DNA from: a virus | Length of the DNA stretch: 38,597 nucleotides | Strand: one strand, 5' to 3' | Virus record (IMG/VR): IMGVR_UViG_3300011115_000967 | Span: 1 to 38,597 of that record | Shown here: positions 1 through 38,597 of the stretch, in pieces | Position numbering within the stretch: position 1 is the first letter of the stretch | Layout: every line of letters begins with the position of its first letter | Program-made: the position numbers and the translations under genes | Notes under the pieces: model-generated | What the model saw: the letters and a program-made list of their open reading frames with translations, nothing else | Told to the model about the DNA's origin: nothing | The model's database searches: none

Positions 1-313
1 TGAAGAACCCATTGGTGGCACCATTGTTTACGGCTTCGGTATAGATCTTAATAACCTCCTCTCCAGTAAACTTTTGCTTTCCTTTTCTTAACAAGAGTTG
101 CTGATAAAATGCCTTAAAGGCTGGATAGCCCCCATCAGTCACATTCCTGTAATCTATAATAAACATCGGCCAAAAGAACTGGAATCCCTCGGCAACATCT
201 TTCTTTCTGACATCCTTAGAGTTGTCAAGATAGTAATTCCAATCCTGGGTCTTGGTTGCTTGTTGAGCGACCTTATTCAGTATTCTCAGCTTTGCTTTAC
301 TAATTAAATCCAT
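1..313 (-). CDS. Hypothetical protein, 3' end outside window
   Basis: The frame is open from an ATG at 313 to the window edge, giving about 104 residues with no stop, so the C-terminus is missing. The N-terminus (MDLISKAKLRILNKVAQQ) is a basic amphipathic helix, loosely like the N-terminal helix shared by several other proteins in this window. The rest is mixed and rich in Phe, Tyr and Lys. It lies downstream of the Nudix gene on the same strand, 27 bases away. I recognise no family. The unbroken frame and protein-like composition make a real gene likely. Confidence 0.65.
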   Translation of the reverse strand, partial: MDLISKAKLRILNKVAQQATKTQDWNYYLDNSKDVRKKDVAEGFQFFWPMFIIDYRNVTDGGYPAFKAFYQQLLLRKGKQKFTGEEVIKIYTEAVNNGATNGFF

Positions 314-340
314 AGTTTGTTTTAAAAAATTAGCAGATCG

Positions 341-736
341 CTAAATAATACCAAAGTGTTTTAGAGCAAGTCGATTGAATTCGCCATACGGACCAGAGAT
401 AAGATCCTCTGCGGTGGCCCAAACTACCTCACCTTCTTCTGGAAACTTAGGAGATTCTTTTGAAACCTCTTCATTTAGATCTCCAGAGTAAATCCAGACC
501 CCAAAACCATCGCCTTCCTCCTGAGAAAAGAAGGGTTCCAGCATATGAAGATTGATAATCCAGCCTGTTTCTTCCAAACATTCTCGGTGAGCAGTTTGGG
601 CGGGATCTTCCCCATCTTCTGATTTGCCACATGGAAGAGAAACTCCACCATTTGGGTTACCTTTTGACCGCCTAAAGGCCAAGAATAAGTTTGAATCTAG
701 CGGATTTTTAATCAAAACACCGGCAGCTATCTTCAT
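341..736 (-). CDS. Nudix hydrolase
   Basis: A 131-residue single-domain Nudix protein. A complete Nudix box (G-x5-E-x7-REUxEExGU) runs from Gly37 to Trp59, with the metal-binding core R51-E52 and E55-E56. Family members hydrolyse nucleoside diphosphates linked to another moiety (oxidised dNTPs, sugar nucleotides, capped RNA); the substrate cannot be told from sequence. Length matches a minimal Nudix fold. The start at 736 is the only good ATG and lies one base beyond the end of the upstream WGR gene, so the two are probably co-translated. A broken paralogue lies at 1084-1380. Confidence 0.93.
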   Translation of the reverse strand: MKIAAGVLIKNPLDSNLFLAFRRSKGNPNGGVSLPCGKSEDGEDPAQTAHRECLEETGWIINLHMLEPFFSQEEGDGFGVWIYSGDLNEEVSKESPKFPEEGEVVWATAEDLISGPYGEFNRLALKHFGII

Positions 737-737
737 C

Positions 738-1121
738 TTACTCCTTCTTCATGATTTTATCCCAGCTTACTGCCCCAACTTCTGCGCTCTTTGTCATTAA
801 TGTCCAAAAAGTAGTAGCCTGCAAGTCCTTCTCAAATTCAGGATACACCTTTTCCAATTCGTCTTTTTTAACAGAACGATAACCTTTCTCGATCTTCTCG
901 GTAACCTTTTTATCCAAAATAGTATAACCCCAAAAAGGAGGCGTTGGAGCGCCAGAAGATACCACCTTTGTTTGATATTTTGTTCCTCTCCGACCCCAGA
1001 AGGTAAGATACTTTCCTGCCGCCATTCGGGAAGAGGGTGGAGAAAGCTCAATTATTCCCCATACCTTATCGGATTGTCCTTCTTTAAGCCAGCCAATAAA
1101 AACATAGTTTGGGTTTGTCAT
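738..1121 (-). CDS. WGR-domain protein
   Basis: A 127-residue protein with the hallmarks of a WGR domain: a 'WGRRGT' signature near residue 44, an aromatic strand before it, and a 'KGYRSV' segment with conserved Gly-Tyr. WGR domains bind nucleic acid in poly(ADP-ribose) polymerases and also occur alone in bacteria and phages. The frame extends upstream to 1169, but the ATG at 1121 is chosen because GGAG stands 5 bases before it and the extra 16 codons overlap the Nudix remnant. It sits directly upstream of the intact Nudix gene. Function is inferred only as nucleic-acid binding. Confidence 0.8.
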   Translation of the reverse strand: MTNPNYVFIGWLKEGQSDKVWGIIELSPPSSRMAAGKYLTFWGRRGTKYQTKVVSSGAPTPPFWGYTILDKKVTEKIEKGYRSVKKDELEKVYPEFEKDLQATTFWTLMTKSAEVGAVSWDKIMKKE

Positions 1122-1380
1122 TTTGTCTCCAAAAAAAGAGGCACCAAGGGGTGCCGTCTTTTTCATCATAAGTAATGAATGGATTTAGCATATTAATAAA
1201 AACAGTCCAGCCTGTTTCTTCAGAACACTCTCTCTGTGCAGTTTGGTGTGGAATCTCTCCTTCATCTGACTTGCCGAAAGGTAATGATGCTCCCGTTCCA
1301 TCACTCTTTCTTCTTTTTAAGGCAAGTAAAAGTAAGGGATCGTTTGGATTTTTTACCAAAACTCCTGCCGCTACCTTTAT
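1084..1380 (-). pseudogene. Decayed Nudix hydrolase paralogue
   Basis: This frame matches the N-terminal two thirds of the Nudix protein at 341-736, including a full Nudix box with REC and EETGW. It then runs into unrelated sequence and stops at 1084, where the WGR gene's start overlaps it in another frame. The codon matching the paralogue's ATG is ATA (1378-1380). A TTG at 1359 could start a shortened protein but would cut off the first strand. Lost start plus lost C-terminus point to a duplicate that was partly overwritten when the WGR gene took its place. Confidence 0.7.
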
Positions 1381-1397
1381 CTGATCTTCACTAAAGC

Positions 1398-1430
1398 AAA
1401 AAAAGTAGCGTAAGAAACACTACTTTTTAT
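1398..1430 (-). terminator. Intrinsic terminator
   Basis: A hairpin with stem AAAAAGTAG / CTACTTTTT lies 16 bases past the stop of the gene at 1446-1901. Read leftward it ends in a U-rich run, as expected of a rho-independent terminator. The A-rich left arm could also let it work in the other direction. Confidence 0.65.
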
Positions 1431-1445
1431 CAATACATAATAGAA

Positions 1446-1901
1446 TTATTCTGCAAATTCAAGTGAAACAATATCAACCTGATATGAGGCTGGTCTATCA
1501 TATGAAGCTGGAGGATCTGAGTCACCAACATAGCCTCTCCCAGTTATCTGATCCTGATATACTTCTTTTATCATGACTTTTCCTGATAGGCCAAGGGCTT
1601 CTATTGCATTTTGTGTTAACTGCTTGCTTTTTGCCGTTGTATCTCCAGCATTTCCTGGAATCCCACCCTCACTTCCTTGGTATCCAAAGAGAATTGCTGT
1701 GCTTCCAATTCCAATTGCAGTACTTCCTATTCTTACTCTTGCACCACCAGAGCCTGATTCCATTACTTTTGCCGCAATCTGCTTTGCAATTTTTTTCTCA
1801 TCAGATTCTAATGAACCAAGTAATGAATCAACCTTATCGGCAAGACTTGGTCTGCCGGCCTTGTCAAGATCTTCTGCGAGTTTAATTAATTCTTTAATCA
1901 T
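1446..1901 (-). CDS. Hypothetical protein with shared N-terminal helix tag
   Basis: A 151-residue protein in two parts. Residues 1-30 form a charged helix of the pattern [L/I]-K-[L/I]-A-x2-L-D-x2-G-x4-A-D-x-[V/I]-D, found on at least two other proteins here (5472-5771 and 22738-23076) with unrelated bodies. The rest is rich in Gly, Ser, Ile and Val, with a repeated 'IGSTAIGIGSTAI' segment near residues 57-70 that looks like beta strands and turns. I recognise no enzyme family. It is followed by a terminator, so it ends its transcript. The tag may be a targeting or processing signal (inference). Confidence 0.75.
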   Translation of the reverse strand: MIKELIKLAEDLDKAGRPSLADKVDSLLGSLESDEKKIAKQIAAKVMESGSGGARVRIGSTAIGIGSTAILFGYQGSEGGIPGNAGDTTAKSKQLTQNAIEALGLSGKVMIKEVYQDQITGRGYVGDSDPPASYDRPASYQVDIVSLEFAE

Positions 1902-1970
1902 AGATGCTCCTTAATGAATAAATCAGTCACAATTATAGAAAAGATTAGTAGTTTACTCAGAGTAAAATAT

Positions 1971-3248
1971 CTACCAACCATATTTTGACAATATACTTGG
2001 AATGGAGAAGGCTCCATCTTCTTTCTGATAAAACTCCATGATTGCAGCGATGGTTCTTCCTACTGCCAAGCCAGAGGCGTTAAGAGTATGAAGAAACTCA
2101 TTCTTTCCAGCGGGAGTCTTATACTTAATGTTTGCTCTGCGGGACTGAAAATCCCAAAAGAGAGTGGCAGAAGAGATCTCACGATAAGCTCCCTGTCCTG
2201 CCATCCAAACCTCAATATCATAGCCCTTATAGCCGCCAAACCCAAGGTCTGCGGTGCAACGCTCAATTACTCGATAAGGGAGACATAATGCCTGAAGAAT
2301 AGATTCCGCATCAGCAGTAATCTTTTCCAACTCTGCAAGAGAATCTTCCGGCTTGCAGAAAGAAACTAATTCAACCTTGTGAAATTGGTGGAGTCTAATT
2401 AGACCTTTAATATCTCGACCGGCAGAACCAGCCTCTGCTCTAAAACAGGGGGTAAAGGCCACATGACGAACAGGTAGTGACTCTTCCGAAATAATCACAT
2501 CGCGATAGAGGTTTGTAACTGGAACTTCTGCTGTTGGAATAAGGAAAGCATCTTCTCCAGCAATTTTATTGCTTAGTTTGAAAAGATCTTCTTCAAACTT
2601 TGGAAGCTGACCAGTCCCAGTCATAGTTGTTCTGGTGACAATATAGGGAACGGAAACTTCTTCGTAGCCTTTTCTAGTGTGACGTTCTATAAAGAAGTTG
2701 ATCAGGTGACGATCTAGCCTTGAAAGATTACCCTTCATTACCATAAATCTGGAGCCAGATAGTTTTGCGCCAGCCTCTCCAGAAAGCTCTCCGGTAACCT
2801 CTCCAATCTGATCATGAGTTAGGGCCTTCTTTATTGCCCATTCATCGCCCCAAGAGCGAACTAGAGGATTATCCGAATCTCCGGCTCCATCTGGAGTCGA
2901 ATCAGAAGGGATATTTGGGATGTGAAGAAGAATCTCTTCTTCCTGCTCTTGAAGCGGAGAGAACGAAGCCTCTAGGGATTGAATCCTAGCCTTTAGGTTT
3001 GCTAGGTTATTCTGCTCTTCTGCCCTTTCCTCTGGAGAAAGGGTCTTTACTTTTGCTCCAAACTCTTTGGACTTAATATTCATTTCGGCCCGAAGAGCTT
3101 CGAGAGAAGTTTGAATTTCGCGTCGATTGCGAATTAGCTGAGAAAGTCCATAAAGATAGGTTGCAATCTCTTCATTGTTACCAACCTTTCTCTTGATCCT
3201 CGCTACTGTAGCATCAAAGTCTTTGACGAATAGATTTTTATCAAGCAT
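1971..3248 (-). CDS. serS: Seryl-tRNA synthetase (phage-encoded)
   Basis: A full-length class II SerRS (425 residues; bacterial enzymes are about 420-430). It charges tRNA-Ser with serine. Residues 1 to about 115 form the long antiparallel coiled-coil arm that recognises the tRNA-Ser variable arm. The catalytic domain has motif 1, the 'TAEVP' serine-binding segment, motif 2 with the 'FRAEAG' loop, and motif 3 ending 'GLAVGRTIAAIMEFYQ'. All key segments are present, so activity is likely. Small departures include 'ATLFWDFQSRR' where most have a Ser-x-Cys-x-Asn-type stretch. The start codon overlaps the stop of a 49-codon gene. No tRNA-Ser gene lies in this window. Confidence 0.95.
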   Translation of the reverse strand: MLDKNLFVKDFDATVARIKRKVGNNEEIATYLYGLSQLIRNRREIQTSLEALRAEMNIKSKEFGAKVKTLSPEERAEEQNNLANLKARIQSLEASFSPLQEQEEEILLHIPNIPSDSTPDGAGDSDNPLVRSWGDEWAIKKALTHDQIGEVTGELSGEAGAKLSGSRFMVMKGNLSRLDRHLINFFIERHTRKGYEEVSVPYIVTRTTMTGTGQLPKFEEDLFKLSNKIAGEDAFLIPTAEVPVTNLYRDVIISEESLPVRHVAFTPCFRAEAGSAGRDIKGLIRLHQFHKVELVSFCKPEDSLAELEKITADAESILQALCLPYRVIERCTADLGFGGYKGYDIEVWMAGQGAYREISSATLFWDFQSRRANIKYKTPAGKNEFLHTLNASGLAVGRTIAAIMEFYQKEDGAFSIPSILSKYGW

Positions 3249-3390
3249 TTGAAACCTTTTTTAGTGCTCTAATTAAAGTTGATATCTTTGGCCTGTCAAA
3301 ATCTGATCTTCTTCTGCCACAAGCTGATGGGTGATGTATTAATGGATCTATATTTTTGTAAACTTTCATATACCACTCGATTAGGCCCAT
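3241..3390 (-). CDS. Small basic protein upstream of serS
   Basis: A 49-codon frame with GAGG 6 bases before its ATG. Its stop TGA overlaps the serS start (ATGCTTGA), an arrangement typical of translational coupling. The product is basic (Arg and Lys rich in the second half), with no recognised motif. The ribosome site and overlap are the main support. Confidence 0.6.
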   Translation of the reverse strand: MGLIEWYMKVYKNIDPLIHHPSACGRRRSDFDRPKISTLIRALKKVSNA

Positions 3391-3424
3391 AATATCCTCT
3401 ATTTATCTTTAGGATATTAGCAGT

Positions 3425-3727
3425 TTACGCTTCCTTTACAACTTCCTTCCAAGATGATCCTACCCACTTATAAAGAGAGTCTACAATACGTTTTCCAAAT
3501 GATGATGTTGGGTCAAGTCCATCAAAGGCGACATAATGAGGAGTCTTTGTTCTGCGACCATCGGCAATCTTTCGTCCAAATTCTTTGTTAAAAGAATCTT
3601 TATTGTGACAAATGGCAACACCAACAACAATCATGAGTGACTGATCTTTTGGACCTGTTGTTACCTCATAGGACAGTGTTGCTGGATGACGGTGTCCTGG
3701 AATCTTTATATACTGATAACGTGTCAT
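3425..3727 (-). CDS. Conserved phage-type hypothetical protein, paralogue 1
   Basis: A 100-residue protein starting 'MTRYQYIKIPGHRHP'. It aligns along its length with the protein at 35987-36295: shared RYQY start, a 'xxFNKEFGRKIADGR' block, and a C-terminal helix. The set looks like a small alpha/beta domain; I know similar proteins from other phages but no function. It has a good ribosome site (AAGGAG before ATG) and lies between the serS block and the DUF6915-like gene. Confidence 0.8.
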   Translation of the reverse strand: MTRYQYIKIPGHRHPATLSYEVTTGPKDQSLMIVVGVAICHNKDSFNKEFGRKIADGRRTKTPHYVAFDGLDPTSSFGKRIVDSLYKWVGSSWKEVVKEA

Positions 3728-3738
3728 TTTAACTCCTT

Positions 3739-4218
3739 CTATTCTGGACTGGTAATATAGTCTGAAATACGCATTACGAGCTTTTTCATTTCGCCCTTCT
3801 TATGACCAAGCCATTCATAATAGGGCATCCCTTCAAGATACTCCGAAACAGCAGGAATCTTGCCCATATCTTCAATGATATGGTGTTCCGCCACATCCCT
3901 GACATAAACTCTTTCTCCCTCAGAATTTCGAAAAGAAGTCTGATTGTCGGAGTGAGAAGATCCGATCAGACCTCTGATTGCAGAGATTTCCTCTTCACTC
4001 CAATCAAACTTCTTTCCTAATTCTGAGAGTTTCTTTTCATCCACTCCAAAAATCTTCTCTGCAATATAGGGGCCTAGAGAGTTATGCAAAATAGCTCGAT
4101 GCCGAATATCGGGATGGGCCATTTTGGAGATATCCAAGAAGTTATGAATCGGAAGATAATCCTCCGGTTCACCACCCCACTTACGAGCAGAATTTACGGC
4201 ATGAATATGAGGCTTCAT
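3739..4218 (-). CDS. DUF6915-like protein
   Basis: A 159-residue protein matching, from memory, the DUF6915 pattern: an N-terminal 'MKPHIHAxxSxRKWGG', 'HPDxRHRAILHNSLGPYIAEKIFG' region and a 'VRDVAEHHIIEDMGKIP' block. Several conserved His and Asp residues could bind a metal. The family is common in phage and some bacterial genomes and has no established role. It ends one base before the gene at 4220 begins its stop, in a tight minus-strand series. Confidence 0.82.
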   Translation of the reverse strand: MKPHIHAVNSARKWGGEPEDYLPIHNFLDISKMAHPDIRHRAILHNSLGPYIAEKIFGVDEKKLSELGKKFDWSEEEISAIRGLIGSSHSDNQTSFRNSEGERVYVRDVAEHHIIEDMGKIPAVSEYLEGMPYYEWLGHKKGEMKKLVMRISDYITSPE

Positions 4219-4219
4219 T

Positions 4220-4600
4220 TTAGGCCAACAGCTCCACTTCGATAACTTCGAAGAAGTTTAGTCCAAAATAGTTCAAAATCTCAATAATAATCTTCTCATC
4301 AATTTCGGAAGGTGGCTTCTGATATTCCAAATCTTGGTCTAGAAAATGACTCTCCAAAAACTGCTTGTAATCTTCATCTTTCTTGTCATGATCCCAACTT
4401 GAAACATAGTCTCCAAGGCCTGTTGTCCCCATAGCGCGCATTTCTGCTATATTCTTTTCATCGCAAAACTTCTTTGCAAGCTCTGGAAAAGTAAAGGCAG
4501 AAACTGGGTAACCTCCATCTGACTCTGGACGATAATAGCGGGAATCATCGTACTCCCAGCCGTAGCGACTGATAACCCAAACCTTTGCGACACTAGACAT
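4220..4600 (-). CDS. Hypothetical protein, acidic
   Basis: A 126-residue acidic protein. Its N-terminus ('VWVISRYGWEYDDSRYY') resembles small phage proteins that begin with a short beta strand followed by 'YGxEYDD'. No catalytic motif is seen. It is the first gene after the promoter at 4642-4669, so it probably leads a transcript continuing into the DUF6915-like gene. Confidence 0.75.
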   Translation of the reverse strand: MSSVAKVWVISRYGWEYDDSRYYRPESDGGYPVSAFTFPELAKKFCDEKNIAEMRAMGTTGLGDYVSSWDHDKKDEDYKQFLESHFLDQDLEYQKPPSEIDEKIIIEILNYFGLNFFEVIEVELLA

Positions 4601-4641
4601 ATTTGCCTCTTGAAAATGCGGCCACTATTCACCGCACCCAC

Positions 4642-4669
4642 AATATAATCACCCTGTCGCGGCTGTCAA
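4642..4669 (-). promoter_or_regulatory. Sigma70-like promoter
   Basis: On the minus strand: TTGACA (4664-4669), 16 bp, TATATT (4642-4647). The spacer ends GGGTGAT, matching the GTGnT found just before the -10 of sister promoters in this window. It lies 42 bases before the ATG at 4600 and overlaps the end of the gene at 4649. Confidence 0.8.
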
Positions 4670-4999
4670 GTCTCCAAGTTTGGCATAATAGACGAAGGTG
4701 CTAAAAATATCTTCCTCGGAAGTCCTCTCCCCATCAAAAAAGAGAGTGATACCAATTAACTCCTCGGTGTGGAGATCATAACAGGGCTTTGCCTTAAAAT
4801 TTAGAGTAGAGCCATCCTCTCTTTTAATCCAAATGTTTCTTGGGCCCTCAAAAGTATTGGGAGAGGTTTGATTATCAGTTAAAAAGTTCCAAACAGAATG
4901 GAGAATTTCTCTTTCTCCCGGAGAGAACCAAAATTTATCTTCTGCTTTCCACTCTTGTCGAGTCATTGACTCTTCTAAGGCATTCAGATAACTCTGCAT
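4649..4999 (-). CDS. Hypothetical protein
   Basis: A 116-residue protein from the ATG at 4999, chosen over the upstream ATG at 5065 because GGAG stands 5 bases before it. Sequence includes a central 'WIKREDGSTLNF' strand and an acidic end. No family is recognised. Its last codons overlap a promoter that serves the next gene. Confidence 0.7.
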   Translation of the reverse strand: MQSYLNALEESMTRQEWKAEDKFWFSPGEREILHSVWNFLTDNQTSPNTFEGPRNIWIKREDGSTLNFKAKPCYDLHTEELIGITLFFDGERTSEEDIFSTFVYYAKLGDLTAATG

Positions 5000-5079
5000 G
5001 ATCTCTCCTTTTTTGAAATTAAATATTCTTAATAGATTAGTTGTCTTGCCAATAGCCTTGTTCATCTTCTGTGCGATGT

Positions 5080-5151
5080 TCAGCTAGAAGTCCCGCCTCT
5101 TCTTCTTCGCGGCGATCTTCCTGAGTCTCATCATAGTCTTGATTCCACATG
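5080..5151 (-). CDS. Possible 23-residue peptide
   Basis: An ATG at 5151 with a good GGAG site 7 bases upstream opens a 23-codon, Glu- and Arg-rich frame. It is short and has no known relative, so the ribosome site is the only support. A frameshifted remnant of a longer gene is the alternative. Confidence 0.3.
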
Positions 5152-5209
5152 GTTCTTCTCCTTTTAGTTATTTTGAAATACTAATATTTAATAGAAGTCT
5201 GAGGTGATA

Positions 5210-5500
5210 ATGTCTTTTGCAAAGAATATAGAAAAAACTCCTATGCAATCTAAGAAGTTTTTGGCCTATCTTTTAAGCAACCTGATTAGTAAGGCTATTA
5301 TTTTCTATATGGTTTATAAAATGGCCCCAGCAGCATCTGTTGTTTGGGCAATTACTGCGGCGACTTTTATAGACGTTGGGTATATCTTGGGACAGGCTGC
5401 ATTAGATGGATTTGTAAGAATAGCTCAAATTAAGACATTATACTTTTCTTCTAAACACTCTGATGGAGGAACTATCGACGGCCTGCCTCCCGCTCCCTAG
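5210..5500 (+). CDS. Two-span small membrane protein (holin-like candidate)
   Basis: A 96-residue plus-strand protein with two hydrophobic segments (about residues 20-40 and 46-70) joined by a short loop, a basic N-terminus and a polar C-terminus. 'VGYILGQAALDGFVRIA' resembles small phage membrane proteins I have seen next to lysis genes. The ATG at 5210 is used because GAGG lies 5 bases upstream; a GTG at 5204 is too close. The next plus-strand gene may act on peptidoglycan, which makes a holin role plausible but unproven. Its last 29 bases overlap the convergent gene at 5472. Confidence 0.65.
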   Translation: MSFAKNIEKTPMQSKKFLAYLLSNLISKAIIFYMVYKMAPAASVVWAITAATFIDVGYILGQAALDGFVRIAQIKTLYFSSKHSDGGTIDGLPPAP

Positions 5501-5771
5501 CGGCCCATTCCTCATAACTCTCTTCATCTAGTCCACCTTCATCCTCTTCGTCTTCTTCATTTAGTCCTTCTAGATTGGCAACTAGTGATGCAAAATCTTC
5601 TTCTGACATATCTGTCGTTGAGACACCCCTTGTATCACCCTCTTCTGAGTTATCTTCTTGCTCTCCTAGCTCAGAAGCAACCCTGCGAATAATTACATCC
5701 ACAATATCGGCTTCCATTTTAAATCCGGCGGTATCCAGCTCTGCTGCAATCTTAACTAAATTCTTAAGCAT
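5472..5771 (-). CDS. Acidic hypothetical protein with shared N-terminal helix tag
   Basis: A 99-residue protein. Residues 1-33 carry the recurring helix (L-V-K-I-A-x2-L-D-x2-G-x3-E-A-D-x-V-D-x-I-I). The rest is strongly acidic, with runs of Glu and Asp and probably disordered. Proteins of this sort elsewhere in the window share only the tag. It is divergently placed relative to the gene at 5816 and overlaps the end of the plus-strand gene at 5210-5500. Confidence 0.7.
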   Translation of the reverse strand: MLKNLVKIAAELDTAGFKMEADIVDVIIRRVASELGEQEDNSEEGDTRGVSTTDMSEEDFASLVANLEGLNEEDEEDEGGLDEESYEEWAAREREAGRR

Positions 5772-5815
5772 AAAACCTCCTGATGGTAATACTAATTATA
5801 CTATATAGGTTCAAG

Positions 5816-6682
5816 ATGAGTAGAAAATTAAATCAAAACAAAATATTAAGTCTATTTAAACTTGCCACTGAAGATGATCTTCAGTCTGCTTGGGGATTAT
5901 CACACCCTCAAAGATACTCTGGTGATGAAACTGGCTTTAATGCCTGGAAAGACGATGTCAGGACATCGTTTGGAATAGAAGAGGATAAAGATCTTCTTAA
6001 TATTTTAAACGGAGAAGTTGATCCAAATCTAATATCCGAGGTTTCTGATTGGTCAGATGTATCATCTCTTATTCCTAGTGGTGATAAATTAAGAAGAAAG
6101 TGGCAAAAATCTTCAAATGAGAAGGGCCTTTCTAGCTTTATCTCTTGGCTTAGGGGTGTTGGTCACCGCGATGCTCCAACCATCCTTGAATCTATAGTAC
6201 CCAAAAGGCCGGAACCTATCAAAGTGGACTCTAAAGTTCCTAAGTCTAGCGAAAAATCTAGATCAAATAGAATAAAAGTTGAGCTAAACTCTGATGCTGA
6301 TTTTTATAAAGAGATTCTTTCTGGCATTGGGGCTCCAGTTACTGATAATAATATGACTTATCTTTATGCTTGGCGACAATCAGAAGGTGGCACCGCCGCA
6401 TTTAATCCCTTTAATACTACTCAAAATGCAGAAGGCGCGACAAAATATAATTCAGTGGGAGTTAGAAACTATACTTCCGCAGAACAAGGTATTGCGGCTA
6501 CCATTAAAACTCTTACCAACGGAAGATATGGGTCAATTATTAATTCCCTAAAGCAAAACAAGCCACCAATGGAAACTGCCGAAGCTCTGGTGGCTTCTCC
6601 TTGGGGTACTAGATCGCTAATTAAGGAGGTAATATCCGGATATGAGGCAGGATATCCTCCCAAGCCTCCTCCAATCGGATAG
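5816..6682 (+). CDS. Possible peptidoglycan-active virion or lysis protein
   Basis: A 288-residue protein from the ATG at 5816; the in-frame ATG at 5783 has no ribosome site. The N-terminal 150 residues are polar, then a Lys/Ser/Pro-rich linker (about 145-165) leads to a C-terminal domain of about 120 residues. That domain has 'AWRQSEGGTAAFNPFNTT', 'YNSVGVRNYTSAEQGI' and 'LTNGRY', a pattern I know from phage lysin-associated domains with a lysozyme-like helical fold; the Glu of 'SEGG' is the likely catalytic acid. Assignment is by recalled resemblance only. It is followed by a strong terminator. Confidence 0.6.
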   Translation: MSRKLNQNKILSLFKLATEDDLQSAWGLSHPQRYSGDETGFNAWKDDVRTSFGIEEDKDLLNILNGEVDPNLISEVSDWSDVSSLIPSGDKLRRKWQKSSNEKGLSSFISWLRGVGHRDAPTILESIVPKRPEPIKVDSKVPKSSEKSRSNRIKVELNSDADFYKEILSGIGAPVTDNNMTYLYAWRQSEGGTAAFNPFNTTQNAEGATKYNSVGVRNYTSAEQGIAATIKTLTNGRYGSIINSLKQNKPPMETAEALVASPWGTRSLIKEVISGYEAGYPPKPPPIG

Positions 6683-6747
6683 AAGGCCGGAAGGATTTAA
6701 TCAAGCTTGAGATATGATTGCTCTAAGGGCAATTTACTACCAGAAAC

Positions 6748-6776
6748 AAAAAGGCAGCCCGAAGGCTGCCTAAAAA
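6748..6776. terminator. Bidirectional intrinsic terminator
   Basis: GGCAGCC (6753-6759), loop CGAA, GGCTGCC (6764-6770), with AAAAA before and TAAAAA after. It sits between the converging genes at 5816-6682 and 6791-7105 and can end both transcripts, more strongly the leftward one. Confidence 0.85.
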
Positions 6777-6790
6777 CCAATTAAAAAGAT

Positions 6791-7105
6791 TTACTCTTCC
6801 TCTTTCTTTGGAGTATTTTCCTTTTCTGCTCGCTTCTCAAGGATCTTTACTCGACCGGAACACTTATCGGCCAATGCTGCAATCTCTAGTGGTGGCAATC
6901 CCTCAACAAAGAAGGAGAAAAACTGCCGCTTCTTTTCCTCATAGAGTGCCGCCCGAGCCTTCTCCAGCATTTCTTCCATATCATTAATCTTAATGGTGTC
7001 TCGCAGCAGTCCCTGACATGCCTTCATTAGATCAATATCATCCGAAGCATCAATTATGCTGCGAACTTCCTCAAAACGATTGAAGGGCTTAGTGGACTTT
7101 GACAT
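6791..7105 (-). CDS. Hypothetical helical protein
   Basis: A 104-residue, charged, mainly helical protein with a Lys/Glu-rich tail. No motif is recognised. It ends next to the bidirectional terminator and starts 9 bases after the stop of the gene at 7115, so it is the last gene of its operon. Confidence 0.7.
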   Translation of the reverse strand: MSKSTKPFNRFEEVRSIIDASDDIDLMKACQGLLRDTIKINDMEEMLEKARAALYEEKKRQFFSFFVEGLPPLEIAALADKCSGRVKILEKRAEKENTPKKEEE

Positions 7106-7114
7106 TTTACGCTC

Positions 7115-7468
7115 CTAGATTGGAATTAGTGATGGAAAAAACGACTTGTAATTCTTTTCTAAATGCTGACCGTACTCTGGAAACTTAAGCTTAACTTCTG
7201 CTAAAAAAGACCTTGGATCACTAAGAGGTGACTGACTATAATAGGTCTTTCCGAGACAAGCTCCAAAAAATGAGCCGTTAGACTGTGCCGAAAAATAAAA
7301 ACCATATTGAGGATATGGATAAATTATATCAAGCTCTGGAATGTCTCCACGCGAAATAGAGAGAGAGGTCTGAAAAATGATACCATACTCTCTCTCCTTT
7401 AGAATTTTGAAGCTCGTAGTAAATATCGAAAGCCAATCAGCAGAGGTTAGGTAGATTGGCTCTAACAT
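7115..7468 (-). CDS. Hypothetical protein
   Basis: A 117-residue protein rich in Tyr, Phe and Ser, probably beta-rich. It overlaps the end of the upstream gene by 7 bases, suggesting coupled translation. No family is recognised. Confidence 0.7.
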   Translation of the reverse strand: MLEPIYLTSADWLSIFTTSFKILKEREYGIIFQTSLSISRGDIPELDIIYPYPQYGFYFSAQSNGSFFGACLGKTYYSQSPLSDPRSFLAEVKLKFPEYGQHLEKNYKSFFPSLIPI

Positions 7469-7878
7469 TCTGCCGCCTCTTCTTCAAACTCTCTTGGTAT
7501 GATAGTATCAAATTCTGATTCGTCCCATTCTTCGTAAAGAACCTCTGTCCTACATGGCTCCGAGATCAGATAGGGCAAAACCTCAGAAAGAAAGCACTCA
7601 ATCTCTCCTTCGTAGTTTTTTAGGGAGCAACAGACCTTCCAAGTCTCGCCGTCGATTCCCGTAGGAATTTCATCCCAATCACTTGGCATACAGGATAGTG
7701 CTCCAAAAGGAATAAAGTCCCTTCGGCCTGTCATTAGCCAGCGATCTGAGATAGGGATGATACGGGACAGACCTCCCCAAAAGTCATCTGAGCTACTCTC
7801 CTTATAGAGCAGTCTCATGGCATCGGCTACAATAGGTTTCAGTTTGGCTTCAAAGCGAAGCCCGGTATACATGCCCAT
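7462..7878 (-). CDS. Conserved phage-type protein (MYTGLRF family)
   Basis: A 138-residue protein beginning 'MGMYTGLRFEAKLKP', with 'RRDFIPFGALSCMP' and 'CSLKNYEGEIECFLSEVLP' blocks. I know this arrangement from many unrelated phage genomes, where it is annotated as hypothetical. It is likely a compact alpha/beta protein. The C-terminus is acidic. It starts 15 bases after the stop of the gene at 7894. Confidence 0.8.
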   Translation of the reverse strand: MGMYTGLRFEAKLKPIVADAMRLLYKESSSDDFWGGLSRIIPISDRWLMTGRRDFIPFGALSCMPSDWDEIPTGIDGETWKVCCSLKNYEGEIECFLSEVLPYLISEPCRTEVLYEEWDESEFDTIIPREFEEEAAEC

Positions 7879-7893
7879 CTTATCCTCTTAATT

Positions 7894-8283
7894 TTACCAG
7901 CTAAAAGATGATTCACTAAATTTAATTGTAATAGAGACATCTTTATCATCTGACGACAGATTGATATTGTGAGAATTAGAATTATCAATCAACGGGTGAA
8001 ATCCCCACTCTTCCAGATCGGAATCACAAGCATCTGAATCATGCCATTTTGCAAAATCATCCCAATTTTTGAAGCAGATTGGAAGAATAAAAGTAAGGCG
8101 AATCTCTACTTCGCTTCTATAGCCTCCAAACCCAGCCTCAAAAAGACCCCCACGAAACTCTACTTCTGAGGGAGAGATTCCAAGAGTATCCTTAATCCGA
8201 TCCTTAATTGATTGGTTTAGACTCTCCTCGAAAGAGGAGATACTCTCCGCAACAAACTTAGTCAAGTCCTTGAGATTAGACAT
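7894..8283 (-). CDS. Hypothetical protein
   Basis: A 129-residue acidic protein: an N-terminal amphipathic helix (residues 1-35) followed by likely beta strands. No recognised domain. It lies in series with the conserved gene at 7462. Confidence 0.68.
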   Translation of the reverse strand: MSNLKDLTKFVAESISSFEESLNQSIKDRIKDTLGISPSEVEFRGGLFEAGFGGYRSEVEIRLTFILPICFKNWDDFAKWHDSDACDSDLEEWGFHPLIDNSNSHNINLSSDDKDVSITIKFSESSFSW

Positions 8284-8315
8284 TACTTAGACTCCTTTTC
8301 GCGAGAAAGGACAAA

Positions 8316-8459
8316 TCAGAACTTGCCATGAATCGTAGTAGAACCAGAAGAGCAGAGGTATGATGCAGTTACTGATTCGACTTTCCAACCTTGATCTAGC
8401 TTCCTGTTTACAGGGGTTTCAGAATCTGTAATAATAACCGTATACTCTAGCTCTTTCAT
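8316..8459 (-). CDS. Small conserved-looking protein, 47 residues
   Basis: An ATG at 8459 with an AGGAAG site opens a 47-codon frame: a beta-strand start ('LEYTVIITD'), a 'LDQGWKVESV' segment and a Ser/Thr-rich end. The pattern resembles phage mini-proteins that open with a strand and then 'xxGWxVxS'. The promoter at 8479-8506 directly precedes it. Confidence 0.6.
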   Translation of the reverse strand: MKELEYTVIITDSETPVNRKLDQGWKVESVTASYLCSSGSTTIHGKF

Positions 8460-8478
8460 TTTGGCTTCCTCTCCTCAT

Positions 8479-8506
8479 AATATAGCCACCGTGGCAAAAA
8501 AGTCAA
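8479..8506 (-). promoter_or_regulatory. Sigma70-like promoter
   Basis: Minus strand: TTGACT (8501-8506), 16 bp, TATATT (8479-8484). The spacer ends CGGTGGC, close to the sister-promoter consensus. The -35 overlaps the last codon of the gene at 8503. It drives the gene at 8316-8459. Confidence 0.78.
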
Positions 8507-8811
8507 TCCTCGAACTTAGATTCGTCAGATGTTTCTACTACCACCTTTGGAGGGCGAATTAACTTCCAAGTAATATGTCCAGCATCCTCAATTGAGAAGC
8601 CGCACTCCCTTAGAAACTCTTGATATGGAGGAAATACTTGACCAATTAAGAATGTAAAATCTCTCCCTTCCTTATCCATAACTTCATCATAATACTTTTT
8701 TGTCTCTCTAATTTCCCTTAGCCTCATATAATAGTCGGCTTTTTCCTTATCTTTCTGCTTTTGCTCTGGAGTTTTCTCTACAGCCTCTTTTTCTTTAGCC
8801 ATTGATACCAT
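8503..8811 (-). CDS. Hypothetical charged protein
   Basis: A 102-residue protein: a Lys/Glu-rich N-terminal half likely forming one long helix, then a more ordered C-terminal half. A second in-frame ATG (codon 4) could also start it. It has its own promoter at 8853-8880. Confidence 0.68.
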   Translation of the reverse strand: MVSMAKEKEAVEKTPEQKQKDKEKADYYMRLREIRETKKYYDEVMDKEGRDFTFLIGQVFPPYQEFLRECGFSIEDAGHITWKLIRPPKVVVETSDESKFED

Positions 8812-8840
8812 CCATAGTTAACCCCTCTTTTGTCAAAAAA

Positions 8841-8880
8841 CTCCCGTACCACAATATAATCACGGTACGGGAGGGGTCAA
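8841..8880 (-). promoter_or_regulatory. Promoter embedded in a hairpin
   Basis: Minus strand: TTGACC (8875-8880), 16 bp, TATATT (8853-8858). A perfect 10-bp inverted repeat, CTCCCGTACC (8841-8850) and GGTACGGGAG (8864-8873), surrounds the -10. As RNA read from upstream it would be a stable hairpin right after the gene at 8885, so terminator and promoter appear to share the same bases. Confidence 0.75.
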
Positions 8881-8884
8881 TCCT

Positions 8885-9088
8885 TCATTTTACTTTTATC
8901 AGAGGTTCTATCTTGCAGTAGCAGTAGTCATCATAAAATATAAATTGATCTATACAATGATCCCTACAGTCAGGGCCTTCTTTTTTATAAAGAGCTTCGG
9001 CAGAGAAGTAACCAAGAGCAAAGGAGATAATTCCGCCAATAATAAGAATTGGAGTAATTATAGAGGCTCTTTCTTGATAGTAAAACAT
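8885..9088 (-). CDS. Small membrane-anchored Cys-rich protein 1
   Basis: A 67-residue protein with one hydrophobic segment (about residues 10-30) and a short tail with C-x3-C and a C-Y-C pair. The protein at 16234-16416 has the same layout and Cys spacing. Such a tail would lie in the periplasm, where disulfides could form (inference). It begins at an ATG overlapping the acyl-CoA dehydrogenase stop (TAATG), with GGAG upstream, so the two are translationally coupled. Confidence 0.72.
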   Translation of the reverse strand: MFYYQERASIITPILIIGGIISFALGYFSAEALYKKEGPDCRDHCIDQFIFYDDYCYCKIEPLIKVK

Positions 9089-10995
9089 TACTTCTCCAGG
9101 GTGGTCATTCTTTCCAAGACTCTACCAGAGCTATAATCTGAACAAAACTCTCTTTCTTTTGTAGGAAGAGGATCTTGCGTAACTAACGGAAACTCCTCTG
9201 CTCCAAACATAATGGCATTTGCTGCCGCGACTGCTTCCTTATCAGCATTGTTATTTACGGCATCAAAGAGTCCATCAACAACAATCTTGCGCTGAGTCAG
9301 AAGATATTCGACAACTTCCTTATTATTTAGATCTCCAGACCCTCTTTCTCCTTGGTGACGAGAAACAACAAGAGCCATTACCGCAAGTTCTGCTCCAATG
9401 TCAACCAACCTTCCAAGAATTCCCTGTCGCATCTCCAGCTTTGGACCCTTTAGTACCATCTGATGGAACAGGGTTCTTGCCAGACGGCGTGTTTGACTAT
9501 CAATCCAGCTCAGATGATCTCTTAGATCATAATCAAACTCAGAGAATGATCTAAATGCTCCTCCCACAAAGGTCTTAAGATACCATGTGGGATAAATAAG
9601 GGCACATTTTCCTATCACCTTTGCCTTATCCCATAAGCTTCCTTTGCGGAAAAGACCTCCAGCATTTTTAAGGTGACCATCGAGAGCCTCTCTTGCTAAG
9701 AAGAGATGCATAATATCGGTAGTTCCCTCAACAATTCTGTTGATTCTAGTATCTCTTAGGGCGCGCTCTAGCGGAAATCCGACCTCTCCTCTTTCATTTA
9801 GAGAAGCCTCTGTCTCAAAGCCTCGTCCAGCACGAAGCTGAAGTGCTGTATCGGTCAACTCCCATGACCTCTCAGAGTTCCACATTTTAGCAGCTGCGGC
9901 TTCCATTCTAATATCAACATCGTGACGATCTGACATAGCAGCGCCATATAGAGCAAATGTTTCCATAGCGTAGGATAGTGCTCCAATCTCTGCTAGCTTC
10001 TGAGCACCAGCCTCATGGCGACCAATCTCTTTGCCCCACTGATTTCTTGTCTTTGCCCAAGAAGCGGAGAAAGCTAAAATATCCTTTGAGGTAAAAGCTG
10101 CAACAGCAGGAATTCCAAGACGACCGTCATTTAGGGTGGTAAGAGCCAACTTAAGACCCTTTCCCTCTCCAAGAATAACGTTTTCGGCTGGAACCTTAAC
10201 GCCATTGAAGCGAATTAGACCATTCTCAATTGCCCTAATTCCAAGAAATCTGCAACGATGGACTACCTCTACTCCTTCCCACTTTCCCTCAACAACAAAA
10301 GCGGTAATTCCCTTTCTACCATCGGCAGAAACAGTCCTTGCCATAACAACATAAAGATCGGCAAGGGTTCCGTTAGTACACCAAAGCTTCTCACCCGTCA
10401 AAACCCAGCTTCCATCTTCCTGTTTAACAGCGGTAGTGCTCATATTGGCTGGGTCAGATCCTGCTCCTGGCTCAGTTAGAGCGAAAGCAGTCAATTCTCC
10501 TGCGGCAATTCTTGGAAGGTATTTCTTCTTTTGCTCTTCTGTTCCGAAAAGCTTTAGTGGCTGAGGAACACCAATCGACTGATGTGCCGAAAGAGTTGCA
10601 GCGGTTGATCCACAGTAGTTAGCAACAGTTCCAATGATTCTCATATAGTTAGTCTGAGACATTCCAAGACCACCATACTCCTTTGGAATCTTAATTCCAA
10701 AGAGTCCCAGCTCTGCTAGACCCTTCCAAACGTGGGCTGGAATCTCCTGAGATTTATCAATAGCATCACCGTCAAGATGCTGACCTGCCCACTCATTTAC
10801 CTTTGAAATTACGGCATCACCAATCTCCTTGTCCTCTTTTGACTGAAGAGGAAACGGTGAAGCAAGAGAAAGGTCTAACTCTCCCATAAACATTGATGCC
10901 ATAAATGACTTGGACTTCCAATCCATTTCGCGGCTTTCTTCTGCTACCTGAATTGACTTTGCCTCATCTTGAGTACGATTTTTATTCTCTATCAT
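9088..10995 (-). CDS. Acyl-CoA dehydrogenase, VLCAD/ACAD9-type length
   Basis: A 635-residue flavoenzyme homologue that would introduce a trans-2,3 double bond into acyl-CoA, with FAD as cofactor. Residues about 60-180 form the N-terminal helical domain. 'ALTEPGAGSD' near 190 is the family signature for FAD and substrate, and 'RIVEGTTDI' gives the probable catalytic base Glu423. Residues about 445-620 form an extra helical region as in very-long-chain enzymes. Nothing looks broken. GGAGAAAT precedes the ATG. The neighbours are phage-like (a small membrane protein and the 5'-3' exonuclease), so it looks like an auxiliary metabolic gene; the electron acceptor would have to come from the host. 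Confidence 0.94.
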   Translation of the reverse strand: MIENKNRTQDEAKSIQVAEESREMDWKSKSFMASMFMGELDLSLASPFPLQSKEDKEIGDAVISKVNEWAGQHLDGDAIDKSQEIPAHVWKGLAELGLFGIKIPKEYGGLGMSQTNYMRIIGTVANYCGSTAATLSAHQSIGVPQPLKLFGTEEQKKKYLPRIAAGELTAFALTEPGAGSDPANMSTTAVKQEDGSWVLTGEKLWCTNGTLADLYVVMARTVSADGRKGITAFVVEGKWEGVEVVHRCRFLGIRAIENGLIRFNGVKVPAENVILGEGKGLKLALTTLNDGRLGIPAVAAFTSKDILAFSASWAKTRNQWGKEIGRHEAGAQKLAEIGALSYAMETFALYGAAMSDRHDVDIRMEAAAAKMWNSERSWELTDTALQLRAGRGFETEASLNERGEVGFPLERALRDTRINRIVEGTTDIMHLFLAREALDGHLKNAGGLFRKGSLWDKAKVIGKCALIYPTWYLKTFVGGAFRSFSEFDYDLRDHLSWIDSQTRRLARTLFHQMVLKGPKLEMRQGILGRLVDIGAELAVMALVVSRHQGERGSGDLNNKEVVEYLLTQRKIVVDGLFDAVNNNADKEAVAAANAIMFGAEEFPLVTQDPLPTKEREFCSDYSSGRVLERMTTLEK

Positions 10996-11022
10996 ATTTC
11001 TCCTTTTTGACGGTCCTAATAA

Positions 11023-11868
11023 TTAAGAAAGGCTATCCATTACTTCAACATAGCGGGAGAAGTAACTATCTACGAGCATTGACTTAAAACCAAACTTTTC
11101 AAATTCCATCTCAAGCTCTTCGCCAGAGAAGGTCCCATTATAAATATGAAGCTGAGAAACTACTGGTGCCATGTCAGCAAATTTTACCAAATTATAGCTA
11201 TGATTAAACTGTTCCATACTCTCTGTTGATGACATTTTTTTAGCCCAAAGTGCTTCATCCTTTAGCATCTTTACGGCACCAACCTTACCAACTCCCTTTA
11301 CACCAGGAATATTGTCGGTTTTATCTCCAGTTAGCGCCTTAAACTTGGCATAATCTACATCAAGTCTTTCTCTAAACTGCTGAGAAACTGGATTCCAAAG
11401 CCTTACGTTAGGCGAAAGATCAAGGGCTTGAATGAAGTCTGTGTCAGATGAAATTATTACATTATCACCATCAGTTGTAGTGGCAAGGTGAGCCAGAATA
11501 TCATCGCACTCATAGTCTGGATGGTAAACTGTGGTGAAAGGAAGCAACTCTTTTGCCAATCGAATAATCTCCCGCTTCTGCTTATGAAAAGAAGTCCAAT
11601 AAGCCTCCTCCTCTGGGGTTAGATTCTCTTGCTTTCGATTTGCCTTATACTCTGAGTCTGCTTCTAGTCTTGCCTTTGGAGCACCATCAAGAACAAAATA
11701 GACCTTCTTTGGGGAAAACTTCTCCAAAATAGGCCTAATTGACTTCATAAAATTGTAGATAACTTGATTTTCTCCTGTAGCAAGACCTCCGCCCCAATCA
11801 AAGCGTGAGCGGTGAATAAGGTTGTAACTATCAAGAAAAAGATTGTCACAGGTAAAGCTTTCAGCCAT
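11023..11868 (-). CDS. 5'-3' exonuclease / flap endonuclease (T4 RNase H-like)
   Basis: A 281-residue FEN-family nuclease, which removes RNA primers and 5' flaps in replication. Metal ligands follow family order: Asp13, Asp61 ('LDGAPKARLE'), Glu120/Asp122/Asp123 ('YECDDILA'), Asp142/Asp144 ('SSDTDF') and Asp182/Asp185 ('GDKTDNIPG'), followed by the helix-3-turn-helix DNA-binding loop ('GVKGVGKVGA'). The ATG at 11868 is chosen because AGGATTAG precedes it; the ATG at 11895 has no such site. It lies directly upstream of the acyl-CoA dehydrogenase and downstream of the GC-rich RNA-like region. Confidence 0.92.
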   Translation of the reverse strand: MAESFTCDNLFLDSYNLIHRSRFDWGGGLATGENQVIYNFMKSIRPILEKFSPKKVYFVLDGAPKARLEADSEYKANRKQENLTPEEEAYWTSFHKQKREIIRLAKELLPFTTVYHPDYECDDILAHLATTTDGDNVIISSDTDFIQALDLSPNVRLWNPVSQQFRERLDVDYAKFKALTGDKTDNIPGVKGVGKVGAVKMLKDEALWAKKMSSTESMEQFNHSYNLVKFADMAPVVSQLHIYNGTFSGEELEMEFEKFGFKSMLVDSYFSRYVEVMDSLS

Positions 11869-11895
11869 TCTAATCCTATTTGTTTTTGGGTTCAT

Positions 11896-12022
11896 CGAAC
11901 GTTGTTTGGGGCATCGCCAGCCGCGTTAGGAAGCCTCTAGGGCGTATCGGGAAGGTATACCCTATGCGGAGCAGGGGCGCAAGGGGAGCGCGCCTAGCGG
12001 GCCTCTCGTTACGTCTAGAGTA
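11896..12022 (-). other. GC-rich structured intergenic element
   Basis: No gene is seen. The stretch is much richer in G and C than its surroundings and folds well on paper: CTCTAG near 11934 can pair with CTAGAG near 12016, enclosing a GGCGC/GCGCC stem and the palindrome GGTATACC. It could be the 5' leader of the exonuclease gene, an RNA gene or a DNA site such as an origin; the sequence alone does not decide. Confidence 0.45.
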
Positions 12023-12027
12023 AAAGA

Positions 12028-12150
12028 AAAAAGATCTGGCTTATCGGCTTACCAGAGTCGCCCCTTTGCATCGAAACGGGGGTGGGCAAACCGCCGTGGG
12101 GATTAGATCGTGATGTTCGGGTAACGATCATGGTTTATGATACTCATCGG
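12028..12150 (-). ncRNA. Candidate small RNA with terminator
   Basis: Read on the minus strand: a GATCGT/ACGATC hairpin (about 12107-12130), a C-rich segment that can pair with a GGGG block, and finally a TCTGG/CCAGA hairpin followed by CTTTTTTCTTTT (ending near 12022), which is a good intrinsic terminator. No open frame covers it. It could be a separate RNA or the structured tail of the transcript from the gene at 12174. It is not a tRNA, tmRNA or RNase P RNA as far as I can see. Confidence 0.45.
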
Positions 12151-12173
12151 GAAGCTTTCCATCTAAATTCTTT

Positions 12174-12497
12174 TCAACTTTTTTCTTTTCTCCAGAGAAT
12201 TTCCCAATGATAACTATAGCAGTCAAGTGCAATACTTTTGGGGATACAAAAGAGTTCTTCTCCTCGCAGCTTCTGCTCCTCAAATTCTCGCTTTATCTTA
12301 AAAAAAGAATTGTGAATGGGAAACCAACCATCAGGGTAAGTCCCACAATCTTCTGGAATTTGAATCCTTGCTACAATTCGAGTGGTTCCGACTGACATTC
12401 CGCCCTTATAAGATTCATAACCAATCTCTATGGTGCCCTTTGGATAAAGGTTATATGAAAGAAGAATGTTATCTGGAGGATTCATTTCTCCATCCAC
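12174..12497 (-). CDS. Hypothetical protein
   Basis: A 107-residue protein with many aromatic residues and alternating strands. The ATG at 12497 lies inside the end of the upstream gene; another ATG at 12485 (ATGA overlap with that gene's stop) is an equally fair start. It is the last gene of the long minus-strand series that begins at 17108. Confidence 0.65.
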   Translation of the reverse strand: MDGEMNPPDNILLSYNLYPKGTIEIGYESYKGGMSVGTTRIVARIQIPEDCGTYPDGWFPIHNSFFKIKREFEEQKLRGEELFCIPKSIALDCYSYHWEILWRKEKS

Positions 12498-12727
12498 TCT
12501 CTGAGATCTATAATCTCATACCATTCAAAATTGCGTTCTCCAATCCTATAGGATTTTCCTGTAATTTCTTCTTGGCCTTTATTCTTTCCTCTGGTGATAA
12601 CCCTCTTATGCTCAACGATTGAGACTTTGGAATGGGCTTCCTCAAAAGTCTCAAAGCAACCAATCCAATCGTCGGTGCCACCTTGAGGATAATATATATC
12701 GCCAGCCATCAAAAGAAAATATTTCAT
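12482..12727 (-). CDS. Conserved phage-type protein (MKYFLLMAG family)
   Basis: An 81-residue protein starting 'MKYFLLMAGDIYYPQGG' with 'DDWIGCFETFEEA' and a C-terminal 'WYEIIDLREWM'. I recall this pattern from many phage genomes as a hypothetical family; it is probably a small beta-alpha domain. Its stop overlaps the next gene's start. Confidence 0.8.
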   Translation of the reverse strand: MKYFLLMAGDIYYPQGGTDDWIGCFETFEEAHSKVSIVEHKRVITRGKNKGQEEITGKSYRIGERNFEWYEIIDLREWMEK

Positions 12728-12952
12728 TCAGCCTTCTTCATCCTTGTCAGCGGCATAAACCATAATCTTTTCATCTTTCATCTTGTGGACTTTCTTCAAA
12801 TATTCTTTTGCTGCATCTAAATCAAAGAAAGCAGCAATTGCAGTAAACTCTCTTTCTACTTCGTCGTTCTCCACAATCCAATAAACGTTATTCTCTTGAC
12901 GAGAATAAACCCAAAATGGGGCATTGTCAATCGCAAGCTTTGGCTTGGTCAT
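12728..12952 (-). CDS. Hypothetical protein
   Basis: A 74-residue acidic protein with the layout strand, strand, helix ('DLDAAKEYLKKVHK'), strand. It abuts the gene at 12482 with no gap. No family is recognised. Confidence 0.68.
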   Translation of the reverse strand: MTKPKLAIDNAPFWVYSRQENNVYWIVENDEVEREFTAIAAFFDLDAAKEYLKKVHKMKDEKIMVYAADKDEEG

Positions 12953-12958
12953 TATTTG

Positions 12959-13231
12959 TTATCCATTGTAATAAAATTCGGAAGATTGACCTTCTCCAAG
13001 TTTCTCTATAATTTCTTTTTGTAACTCTCTATACTCTTTGTCAGTAAGACCGAGATGAAACTCCCATTGCTCAACTCCACGACACTCTAGACTTTGCAGG
13101 TTGCGAACAGCCTCACGAAGTTTATCAAGACGAGCAAGAAATTCTTTTTGGTCACTTGCCATTGGAATTGTGTAGTAGTAATTATAAATTTGATGATATG
13201 CTTCAAAGATTTTGTTCTGTTTTTCGTTCAT
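12959..13231 (-). CDS. Hypothetical helical protein
   Basis: A 90-residue, mostly helical protein. The start at 13231 (MNEKQNK) is chosen because GGAG of the upstream gene's last codons stands 7 bases before it; the ATG at 13243 would overlap that gene without a ribosome site. No known domain. Confidence 0.68.
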   Translation of the reverse strand: MNEKQNKIFEAYHQIYNYYYTIPMASDQKEFLARLDKLREAVRNLQSLECRGVEQWEFHLGLTDKEYRELQKEIIEKLGEGQSSEFYYNG

Positions 13232-13232
13232 T

Positions 13233-13490
13233 TTATTCTCCAAATCTTCTTTTTTTTATATCATCAGATGTAAAAGGTGACTCTTCCATTACATGCCAAG
13301 AACTTCTATCAAATAGATTACCCGCTAATTCACTAATATTTTTTCTATCCAATTTTGCGGTGTCTCTCTCGTCATAAGCACGTTCTATAATTGACCAAAT
13401 AAAATCAATTAGTTGCTCTTTTGATTCGCCTTCTTCCATTCTTTCTTCAATCTCTTGAGAGAATTCTTCTTTGGTCCAATCAAAGCTCAT
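13233..13490 (-). CDS. Hypothetical acidic protein
   Basis: An 85-residue protein with a Glu-rich helical first half and a basic end. Sequence is protein-like with no recognised motif. It lies 3 bases after the stop of the gene at 13494. Confidence 0.68.
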   Translation of the reverse strand: MSFDWTKEEFSQEIEERMEEGESKEQLIDFIWSIIERAYDERDTAKLDRKNISELAGNLFDRSSWHVMEESPFTSDDIKKRRFGE

Positions 13491-13493
13491 CTT

Positions 13494-13784
13494 TCAGTCC
13501 TCTCCATAACACTCTTTGCAAGTTTCGTTGTACCATTGTATGCGAATTGGGCCAATCATAAGGGTACAATGTGGACCGTCATACCATGTGTGGTCTATAC
13601 CCCACATCCAAGTACCGTGATACCAAATTCCATTTACTCTTGTGTGGCTATCGCGCCACCTACCTTTTGATTGTGATTGATGAATAAAGCCTATAAAATA
13701 TTTCTCAATCTTAAAGACCCAACGAAAAGCGGTGCATGGGAAGCCTTTTCTTGTTTCGGGAATTTCTTTGAATGGAATTAGCAT
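13494..13784 (-). CDS. Hypothetical Trp/His-rich protein
   Basis: A 96-residue protein unusually rich in Trp, His, Gly and Tyr, with 'RDSHTRVNGIWYHG' and 'DHTWYDGPHCTLMIGP' segments that suggest a beta-rich fold. Clustered His and Cys could bind a metal. I recall similar 'WYDGPHC' proteins in phages but no function. Confidence 0.72.
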   Translation of the reverse strand: MLIPFKEIPETRKGFPCTAFRWVFKIEKYFIGFIHQSQSKGRWRDSHTRVNGIWYHGTWMWGIDHTWYDGPHCTLMIGPIRIQWYNETCKECYGED

Positions 13785-13785
13785 T

Positions 13786-14001
13786 TTAGTCCTTTACAAT
13801 CAATTCTGCTTGGATGGGCTTCACAGGAGTTTTTGGGCTAAATCCATAAAGTTGTCCCGTTTCATGGCAAACTGCGTGGTAAGTTGAATTAATTGGCACA
13901 GTTTTCATATAAATTCTATCTTCGCCCTCAATAAAGCATGAGCCAATAGGAATTGTCTCAAAAAGCTGCTTTGTTTCGCTACTCTTTCTTGTGATTTTCA
14001 T
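13786..14001 (-). CDS. Conserved phage-type small protein
   Basis: A 71-residue protein from the ATG at 14001, preceded by AGGAG; an upstream in-frame ATG (14019) overlaps the previous gene. The core 'FETIPIGSCFIEGEDRIYMKT' pattern (pieces: IPIGSCF, RIYMKT) is common in small phage beta-barrel-like proteins. No activity known. Confidence 0.72.
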   Translation of the reverse strand: MKITRKSSETKQLFETIPIGSCFIEGEDRIYMKTVPINSTYHAVCHETGQLYGFSPKTPVKPIQAELIVKD

Positions 14002-14009
14002 TTTAACTC

Positions 14010-14276
14010 CTAGTTCCAAGATACGGATGGATCATGACAATAAGAAACATCATTTCGACACAGCCATTGTGTTATGTTTTTTACTAGCTCTCGGACTTCC
14101 TCACGTTGAAAGGCATCGGAGTAATCCAAGGATAGTCTTAGTATACCATCCTCGACAGAACATTGGTTCTGACGAACCCGTAGCATGACCATAGCATTCT
14201 TTCTTACGCTAAGATCTTTTGTTTTTGGCACCTTCCTATCAGATAGGACTACTTTATATTTGCGTACTTTGCTCAT
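14010..14276 (-). CDS. Hypothetical protein
   Basis: An 88-residue basic protein with likely strand-rich middle and a short C-terminal helix containing two Cys. No family is recognised. It is in tight series with its neighbours. Confidence 0.66.
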   Translation of the reverse strand: MSKVRKYKVVLSDRKVPKTKDLSVRKNAMVMLRVRQNQCSVEDGILRLSLDYSDAFQREEVRELVKNITQWLCRNDVSYCHDPSVSWN

Positions 14277-14285
14277 TGATTCTCC

Positions 14286-14519
14286 TTAATATCCAAAGAT
14301 CAGTTTCAATTGCCCAATCGAGCAGTCCTTATCGTGACCCTGATTGGTGTACCCCGAACAGCAGGAGTATGGATCGTAGATCCGCCCGTAACCTCCATCG
14401 CGGTCGTACTCGATGAAGGAAGGCATGTCGCCAACGAGATCCTCAATCATCTTAAGCAGATCTCGACATTCAGCATCGGTAAGCTCTTCAATTTTAACAT
14501 TGTGAAATTTATCGCTCAT
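14286..14519 (-). CDS. Small protein with Cys-Cys-His-Cys tail
   Basis: A 77-residue protein. The ATG at 14519 with AGGAG upstream is preferred over GTG at 14525. A helical N-terminal half is followed by 'CCSGYTNQGHDKDC', a spacing seen in many phage mini-proteins and suited to binding one zinc ion. Function unknown. Confidence 0.75.
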   Translation of the reverse strand: MSDKFHNVKIEELTDAECRDLLKMIEDLVGDMPSFIEYDRDGGYGRIYDPYSCCSGYTNQGHDKDCSIGQLKLIFGY

Positions 14520-14521
14520 CC

Positions 14522-14920
14522 TCACTCCTTATTTTGGAATCTTTCGCCAAGCTTTACACTATAAACATCTGGCGCAATCTTTTGGTAAGAGATTTTCCAG
14601 CCGCCCCAAGCTGCAAGATGAACCATTCCTGTTTCTTTTGCAAAAAGGTTAAGTTCCTTTCTGGTCAATGTTACCGCTTTGTTGGCGCAGATGGTGGCCA
14701 GAGTTTGCTTTACAAAATCGCTTGAGCTATCTTTATTGCTTTCCGATACCTTAATTGGAGCGTGATGATAGAGTCCATCAAAACCAGATGTATAATGGCC
14801 TCCAAGACATTTGTGAATTGGAACCTCGCCATTCTCATTGGCGATAAATTCTCCAAGGCATCGTTTGCAATCTATCTTTCCAAAATGATTTCTGCCTTCA
14901 TCATCTGTCCAATTTGGCAT
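14522..14920 (-). CDS. Hypothetical protein, possible zinc site
   Basis: A 132-residue protein with C18-x2-C21 and a later His-Lys-Cys / His pair that could complete a zinc site in the N-terminal third; the rest is mixed helix and strand. It ends where the next gene's upstream region begins. No family name can be given. Confidence 0.68.
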   Translation of the reverse strand: MPNWTDDEGRNHFGKIDCKRCLGEFIANENGEVPIHKCLGGHYTSGFDGLYHHAPIKVSESNKDSSSDFVKQTLATICANKAVTLTRKELNLFAKETGMVHLAAWGGWKISYQKIAPDVYSVKLGERFQNKE

Positions 14921-14929
14921 TTAATTTCT

Positions 14930-15133
14930 TTAGCCTCGCTCTATTGGTTGAGTTTCTGTTGGCTCTGGAAGTCCGTCACCAAATCTGCCCGCAATACCGC
15001 ATTGGCAGCGATATCTTTTGCCAAGTCCAGAATTCCAAGTTATGATATAAGCGTTATATCCACAGTTTGGACACCACTCATAGTTTGGCTCTAACTCTTC
15101 ATCGTCATGAATGATTGTTTCAAGTTTAGACAT
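14930..15133 (-). CDS. Zinc-ribbon mini-protein
   Basis: A 67-residue protein with C21-x2-C24 and C43-x-C45, an arrangement like a short zinc ribbon, with an acidic N-terminus. It ends 9 bases before the next gene starts. Likely a small nucleic-acid or protein binder, by analogy only. Confidence 0.7.
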   Translation of the reverse strand: MSKLETIIHDDEELEPNYEWCPNCGYNAYIITWNSGLGKRYRCQCGIAGRFGDGLPEPTETQPIERG

Positions 15134-15535
15134 TTAATCTCTAAATATAACTTTGTAGCTATTAAAAATAACATCATTTATATTTTCACACCAGACTTTG
15201 CCTTCCGCATTTTCAATGACCACTACCTCATCACCTTGCCTGGAGTAAGCAATAATCTCTACCTCTTCGTTCCTAAGCAAATACTTTGTGCCAAGAGGAA
15301 TCTCCTTTGCAAGAATTGTTGGTTGCGGTGGCTCTTCAAGGCCTGAAAGATATTCTAACGCATCCTCAAAATCTTTACCACGCTTAACATAGTCATCTGC
15401 CTCGGCAGTTAAAAATGTTTCTCCGCAATTCTTGCAATCTGTGTAGTTTGTTCCAAAACGAAATTTTGTCTCTCGCTCAGAGTGGGTACATGGACAATAT
15501 GTCTTTATAATTTGAATTGCTTGCTTTTTATTCAT
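15134..15535 (-). CDS. Hypothetical protein with N-terminal zinc-ribbon-like Cys
   Basis: A 133-residue protein. The first 40 residues hold CPC and C-x2-C pairs with a His, resembling a zinc ribbon; residues 75-133 look like a small beta barrel. It abuts the gene at 14930 and overlaps the start of its upstream neighbour by 8 bases. Confidence 0.7.
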   Translation of the reverse strand: MNKKQAIQIIKTYCPCTHSERETKFRFGTNYTDCKNCGETFLTAEADDYVKRGKDFEDALEYLSGLEEPPQPTILAKEIPLGTKYLLRNEEVEIIAYSRQGDEVVVIENAEGKVWCENINDVIFNSYKVIFRD

Positions 15536-15764
15536 CTTGCTCTACCTTCGTTATAGTTGTAACTTTATGAAGAATCTTGCTGGACTGAGAAGTTTCAATA
15601 ATCCCAATAATCTTTGCTGCGTCTTTCAAAGCATAAGAGTCACCATTTTTAAATCTATCGACACAGGCTTTTGCATCCTCTAGGGTGTCCCAAGATGAAA
15701 AAGCCTCTTTATCTGAATAGGCGACATAAAACCTTGGTTTAGTGGTGTTGGGTGGAATCTTCAT
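15528..15764 (-). CDS. Hypothetical protein
   Basis: A 78-residue protein whose middle ('FSSWDTLEDAKACVDRF') resembles phage mini-proteins with strand, 'W.TLEDA', helix. It overlaps the next gene by 8 bases. Function unknown. Confidence 0.7.
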   Translation of the reverse strand: MKIPPNTTKPRFYVAYSDKEAFSSWDTLEDAKACVDRFKNGDSYALKDAAKIIGIIETSQSSKILHKVTTITKVEQDE

Positions 15765-15765
15765 T

Positions 15766-16041
15766 TTACTCTACCTTATCCCTCTCGTCCGTCATGCAAA
15801 TTCGCAGTACCTCAGCAAGAGTGAATGATTCCAATCCTGTCTTGCGTGTCGTGGGAGCACGGTTATTTACTTGGTAGCTCCATCTCATTTGGATCTCCCC
15901 ACCACTACTGAATGTATCGTTGATTTCGATGAAAACTCTCTCTTCTAGATTATCACGCTTTCGAACCAAGTTTCTAACGTGTTCTTCTAGTTTGAGTTCA
16001 ATTGCGTCCTGTAGCCAGAGCTTAATCTCGATGGATGGCAT
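15766..16041 (-). CDS. Hypothetical protein
   Basis: A 91-residue protein: an amphipathic helix at the N-terminus, then strands with a Gly-rich turn. Its ATG shares its final base with the TAA stop of the gene at 16041, suggesting coupling. Confidence 0.67.
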   Translation of the reverse strand: MPSIEIKLWLQDAIELKLEEHVRNLVRKRDNLEERVFIEINDTFSSGGEIQMRWSYQVNNRAPTTRKTGLESFTLAEVLRICMTDERDKVE

Positions 16042-16232
16042 TACTTTACCTCAACTGTAACGGTGACTTCCTTTACCTTTACCTCATAAGCCTTGGATAC
16101 TTTGAGTGCCTTTTCAAGATCAAAATAAACATTGCTTGTCACAGAAACTTTGCTATCAAACTTTCCGTTGCGAGGATTGAGGAATTGCCAAGCCTCATTG
16201 GTGAGAACCCAAGCTGTGATTGTTGTCGTCAT
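16041..16232 (-). CDS. Hypothetical small beta-rich protein
   Basis: A 63-residue, Thr/Val-rich protein ending in a long strand of alternating Val and charged residues. No motif is known. It lies one base from the membrane protein gene at 16234. Confidence 0.66.
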   Translation of the reverse strand: MTTTITAWVLTNEAWQFLNPRNGKFDSKVSVTSNVYFDLEKALKVSKAYEVKVKEVTVTVEVK

Positions 16233-16233
16233 T

Positions 16234-16416
16234 TTACTTTACCTCGCAATAGCATTTTTGATTATATTGAATTGAGTGGGCCATATCTGGACACTTCACG
16301 GTACAATCATAAGTATTGATTTGAAACTTTGAAACAGTGACAAAGCTACCAATCATAAATCCAATAAGGGCGGTAACACAAATTGCAGCCACAATGGCGC
16401 GACCTTCAGTTTCCAT
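16234..16416 (-). CDS. Small membrane-anchored Cys-rich protein 2
   Basis: A 60-residue protein with one hydrophobic segment (residues 7-28) and a tail with D-C-x3-C, then C-Y-C near the end. Layout and Cys spacing match the protein at 8885-9088. Probably an inner-membrane protein with its tail outside the cytoplasm. No role is known. Confidence 0.72.
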   Translation of the reverse strand: METEGRAIVAAICVTALIGFMIGSFVTVSKFQINTYDCTVKCPDMAHSIQYNQKCYCEVK

Positions 16417-16431
16417 AGTTACTCCAATTTA

Positions 16432-16803
16432 TCAGTTATATTCTGTAAGGTTACCGCGCCACTTTACCGTGGTTACCTCGTCAGCATTGACTCCGAATCT
16501 TTCTTGGAGAGCAACCTTTGCATCATCCATCTTGGAATAGGTTATACCATCTGTGGAAGAGTCAGGCTTGTAAAAGCCTTTTTCGTCAATCTCTACCCAC
16601 CAAATCTTCCAAGTCCAAGCAATCTTTTGTCCATATTGAGGTCTTACAATATATGCGGTGGCATATCCTAAAAAGTTTACTTCGCTCTCAATAGTGGAAT
16701 ATTTATCTGGAGTTCCAACAATCCAGCCTACAAGACGAGACATTGGACCTTCAAGATCAAAGCGGTCTAGAGCATAACGCTGATGCCAAGAATACTTAAT
16801 CAT
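16432..16803 (-). CDS. Hypothetical Trp-rich protein
   Basis: A 123-residue protein with many Trp and Tyr in the middle ('AWTWKIWWVEIDEKG') and a C-terminal helix. Probably a beta sheet with one packed helix. Its start overlaps the stop of the gene at 16800 (ATGA). Confidence 0.68.
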   Translation of the reverse strand: MIKYSWHQRYALDRFDLEGPMSRLVGWIVGTPDKYSTIESEVNFLGYATAYIVRPQYGQKIAWTWKIWWVEIDEKGFYKPDSSTDGITYSKMDDAKVALQERFGVNADEVTTVKWRGNLTEYN

Positions 16804-17108
16804 TCTGACTCCTTTTTATTTCCGCCCCATTCCAAGACACCGCTATCTTTGATAATCTGTTCGGCATGAATCTTTGCGGTTGAAGTGGCAATTTGCTTAA
16901 TTTCCCTTTCCCACTTTTTCCATTCTTTTTCGGAGAATGATTGCCAGCATGTTGCATTGGTCATTCTAACTGCTCGATCAACAAAGTTATTCCAATCCCA
17001 GGCTGATCCCTGACTACTTGGGTTAACCATTTTAACAAAAAAATCATATGGGATGGCATAACCTATTTGCTGGGCGCGAGATACAATACCCTTTGGAGTA
17101 ACTGACAT
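16800..17108 (-). CDS. Hypothetical protein, first gene of a long operon
   Basis: A 102-residue protein with a basic N-terminus and a Lys/Glu-rich helical end. No family is recognised. It is the first gene behind the promoter at 17171-17198 and leads a series of 18 closely spaced genes down to 12174. Confidence 0.7.
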   Translation of the reverse strand: MSVTPKGIVSRAQQIGYAIPYDFFVKMVNPSSQGSAWDWNNFVDRAVRMTNATCWQSFSEKEWKKWEREIKQIATSTAKIHAEQIIKDSGVLEWGGNKKESE

Positions 17109-17170
17109 TTTTCACCACCTGTTTTGCAGCCATTTTTATTGCGATTCGCGGACTATCCCGACTCGCCCAT

Positions 17171-17198
17171 AATCTAAGCACCACGGCACACTTGTCAA
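17171..17198 (-). promoter_or_regulatory. Sigma70-like promoter for the 12.2-17.1 kb series
   Basis: Minus strand: TTGACA (17193-17198), 16 bp, TAGATT (17171-17176), with GTGCT just before the -10. Because TTGTCAA is nearly its own complement, the same bases can serve as a -35 (TTGTCA) for rightward transcription toward the HNH/SOD pair; the matching -10 is poor (TTTATT), so that part is a guess. Confidence 0.75.
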
Positions 17199-17273
17199 GT
17201 CCATAAGTTATTGATTTTATTGGGCAAAGTAACTGGCAAAAACTTCCTCGCCTTTGGCTACAAAGCTGCCACA

Positions 17274-17296
17274 ACTGCGATGCGAAAACCGCAGCC
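17274..17296 (+). other. Leader hairpin of the HNH/SOD pair
   Basis: A CTGCG/CGCAG stem with a 10-base loop lies in the untranslated leader about 40 bases before the HNH start codon. It lacks a U-tract, so it is not an obvious terminator; it may affect RNA stability or translation. Confidence 0.35.
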
Positions 17297-17332
17297 GTTT
17301 CTGCTACTTTTGTTTCACAAAAAGAGGTTAAC

Positions 17333-17866
17333 ATGGATAAGGCAAATCTGAGACATCTTTTTATCACTAGGCGTATGACAAAGAAAAAGATTGCAGAAAA
17401 ACTTGGCTGCTCGGAAGGTAAGGTAAAATACTTTCTTGACAAGTATGAGATCACCAAGAACGAAAAGAATATTGTGGTTGAATCCGGTCCAAAGGTTTGT
17501 CCTCAATGCAACGAAGAAAAGCCGGGAACAGAATTCTATATGAACTCTTGGAGGGGAAAGAAAAGGCCGGGCTCTTGGTGTAAGGTCTGCGCTGCAAGCA
17601 GAAATACCACAAGATACCGAGACTATAAAAGTTACTATGTGAATCTAAAAGGTGGCTGTTGTCAAGCTTGCGGATTTAACAAGTATAACGGAGCCCTAGA
17701 GTTTCATCATGTTGATCCCTCTTCAAAGGAAGAGACAATCACTCGACTGATGAGACATCCCGCTTCTCCAGAGATTCTCTTGGAGTTGGAGAAATGCGTT
17801 TTGGTCTGCTCTAACTGCCACAAGATGATTCATGCTGGGGTGATAGAGTGCCCTGAGCTAAAATGA
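17333..17866 (+). CDS. HNH endonuclease with N-terminal helix-turn-helix
   Basis: A 177-residue protein in three parts: a helix-turn-helix (residues about 10-40, 'KKKIAEKLGCSEGKVKYFL'), a treble-clef-like zinc site (C56, C59, C83, C86), and a C-terminal HNH nuclease domain with C110/C113, the H125-H126 core ('LEFHHVDP') and a closing C-x2-C-H. Such free-standing HNH proteins are usually homing endonucleases in phages. AGAGG precedes the ATG. It is one of two plus-strand genes here, 30 bases before the SOD gene, so it may have arrived with it. Confidence 0.9.
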   Translation: MDKANLRHLFITRRMTKKKIAEKLGCSEGKVKYFLDKYEITKNEKNIVVESGPKVCPQCNEEKPGTEFYMNSWRGKKRPGSWCKVCAASRNTTRYRDYKSYYVNLKGGCCQACGFNKYNGALEFHHVDPSSKEETITRLMRHPASPEILLELEKCVLVCSNCHKMIHAGVIECPELK

Positions 17867-17896
17867 AGTGATTCTAGTAATTATTATTCTTATATC

Positions 17897-18451
17897 ATGA
17901 GAAGAGAAGAAAGAGTTGATTTTTTAAATCAACTGAATAAATTAGCGACAAAAGAATGGAAGCAAGCTAAACTACCATGTAAAGCTGAAGAGCTTTCTCC
18001 CTCCATGTCTAAAGCAACCATCGACTATCACTATGGAACTCTTTATAAAGGTTACGTTGATAAGTCTAACAAAGAGGTTGGTGGAGATTTTCAAAATGCC
18101 GGAGCTTTTCTCCATGACATTTTCTTTAGTCAGATGAAACCTTACTCCAAAGAAAACAATCCATCTGGATTAATTTCTGATCTTATTAAGGTTGAGTTTT
18201 CTAACTTCAATGGGATGAAGAAAGCTATCAAAGAAGAGGCTATGAAAATCCAAGGCTCTGGTTGGATCTATGTTGACAAGAAGGGCAAGATCAAGATAAT
18301 AAAAAATCACGAAATCAAAAAAGATATCGTGATTCTCATTGATTGGTGGGAACATGCTTGGGCTTTGGACTATGGAGCGGAAAAAGAATCCTATCTGGAT
18401 AAGTTCTGGAACATCTTAAATTGGGATGTAGTAAACTCCAGACTTGGGTAG
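17897..18451 (+). CDS. Fe/Mn superoxide dismutase family protein
   Basis: A 184-residue protein matching Fe/Mn SOD along its length; the enzyme turns superoxide into oxygen and hydrogen peroxide. All four metal ligands are in place: His45 ('DYHYG'), His73 ('FLHDIFF'), Asp149 and His153 ('DWWEHAW'). Gateway Tyr53 is also kept. The second-shell His after the first ligand is Leu49. Gly69 sits at the Fe/Mn-discriminating position and His138 takes the place of the usual Gln, as in some actinobacterial and archaeal enzymes. An N-terminal stretch of about 30 residues precedes the domain. No clear ribosome site is seen before the ATG. A redox-protective role in infected cells is inferred. Confidence 0.88.
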   Translation: MRREERVDFLNQLNKLATKEWKQAKLPCKAEELSPSMSKATIDYHYGTLYKGYVDKSNKEVGGDFQNAGAFLHDIFFSQMKPYSKENNPSGLISDLIKVEFSNFNGMKKAIKEEAMKIQGSGWIYVDKKGKIKIIKNHEIKKDIVILIDWWEHAWALDYGAEKESYLDKFWNILNWDVVNSRLG

Positions 18452-18452
18452 G

Positions 18453-18475
18453 GATTCTACTCTTAGCTAGAATTC
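18453..18475. terminator. Possible hairpin between converging genes
   Basis: ATTCTA / TAGAAT stem with an 8-base loop between the SOD stop and the stop of the minus-strand gene at 18474. There is no U-tract, so it is a weak terminator candidate. Confidence 0.35.
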
Positions 18476-18734
18476 ACAATCCTTCTATCAAAGGCTCCAC
18501 CCTGAAAGTGGAAGTGAATGACTTGAGACAATCGCTGCAAAGTGTGAAGCTAAGTCTGTTTGTATCCTGAGGGTAATCAGATCCATAACCTCCCTCAACT
18601 TCAAAGTTGTGAAAGTTTGCGAGCTTTGGATCATATTGTTCTTTGAGTTCAAGTCGTTTTGAACAGAAGTTACAGGTGATTGCAACCAATTCTCGCTCAA
18701 GGACTTCTTTCTTTACAAGCCTAACTTCGATCAT
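18474..18734 (-). CDS. Conserved zinc-ribbon-type phage protein
   Basis: An 86-residue protein with C21-x2-C24 and C66-x2-C69, spaced like a zinc ribbon, plus a 'GGYGSDYPQDT' turn between them. Small proteins with this layout recur in phages and bacteria. It lies tail to tail with the SOD gene. Function unknown. Confidence 0.78.
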   Translation of the reverse strand: MIEVRLVKKEVLERELVAITCNFCSKRLELKEQYDPKLANFHNFEVEGGYGSDYPQDTNRLSFTLCSDCLKSFTSTFRVEPLIEGL

Positions 18735-18742
18735 GTTTCCTC

Positions 18743-19024
18743 CTAGATCTTATCTATATTAAAGATTTGCTTGTGAGCTACCTCACTCTGAGAGAAAGAT
18801 GGAGTTACCTTTACCAACTCCAGACCAAGACAAAGCTCCAGATCTCCTTTGTAATACCGCTTACAGTATTGCACAAAATTGGTCATTGTTCTCTTTCCTC
18901 CGGTAGATGTATCAAGCAACTTTGGGAAAACCTCAGTAGAAGATTTAAAACAATACTTGGAAAGTGGAACCCAAGTTGCCCAAGTATCTGTTTGTCGATG
19001 ATAGATTGCAAAGTATTCTCGCAT
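18743..19024 (-). CDS. Hypothetical protein
   Basis: A 93-residue protein from the ATG at 19024, chosen because GGAG stands 5 bases upstream; the frame extends to 19069 but would overlap the next gene. Tyr- and Thr-rich N-terminal half. No family is recognised. Confidence 0.68.
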   Translation of the reverse strand: MREYFAIYHRQTDTWATWVPLSKYCFKSSTEVFPKLLDTSTGGKRTMTNFVQYCKRYYKGDLELCLGLELVKVTPSFSQSEVAHKQIFNIDKI

Positions 19025-19052
19025 CTTAACTCCAGAGCACAATAATCTATTG

Positions 19053-19646
19053 TTAGAAAGATTTATCATTATCTAGTGAGCTAACAAGATCTTCAAATAA
19101 AGAAAAATCTTCCGAAAACACAATATGACGATTTTGATTTATAAAATCGAGGTCCCAAGTCCACCACTTTGACTTTAAGAGAATCTCTATTTTTCTATCA
19201 TCAAATCTTTTACGAACAACTCTTCCTGGGTTTCCGGCTATAATAGAATATGGTTCAAAGCTTCCAGAGACAACGGAATAAGCTCCAACAACTGAGCCTG
19301 TTCTTATTGTTGCTCCTGACATTATTACTGCTCCCATACCAATCCAGACATCATCTTCTATGATTATGTCACCATTAGTTTTTAGCTCCTGGCTGATATC
19401 ATAAGAATCATAACTTGGAAGCCAAGTGGTTATTCTTTTTGTATTATGATTACCACCCAAAAAGAATGAAGCTCTTGTTGCAATAGAGCAAAACTCACCT
19501 ATCTTTAGTTTTCCGCTAGGATGAGGACTGCCTTCTAAGAATATTCTGGTGTCAACCATATCGTTTGCAACAGTTATTCTGGTAGTTTTCCCAACAGATA
19601 CTATCTCTGGTAGTGATTTATGATCTCTCAAGAATGAAACTAACAC
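19053..19646 (-). CDS. CatB-like hexapeptide-repeat acetyltransferase
   Basis: A 197-residue left-handed beta-helix acyltransferase of the xenobiotic/CatB type. It shows 'IGEFCSIA', 'LGGNHNT' (the active-site His region), 'DVWIGMGAVIMSGATI' hexapeptide repeats, and the family end 'AGNPGRVVRKRF'. Members transfer acetyl from acetyl-CoA to sugars, antibiotics or LPS/capsule precursors. Length fits a complete enzyme. The start is a GTG at 19646 with AGGA upstream. The promoter at 19783-19810 precedes it, with about 140 bases of leader. A role in altering host surface sugars or virion decoration is possible but only inferred. Confidence 0.88.
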   Translation of the reverse strand: MLVSFLRDHKSLPEIVSVGKTTRITVANDMVDTRIFLEGSPHPSGKLKIGEFCSIATRASFFLGGNHNTKRITTWLPSYDSYDISQELKTNGDIIIEDDVWIGMGAVIMSGATIRTGSVVGAYSVVSGSFEPYSIIAGNPGRVVRKRFDDRKIEILLKSKWWTWDLDFINQNRHIVFSEDFSLFEDLVSSLDNDKSF

Positions 19647-19782
19647 TTTATTGTTCCTAAATAATTTAGTTTGAAACTTCTGGACTTAACAAAATTAATG
19701 AGCCTCACTTCTTCTCCGAAAAGAAAATGTAATACATTGGATTACCCCTTGGTTTGATTTGGTGCTATCTCGTCGCCCCTAG

Positions 19783-19810
19783 AATATAAGCACCCTACGG
19801 GCGTTATCAA
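19783..19810 (-). promoter_or_regulatory. Sigma70-like promoter
   Basis: Minus strand: TTGATA (19805-19810), 16 bp, TATATT (19783-19788), with GGGTGCT before the -10. A CGCCC/GGGCG pair brackets the -10, echoing the hairpin-embedded promoters elsewhere. It drives the acetyltransferase gene. Confidence 0.75.
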
Positions 19811-19828
19811 GTGTCGGAGAGAAAAATG

Positions 19829-20344
19829 TTAGAGATTAAATAGCCACGCATTAGAGGAGAAGTAATCCAGAATGAACCTTCCCTGCCTTTCAAGTTCTTG
19901 ATTCTTATTCTTTCCTGAAACACCAGCAGCGGCATAAGCAGCATAGGATGAATATTCAGAGGCCATACTATAATCGGTAGCCTTAGCCGCATAATAAACA
20001 GCATTATAAGGAGAATTGGCAGTATAGTAAACCGCATTAGCCGCAGCTGTCATTTCTTTAGTTGAAACAGAATCATTATCTTCAATCCATTTTTTGATTA
20101 AAGAAATGCAAAGCTCCGCTTCGTGGGTCTTACTCTTTGTGTAATTTTGATTTGAGTAGTTTTGAAGAGCCCATTCAGCAAACTCGGTAACAAATAAAAC
20201 CAAAAGAGAATGAGAAACAAGGCCAAGTAAAATTTCTTTATCTTCTTTGATAAGATATATCTCAGAATCTGTAGAGAGGCCCTGAGAAAGATGAATAATA
20301 TTCCCAATCTTTCCATGGCCTTTGGAGACAATCTTTAGATTCAT
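19829..20344 (-). CDS. Ala/Tyr-rich helical protein, paralogue A
   Basis: A 171-residue protein related end to end to the one at 20388-20921 and more distantly to 33026-33595. N-terminal strands and helices ('LGLVSHSLLVLFVTEFAEWALQNY') are followed by 'EAELCI', an Ala/Tyr-rich helical middle (residues 95-145), and a conserved 'ERQGRFILDYFSSNAWLFNL' end (pieces ERQGRFILDY, WLFNL). It resembles small Ala-rich proteins of phages and bacteria sometimes filed near immunity-protein families; the role is unknown. Its ATG is about 40 bases from the stop of paralogue B. Confidence 0.75.
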   Translation of the reverse strand: MNLKIVSKGHGKIGNIIHLSQGLSTDSEIYLIKEDKEILLGLVSHSLLVLFVTEFAEWALQNYSNQNYTKSKTHEAELCISLIKKWIEDNDSVSTKEMTAAANAVYYTANSPYNAVYYAAKATDYSMASEYSSYAAYAAAGVSGKNKNQELERQGRFILDYFSSNAWLFNL

Positions 20345-20387
20345 TTTGACACGGTTGGTTTGGAGTTAGATATTATGGAAAAAGAAG

Positions 20388-20921
20388 TTAAAGATTAAAC
20401 AACCAAACATTAGAAGATAAGTAATCAAAAATAAATTTTCCTTGTCTCTCAAATTCTTTTTCTTTATTCTTTCCAGCAGCATCAGCAGCAAAAGTAGCAG
20501 CATCAGCAACAGCAGCATCAGCAGCATTAGCAGCAGTAACAGCAGCAGCAGTAACAGCAGCAGCATTAGCAGCATAATTAGCATAAGCATCATAAGCATA
20601 ATAAGCAGCATAAGCAGCAGTAGCAGCATTAGCAGCAGCATTTAGCTCTTCTTTAGAAACAGAATTTGGGTTTTCAATCCAATTACGAGTTAGGCGGATA
20701 CAAGTTTCCGCTTCGGGGATTTTCTTCTTTGTGTAATTTTGAAGAGCAAATTCGGCAAATTCAACAGAGAAAAAAACGAGAAGAGAATGAGAAACAAGCC
20801 CAAGTAGACTTTCTTTATCTTCCTTGAGAATATAAATCTCAGAGTTTACTTTTAGGTTTTGAGAAAGATTAGAAAGATTGGCAATCTTGCTATGATCTTT
20901 GGAGACAATCTTTAGATTCAT
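20388..20921 (-). CDS. Ala-rich helical protein, paralogue B
   Basis: A 177-residue tandem paralogue of 19829-20344. N- and C-terminal blocks match closely, while residues 100-150 are nearly pure Ala with Tyr, Asp, Asn, Val or Thr at every second to fourth position, encoded by repeated GCT/GCC codons. That region should form long helices with small faces. The promoter at 20947-20974 precedes it. Confidence 0.75.
   Translation of the reverse strand: MNLKIVSKDHSKIANLSNLSQNLKVNSEIYILKEDKESLLGLVSHSLLVFFSVEFAEFALQNYTKKKIPEAETCIRLTRNWIENPNSVSKEELNAAANAATAAYAAYYAYDAYANYAANAAAVTAAAVTAANAADAAVADAATFAADAAGKNKEKEFERQGKFIFDYLSSNVWLFNL
20476..20640. repeat. GCN/AGC trinucleotide low-complexity repeat
   Basis: About 165 bases made mostly of (GCA/GCT)-type triplets inside paralogue B. 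Both strands stay open as poly-Ala or poly-Leu/Ser frames, but only the Ala frame has flanking sequence matching a paralogue. Such tracts readily change length by slippage in units of three bases. Confidence 0.8.
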
Positions 20922-20946
20922 TTTGACCTCCTACCGCAACACCTAG

Positions 20947-20974
20947 AATATAAGCACGGTTGGAGCGAGGTCAA
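20947..20974 (-). promoter_or_regulatory. Sigma70-like promoter
   Basis: Minus strand: TTGACC (20969-20974), 16 bp, TATATT (20947-20952), with CCGTGCT before the -10. It lies 26 bases from the start codon of paralogue B and probably serves both Ala-rich genes. Confidence 0.78.
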
Positions 20975-21014
20975 GCGGTGGAGAAATAAAAGTTAGAGGA
21001 AAAATCTAGTTGGA

Positions 21015-21617
21015 TCAGTCTTCAAATAGGGAAAGAATCTCTTCTCTACCCATTGGGACGTAACTTTCTGTCATTAGATATCTAACTATTTCTTCTGATT
21101 CTTCAAGTTCAGAAGTTAGATCCTCTTCGTTCTCCCAGAAATTCCAGCCGCTATCAAGACCCTTATCTCTCTTAACCCTTCTCTCCATTGATTCTTTTGG
21201 CGAGGTGTCTAACAGGATCTTGTGTTTTGCATTGAAGTTAAGAGAGTCCTCTCCTTCGTTATGAATTCCAACAAGGAGTATTCTGTTTCCGGTATTAGCC
21301 CCTATAAAATCATCCAGCAGATTTTGCTTTATCTTATAATGCTCCCTCTGCAACTCCTCGGACCAAGAGGTTTGCTTCCAAAGAGGATCTAATCCCAGCT
21401 CCTCTGTAGCCTCCTCGTCAAACTCATCTAAGTCTTTTGCCACAACGTCGGGATGAAGAGAGGTAATCTCTTCCATTAGTGTGGTCTTACCGCTGCCAGA
21501 AGGTCCAGAAATATGAGCAAAGACTTCTCTTGAGGCGAGCTTTAAGATTTGACCACTTTCAATTGAGAAATTTAAGTCCTGTAGGCTTTTTGCTAATTTT
21601 AATAATATTTTTTTCAT
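21015..21617 (-). CDS. P-loop kinase-like NTPase
   Basis: A 200-residue protein with a Walker A motif 'GPSGSGKTT' (residues 38-46), a likely Walker B/acceptor Asp in 'AKDLDEFDEE', and a LID-like Arg segment ('ESMERRVKRDKG'). This pattern fits small-molecule, nucleotide or zeta-toxin-like kinases; the substrate is unknown. Residues 1-28 (LLKLAKSLQ...) resemble the N-terminal helix tag seen on other proteins here. Start at 21617 by alignment with that tag; no strong ribosome site. It follows the protein-kinase-like gene by 12 bases. Confidence 0.75.
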   Translation of the reverse strand: MKKILLKLAKSLQDLNFSIESGQILKLASREVFAHISGPSGSGKTTLMEEITSLHPDVVAKDLDEFDEEATEELGLDPLWKQTSWSEELQREHYKIKQNLLDDFIGANTGNRILLVGIHNEGEDSLNFNAKHKILLDTSPKESMERRVKRDKGLDSGWNFWENEEDLTSELEESEEIVRYLMTESYVPMGREEILSLFED

Positions 21618-21629
21618 ATAAATCACAGG

Positions 21630-22676
21630 TTATAAGCAGCCAATATCTGCAATCTTTAGAGTTCCAGATCTATCAATCATTACGTTATCTCCAAGAATAT
21701 CTCCTGCCCTCATTCCATTATCTCTTAACCAATCAATTGCCGTTGAAAAACTTTGAACATCTGGTGGTACATATCTTGGTAGATCATGTTTTTGTTTCCA
21801 TCTTGGAATAGATCTAGAGAATCTTTTTGATAAGTCACGAATATAATCAGAAAGTTTAAAGTAAACTTCTATCTTATCCGGATCATTTGTTGTAACTGGA
21901 TGATCAAGTTTTTTGTCCAAAAACTTTATTAATTTTGAACTAATACTTTCTCCACTCTTAATTTCCTCTAATATTATTTTTTTAAGCTCACCCATTGTTG
22001 GTGGGTCAAAACCTTTCTCTGTAAACTTCCCTAAGATCTCCAGATAGAGATTTTCTAATTCTTCTTCCCACAGCCAGGCCGAATCTTTGTTTCCTGACCA
22101 GTTGTCACCCTCAATTGAGAACTTAATCTTTTTAGATATTGGTCTAAGTTCTTCCATTACCATTATTTGGTACTTATATTGAACAGGTGGATTTAAGACA
22201 AGCTTAGTTACCGTAAACTCTCCTTCTTTTGCAAAAAAAACCTCTGGAATATGCTTTCTTACAAAGTCTGGTACCTTATCCCAGATTGACATTAGTTTTT
22301 CCCAACTCTCTACATCATGAGCAAAAGGTCTTGGTGAATTGGCCGGATAGAACTGAATCTTTGCAACAGAAGGCTTTCCATTGTAGATTGAGTGATAAAC
22401 TTTGCCATGAGCACCAGAACCTAAAGGCTCGTATTCCTCTCCGCTTATTATAGTTATGTTGAGATCGGCCAAAACATCATTCATGTTTGATACGGCAGTA
22501 CCTACAGATCCGGTGTATAAACCCTTTGGAGCAATCTCCTCTGGAGAGTAATCCTTTGGCTCTTCCCATTCGTCTTTCCAATCCGGATGTTCTAATGGCT
22601 TTAGCTCTATAACCTCTGAAGCTTCTTTGTATAGCTGGAGAGAGAATAGCTTTTTGGCCAAGATTTTCAATTTCAT
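21630..22676 (-). CDS. Protein-kinase-fold protein ending at the DFG-like motif
   Basis: A 348-residue protein with kinase landmarks: a Gly loop 'LGSGAHGKVY' (85-94), ATP-binding Lys106 ('SVAKIQF'), a catalytic-loop-like 'GDILGDNVMI' with Asp326 and Asn331, and 'IADIG' with Asp344 as the metal-binding DFG. About 200 residues separate Lys106 from the catalytic loop, and the chain stops four residues after Asp344, so activation segment and late C-lobe helices are absent. Similar short kinases occur in phages (recalled). An N-terminal 30-residue helix resembles the shared tag. Co-transcribed with the P-loop gene. Confidence 0.75.
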   Translation of the reverse strand: MKLKILAKKLFSLQLYKEASEVIELKPLEHPDWKDEWEEPKDYSPEEIAPKGLYTGSVGTAVSNMNDVLADLNITIISGEEYEPLGSGAHGKVYHSIYNGKPSVAKIQFYPANSPRPFAHDVESWEKLMSIWDKVPDFVRKHIPEVFFAKEGEFTVTKLVLNPPVQYKYQIMVMEELRPISKKIKFSIEGDNWSGNKDSAWLWEEELENLYLEILGKFTEKGFDPPTMGELKKIILEEIKSGESISSKLIKFLDKKLDHPVTTNDPDKIEVYFKLSDYIRDLSKRFSRSIPRWKQKHDLPRYVPPDVQSFSTAIDWLRDNGMRAGDILGDNVMIDRSGTLKIADIGCL

Positions 22677-22704
22677 ATTATTTGTTGCGCTAGTAGTAGA
22701 TAAA

Positions 22705-22732
22705 GAAAAAGCCTCCGCATGGGAGGCTTTGA
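22705..22732 (-). terminator. Intrinsic terminator
   Basis: GCCTCC / GGAGGC stem with a 5-base loop and TTTTTC on its leftward side, directly after the stop of the gene at 22738. Confidence 0.85.
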
Positions 22733-22737
22733 ATTCT

Positions 22738-23076
22738 TTATAGGCCTAACATTTCTTTTGTAACTGGTGCCATAATTTTGCTGGTGTCAATTTTTATATT
22801 GGGATATTGCTTCTTCATTTCCACAAAGTAATTTTTGGCTTCTTCTATTTTCTCTTGACCACCACGGAATGATTTGGTCCAAGTAACCTCTGAGGTTGCA
22901 GCAACTCCTCTAATATCTATAGAGAGTGATGGTCCAAATTGAAAGGCTGATACTATAATTAAGACTGGAGTTTTTTCCTGCGCGATCTTTTTTATTATGG
23001 CATCTATTGTGCTAGCTTCTTTTGCCAATCCAAGGGAATCAAGAGAGTCCGCTATTTTAATTAGATCTTTAATCAT
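22738..23076 (-). CDS. Hypothetical protein with shared N-terminal helix tag
   Basis: A 112-residue protein. Residues 1-33 are the clearest copy of the recurring tag (L-I-K-I-A-x-S-L-D-x2-G-L-x2-E-A-x2-I-D-x-I-I-K-K-I-A). The body has a strand ('PVLIIVSAF') and a helix near the end and resembles no family I can name. It has its own terminator. Confidence 0.72.
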   Translation of the reverse strand: MIKDLIKIADSLDSLGLAKEASTIDAIIKKIAQEKTPVLIIVSAFQFGPSLSIDIRGVAATSEVTWTKSFRGGQEKIEEAKNYFVEMKKQYPNIKIDTSKIMAPVTKEMLGL

Positions 23077-23118
23077 AAAATTCTCTTAGTATTAAGAGGA
23101 TAATAATAGATAAAGAAA

Positions 23119-23147
23119 AAGCCACCAAGATTTTACTCTTGGTGGCT
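23119..23147 (-). terminator. Intrinsic terminator
   Basis: GCCACCAAGA / TCTTGGTGGC, a perfect 10-bp stem with a 6-base loop, followed leftward by TTTTTC. It ends transcripts from the HNH gene and the tRNA fragment at 23153. Confidence 0.85.
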
Positions 23148-23152
23148 CAGTA

Positions 23153-23177
23153 TGGTGGGGATAATCGGACTTGAAGA
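23153..23177 (-). pseudogene. tRNA 3'-end fragment
   Basis: Read leftward, TTCAAGTCC followed by an acceptor-like GATTATCCCC and ACCA looks like the T-loop, acceptor strand and CCA end of a tRNA. The 5' side of the T stem does not pair and the rest of the tRNA is missing, replaced by the end of the HNH gene four bases away. A tRNA broken by insertion or recombination is the simplest reading. Confidence 0.5.
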
Positions 23178-23180
23178 TTC

Positions 23181-24035
23181 TCAAGATGCTTTTTTATTTT
23201 CTCTCAATCGTCTTTTATTATCAGTATTTGCCTTAGTGCAATCCTGACACCTACAACCACGGTATTCATAAGTGCTTTGTGTGCCATGAGGCCAATCTTT
23301 TTCTGGCACACAATATCTAATATTGCATTCATTTGAGCAATATAGCTTAGCCCCTGATCTTATTTGATTTCCGCAAGATTTGCAATTTCTTACAATAATC
23401 TCTTTCTTTTTCTGAGTTATATTTTCTTCCTTTATAATTTTTTCTATTTTTTGATAGTTGACATTATTTATTCCAAGAACTCTAATTGTCTCAGTTATAG
23501 AATATGTTTCTTTTGCTGCATCTATTATTTTTTGTCTAGATGGAAATGTTTTCTTTTTGTTCTTTGCACAATATGTCTCTGTTTGACTATGACAATTTGG
23601 ACATACTAGCCTAAGATTTTCCAAACGATGGTCTGTTCTTATGCCATTGATATGGTCTAATTGAAATTTTAATTCTTTTCCGTTCCAAACAGGCACCATA
23701 TCGCATATAGAACATTTGTATGGTAGTAACTTTTTCTTAATAATTAACGATTTTACATAGGAAGGGTTTGTTGTGCTGTTTTCACAGAATGGCTCTCCTT
23801 CTTTTTGAGCGGAAGATTTAATCCTCTCATCCTCTAGGCTTGTTGAGCCTTTAGACCAAGCTTGACCGGTCCAATGAGATATGTCTATTTCATTTTTTGA
23901 GATTAACTTTCTCAGCCTAGTGAGTGTTCCACCGCCATCAAATATGCTAAGCTCTCTTGCCGCTTCGGATGATGACTTTACTTTGGCCGCAACTTCTCTT
24001 AATCTTTCTATTTCTATTTTGTTGAGCTTTGACAT
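23181..24035 (-). CDS. HNH homing-type endonuclease
   Basis: A 284-residue protein with an N-terminal helical region (residues 5-50, probable helix-turn-helix), a central HNH domain (C108-x2-C111, core Asp127-His128 in 'FQLDHINGIR', Asn140, C145-x2-C148-H149) and two C-terminal Cys clusters ('CKSCGNQI', 'YCSNEC', 'GCRCQDC'). These fit a DNA-binding homing nuclease. It lies between a broken tRNA 3' end and the intact tRNA cluster, as mobile nuclease genes often do. Confidence 0.9.
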   Translation of the reverse strand: MSKLNKIEIERLREVAAKVKSSSEAARELSIFDGGGTLTRLRKLISKNEIDISHWTGQAWSKGSTSLEDERIKSSAQKEGEPFCENSTTNPSYVKSLIIKKKLLPYKCSICDMVPVWNGKELKFQLDHINGIRTDHRLENLRLVCPNCHSQTETYCAKNKKKTFPSRQKIIDAAKETYSITETIRVLGINNVNYQKIEKIIKEENITQKKKEIIVRNCKSCGNQIRSGAKLYCSNECNIRYCVPEKDWPHGTQSTYEYRGCRCQDCTKANTDNKRRLRENKKAS

Positions 24036-24095
24036 TCGGTATTCTCCTAGTATGGATTATACTAGTATACCAAAAAAATAATAGAAAATAAAAAC

Positions 24096-24130
24096 AAAAA
24101 GACCCGCATCATTTTTATTTGATGCGGGTC
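24096..24130 (-). terminator. Intrinsic terminator of the tRNA cluster
   Basis: GACCCGCATC / GATGCGGGTC, a perfect 10-bp stem with a 10-base loop, followed leftward by TTTTTGTTTT. It lies 7 bases past the CCA end of tRNA-Leu. Confidence 0.88.
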
Positions 24131-24136
24131 TTATAA

Positions 24137-24223
24137 TGGTGGCTTCTGAGGGGGATGATCCCTCAATCCCTTACGGGCGACGGGTTTTAAACCCGGTGCG
24201 TATGCCAATTCCGCCAAGAAGCC
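24137..24223 (-). tRNA. tRNA-Leu(UAA)
   Basis: An 87-base tRNA with a perfect 7-bp acceptor (GGCTTCT / AGAAGCC), encoded ACCA, a Leu-type variable arm (CCC/GGG) and anticodon loop TTTAAAA (anticodon UAA). The T-loop is ATCATCC instead of the usual TTCRANY: A54 and U58 replace U54 and A58. The 27-43 pair is a C/U mismatch. It is last in the cluster, next to the terminator. Confidence 0.85.
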
Positions 24224-24225
24224 AA

Positions 24226-24330
24226 AACCTCTGTCTTTCCAGAGTGCCAATTAAATTCAGAGTTTATCCTTTGCCTACTCTGAGAAAGGTTTGTCGGTGC
24301 TAACCGGCTATGCCTCACGTTTTTATTATA
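24226..24330 (-). repeat. tRNA-associated stem-loop leader, copy 1
   Basis: Contains CACTCTGGAAAGACAGAG, a CTCTG/CAGAG hairpin found five times in this window near tRNAs. Before it come a TCAGAGT/ACTCTGA hairpin and, at the far end, CGTGAGGCATAG with a further hairpin. The pairs AAACCT/AGGTTT can close the two inner hairpins into one unit ending 3 bases before tRNA-Leu. Confidence 0.7.
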
Positions 24331-24374
24331 CTACTTTTTTTACTATTGATTACTTTCTATCTGATTATTTTAGG

Positions 24375-24454
24375 TCACTCCCGAAGCTGGATTTTAACCA
24401 GCGACACCTTGTTTAACAGGCAAATGTTTTTGGAGTAGACTGCGCTATTCGTGA
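24375..24454 (-). pseudogene. Degenerate, intron-less tRNA-Asn(GUU)
   Basis: An 80-base tRNA-like sequence matching the 3' half of the split tRNA-Asn at 24699-24981. The anticodon loop CTGTTAA is intact and uninterrupted, but the D arm does not form, the acceptor has a mismatch, the T-loop is TTAAAAT and the end is TGA instead of CCA. The flanks are duplicated too. Probably a non-functional copy. Confidence 0.65.
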
Positions 24455-24460
24455 ATGTAA

Positions 24461-24536
24461 TGGTGGATCGGGTCGGGCACGATCCGACAACTAACGGCTT
24501 AAAAGGCCGCTACTCTGCCTATTGAGTTACCGATCC
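24461..24536 (-). tRNA. tRNA-Lys(UUU)
   Basis: A 76-base tRNA: perfect acceptor GGATCGG/CCGATCC with encoded ACCA, D arm, anticodon arm GCGGC-CTTTTAA-GCCGT (anticodon UUU). The T-loop is ATCGTGC, again with A54 and U58 in place of U54 and A58, as in tRNA-Leu. Confidence 0.88.
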
Positions 24537-24569
24537 AAAATTTAAATTAAGTGTTAGTCCCACGGAGAC

Positions 24570-24665
24570 TTAATCTCTGTCTTTCCAGAGTGCCAAATAG
24601 ATTTGATTATCTATTAACTAACTTTTGGTCGGGCTACCGACCTATGCCTCACGTTTTAATTATAC
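24570..24665 (-). repeat. tRNA-associated stem-loop leader, copy 2
   Basis: Second copy of the unit at 24226-24330: CGTGAGGCATAG and a GGTCGG/CCGACC hairpin, then an AATAGAT/ATCTATT hairpin, then GGCACTCTGGAAAGACAGAG. GTTAGT and ACTAAC flank the two inner hairpins and can close them. It precedes tRNA-Lys. A TATAAT lies just before CGTGAGG in both copies and could be their promoter's -10. Confidence 0.65.
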
Positions 24666-24698
24666 TAAATTGATTTCTTTCTATCTAATTATTTTAAG

Positions 24699-24981
24699 TG
24701 GCTCCCGCTGCTGGAATCGAACCAGCGACCCACAGATTACATCACACTATAGTTTTCACTACCAACTTTCGTTGTTTGTGCGCTGGACTATGCCTTCATC
24801 CAATTAGGATGGATTGATTATAGTCTCTACACGTTCCTATTGCTGGGCTTCGCTCGGCGTTGACATCAGCATTACCTGTTAAGTGTTCACCGAATTTACA
24901 ATCTTATTCGACATAGATTACTCTATGAAGCTGCCATTAATGTCTACAGTCTGTCGCTCTAACCAACTGAGCTAAGCGGGA
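24699..24981 (-). tRNA. tRNA-Asn(GUU) interrupted by a group I intron
   Basis: Exon 1 (24946-24981) carries acceptor TCCCGCT, D arm GCTC/GAGC and anticodon stem ACAGA plus CTGU. Exon 2 (24699-24739) carries UAA, stem TCTGT, T arm GCTGG-TTCGATT-CCAGC, acceptor AGCGGGA, G and CCA. Joined, they give a canonical 77-base tRNA with loop CTGTTAA. The split falls between anticodon bases 35 and 36. Without splicing the tRNA would be useless. Confidence 0.9.
24740..24945 (-). ncRNA. Group I intron in tRNA-Asn
   Basis: 206 bases with group I hallmarks: exon 1 ends in U and pairs CUGU with internal-guide GCAG (U-G wobble at the splice site); conserved core AAATTCGGTGAA and AACGCCGAGC; P7 strands GAGACTA and CATAGTCC; final base G. 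No reading frame is inside, so mobility would need a nuclease from elsewhere. This is a self-splicing type of intron by family. Confidence 0.9.
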
Positions 24982-24987
24982 ATAAAA

Positions 24988-25072
24988 TGGTGGGAATAGC
25001 TGGACTCGAACCAGCGAACTCGTATGAGAAAGGATTTACAGTCCCTTGCAATTGCCGCTATGCGATATTCCC
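24988..25072 (-). tRNA. tRNA-Tyr(GUA)
   Basis: An 85-base tRNA: acceptor GGGAATA/TATTCCC, encoded ACCA, anticodon loop CTGTAAA (GUA), a Tyr-type variable arm (CTC/GAG) and a canonical T-loop TTCGAGT. It lies 6 bases upstream of the split tRNA-Asn. Confidence 0.92.
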
Positions 25073-25081
25073 TAATTAACT

Positions 25082-25157
25082 TGGTGGCACTAACTTGATT
25101 TGAACAAGTGACCCAGCGTGTATGAAACGCTTGCTCTACCAGCTGAGCTACCCCCGC
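25082..25157 (-). tRNA. tRNA-Met(CAU) with mispaired acceptor
   Basis: D arm (GCTC/GAGC), anticodon arm AGCGT-TTCATAC-ACGCT (CAU) and T arm ACTTG-TTCAAAT-CAAGT are sound, and ACCA is encoded. The acceptor strands do not match: 5' GCGGGGG faces 3' TAGTGCC, giving about two good pairs. It may be a hybrid of two tRNA genes, or the true 5' end is elsewhere. Initiator features are not seen; Met or lysidine-modified Ile identity is open. Confidence 0.65.
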
Positions 25158-25165
25158 ATATCTTA

Positions 25166-25261
25166 TATTACTTCTTTTTCAAGAGATTATCAAAATCTCT
25201 AATCGGGTTTTGTTGATCCTGGTTTTGTCCCGACTTCAACGGCACCTATTACCGTCACTAT
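25166..25261 (-). ncRNA. Duplicated two-hairpin RNA motif, copy 1
   Basis: Read leftward after the gene at 25267: an ACGG/CCGT hairpin, then GGGACAAAACCAGGATCAAC closed by CGGG/CCCG, then an AGAGATT/AATCTCT hairpin. The second copy at 27292-27349 keeps the loop sequences but changes the stem to GTGGG/CCCAC, so pairing is preserved. It could be a 3' regulatory element or small RNA. Confidence 0.55.
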
Positions 25262-25266
25262 TTTAT

Positions 25267-25461
25267 TTACTTATCGCTTGCTACAACTTCTTCTTCCCAA
25301 ATAACAAGATTGAGAGGATTATGACCCTCGGCAATCATAGCCTTTGAAGATTCAGAGATATGGGCTTCGGCATCCTTTCTGCTGGAGTAAATCTTACTCA
25401 GAAGAAATCCAACAGGGTAGTCTCCAACATCTTCTACTACTACTACGCAATAGACTTTCAT
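25267..25461 (-). CDS. Small conserved protein, paralogue 1
   Basis: A 64-residue protein from the ATG at 25461 (GAGG 5 bases upstream); an upstream frame extension to 25521 lacks a ribosome site. It is nearly the same as the protein at 27667-27858: 'MKVYCVVV', 'YPVGFLLSKIYSSRKDAEAHI', ending in an acidic strand. Layout is strand-strand-helix-strand. Role unknown. Confidence 0.75.
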   Translation of the reverse strand: MKVYCVVVVEDVGDYPVGFLLSKIYSSRKDAEAHISESSKAMIAEGHNPLNLVIWEEEVVASDK

Positions 25462-25570
25462 ATTTTCCTCTAGTTTAGAATGGCTGGGCGTGCAGGAATC
25501 CATTAGTTGTTCATCGCTCATATTTATCTCTCTTTCTAATCTTATTGGTTACACTTTGTCCAAGTGTAAC

Positions 25571-25612
25571 GAGCAGCAGAGGCTGATACTCTACCAATTG
25601 AGTTATGCCCGC
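25571..25612 (-). pseudogene. tRNA 5'-half fragment
   Basis: GCGGGCA TA, then a D arm ACTC/GAGT and an anticodon-arm-like AGC/GCT around CTCTGCT look like the first half of a tRNA (Gln CUG if real). Instead of a T arm and acceptor, a 9-bp hairpin GTTACACTT/AAGTGTAAC follows. Not a working tRNA. Confidence 0.45.
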
Positions 25613-25689
25613 AAGTATTATATTTTCAGAGAGTCTTTTTGACTTCGCCGCCTCCTCGCTTTCGCTCCGCGTTTCCGTCCTGTCTCTCT

Positions 25690-25718
25690 ATTGTACCCTA
25701 TTCGTTGTCTCTCGCCAA
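25690..25718 (-). promoter_or_regulatory. Sigma70-like promoter (duplicated block)
   Basis: Minus strand: TTGGCG (25713-25718), 17 bp, TACAAT (25690-25695). The spacer sequence is almost the same as that of the promoter at 26522-26550, as part of a duplicated block. It would drive the genes and tRNAs to its left. Confidence 0.6.
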
Positions 25719-25736
25719 GGTCTTTATTTAACTTTT

Positions 25737-25835
25737 TTATTCGGTCGCGGTATCTGCGGTATCCTCGCAGCCCGATGTATCATGGATCGTAGTAATAGTA
25801 TTCATAACGCAAGCAAACATCATTACAATAAGCAT
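25737..25835 (-). CDS. 32-residue lipoprotein-like peptide, copy 1
   Basis: ATG at 25835 with GGAG 6 bases upstream. The peptide opens with a hydrophobic run ending 'MMFAC', which resembles a lipobox with Cys9 as the lipid-modified residue, then a short Thr/Asp-rich tail. The paralogue at 26569-26670 has the same start and same 'DTATE' end. Conservation of frame between the two copies supports a real gene. Confidence 0.6.
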   Translation of the reverse strand: MLIVMMFACVMNTITTIHDTSGCEDTADTATE

Positions 25836-25845
25836 TTTTTCTCCT

Positions 25846-26151
25846 TTAGCCGTAGGGATCATAAGTACAGTCTGGCAGTAAACCTCTAATCATCTCAACA
25901 GTTACAATTATAATGAATGGAGTCAAAATAATCAACAAAAAAATAATGACTTCTAGCATACCGTCCGGATCGGTTTTTAGCATACCGCATGAAAAAACGA
26001 ATAGAAATAAACGAATAAGCGTCGGTAGTATAAGATACAATGGAGGAAATAATATCAAACATATTATCCAACTTATTGCAAACCCTGTTGCATCTTTACA
26101 ATACTTACTTATTTTTTTTTCTTTTGCATTAAGCCAATACTCATCATCCAT
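25846..26151 (-). CDS. Membrane protein with two or three spans
   Basis: A 101-residue protein with long hydrophobic stretches at about residues 23-52 and 66-92. Charged N-terminus and a short Cys-containing C-terminal tail. No family is recognised. It lies directly upstream of the lipoprotein-like peptide and overlaps the gene at 26144. Confidence 0.7.
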   Translation of the reverse strand: MDDEYWLNAKEKKISKYCKDATGFAISWIICLILFPPLYLILPTLIRLFLFVFSCGMLKTDPDGMLEVIIFLLIILTPFIIIVTVEMIRGLLPDCTYDPYG

Positions 26152-26431
26152 GATTACATTTCATCTGTTCCAAGATATAATTATATTCTTTAGAATCAAT
26201 TGCTACAACTGAGGTAAGCTTTTCTTTGCTTCCAAGTTTTACCCTCAGCATTTTTGTATCTTTATAAACTACTTCTTCTACGCTAAGAATATCATCTGGA
26301 GATAGAATCATCTTTCTATCTGATAGAGGATTCTCTTTTGTTTGGGCCATATTTAGCTCAATGTATTTTTGGCAACCTGTGTGCAAGACAGGATTATTGC
26401 AACCAAGTGCAATAAAAAAAGCTAGAAACAT
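26144..26431 (-). CDS. Putative lipoprotein
   Basis: A 95-residue protein whose N-terminus 'MFLAFFIALGC' forms a short signal with lipobox ALGC (Cys11). The mature part is charged with strands and three more Cys. Likely an outer- or inner-membrane-anchored periplasmic protein if the host is Gram-negative. AGGAG stands before the ATG. Confidence 0.68.
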   Translation of the reverse strand: MFLAFFIALGCNNPVLHTGCQKYIELNMAQTKENPLSDRKMILSPDDILSVEEVVYKDTKMLRVKLGSKEKLTSVVAIDSKEYNYILEQMKCNHG

Positions 26432-26521
26432 TATTACTCCTAGTAAAGTATTGTACTTTCAGAGAGTCTTTTTGACTTCTCGCCGACTCGCTTTCGCTCC
26501 GCGTTTCCTTCCTGCCTCTCT

Positions 26522-26550
26522 ATTATACCCTCTTCGTTGTCTCTCGTCAA
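26522..26550 (-). promoter_or_regulatory. Sigma70 promoter, near consensus
   Basis: Minus strand: TTGACG (26545-26550), 17 bp, TATAAT (26522-26527). The best -10 match in this part of the window. It precedes the lipoprotein gene at 26144 and lies in the duplicated block. Confidence 0.82.
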
Positions 26551-26568
26551 CGGCTTTATTTAACTTTT

Positions 26569-26670
26569 TTATTCGGTTGCGGTATCTACTGTATCCTCAT
26601 AATCTGCTGTATCATAAGTTTTAATATAACGATCTTGGATAACGCAAGCAAACATCATTAGGATCAGCAT
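26569..26670 (-). CDS. 33-residue lipoprotein-like peptide, copy 2
   Basis: ATG at 26670 with GGAG 6 bases upstream; 'MLILMMFAC' start with lipobox-like Cys9 and an acidic tail ending 'DTATE'. Paralogue of 25737-25835; the surrounding 230 bases are duplicated as well. Function unknown; phage lipoproteins of this size can act in lysis or entry exclusion, but nothing here shows which. Confidence 0.6.
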   Translation of the reverse strand: MLILMMFACVIQDRYIKTYDTADYEDTVDTATE

Positions 26671-26699
26671 CTTTTCTCCTTTACTTTTCTATTTTAACC

Positions 26700-26927
26700 C
26701 TAGCTAGGCTTCTCGTCAAGCTCTTCCCAGCCCCAATCATCAAGTTCATAAGTTACTGCCGGATCATCATTATCTTCTTGCTTACCAGACCAATCATTAA
26801 AAGCATTTTCAAATGCGTCAACAAATCTATTAGTATCGTCATTTGATTGTGCATCAGGAATATCAATTTCTACTTCATGCTCAATCCAAGTTGTCTTTTG
26901 AATATATAGAGTTGCCTTAACTTTCAT
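26700..26927 (-). CDS. Hypothetical acidic protein
   Basis: A 75-residue acidic protein from the ATG at 26927; the longer frame to 27098 is the shadow of the upstream gene. 'YIQKTTWIEHEVEIDIP' and an Asp/Glu/Trp-rich tail. It overlaps the upstream gene's end by 11 bases. Confidence 0.68.
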   Translation of the reverse strand: MKVKATLYIQKTTWIEHEVEIDIPDAQSNDDTNRFVDAFENAFNDWSGKQEDNDDPAVTYELDDWGWEELDEKPS

Positions 26928-27228
26928 TTCGGTGCTCTCCGCGCTCAATCTTTTCAGCCTGTTCTGCCAGCGAGAGGTCGATGCAGACCCCGTAGTCGTC
27001 AGCGAGCCCGCGCAGGTATGCCACCACGGCTTGACGCTCCAGCAACTTTGCCTTATCGCGAGCAAAGCTATAGGAGTGTTCAATATCATCACTATCAAGA
27101 CGTAGACGCTCCACCTCAGAGATCAATTCCTCCAAAGCTGATAGGGCTTCTCCTTCTGTGTCCCGCCACCGCTTATCTCCGGCAATACCGTCTGAGATAA
27201 GTTCTCTCATTTTTTCGAGATCGATCAT
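26917..27228 (-). CDS. Hypothetical helical protein, GC-rich gene
   Basis: A 103-residue protein with several charged helices; 'AVVAYLRGLADDYG' resembles segments of phage and prophage proteins that begin with an Arg-rich helix. The gene is visibly richer in G and C than its neighbours, which hints at recent arrival from another genome. Function unknown. Confidence 0.72.
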   Translation of the reverse strand: MIDLEKMRELISDGIAGDKRWRDTEGEALSALEELISEVERLRLDSDDIEHSYSFARDKAKLLERQAVVAYLRGLADDYGVCIDLSLAEQAEKIERGEHRNES

Positions 27229-27291
27229 ATTTCTACTCCCGGCATTGTTATCTATTGTGCCTAGAAAATTATTCTTTTACAAAGTATCCAA

Positions 27292-27349
27292 GTGGGTTTT
27301 GTTGATCCTGGCTTTGTCCCACATTCAACGGTGTGTATTACCGTCACAA
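27292..27349 (-). ncRNA. Duplicated two-hairpin RNA motif, copy 2
   Basis: Same order as at 25166-25261: ACGG/CCGT hairpin, then GGGACAAAGCCAGGATCAAC within a GTGGG/CCCAC stem. It follows the stop of the gene at 27365. Stem changes relative to copy 1 keep pairing. Confidence 0.55.
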
Positions 27350-27364
27350 CTTTTGCTTTTCTCT

Positions 27365-27640
27365 CTACCAATAACAAAGAGTATCTGGCCCGTGAAAGTA
27401 AAAGATACCATAACTAGTTTGACTAGACACAATATCAAAAAATTCAGAATCAGAAATTTGCTTCAAATCTCTAGGCACTTCTGATCCATTGTTTGAGCAG
27501 AGATGCCAAGCTCCATTATAACAAACAACGTTGTAACAACATACCTGGCAGATTGGACTTGGATCACCATACCAAACTCTAACCCAATCTTGCTTTGGTA
27601 TGAGATTAATATCATCAACTTTGTGAAATTTCATACTCAT
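27365..27640 (-). CDS. Hypothetical Cys/Trp-rich protein
   Basis: A 91-residue protein from the ATG at 27640 (GGAG 9 bases upstream). 'CQVCCYNVVCYNGAWHLC' holds five Cys close together, suggesting a zinc or disulfide knot. It sits between the second small-protein paralogue and the second RNA motif, where the first copy of this block has nothing. Confidence 0.65.
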   Translation of the reverse strand: MSMKFHKVDDINLIPKQDWVRVWYGDPSPICQVCCYNVVCYNGAWHLCSNNGSEVPRDLKQISDSEFFDIVSSQTSYGIFYFHGPDTLCYW

Positions 27641-27666
27641 AAGATAAATCTCCAATGTTCAAATTT

Positions 27667-27858
27667 CTACTTGTTGCTTTCTACAACTTCTTCTTCCCAA
27701 ATAACGAGATTGAGAGGATTATAACCATCTGCAATCATAGCCTTTGCAGATTCAGAGATATGGGATTCGGCATCCTTTCTGCTGTAGTAAATCTCGCTAA
27801 GAAGAAATCCAACGGGATAGCCTCCAACATCTTCTACTACTACGCAATAGACCTTCAT
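27667..27858 (-). CDS. Small conserved protein, paralogue 2
   Basis: A 63-residue protein nearly the same as 25267-25461, with the same GAGG-type site before the ATG. The two copies lie about 2.4 kb apart, each followed by the two-hairpin RNA motif, so a block was duplicated and later split by the gene at 27365. Confidence 0.75.
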   Translation of the reverse strand: MKVYCVVVEDVGGYPVGFLLSEIYYSRKDAESHISESAKAMIADGYNPLNLVIWEEEVVESNK

Positions 27859-27883
27859 ATTTCCCTCTGATAAATTAATTCCA

Positions 27884-27987
27884 TTCTCTCAATCCTGCGA
27901 ATGGAGTAAACTCCAAACTTCTAACCATGCTAGTGCAGGATATATACGGTTGCGATATACGTCAGTTATCTGACCATCTGAGAATGG
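27884..27987 (-). ncRNA. Candidate structured RNA downstream of a tRNA
   Basis: About 104 bases closed by CCATTCTC / GAGAATGG, holding a second 7-bp stem ATCCTGC / GCAGGAT which itself encloses a GGAGT/ACTCC hairpin, plus a TCAG/CTGA hairpin. It begins 6 bases after the CCA end of the tRNA-like gene at 27993 and has no reading frame. A tRNA-linked small RNA or processing signal is possible. Confidence 0.5.
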
Positions 27988-27992
27988 AAAAA

Positions 27993-28071
27993 TGGCGCGC
28001 TCAGTTGGACTCGAACCAACATAGATCCAATTACGGTACCAAGAGGTAGAAACTCTGGCCGGTATGAGCGC
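27993..28071 (-). tRNA. tRNA-like sequence, aberrant D/anticodon region
   Basis: Acceptor GCGCTCA/TGAGCGC is perfect, with G and encoded CCA, and the T arm GTTGG-TTCGAGT-CCAAC is canonical. Between them no normal D arm forms; one hairpin (CAGAG, loop TTTCTAC, CTCTTG) could be an anticodon arm reading UCU (Arg), but placement is abnormal. A TATAAT touches the 5' end. Either a decayed tRNA or an unusual tRNA-like RNA. Confidence 0.5.
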
Positions 28072-28076
28072 ATTAT

Positions 28077-28274
28077 ATTCCCTGTCTTTCCAGAGTGTCA
28101 AATCGGGATTGAGATAGGGGACGCGACCCTTCTACTCAAAACAAACCTTACGATTATTGGATAAGCCTCTGTCTTTCCAGAGTGTCAAATCGGATTCTAT
28201 TAGGAGGATCATAGTGTTGCCCTGTTACTTCAGGAGAACCCATCTAATAGAATCAGTCCTTACGATTATTGGAA
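28077..28274 (-). repeat. tRNA-associated stem-loop units, copies 3 and 4 in tandem
   Basis: Two units in a row, each with CCAATAATCGTAAGG, then a unit-specific hairpin (GATTCTATTAG/CTAATAGAATC in one; TTGAG/CTCAA in the other), then CGATTTGACACTCTGGAAAG and ACAGRG. The unit nearer the tRNA runs into its 5' end. No gene lies here. Confidence 0.65.
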
Positions 28275-28285
28275 TTCTTTTTATT

Positions 28286-29107
28286 TTAAAGTAGAAATTC
28301 TAAACTAGAATCTAGATTTTTAATATCCTTCTCAAAGAGCATAACGAAATTTATTTGTTTGTGCTGCTCTTTTAGCAGAAGCATTTTCTCTTTGTCCCAA
28401 TCAGAATAAAAGCCTTTTACTTCTAAAACTATATCTACCGATGGTATATAGAAATCTGGAACATAGGTTTTTCTAAGACCATCTTTTTTATATTTTAAAA
28501 AAATATCTTTTGTCCAAACAACAGAGTTTTTGTCTAGCCACTCTGCAACTCTAACTTCCCATGTTCCCCTTAGGGTAACTATCTCACCATCAACTCCGGT
28601 ATGTTTGTACCAACCGACAGTTTTAAATCCTCCCTTTACACCACTAGATATTGCTAGCGATCTAGCATAAGATAGTTTTTCTTTGTGCTCATTGGAAAGA
28701 TTCTTTCCAAGCATAGAAGGCTTTATTATGCCCTCCTCTATTCTTTGCTTTACAAGTAGGTAAGACTTCATTATCCTTTCATCTGTTTCTCTGGTAAGCC
28801 CTCTATTCCAAGAGGGCTTACCAACCTTAGATTTATGAAGGGCATCCACCCTATCTTTAATCTTTTTCAGATGTTCATTTCCCACTTCACTATGATGTAA
28901 CCAATAGTGAGAGGTGAGTGAATGTTTTGTTTCAAAAACTTGATTGCAAACTAAGCACTCAAGTTTTCCATCTTCTAGAGTTATAGATACATCTTTTACT
29001 TTGAAGGACGGATTCTTTTGCTTACCATCACAAGCCTTCTCATGTATGGCTAGCGGCCCTCTTTTATCTATCTGCCTTCCGCACTTTGAACAAGAATTAT
29101 TTTTCAT
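28286..29107 (-). CDS. Zinc-finger PD-(D/E)XK homing-type endonuclease
   Basis: A 273-residue protein: two zinc-finger-like clusters (C6, C9, H22, C26; C51, C54, H67, H71), a NUMOD3-like DNA-binding stretch ('GKPSWNRGLTRETDERI', about residues 97-115, and 'SNEHKEKLSYA'), and a C-terminal nuclease core with Asp218 ('VPDFYIP'), Glu229 and Lys231 ('LEVKG'), the PD-(D/E)XK pattern. This order fits a free-standing homing endonuclease. It lies between tRNA genes, one of which has a group I intron, so it could act on these sites, though that is untested. Confidence 0.78.
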   Translation of the reverse strand: MKNNSCSKCGRQIDKRGPLAIHEKACDGKQKNPSFKVKDVSITLEDGKLECLVCNQVFETKHSLTSHYWLHHSEVGNEHLKKIKDRVDALHKSKVGKPSWNRGLTRETDERIMKSYLLVKQRIEEGIIKPSMLGKNLSNEHKEKLSYARSLAISSGVKGGFKTVGWYKHTGVDGEIVTLRGTWEVRVAEWLDKNSVVWTKDIFLKYKKDGLRKTYVPDFYIPSVDIVLEVKGFYSDWDKEKMLLLKEQHKQINFVMLFEKDIKNLDSSLEFLL

Positions 29108-29180
29108 AATTCTATGTTACTCGGTAAGAGCATAGAAGGCAAAATTATCTTCTTTCAAAGAATACAGATGAAGCATTGAG

Positions 29181-29488
29181 TTGAGCCTCCCGGATTTGAA
29201 CCGGGGACCGGTCGGATATCTTACCACTTCGTCTTTCGACGCCAGATTAATCTGTTTGTGGTCTGGACTATACCTTGATCTTCGACGTTATTTTAGTAAC
29301 TCGTTAAGACCCGCGCCGTCTAGTCTCTACACATTCCCAAAGTTTCCTTTGGTTAGCTCGGGGTTGCCATATCTTATTTCTAAGATTAAGGGTTCTCCGA
29401 ATTTGACGCGATTCACATTAGAAGTTTCTTTCTAAGTGCTCATATTAATAATTCAAGCCGACTGCTCTAACCACTGAGCTAAGACTCA
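29181..29488 (-). tRNA. tRNA-Ile(UAU) interrupted by a group I intron
   Basis: Exon 1 (29455-29488): acceptor TGAGTCT, TA, D arm GCTC/GAGC, A, stem GTCGG, CTU. Exon 2 (29181-29219): AUAU, stem CCGAC, variable loop, T arm CCCGG-TTCAAAT-CCGGG, acceptor AGGCTCA, A. Joined loop CTTATAT gives anticodon UAU (AUA codons). The split lies after position 34. CCA is not encoded and must be added. Confidence 0.85.
29220..29454 (-). ncRNA. Group I intron in tRNA-Ile
   Basis: 235 bases with group I core: GCUU of exon 1 pairs with guide GAGC (U-G at the splice site), CAAATTCGGAGAACCC and AACCCCGAGC, P7 strands GAGACTAGACGGC and GTATAGTCC, and a final G. Related to, but clearly diverged from, the tRNA-Asn intron. 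No inner reading frame. Confidence 0.9.
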
Positions 29489-29522
29489 ACACAATGCTCC
29501 ATCTGTAAACTAACTTTTAAAA

Positions 29523-29598
29523 TGGCAGGAGATTCAAGACTTGAACTTGAAATACAAGCTTAGAAGGCTCGCGTGATATCCACTTTCACCAATCTCCC
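29523..29598 (-). tRNA. tRNA-Arg(UCU)
   Basis: A 76-base tRNA: acceptor GGGAGAT/ATCTCCT (first pair G-U), G and encoded CCA, anticodon arm CGAGC-CTTCTAA-GCTTG (UCU), T arm TCAAG-TTCAAGT-CTTGA. It reads AGA/AGG, codons often scarce in bacteria and common in AT-rich phages. Confidence 0.88.
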
Positions 29599-29600
29599 AT

Positions 29601-29645
29601 AGTCTCTGTCTTTCCAGAGTGTCTTTCTAACTTCTTACTTAGGAT
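29601..29645 (-). repeat. tRNA-associated stem-loop, copy 5
   Basis: A CTAA/TTAG hairpin followed by GACACTCTGGAAAGACAGAG, ending 5 bases before tRNA-Arg. Same core as the four other copies. Confidence 0.65.
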
Positions 29646-29685
29646 TTCTCGCCGCGTCACCGCGCCGCCTCCATCCTGCCCCTCT

Positions 29686-29714
29686 ATTATACTCACCTTC
29701 CGGCGGTTCGTCAA
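29686..29714 (-). promoter_or_regulatory. Tandem promoter 1 (nearest the tRNAs)
   Basis: Minus strand: TTGACG (29709-29714), 17 bp, TATAAT (29686-29691), with an AAAAAAA tract just upstream of the -35 that could act as an UP element. It faces tRNA-Arg, about 90 bases away. Confidence 0.85.
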
Positions 29715-29798
29715 GGGATTTTTTTGAGCGGCTTCTTTTATTTTTTGCCGTCCTCTTTTGGTCGGTCGGTGTTTTTCGCCCCTTCCCTCCTCCCCTCT

Positions 29799-29827
29799 AG
29801 CTTAACCGCTGGAGGGTTAATCGTCAA
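29799..29827 (-). promoter_or_regulatory. Tandem promoter 2
   Basis: Minus strand: TTGACG (29822-29827), 17 bp, TAAGCT (29799-29804), preceded by an A-tract. The spacer holds an inverted repeat TTAACC/GGTTAA. The predicted transcript begins with a G-rich leader. Confidence 0.65.
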
Positions 29828-29915
29828 GCCCTTTTTTGTTGGGCATCCGATTTTTTTAGACCATCTTTATTTTGTTTTTAGAGAGCGTCGGGGTTTCGCT
29901 TCCCCGCTCCCCCTT

Positions 29916-29944
29916 AGCTTATCCACCTTCCGGCGGAACGTCAA
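29916..29944 (-). promoter_or_regulatory. Tandem promoter 3
   Basis: Minus strand: TTGACG (29939-29944), 17 bp, TAAGCT (29916-29921), with an A-tract upstream. Just downstream the transcript would form GAGCGGGG/CCCCG hairpin (about 29881-29910). Confidence 0.65.
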
Positions 29945-30008
29945 GGGTTGCGGCTATTTTTTTCCTCTCCGCTCTTTTTTCTTCGCGGGCTTTCCCTCCC
30001 GCCCCTAT

Positions 30009-30037
30009 ACCTTATCCGCCCCCTAGCGGATCGTCAA
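30009..30037 (-). promoter_or_regulatory. Tandem promoter 4
   Basis: Minus strand: TTGACG (30032-30037), 17 bp, TAAGGT (30009-30014), with AAAAAATACC upstream. CCGC/GCGG inverted repeat in the spacer. A GCGGG/CCCGC hairpin follows the start site. Confidence 0.65.
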
Positions 30038-30075
30038 GGTATTTTTTAGATCCGATTTAATTCAGCTTTCTGACC

Positions 30076-30235
30076 GAAGGCATTAAAATAACTCGCTAAT
30101 TAAAGAGGCTCATTGAGGGTTTCGGCATAGCCCTAATCTGAGGAAGCATATGACTTTAATTAATGTAAGGACGGATTCACCGTCATAGCCGATTGAGTAA
30201 CTCTAAACTTAGCGGGTTATTTTGATACCTTTGCT
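30076..30235 (-). ncRNA. Tandem structured RNA, unit A
   Basis: About 160 bases, no reading frame. Ends pair over a long stem: AAGG and ATAACTCGCTAA with TTAGCGGGTTAT and CCTT. Inside, GACGG-ATTCA-CCGTC forms a hairpin, and CGGCTATG / GCTATGCCGA-type blocks are conserved with unit B. Differences from unit B in the stems keep pairing, good evidence for RNA structure. Confidence 0.7.
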
Positions 30236-30257
30236 CAGATTATTTTGTTTTTAGCCC

Positions 30258-30419
30258 AAAGGCATTAAGACAACTTGCTAACTAATGGGGTTCATTATGG
30301 CTTTCGGCATAGCGCAAAATCGGAGTGTACGAACATAGATGATTTTATCTTGATAGATTCACTATCATAGCCGATTGAGTGTCCCATAAACTTAGCGAGT
30401 TGTTTTGATACCTTTGCTC
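30258..30419 (-). ncRNA. Tandem structured RNA, unit B
   Basis: Homologue of unit A. Closing stem AAAGG and ACAACTTGCTAA with TTAGCGAGTTGT and CCTTT; inner hairpin GATAG-ATTCA-CTATC. Strand is assigned minus because a -10-like TATATT with the usual GGTGCG before it lies just upstream at 30454 on that strand. I recognise no known RNA family. Confidence 0.7.
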
Positions 30420-30453
30420 TAGCGGGCGACGGGTTGCATCGCCTCGCCACTAT

Positions 30454-30481
30454 AATATACGCACCGGATCAGATAGGAAAA
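30454..30481 (-). promoter_or_regulatory. Possible promoter of the tandem RNAs
   Basis: Minus strand TATATT (30454-30459) preceded by CCGGTGCG, as in sister promoters, but the -35 (TTTTCC) is poor. A GGCGA/TCGCC hairpin follows at about 30424-30443. Confidence 0.45.
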
Positions 30482-30593
30482 GAAGAACTTTAGATTAGAA
30501 TATTAAAATTATTTTTCTTAATGTCTTCAGAATCTTCGTCATCATAGCTTCGCTCTGACCCAAGCTGTGCTACAATTATTTCAAATTAATAAG

Positions 30594-31661
30594 TTAATTA
30601 TTTTTTACAATCCAATCCATTAAACCTTTGTATTTTAAAATAACCTCAGGATTTTCTGGAGAAAATTTCCAAAGAACATTTTCTGCAGAACTCTTATAAG
30701 ATGCTGGATCATGCTCTTTTATCATTTTGATGACATTATTTTTTGCAGATACAATATCAAAATCGCTATAATAATAGCCTGCATCCATACAGAATTGGCT
30801 ATTATGAGTTATTGGAATGTTTAGATATAACGACTCTAGTGTAACATAATTTAAATCATTTTCAAAATGATTAGATAGTATTGATCCGTTATATTTATTT
30901 TTTAATATAAATGGAAGTGGATACCTGTCTTTTAGAGAGATTTTTCCGCTTAAATAAATAGGAACTTCATTAATTAATGATAGCCTATTTTCTTTTTTTT
31001 GCTCATAAGTTGAAAATATAGTTGCAGAGTTTATGCAGTTAGGGCTTTCCTTGTTGACTAAATTTAAAATAGCAAGTGGAGCTAAAAGAGTTTTTGTTAT
31101 TGATATATTTGGCTCAAATACTCCAACATCACCTATTCTTGATAAGCAAGACTCTATATCAAAATTAAAATCATCTTTCTTAAGAGATATTTTCAACATT
31201 TCTGGGGACCAAATATATGGTATTGTTTTAGTATCTCTTCTTGATAAAATATCTAATATTGGCTTTGAGTTTTCAATATAGTGTGGCGATGTTAATATTG
31301 TGTGACCAACCCTAACTAATGATGGCATTCTTTTGTGGCTTGGTAGAAAGTTCTCGTGATTTGATATATAAAAATTACCGTACTGAATGGTTAGCAACCT
31401 TTTTCTTGAATCTTTTAATTTTAAAAAAAGATTTTCTGTAAGATTTGTTGAAGCTTCAAATATAAAATCAAATGAATTTATATTTTTTTCAGATATTTTT
31501 ATTATTGGAATTCCAAAGATATCATTATCTTCTTCCAATTGAGATATTGGATATGCATTATATCCAATTTTTCTTAATATTTTAATCAAAAGATATACAT
31601 TCTGATGCATACCGTTTGACCATGCCTTGTGGGTTCCTCTTGTTGTTATTCCTATTTTCAT
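30594..31661 (-). CDS. DUF2827-like glycosyltransferase-type protein
   Basis: A 355-residue protein fitting the DUF2827 pattern as I recall it: N-terminal 'SNGMHQNVYLLIKILRKIGY', 'PYIWSPE', 'GVFEPNISITKTLLAPL', 'ENDLNYVTLESLYLNIPITHNS' (in pieces) and 'DAGYYYSDFD'. The family looks like a GT-B-type glycosyltransferase of unknown acceptor. The gene is very AT-rich compared with the rest of the window. Its ATG overlaps the stop of the upstream gene (ATGA). A role in DNA or surface glycosylation is only a guess. Confidence 0.78.
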   Translation of the reverse strand: MKIGITTRGTHKAWSNGMHQNVYLLIKILRKIGYNAYPISQLEEDNDIFGIPIIKISEKNINSFDFIFEASTNLTENLFLKLKDSRKRLLTIQYGNFYISNHENFLPSHKRMPSLVRVGHTILTSPHYIENSKPILDILSRRDTKTIPYIWSPEMLKISLKKDDFNFDIESCLSRIGDVGVFEPNISITKTLLAPLAILNLVNKESPNCINSATIFSTYEQKKENRLSLINEVPIYLSGKISLKDRYPLPFILKNKYNGSILSNHFENDLNYVTLESLYLNIPITHNSQFCMDAGYYYSDFDIVSAKNNVIKMIKEHDPASYKSSAENVLWKFSPENPEVILKYKGLMDWIVKNN

Positions 31662-32587
31662 AATGAATTCAAAACTTCTTTTATTTTTATTTGAACTAAA
31701 CTATTTTTTGGATGAAACGCTGTAAGATATTCTGAGTCAATAGCTCTTAGTTCAGCACTTCTTATATCATCAATACTTGACCAGCCATCTTTTGAAATAA
31801 GTAGCTTTTCATAATTTTTTATATAAACACCAATATTTGAAATATCTTTAGAATTATGAATAACTAATTTTTTTAAAAATATTGCATCAAAAATATCTAA
31901 ATTTGGAGATAAATCAATCTGATGTGATATTAATATTTCATAGTTACTTTTTTTATCAAACTTAATAATTCCATCTCTTATTATGTTTAAATTTTTTTGT
32001 AAATATAAAATATTATTTTTATTAAAATTTTCTTTAAAGAATATTTCTTTTATTAATTTTTTATTGGAGCGATATAAAACCTCTGAATTAAGAATAGCCA
32101 TCAGGGATGAATTATTTACACTGGTTGATTCTGAGTCTATTCTGATAGAATAAGCGCGATCCTTTTCGTGTGTGGAATCTAAAATAGATTCTGGGCTCCA
32201 GAGCAATGGTATAATGCTTGTTTTTATATCAAACATGGATTCTAGATATTCTTTTGTTTTATTATTTCCATCAAGAATCCATATTTGGGAAATATTACAA
32301 AGTTTGTCATAATAAAAGTTATTTTTTAAACCATGGCAAACTTCATTTGCGTCATTCCAGTATAAATTTTCTGTTGTAAAAAATACAATTTTTTTTGTTT
32401 TAGATAATTCATATTCCAATTCTAAAGGCAATCTAAAGTTAATTGAAATTATTATATCATATTCAAACGCTGAACATATATTGTTATATTTTACATCAGA
32501 AAAAAATTTCTGCAACACCATTGCTTCTGATAGTAGCGTTGCAATCCTTATATCTTTTGTGTTTTTATATAGTATTAAAGATTTCAT
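31658..32587 (-). CDS. Divergent DUF2827-like partner
   Basis: A 309-residue AT-rich protein with the same order of blocks as its neighbour but weaker: 'VFFTTENLYW', 'IIPLLWSPES', then 'EILISHQIDLSPNLDIFDAIFLKKLVIHNS' (in pieces), where family proteins have the acceptor/nucleotide region. Several family residues are missing, for example the GYYY block. It may be a regulatory or altered-specificity partner. Start at ATG 32587; no clear ribosome site. Confidence 0.65.
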   Translation of the reverse strand: MKSLILYKNTKDIRIATLLSEAMVLQKFFSDVKYNNICSAFEYDIIISINFRLPLELEYELSKTKKIVFFTTENLYWNDANEVCHGLKNNFYYDKLCNISQIWILDGNNKTKEYLESMFDIKTSIIPLLWSPESILDSTHEKDRAYSIRIDSESTSVNNSSLMAILNSEVLYRSNKKLIKEIFFKENFNKNNILYLQKNLNIIRDGIIKFDKKSNYEILISHQIDLSPNLDIFDAIFLKKLVIHNSKDISNIGVYIKNYEKLLISKDGWSSIDDIRSAELRAIDSEYLTAFHPKNSLVQIKIKEVLNSL

Positions 32588-32620
32588 TTTCAATACTGTA
32601 TATTTACATAATAATATATT

Positions 32621-32934
32621 CTATTGTTTGGCTTCTAGATAGCTCAAGATATACTTGCTCTGTCTCTCCTACTCTGCATTCTTTAGGTGATAGTATCTTT
32701 CTTCATCTGCCAAACCGGCTGCTTCTGCGGCGTTAATTGTAGCTGCAGTTAACAGCTCTTCGTTTACTTCACCAAGCACCTCTCGTTCGTTATTATCAGA
32801 AATTCCTATTACTGTTGCGCCCTCTTCAATAGAGGTGGAGAGATTTCTGAGGGAAACTTCTTTGGTATGTTTTCTAAAGTTTTGACAGTCTGGACTTCAA
32901 ATTTTACATTTTCATTTATTTTTCTTATTGTCAT
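32621..32934 (-). pseudogene. Frameshifted copy of the Ala-rich-family gene
   Basis: From an ATG at 32934 the frame soon breaks. After shifting, it reads 'NAAEAAGLADEERYYHLKNAE' (split: AAEAAGLADEE, YHLKNAE) and, after a second shift, 'ERQSKYILSYLEAK'. Both match the C-terminal half of the gene at 33026-33595. At least two frameshifts separate the homologous pieces, so this is a decayed tandem copy, unless base errors are present. Confidence 0.7.
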
Positions 32935-32942
32935 AAGTTCTC

Positions 32943-33008
32943 CTATTTTTGGTAAAAATGGCTTAAAATATATTCACTCTGCCTATCATACTCAGAATTT
33001 ATTAAATA
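32943..33008 (-). pseudogene. Second C-terminal remnant of the Ala-rich family
   Basis: A short frame ending at 32943 reads 'EYDRQSEYILSHFYQK', matching the end of the gene at 33026-33595 ('EYARQSKYILDYLEAK'). No upstream coding part is left. It lies between the intact gene and the frameshifted copy. Confidence 0.6.
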
Positions 33009-33025
33009 TTATAATCTTCTTTTCT

Positions 33026-33595
33026 TCAATTATACTGAGATTTTGCTTCTAAGTAATCCAGAATATACTTGCTTTGTCTAGCATATTCTTTCATTTTTAG
33101 AATTGAGTATATTCCTTCATCTTCCAATCCCGCTGCTTCTGCCGCCTCACCAAATACCCATGAGGCATTACCAGTTTTGCCAAGCACTCCAAAGAATGCA
33201 TTTGTCGCAGCAATCCCAACAAGATTTGCTCTTGTTGTTCTTTTTCTTTTTGAATTGACACCAAATGTTTCGCACGCAGTCTTGAAGGCGGGAACAATAC
33301 CTGGAGTAACCTTTACCAATCTTTCTCTTGCTGCGTCGATACAGTTTTCTGCCTCAGGTAATTTTTCTCCTGCAAGATTCTTTGCCGCATATTCCGCAAC
33401 ACCAAGCGTTATATATATGTAATCGTCTTTGGTTATTTTTCCAAGAGGTACTCTAAATCCATCATCAAGAACTTCGTATACATTTGTATTAAAATATGGA
33501 TCAAAACTCCCATACTCTTTTTCTAGAATCATTGATAAAAACTCTGCGCTTGTCTCTTTCTTCATGCCCTTTAAGCTCTTTATTTCGATAATCAA
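33026..33595 (-). CDS. Ala-rich-family protein, paralogue C
   Basis: A 189-residue protein from a TTG at 33595. AGGAG stands 6 bases before it, and the resulting N-terminus (x-I-I-E-I-K-S-L-K-G) lines up with paralogues A and B (19829 and 20388). 'LGVAEYAAKNL', 'EAENCIDAAR' and 'ARQSKYILDYLEAK' match their blocks; the Ala-rich centre is milder. Two broken copies follow downstream. Role unknown. Confidence 0.72.
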   Translation of the reverse strand: MIIEIKSLKGMKKETSAEFLSMILEKEYGSFDPYFNTNVYEVLDDGFRVPLGKITKDDYIYITLGVAEYAAKNLAGEKLPEAENCIDAARERLVKVTPGIVPAFKTACETFGVNSKRKRTTRANLVGIAATNAFFGVLGKTGNASWVFGEAAEAAGLEDEGIYSILKMKEYARQSKYILDYLEAKSQYN

Positions 33596-33691
33596 GCAGA
33601 CTCCTTTTTCACTTCTGGCTAAGGGGATTGTACCTGCCAAATGGAAAAGTCTTTGAAGAATTTTTTTATTTAATTTTTCTGTTCATTTTGT

Positions 33692-33970
33692 TTATCCTGC
33701 GTTAAAAGATGCAAGAATAACTCCGCGAACTACCGTTGGATCTGCAACACCAATTAGTTTGATTGAAATGTTGGCTATGTCATTTGCCCAATCACTACGA
33801 CTTCTGTAGAGCGGCCTATCATTAAAGTGATAACACCAGCCATTATGCCACTCATACATTCCTGACGGGCAAATCTTTCTTGCTTCTTCTTCATTCTCTG
33901 CTGCAACAATAGCAGAGTCATAAGTATCCCATCCTTTGCTCTCGTTTTGACTCAAAAGATAAAGGTTCAT
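33692..33970 (-). CDS. Conserved phage-type protein (MNLYLLSQ family)
   Basis: A 92-residue protein: 'MNLYLLSQNESKGWDTYDSAIVAAENEEEA' layout (pieces MNLYLLSQ, WDTYDSAIVAAE) and a C-terminal 'GVADPTVVRGVILASFNAG'. I know this start and end pattern from many phage genomes, always without a function. It overlaps the stop of the upstream gene by 4 bases. Confidence 0.85.
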   Translation of the reverse strand: MNLYLLSQNESKGWDTYDSAIVAAENEEEARKICPSGMYEWHNGWCYHFNDRPLYRSRSDWANDIANISIKLIGVADPTVVRGVILASFNAG

Positions 33971-34338
33971 TTTGCAGACTCCTTAACTTGAAAGTCTTTC
34001 ATCTTCTTATGGAGGGCTCGCAGAGCTTCAATCTCGCATCCCTCTTTGTGAGGAAATGGAATCTTCTTCTGCTCAGAATCATCAAGCTGGTAAACATGAG
34101 TCTCAAGATAGGGATTCTCCCTTTCCTCCTTTATGTAATCTGACAGGGTGGGGAGAATGTCTCGATCAAAATCTTCCTGTGTCATATAGGTTGAAATATT
34201 CTCATCTTCATGAATTGTCTTACGGCAAAGCGGGCAAGCTCTCCAAGAGTTATCGGGGCCACCGGAGTAGTCTTGATAAATATCCATCTCGGAAACCTTG
34301 AGAAGCAGGCTGATCTCTTCCGCTGTTAGTTGCAACAT
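33967..34338 (-). CDS. Hypothetical zinc-finger-like protein
   Basis: A 123-residue protein with C35-x2-C38, a following His and a late H-x4-C ('FPHKEGCEIEALR') that could complete a zinc site; this resembles small phage proteins with 'C.LC....' and 'H...C.LEAL' ends. It is the first gene behind the promoter at 34389-34416. Confidence 0.75.
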   Translation of the reverse strand: MLQLTAEEISLLLKVSEMDIYQDYSGGPDNSWRACPLCRKTIHEDENISTYMTQEDFDRDILPTLSDYIKEERENPYLETHVYQLDDSEQKKIPFPHKEGCEIEALRALHKKMKDFQVKESAK

Positions 34339-34370
34339 AAAAACCTCGCCGTTAGCTGTTATGCGGTAGC

Positions 34371-34416
34371 CTAATCCACCGCACCCACAAGCTAATCACG
34401 GGTGGCGGGCCGTCAA
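34371..34416 (-). promoter_or_regulatory. Promoter with the -10 inside an inverted repeat
   Basis: Minus strand: TTGACG (34411-34416), 16 bp, TAGCTT (34389-34394), with CCGTGAT before the -10. CCGCACCC and GGGTGGCGG flank the -10 and can pair with one bulge, like the promoter at 8841-8880. Confidence 0.7.
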
Positions 34417-34444
34417 GCGATCTTTGAAATAATGTTTAGAGCAG

Positions 34445-34795
34445 CTAGCTAAGGCTAAAGAGATAGGCATCAGATCTTAAGAATTCAAAGACTGCCTCAA
34501 CTTTTTTTGCTGAAATCGTCTCAAATTGAAAAGAGTTGCCACACTTCATTCCGGAAGTCTCTTTGTTTGCATATAATAAACAATCGGTATTAATTATTCC
34601 CAGCATCTTCTCGCTTCCAGAGCTAAGAATTTCTGCAACCTCGGAGCCCGGCCATATCATCCACATTATTGATGAAGTTTCTGAGGCGGGATCATCACGA
34701 TCAGATGTACTAAATAACTTAATATTTTTATTGCTGACGTAGATTGCATAGTGCTTACCCCAAAGACTAATAACCTTTCTAGTCTTATTTTCCAT
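34445..34795 (-). CDS. Hypothetical protein
   Basis: A 116-residue protein with strand-rich first half ('KHYAIYVSNKNIKLF') and a helical end. GGAG lies 5 bases before the ATG, inside the end of the upstream gene. No family is recognised. Confidence 0.67.
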   Translation of the reverse strand: MENKTRKVISLWGKHYAIYVSNKNIKLFSTSDRDDPASETSSIMWMIWPGSEVAEILSSGSEKMLGIINTDCLLYANKETSGMKCGNSFQFETISAKKVEAVFEFLRSDAYLFSLS

Positions 34796-35123
34796 CTAAA
34801 CTCCATATCATTCTCTTTGCAACCTGAGGATATTTCTGAATCATCCAATCCAGCATTTCAGAATCTGTCATCATAAAAATCCAGTTCTTAACATCAAAGT
34901 CGTCAGCAGGACTATACTGAGGCTCTCTGACTAATCTTGTCATTTTGCAGGAGGTAGTTCTCTTTATGATGGCAAAGGTATATCCTGAGGAATCCGAAAT
35001 TGTCAGTCTGGCTTCACCAAACCTAGGATCATACTCATAACAATATTCTGATTCCGAGATGATTTCTTTAGCTGGCTCCCGCTTAAAAGCTCCAATATCA
35101 TTATAAAAAATTGATTTAAACAT
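34785..35123 (-). CDS. Hypothetical protein
   Basis: A 112-residue protein from the ATG at 35123. A longer frame to 35198 would run through a terminator hairpin, so it is rejected. TATATAAT lies directly before the ATG, so the ribosome site is unclear. It overlaps the next gene by 11 bases. Confidence 0.62.
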   Translation of the reverse strand: MFKSIFYNDIGAFKREPAKEIISESEYCYEYDPRFGEARLTISDSSGYTFAIIKRTTSCKMTRLVREPQYSPADDFDVKNWIFMMTDSEMLDWMIQKYPQVAKRMIWSLDGK

Positions 35124-35182
35124 ATTATATATTACCGCCCTCCCCGAACATTTGCCGGAATAAAGTTTGGCCGATAAGAAGC

Positions 35183-35214
35183 AAAAAAAAGGCACCACAG
35201 TTTCCCGTGGTGCC
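35183..35214 (-). terminator. Intrinsic terminator
   Basis: GGCACCAC / GTGGTGCC, an 8-bp stem with an 8-base loop, followed leftward by TTTTTTTT. It ends the transcript of the small membrane protein gene at 35232. Confidence 0.88.
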
Positions 35215-35231
35215 TTGAAGACAGATCCTCT

Positions 35232-35399
35232 TTAGCGGCTCAATTCCTTAACTGCCCGCTCTCCCTTATTCGCAATTCCAGAAGCAGTCTGGTTTACCTT
35301 TCCTGTAATCTGTTTTGCATCACTAGGATTATCTCCAGCCCAAGTAAGCAGGAAATAACTGCCGACAAGAAGTGCCCCAATCGCTCCGATGATTTTCAT
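35232..35399 (-). CDS. Small membrane or exported protein, 55 residues
   Basis: ATG at 35399 with AGGAG 5 bases upstream. A hydrophobic N-terminus ('IIGAIGALLVGSYFLLTWAG') is followed by a polar helix with Lys and Glu. Likely anchored in the inner membrane by its N-terminus. Terminator follows. Confidence 0.7.
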   Translation of the reverse strand: MKIIGAIGALLVGSYFLLTWAGDNPSDAKQITGKVNQTASGIANKGERAVKELSR

Positions 35400-35449
35400 T
35401 TTTGCTCCTTAAAAGTTAGGACGATACTTGATGACATAGGTGTCGATAC

Positions 35450-35878
35450 TTAGCTCCACTTAGCGGAAAGCTTCATCGCACCGGCACGAGACTTCTTCGG
35501 AAGATCCGTAGAAAGAGCTGCCTGTAGAGCCTCTACTTCCGCCTTTACAAAGTCAATATCAGACTTGGTAGAATTACCCACCTTATCTCCAGACTTAAGG
35601 GCATCAGAGGCGGCATCAGTCACCATCGCCATGATATTCTCTCGCTGAAATCCCGCCTTATGAAGCGCAATAACCAGCACATCGAGCAGAGGAAGATGAA
35701 CAGTCGGAGTATACTCTACCGGCTCTCCAATAGAAACAGTACCACCGGTACAGCTGACGGAGAATGGATCAATCTGAAGCGCAACAGAATGACCAACTGC
35801 CTTGCGAGCTTCGTCAATCTTTTTATCAGTAAGAACACGAGAAAGAGCCAGAATCTGAGCGGGAGTAAGATTGTTCAT
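35450..35878 (-). CDS. Conserved hypothetical protein
   Basis: A 142-residue protein with an N-terminal helix, a central Gly/Val/Pro-rich strand region ('GTVSIGEPVEYTPTVHLPLLDVL') and a helical end. Sequence here is richer in G and C than the AT-rich genes to the left. I recall similar phage proteins without a known role. Own promoter at 35930-35957. Confidence 0.73.
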   Translation of the reverse strand: MNNLTPAQILALSRVLTDKKIDEARKAVGHSVALQIDPFSVSCTGGTVSIGEPVEYTPTVHLPLLDVLVIALHKAGFQRENIMAMVTDAASDALKSGDKVGNSTKSDIDFVKAEVEALQAALSTDLPKKSRAGAMKLSAKWS

Positions 35879-35929
35879 CTTGTATCTCTAATGGATTGTT
35901 TTGCGTGGGATTATTCCCCTCGCCTTCAT

Positions 35930-35968
35930 AAGTTAAACACCGGGGGAGAATGGTCAACCCCCGGTGTT
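35930..35968 (-). promoter_or_regulatory. Promoter overlapping an 11-bp hairpin
   Basis: Minus strand: TTGACC (35952-35957), 16 bp, TAACTT (35930-35935). The perfect inverted repeat AACACCGGGGG (35936-35946) / CCCCCGGTGTT (35958-35968) puts the -35 in its loop. Read from upstream, the hairpin follows the stop of the gene at 35987 and may end that transcript. Confidence 0.7.
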
Positions 35969-35986
35969 ACTTTTTATTCAGTTAAC

Positions 35987-36295
35987 CTAACGCTGGCAAA
36001 AGCGAGCCATAACATCGGTAGAGTGGCTCTTAATAAACTCATCAATTGTACGAACAACAGCCTGCCCATAAGTCTCCGCATCATTGTTGCGATGCCCCGT
36101 GAAAACAATTGCCCCTCCACGAGTCAAACGTCCCTCTGCAATCCGGCGACCAAGGTGACGATTAAATTGATCTCGACTAGAACAGAAAGAAGCACCGAGA
36201 GTAATCTCAATCTTACTGTCAATCTCCCGAGCAGTATAGGCAACAATTACAGGGTTACGACGACGGGGGGCAGAAACATATTGATAGCGAATCAT
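35987..36295 (-). CDS. Conserved phage-type hypothetical protein, paralogue 2
   Basis: A 102-residue protein from the ATG at 36295 (GGAG 7 bases upstream); the frame runs further up but without a site. 'MIRYQYV', 'FCSSRDQFNRHLGRRIAEGRL' (in pieces) match the protein at 3425-3727. More Arg-rich and more GC-rich than that copy, so the two may have come in separately. Confidence 0.8.
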   Translation of the reverse strand: MIRYQYVSAPRRRNPVIVAYTAREIDSKIEITLGASFCSSRDQFNRHLGRRIAEGRLTRGGAIVFTGHRNNDAETYGQAVVRTIDEFIKSHSTDVMARFCQR

Positions 36296-36311
36296 TTTCA
36301 TTCTCCTTTTT

Positions 36312-36515
36312 TTAGCTTGCACTCTGAGTGCTGGTCTGACGCTTCGACCAAACCTCACGGAAAGATTGACCATCATCGACGGTCACTCGATTGAAGCGAG
36401 TAATGCCAACCTCATAGAGAGGCTGAATATCTCCAGCGGCAATACGCTGGAAGATTTCGGTGGAAAACTCGTAACACTCGGCGTTCTTACCGGCAAACTG
36501 ACAATAGACAAACAT
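36312..36515 (-). CDS. Hypothetical protein
   Basis: A 67-residue protein with 'MFVYCQF' start and a helical Arg/Thr-rich end. A GAGGG site stands about 10 bases before the ATG. It ends 16 bases before the next gene starts, in one transcript. Confidence 0.67.
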   Translation of the reverse strand: MFVYCQFAGKNAECYEFSTEIFQRIAAGDIQPLYEVGITRFNRVTVDDGQSFREVWSKRQTSTQSAS

Positions 36516-36658
36516 TTGATTTTTACCCTCGGTTAAGTTATCTTTGATAAGAGTTGGAAGCGTTAACCGTACCGCAACCTTCCCCGGAGAAAAGTTAAAA
36601 TTTATTTTCAGAACATGACCAAATCTGGCCTGTCGCTGCTAATAAATAAAAATATTAT

Positions 36659-36970
36659 ATGTCGCAAATCCTTCTCTACCTTCTCTTTAGTTGCTCATCT
36701 AACAAAATAATTCCTAAAAACAATCCAGACTTGCCCCTCACGGGAAGCTTCTGTTTCGATGGTTTTATTAGAAACTTTTTGGAAATGAATTGCGATTCAA
36801 GAGGAAAGGGAGGCGGACCTTATGAAACAGAAATCTTTGTTTGCCGAAGAAACAAAGAGACTCCCGAATACTTTATCATATCTGACGGACATAGCCCTAT
36901 CAGTGACGAGAATATTCTCTGTAATGATGGAACAATTATTGTTTCTTACTATAGAGAAGTAGAAATTTAA
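36659..36970 (+). CDS. Putative plus-strand lipoprotein
   Basis: A 103-residue protein with a short hydrophobic start ending 'LLFSCSS' (lipobox-like, Cys12), then a polar body with four more Cys and 'GKGGGPYETEIFVC'. One of few plus-strand genes. No ribosome site is seen before the ATG, which lowers confidence; the minus-strand frame over the same stretch looks less protein-like. Confidence 0.55.
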   Translation: MSQILLYLLFSCSSNKIIPKNNPDLPLTGSFCFDGFIRNFLEMNCDSRGKGGGPYETEIFVCRRNKETPEYFIISDGHSPISDENILCNDGTIIVSYYREVEI

Positions 36971-37040
36971 ATCCCGCATATGCACGCAAACGTGAGAGTG
37001 TGCGTTAACAGAAGCTCTCTACTGTTATCAAAGTCTGCCG

Positions 37041-37397
37041 TTAAAAGATTGGCAGCTTTACTTTGAATTTGTTTCCACTAATAATATCTTGTCTGATCTG
37101 AATCAGACTAGCTATCCTTGAATCTTGAAGGTAAAACTCTGGATTGTCAAGCTTAAAGATTGAAGCTATCTGCTTTCTTGTAAGCGTAAATGTCTCCTCT
37201 AACCTATCTTCTCGATAAACAAAGGAGATTTTAAAAGAATCATTCTCTCTAGATTCTCCACTCACTATGTCAATCTTTGTGATTAGCACAGGCTCCAAAG
37301 ACAAGCGTGAGTAATTTCCATCATCGGATGGAGTGAGGCATATGTCTCCGACCGCAAACTCCTGACCAAGAGTGTCGATCATAGAATTGTTATTCAT
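37041..37397 (-). CDS. Hypothetical protein
   Basis: A 118-residue protein: 'FAVGDICLTPSDDG' near the start and strands through the middle suggest a small beta barrel. I recognise no family. Possible alternative start at codon 6. Confidence 0.67.
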   Translation of the reverse strand: MNNNSMIDTLGQEFAVGDICLTPSDDGNYSRLSLEPVLITKIDIVSGESRENDSFKISFVYREDRLEETFTLTRKQIASIFKLDNPEFYLQDSRIASLIQIRQDIISGNKFKVKLPIF

Positions 37398-37470
37398 TTA
37401 TTATTCCAAAATTAGAACTAGTCTAGTGTTATTTGGTAAAACACATGGACCATTCTGTTTGTACTAAGGA

Positions 37471-37620
37471 TTAATTTTGATTAATTTTAACTATAGAGTA
37501 TGCTGCAATTACAGCAACTACCATTATTAGGGATGACACAGCTGATGGAAATATAAGATTAATTGCTGCAATCATAAGCCCACTTAGAATAATCAATACG
37601 GGGAAAAGGTAGTTGTTCAT
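37471..37620 (-). CDS. Small two-span membrane protein, 49 residues
   Basis: An ATG at 37620 with AGGAG about 10 bases upstream opens a 49-codon frame with two hydrophobic segments (residues 4-23 and 25-43). A plausible phage mini-membrane protein; no family known. Confidence 0.55.
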   Translation of the reverse strand: MNNYLFPVLIILSGLMIAAINLIFPSAVSSLIMVVAVIAAYSIVKINQN

Positions 37621-38030
37621 TGTTCGGGGCTCCTTCACCCTTCCTATATCCTGAAGATGGCGGATTATGAGATTTTTTCTGTTGCCAAAATAATACCTCT
37701 AGTGTGGCTCAAAAGTTGATTTTAAATTTAAATATTGGCAAAATACTTAAATATTAAATCGGCAAATACTGCGGTAGTCTTTTTTTTATATCTCTCTTAT
37801 CTAAATGGATACCCAGAAGCTTGTCTCGCAACATTAATAATTCTGGTATCTGATATGAAATAAAACTATTTCCAAAGAAAGATGAAACTTATTAGCCTGA
37901 TTATTTATAATTCTAATCAGGTTAGATTGTGCTCTAATCTGCTGGCGCGGGGAGTTTATTCCGGCATTGGCGCAAAAAAAATAGAGAGCTGGGATTAGTC
38001 CAGCCCTCCGGCAAATTAAGACCTAGCTTT
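37621..38030. other. AT-rich intergenic stretch
   Basis: About 410 bases without a clear gene. It contains a CCTGATT/AATCAGG hairpin (37896-37921) and, on the minus strand at 37754-37888, an open frame without a start codon that reads like the end of a protein ('ISYQIPELLMLRDKLLGIHL'), possibly a gene remnant. Nothing else is seen. Confidence 0.4.
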
Positions 38031-38258
38031 TTAAAATGATTCCAGACAAGTCTTGAATGGCTCAACTTGACTAAGTGATCCAAGCAGAAAGGAGGGAATA
38101 GAGAGGTAATCTCTCCCACGACTTCCATAACGAGCAATCTTTGATCCCGTTTTTTTGCAAGAATAAAAGTCATAAATCTGACCATCTACTTCCTTTGCTC
38201 CAAGGAAAGTGCAGGAGTCACAATCGTGATTAAATACGGGGTGAAGTTTTTGAGTCAT
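38031..38258 (-). CDS. Conserved phage-type Cys protein
   Basis: A 75-residue protein from the ATG at 38258. 'CDSCTFLG', 'YDFYSC' and 'IARYGSRGRDYLS' blocks match a family of small phage proteins I have seen often; the three Cys and a His could bind zinc. Its start overlaps the end of the upstream gene by 29 bases. Confidence 0.8.
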   Translation of the reverse strand: MTQKLHPVFNHDCDSCTFLGAKEVDGQIYDFYSCKKTGSKIARYGSRGRDYLSIPSFLLGSLSQVEPFKTCLESF

Positions 38259-38457
38259 GGTTCTTCTTTGTGGCAATTACAGTTGGAGGATCTTCATCAG
38301 TTTCATTATATGTAAAGTCTAAAAACTCTACCGTTACCTTTGTTGGAGTCTGCTTTAATTCATCCAAATTGTCTGCTGGAGGATCTGGTAGATCGGCAGA
38401 TTGAAATACTGCCCAACAAAATAAGCTAACGGATAAGATCAAAAGAGCTATAATCAT
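38230..38457 (-). CDS. Small exported or membrane-anchored protein
   Basis: A 75-residue protein with a hydrophobic N-terminus (residues 2-20) followed by an acidic, Pro/Thr-rich tail. GGAG stands 5 bases before the ATG. It is coupled to the upstream partial gene through TAATG. Confidence 0.68.
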   Translation of the reverse strand: MIIALLILSVSLFCWAVFQSADLPDPPADNLDELKQTPTKVTVEFLDFTYNETDEDPPTVIATKKNHDSKTSPRI

Positions 38458-38597
38458 TATTTCTCCAATGGTGTTGCAGTTATATTTACCGCAACGATTC
38501 TGGTTTCTAGGATCTTTCTCATAAATTTTCCATATTCAATATGTTCTCCGTTAGAAAAGTAGTGACTGATTGTTCTTTCTGCTGTATCAACTGAGGA
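38457..38597 (-). CDS. Hypothetical protein, 5' end outside window
   Basis: The last 46 codons of a minus-strand gene, open to the window edge and ending in TAA that overlaps the next start. Mixed charged sequence; no motif in the visible part. Confidence 0.6.
   Translation of the reverse strand, partial: SSVDTAERTISHYFSNGEHIEYGKFMRKILETRIVAVNITATPLEK

Follow-up and report, generated by a model that had tools for sequence, protein, structure and literature searches.

The leader of bacterial rRNA operons carries processing stems and antitermination sites, and, to our knowledge, how large phages express their long tRNA clusters is poorly understood. Phage HK022 makes the put RNA, of about 70 nt with two stem-loops, which is present in two copies per genome and acts on early genes; with no phage protein required, it binds RNA polymerase and suppresses termination, and putL is situated immediately after the early promoter (PMC9378689). 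Phages also contain the GOLLD RNA, a large structured noncoding RNA (PMC12286853), and comparative genomics has yielded candidate structured RNA motifs that were recognised by covariation and synteny and whose function is unknown (PMC2864571, PMC8040213).

The window, that is, the whole 38.6-kb IMG/VR virus record studied here, appears to be part of the genome of a large tailed phage. The majority of its genes are on the minus strand, and its content includes a seryl-tRNA synthetase, an acyl-CoA dehydrogenase-like protein, a 5'-3' exonuclease, homing endonucleases, tRNAs and a group I intron. The phage-borne synthetase (1971-3248, minus) is 78-80% identical in two related contigs. The acyl-CoA dehydrogenase-like protein (9088-10995, minus; 635 aa), an unusual phage cargo, has all three domains of that family, and two related phage contigs encode counterparts of about 90% identity. 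Leftward from a DUF2827 gene (30594-31661, minus), the order is the promoter-like motif P0, unit B, unit A, four tandem promoters and the tRNA cluster (Table 1; helices and promoters are numbered separately).

Table 1. Positions of the paired units, their helices and the neighbouring minus-strand signals in the window.
Feature	Position	Strand	Sequence or remark	Basis
Element copy A	30070..30240	minus, from promoter context; pairing alone leaves the strand unfixed		Covariance model and alignment; fold z-scores
Element copy B	30252..30423	minus, from promoter context		Covariance model and alignment; fold z-scores
Closing helix P1 of A	30075..30099 + 30209..30233		Two arms	Pairing in alignment and structure
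Closing helix P1 of B	30257..30281 + 30392..30416		Two arms	Pairing in alignment and structure
Helix P3 of A	30122..30126, partner 30188-30192		TCGGC, partner GCCGA	Invariant in 3/3 copies
Helix P3 of B	30304..30308, partner 30370-30374		TCGGC, partner GCCGA	Invariant in 3/3 copies
Hairpin P4 of A	30170..30184		GACGG-ATTCA-CCGTC	Sequence
Hairpin P4 of B	30352..30366		GATAG-ATTCA-CTATC	Sequence
tRNA-Arg(tct)	29523..29598	minus	First tRNA downstream of the promoter array	
P0 promoter-like motif	30440..30475	minus	ATCTGATCCGGTGCG-TATATT-ATA-GTGGCGAGGCGA; predicted start ~30450	No clear -35
Four tandem sigma-70-like promoters P1-P4	29686..30037	minus	TTGACG-17-TANNNT-3-GGGG	-35 starts at 30037, 29944, 29827, 29714

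A and B are two tandem units about 182 nt apart, identical at 122 of 168 aligned positions (73%). The element measures about 160-180 nt, with one nested hairpin system per copy. Common to A, B and a third copy described below are helices P1 (25 bp), P2 (8 bp) and P3 (5 bp), a variable arm and hairpin P4, of 5 bp with a five-base loop that reads UGAAU on the minus strand; in the third copy, P4 is GACAG-ATTCA-CTGTC. The original prediction described two tandem units with paired stem changes, no reading frame and no matching RNA class, and our analysis agrees with it on each point. Both of the stems that it quoted were located: hairpin P4, and a closing-stem segment in which ATAACTC/GGGTTAT of A becomes ACAACTT/GAGTTGT in B, with one G.U each on the plus strand and the rest Watson-Crick. 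Neither unit has an open reading frame of at least 60 aa, and a 51-aa GTG frame in B is not conserved. Also considered was a short conserved peptide beginning at the minus-strand ATG of hairpin P4; it was judged a chance feature, given that its stops vary among the copies and that it has no ribosome site. A pseudoknot between a UCGGC loop and GCCGA was dropped because this pairing is nested, being helix P3. Rfam 15 found only tRNAs and a group I intron in the whole window, both elsewhere, and left the elements unmatched; in permissive scans, the best score was 17.3 bits for the elements, where a gathering score of 45 is needed, and 14.9 for the third copy, where 40 is needed. The literature searched contained no account of tandem leader RNAs in a phage tRNA operon.

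The third copy was found in the related contig IMGVR_UViG_3300043427_004450 (hereafter G001) at 66946-67128 (L002 1144-1326). It is a single copy that shares 74% identity with A and 64% with B, and as a homologue it bears out the predicted pairing, which is largely kept. Its position is the same as that of A and B, between P0 and the promoter array. The genes beyond P0 differ between the two phages while the position of the element stays; therefore, the element travels with the promoter region of the tRNA operon. This was the one true match to five DNA patterns across 2.9 million IMG/VR viral contigs: the pattern matches L004 and L005 were chance by inspection, as were, by model search, 102 of the 103 matches of the loosest pattern. 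No homologue was found in GTDB species genomes (one exact DNA pattern and one protein scan), no blastn match to the window copies in phage and plasmid records and none to the third copy in phages, where it should be borne in mind that distant relatives escape searches by exact pattern or blastn. The covariance model, run on fetched sequence only, revealed no convincing copy in two other contigs (G003 and G004) or in three named phage records, and the window and G001 hold no further copies elsewhere; two further related contigs, G002 (80.8 kb) and G005 (102 kb), stop short of the element region.

Several results indicate that the pairing has been selected. Against dinucleotide shuffles, the minimum free energies of all three copies have z-scores of -3.9 to -5.7, on both strands. 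Among the three sequences, 6 of 43 pairs have changed on both sides with pairing kept, a number reached by 0 of 500 shuffles; sliding the partner by 1-3 columns leaves 0-1 such changes. When the same number of transitions was placed at random at stem sites in simulation, the observed count of double Watson-Crick replacements arose at a frequency of 0.0003 to 0.023, according to the copy pair. Stem differences are exclusively transitions in the three pairwise comparisons (13/13, 8/8 and 15/15; 36/36 summed), a count biased by the choice of the stem set as paired columns, and the contiguous 25-bp closing helix is also without transversions; unpaired positions have 14, 13 and 19 transversions (46 of 98 differences summed). 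Since the three comparisons are non-independent and the stems were partly defined on the same sequences, these statistics are strong indications, not exact probabilities, that base pairing is under selection in three sequences from one lineage. A and B are thus a real structured element outside the known families. The matched-pair stem changes, the same place in a related phage and the lack of a match to a known RNA family make it probably a new structured RNA. Of the selected RNA structure originally predicted, then, the selected pairing stands; that it is RNA rather than a hairpin at the DNA level, and that it is read from the plus strand, as was implied, are not established.

P0 points leftward, with a predicted start about 30 nt upstream of B. 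Its -10 is TATATT and its start GTGGCG/GGGGCG, in a block 78.6% identical to that of the relative. The motif GGTGCGTATA[T/A]TATAGGGGCGAG recurs at G001 65412, there with a -35-like TTGATT placed 17 bp upstream, and window 19788 has a similar form; P0 is of the same motif family as other minus-strand promoters. Motifs of this type are rare by chance, at about 0.15 per shuffled record, and a generic promoter scan missed P0. That scan did detect the strongest promoter of the downstream array, TTGACG-17-TATAAT (11/12). The array promoters share the exact spacing TTG[A/C]C-17-TANNNT-3-GGGG on the minus strand of both phages (66560-66902 in G001), with fixed 17-bp spacers, and promoters of this type were found nowhere else in the six records scanned. 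Several of the spacers carry inverted repeats of differing sequence (ATCCGC..GCGGAT, TTAACC..GGTTAA), and short G-rich hairpins follow each array promoter start. The statement of the original prediction that the units lie upstream of the promoters and the tRNAs is true only when the locus is read on the minus strand, which it did not specify.

The tRNA cluster has features of its own. A second repeated motif, GTGACGGTAAT...CCGTTGAA followed by GTCGGG/TGTGGG-ACAAARCCAGGATCAACAAAA-CCCGAT/CCCACT, occurs at 25180-25262 and 27275-27372 (minus) and at L018 9615-9725; its core is strongly conserved, it has apparent matched stem changes and Rfam gives no match. The hairpin GACACTCTGGAAAGACAGAG occurs five times in the tRNA cluster of each phage (window 29623, 28186, 28099, 24594 and 24248, minus; five G001 sites), several times directly ahead of a tRNA, and is possibly a processing or punctuation signal. 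The group I intron (29244-29457, minus, 66 bits) seems to interrupt a tRNA gene; in the matching stretch of G001, the tRNA-Ile(tat) genes are uninterrupted.

It is tempting to propose that the longest transcript of the phage tRNA operon starts at P0, runs on the minus strand and carries A and B as tandem structured RNAs in its 5' leader, a reading that we favour tentatively, with belief and doubt in near balance. RNA polymerase would start at P0, transcribe a 5' hairpin, B and A, and continue through promoters P1-P4 into the tRNAs, and transcripts begun at promoters P1-P4 would lack A and B. By analogy with put RNA, a cis element present in the P0 transcript only could protect polymerase from termination along the whole untranslated operon, which is long; alternatively, the leader might offer double-stranded processing sites. 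We infer transcription from P0, the minus strand and the cis role. The proposal is supported by the six double-sided, pair-keeping changes, the all-transition stem changes, the fixed position between P0 and promoter P1 in two phages, the membership of P0 in the minus-strand promoter family, the four further minus-strand promoters in both phages and the closing helices, each of which still forms independently when the leader from P0 to promoter P1 is folded. It is weakened because the pairing does not favour the minus strand and because P0 is without a clear -35 and escaped the generic scan. A conserved structured element that separates the first of five promoters from the other four would be a concrete, testable control point, and possibly a protein-free RNA regulator of transcription. 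That it represents an undescribed class of tandem phage leader RNA which modifies RNA polymerase or RNA processing specifically for the tRNA operon of a virus, so that the phage would run a stable-RNA operon like that of host rRNA with its own RNA-only control element, we think improbable.

The same minus-strand RNA might instead be excised from the leader, with RNase III cutting at the 25-bp helices as one conceivable route, to yield stable small RNAs that act in trans, perhaps by binding a protein or RNA polymerase. The closing helix spans about two helical turns and each copy folds as an independent module, which would suit excision, as would tandem copies whose loops are conserved and whose variable arm is divergent. 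We regard this as rather unlikely, since no result suggests a trans target or a protein partner and no Rfam sRNA matches.

Pairing gives mixed evidence on the strand. The consensus fold energy is -48.2 kcal/mol on both strands, and 96.1% of cells are paired on the plus strand versus 91.5% on the minus. Read on the plus strand, the wobble-type changes at variable pairs comprise five G.U and two A.C; the evidence is mixed because the former are all in A and B and the latter both in the third copy, and with invariant sites included, the count is 7 to 3, without significant strand bias. For helix P1, the duplex energies of A and B are -28.6 and -29.7 on the plus strand versus -22.7 and -22.5 on the minus; in the third copy, the minus strand has the lower value (-27.4 versus -23.0). 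The purine content of the loops is uninformative about the strand. A pair of small RNAs made from the plus strand and antisense to the leader of the operon, the orientation implied originally, would accord with the greater share of paired cells, the stronger helix P1 duplexes of A and B and the somewhat lower fold energies. Yet we found neither a promoter-like site on the plus strand nor a terminator behind either copy, the preference of the third copy is for the minus strand, and transcription would run head-on against five minus-strand promoters; we deem such RNAs less probable still than excised ones. Genomic context favours the minus strand, and we consider a minus-strand RNA reasonably probable.

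Least likely of these alternatives, in our view, is an element acting at the DNA level: a long imperfect inverted repeat working as folded single-stranded DNA or as a protein-binding palindrome, or a relic of a miniature transposon. The strands fold nearly equally, the wobble count has no significant bias and the element has inverted ends of about 27 bp, as read from its sequence, all of which this explanation would accommodate. Against it, no target-site duplication is visible at the ends, neither the window nor the relative has other copies, the element occupies one locus in two phages, and a transposon needs neither the inner hairpin nor the invariant helix P3. A MITE or transposon relic was rejected, despite the inverted ends, for the missing duplication and the restriction of copies to this locus; an integron attC-like site for the absence, on reading the sequence, of RYYYAAC/GTTRRRY boxes at both ends and of cassettes between the copies; a retron ncRNA for the lack of a PF00078 (reverse transcriptase) match in the window record and three related contigs, all of them fragments; and 6S RNA for the lack of an Rfam match and for its large central bubble, where the internal loops of the element are small.

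How, then, does the locus compare with the systems described at the outset? GOLLD is associated with tRNA genes and is several times longer than A and B, which its own Rfam model does not match. The resemblance to a bacterial rRNA operon is that a stable-RNA operon without translation is preceded by strong tandem promoters, whose starts are G-rich, and by a probable structured leader; this leader differs in having no conserved boxA-like site, and the idea of a boxA leader was rejected, the boxA-like stretch of A being lost in B and in the third copy. Like the motifs of comparative genomics, the element is recognised by covariation and synteny, but here from only three sequences. With HK022 put, it would share a structured RNA in a phage leader, two copies and a promoter-proximal position. 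It differs in its length, its 25-bp closing helix and its place ahead of tRNAs, and one nested hairpin system of 160-180 nt is not the form of put, with two stem-loops in about 70 nt. In kind, A and B belong with what is already known, as a probable structured RNA of a phage, in a leader or otherwise noncoding.
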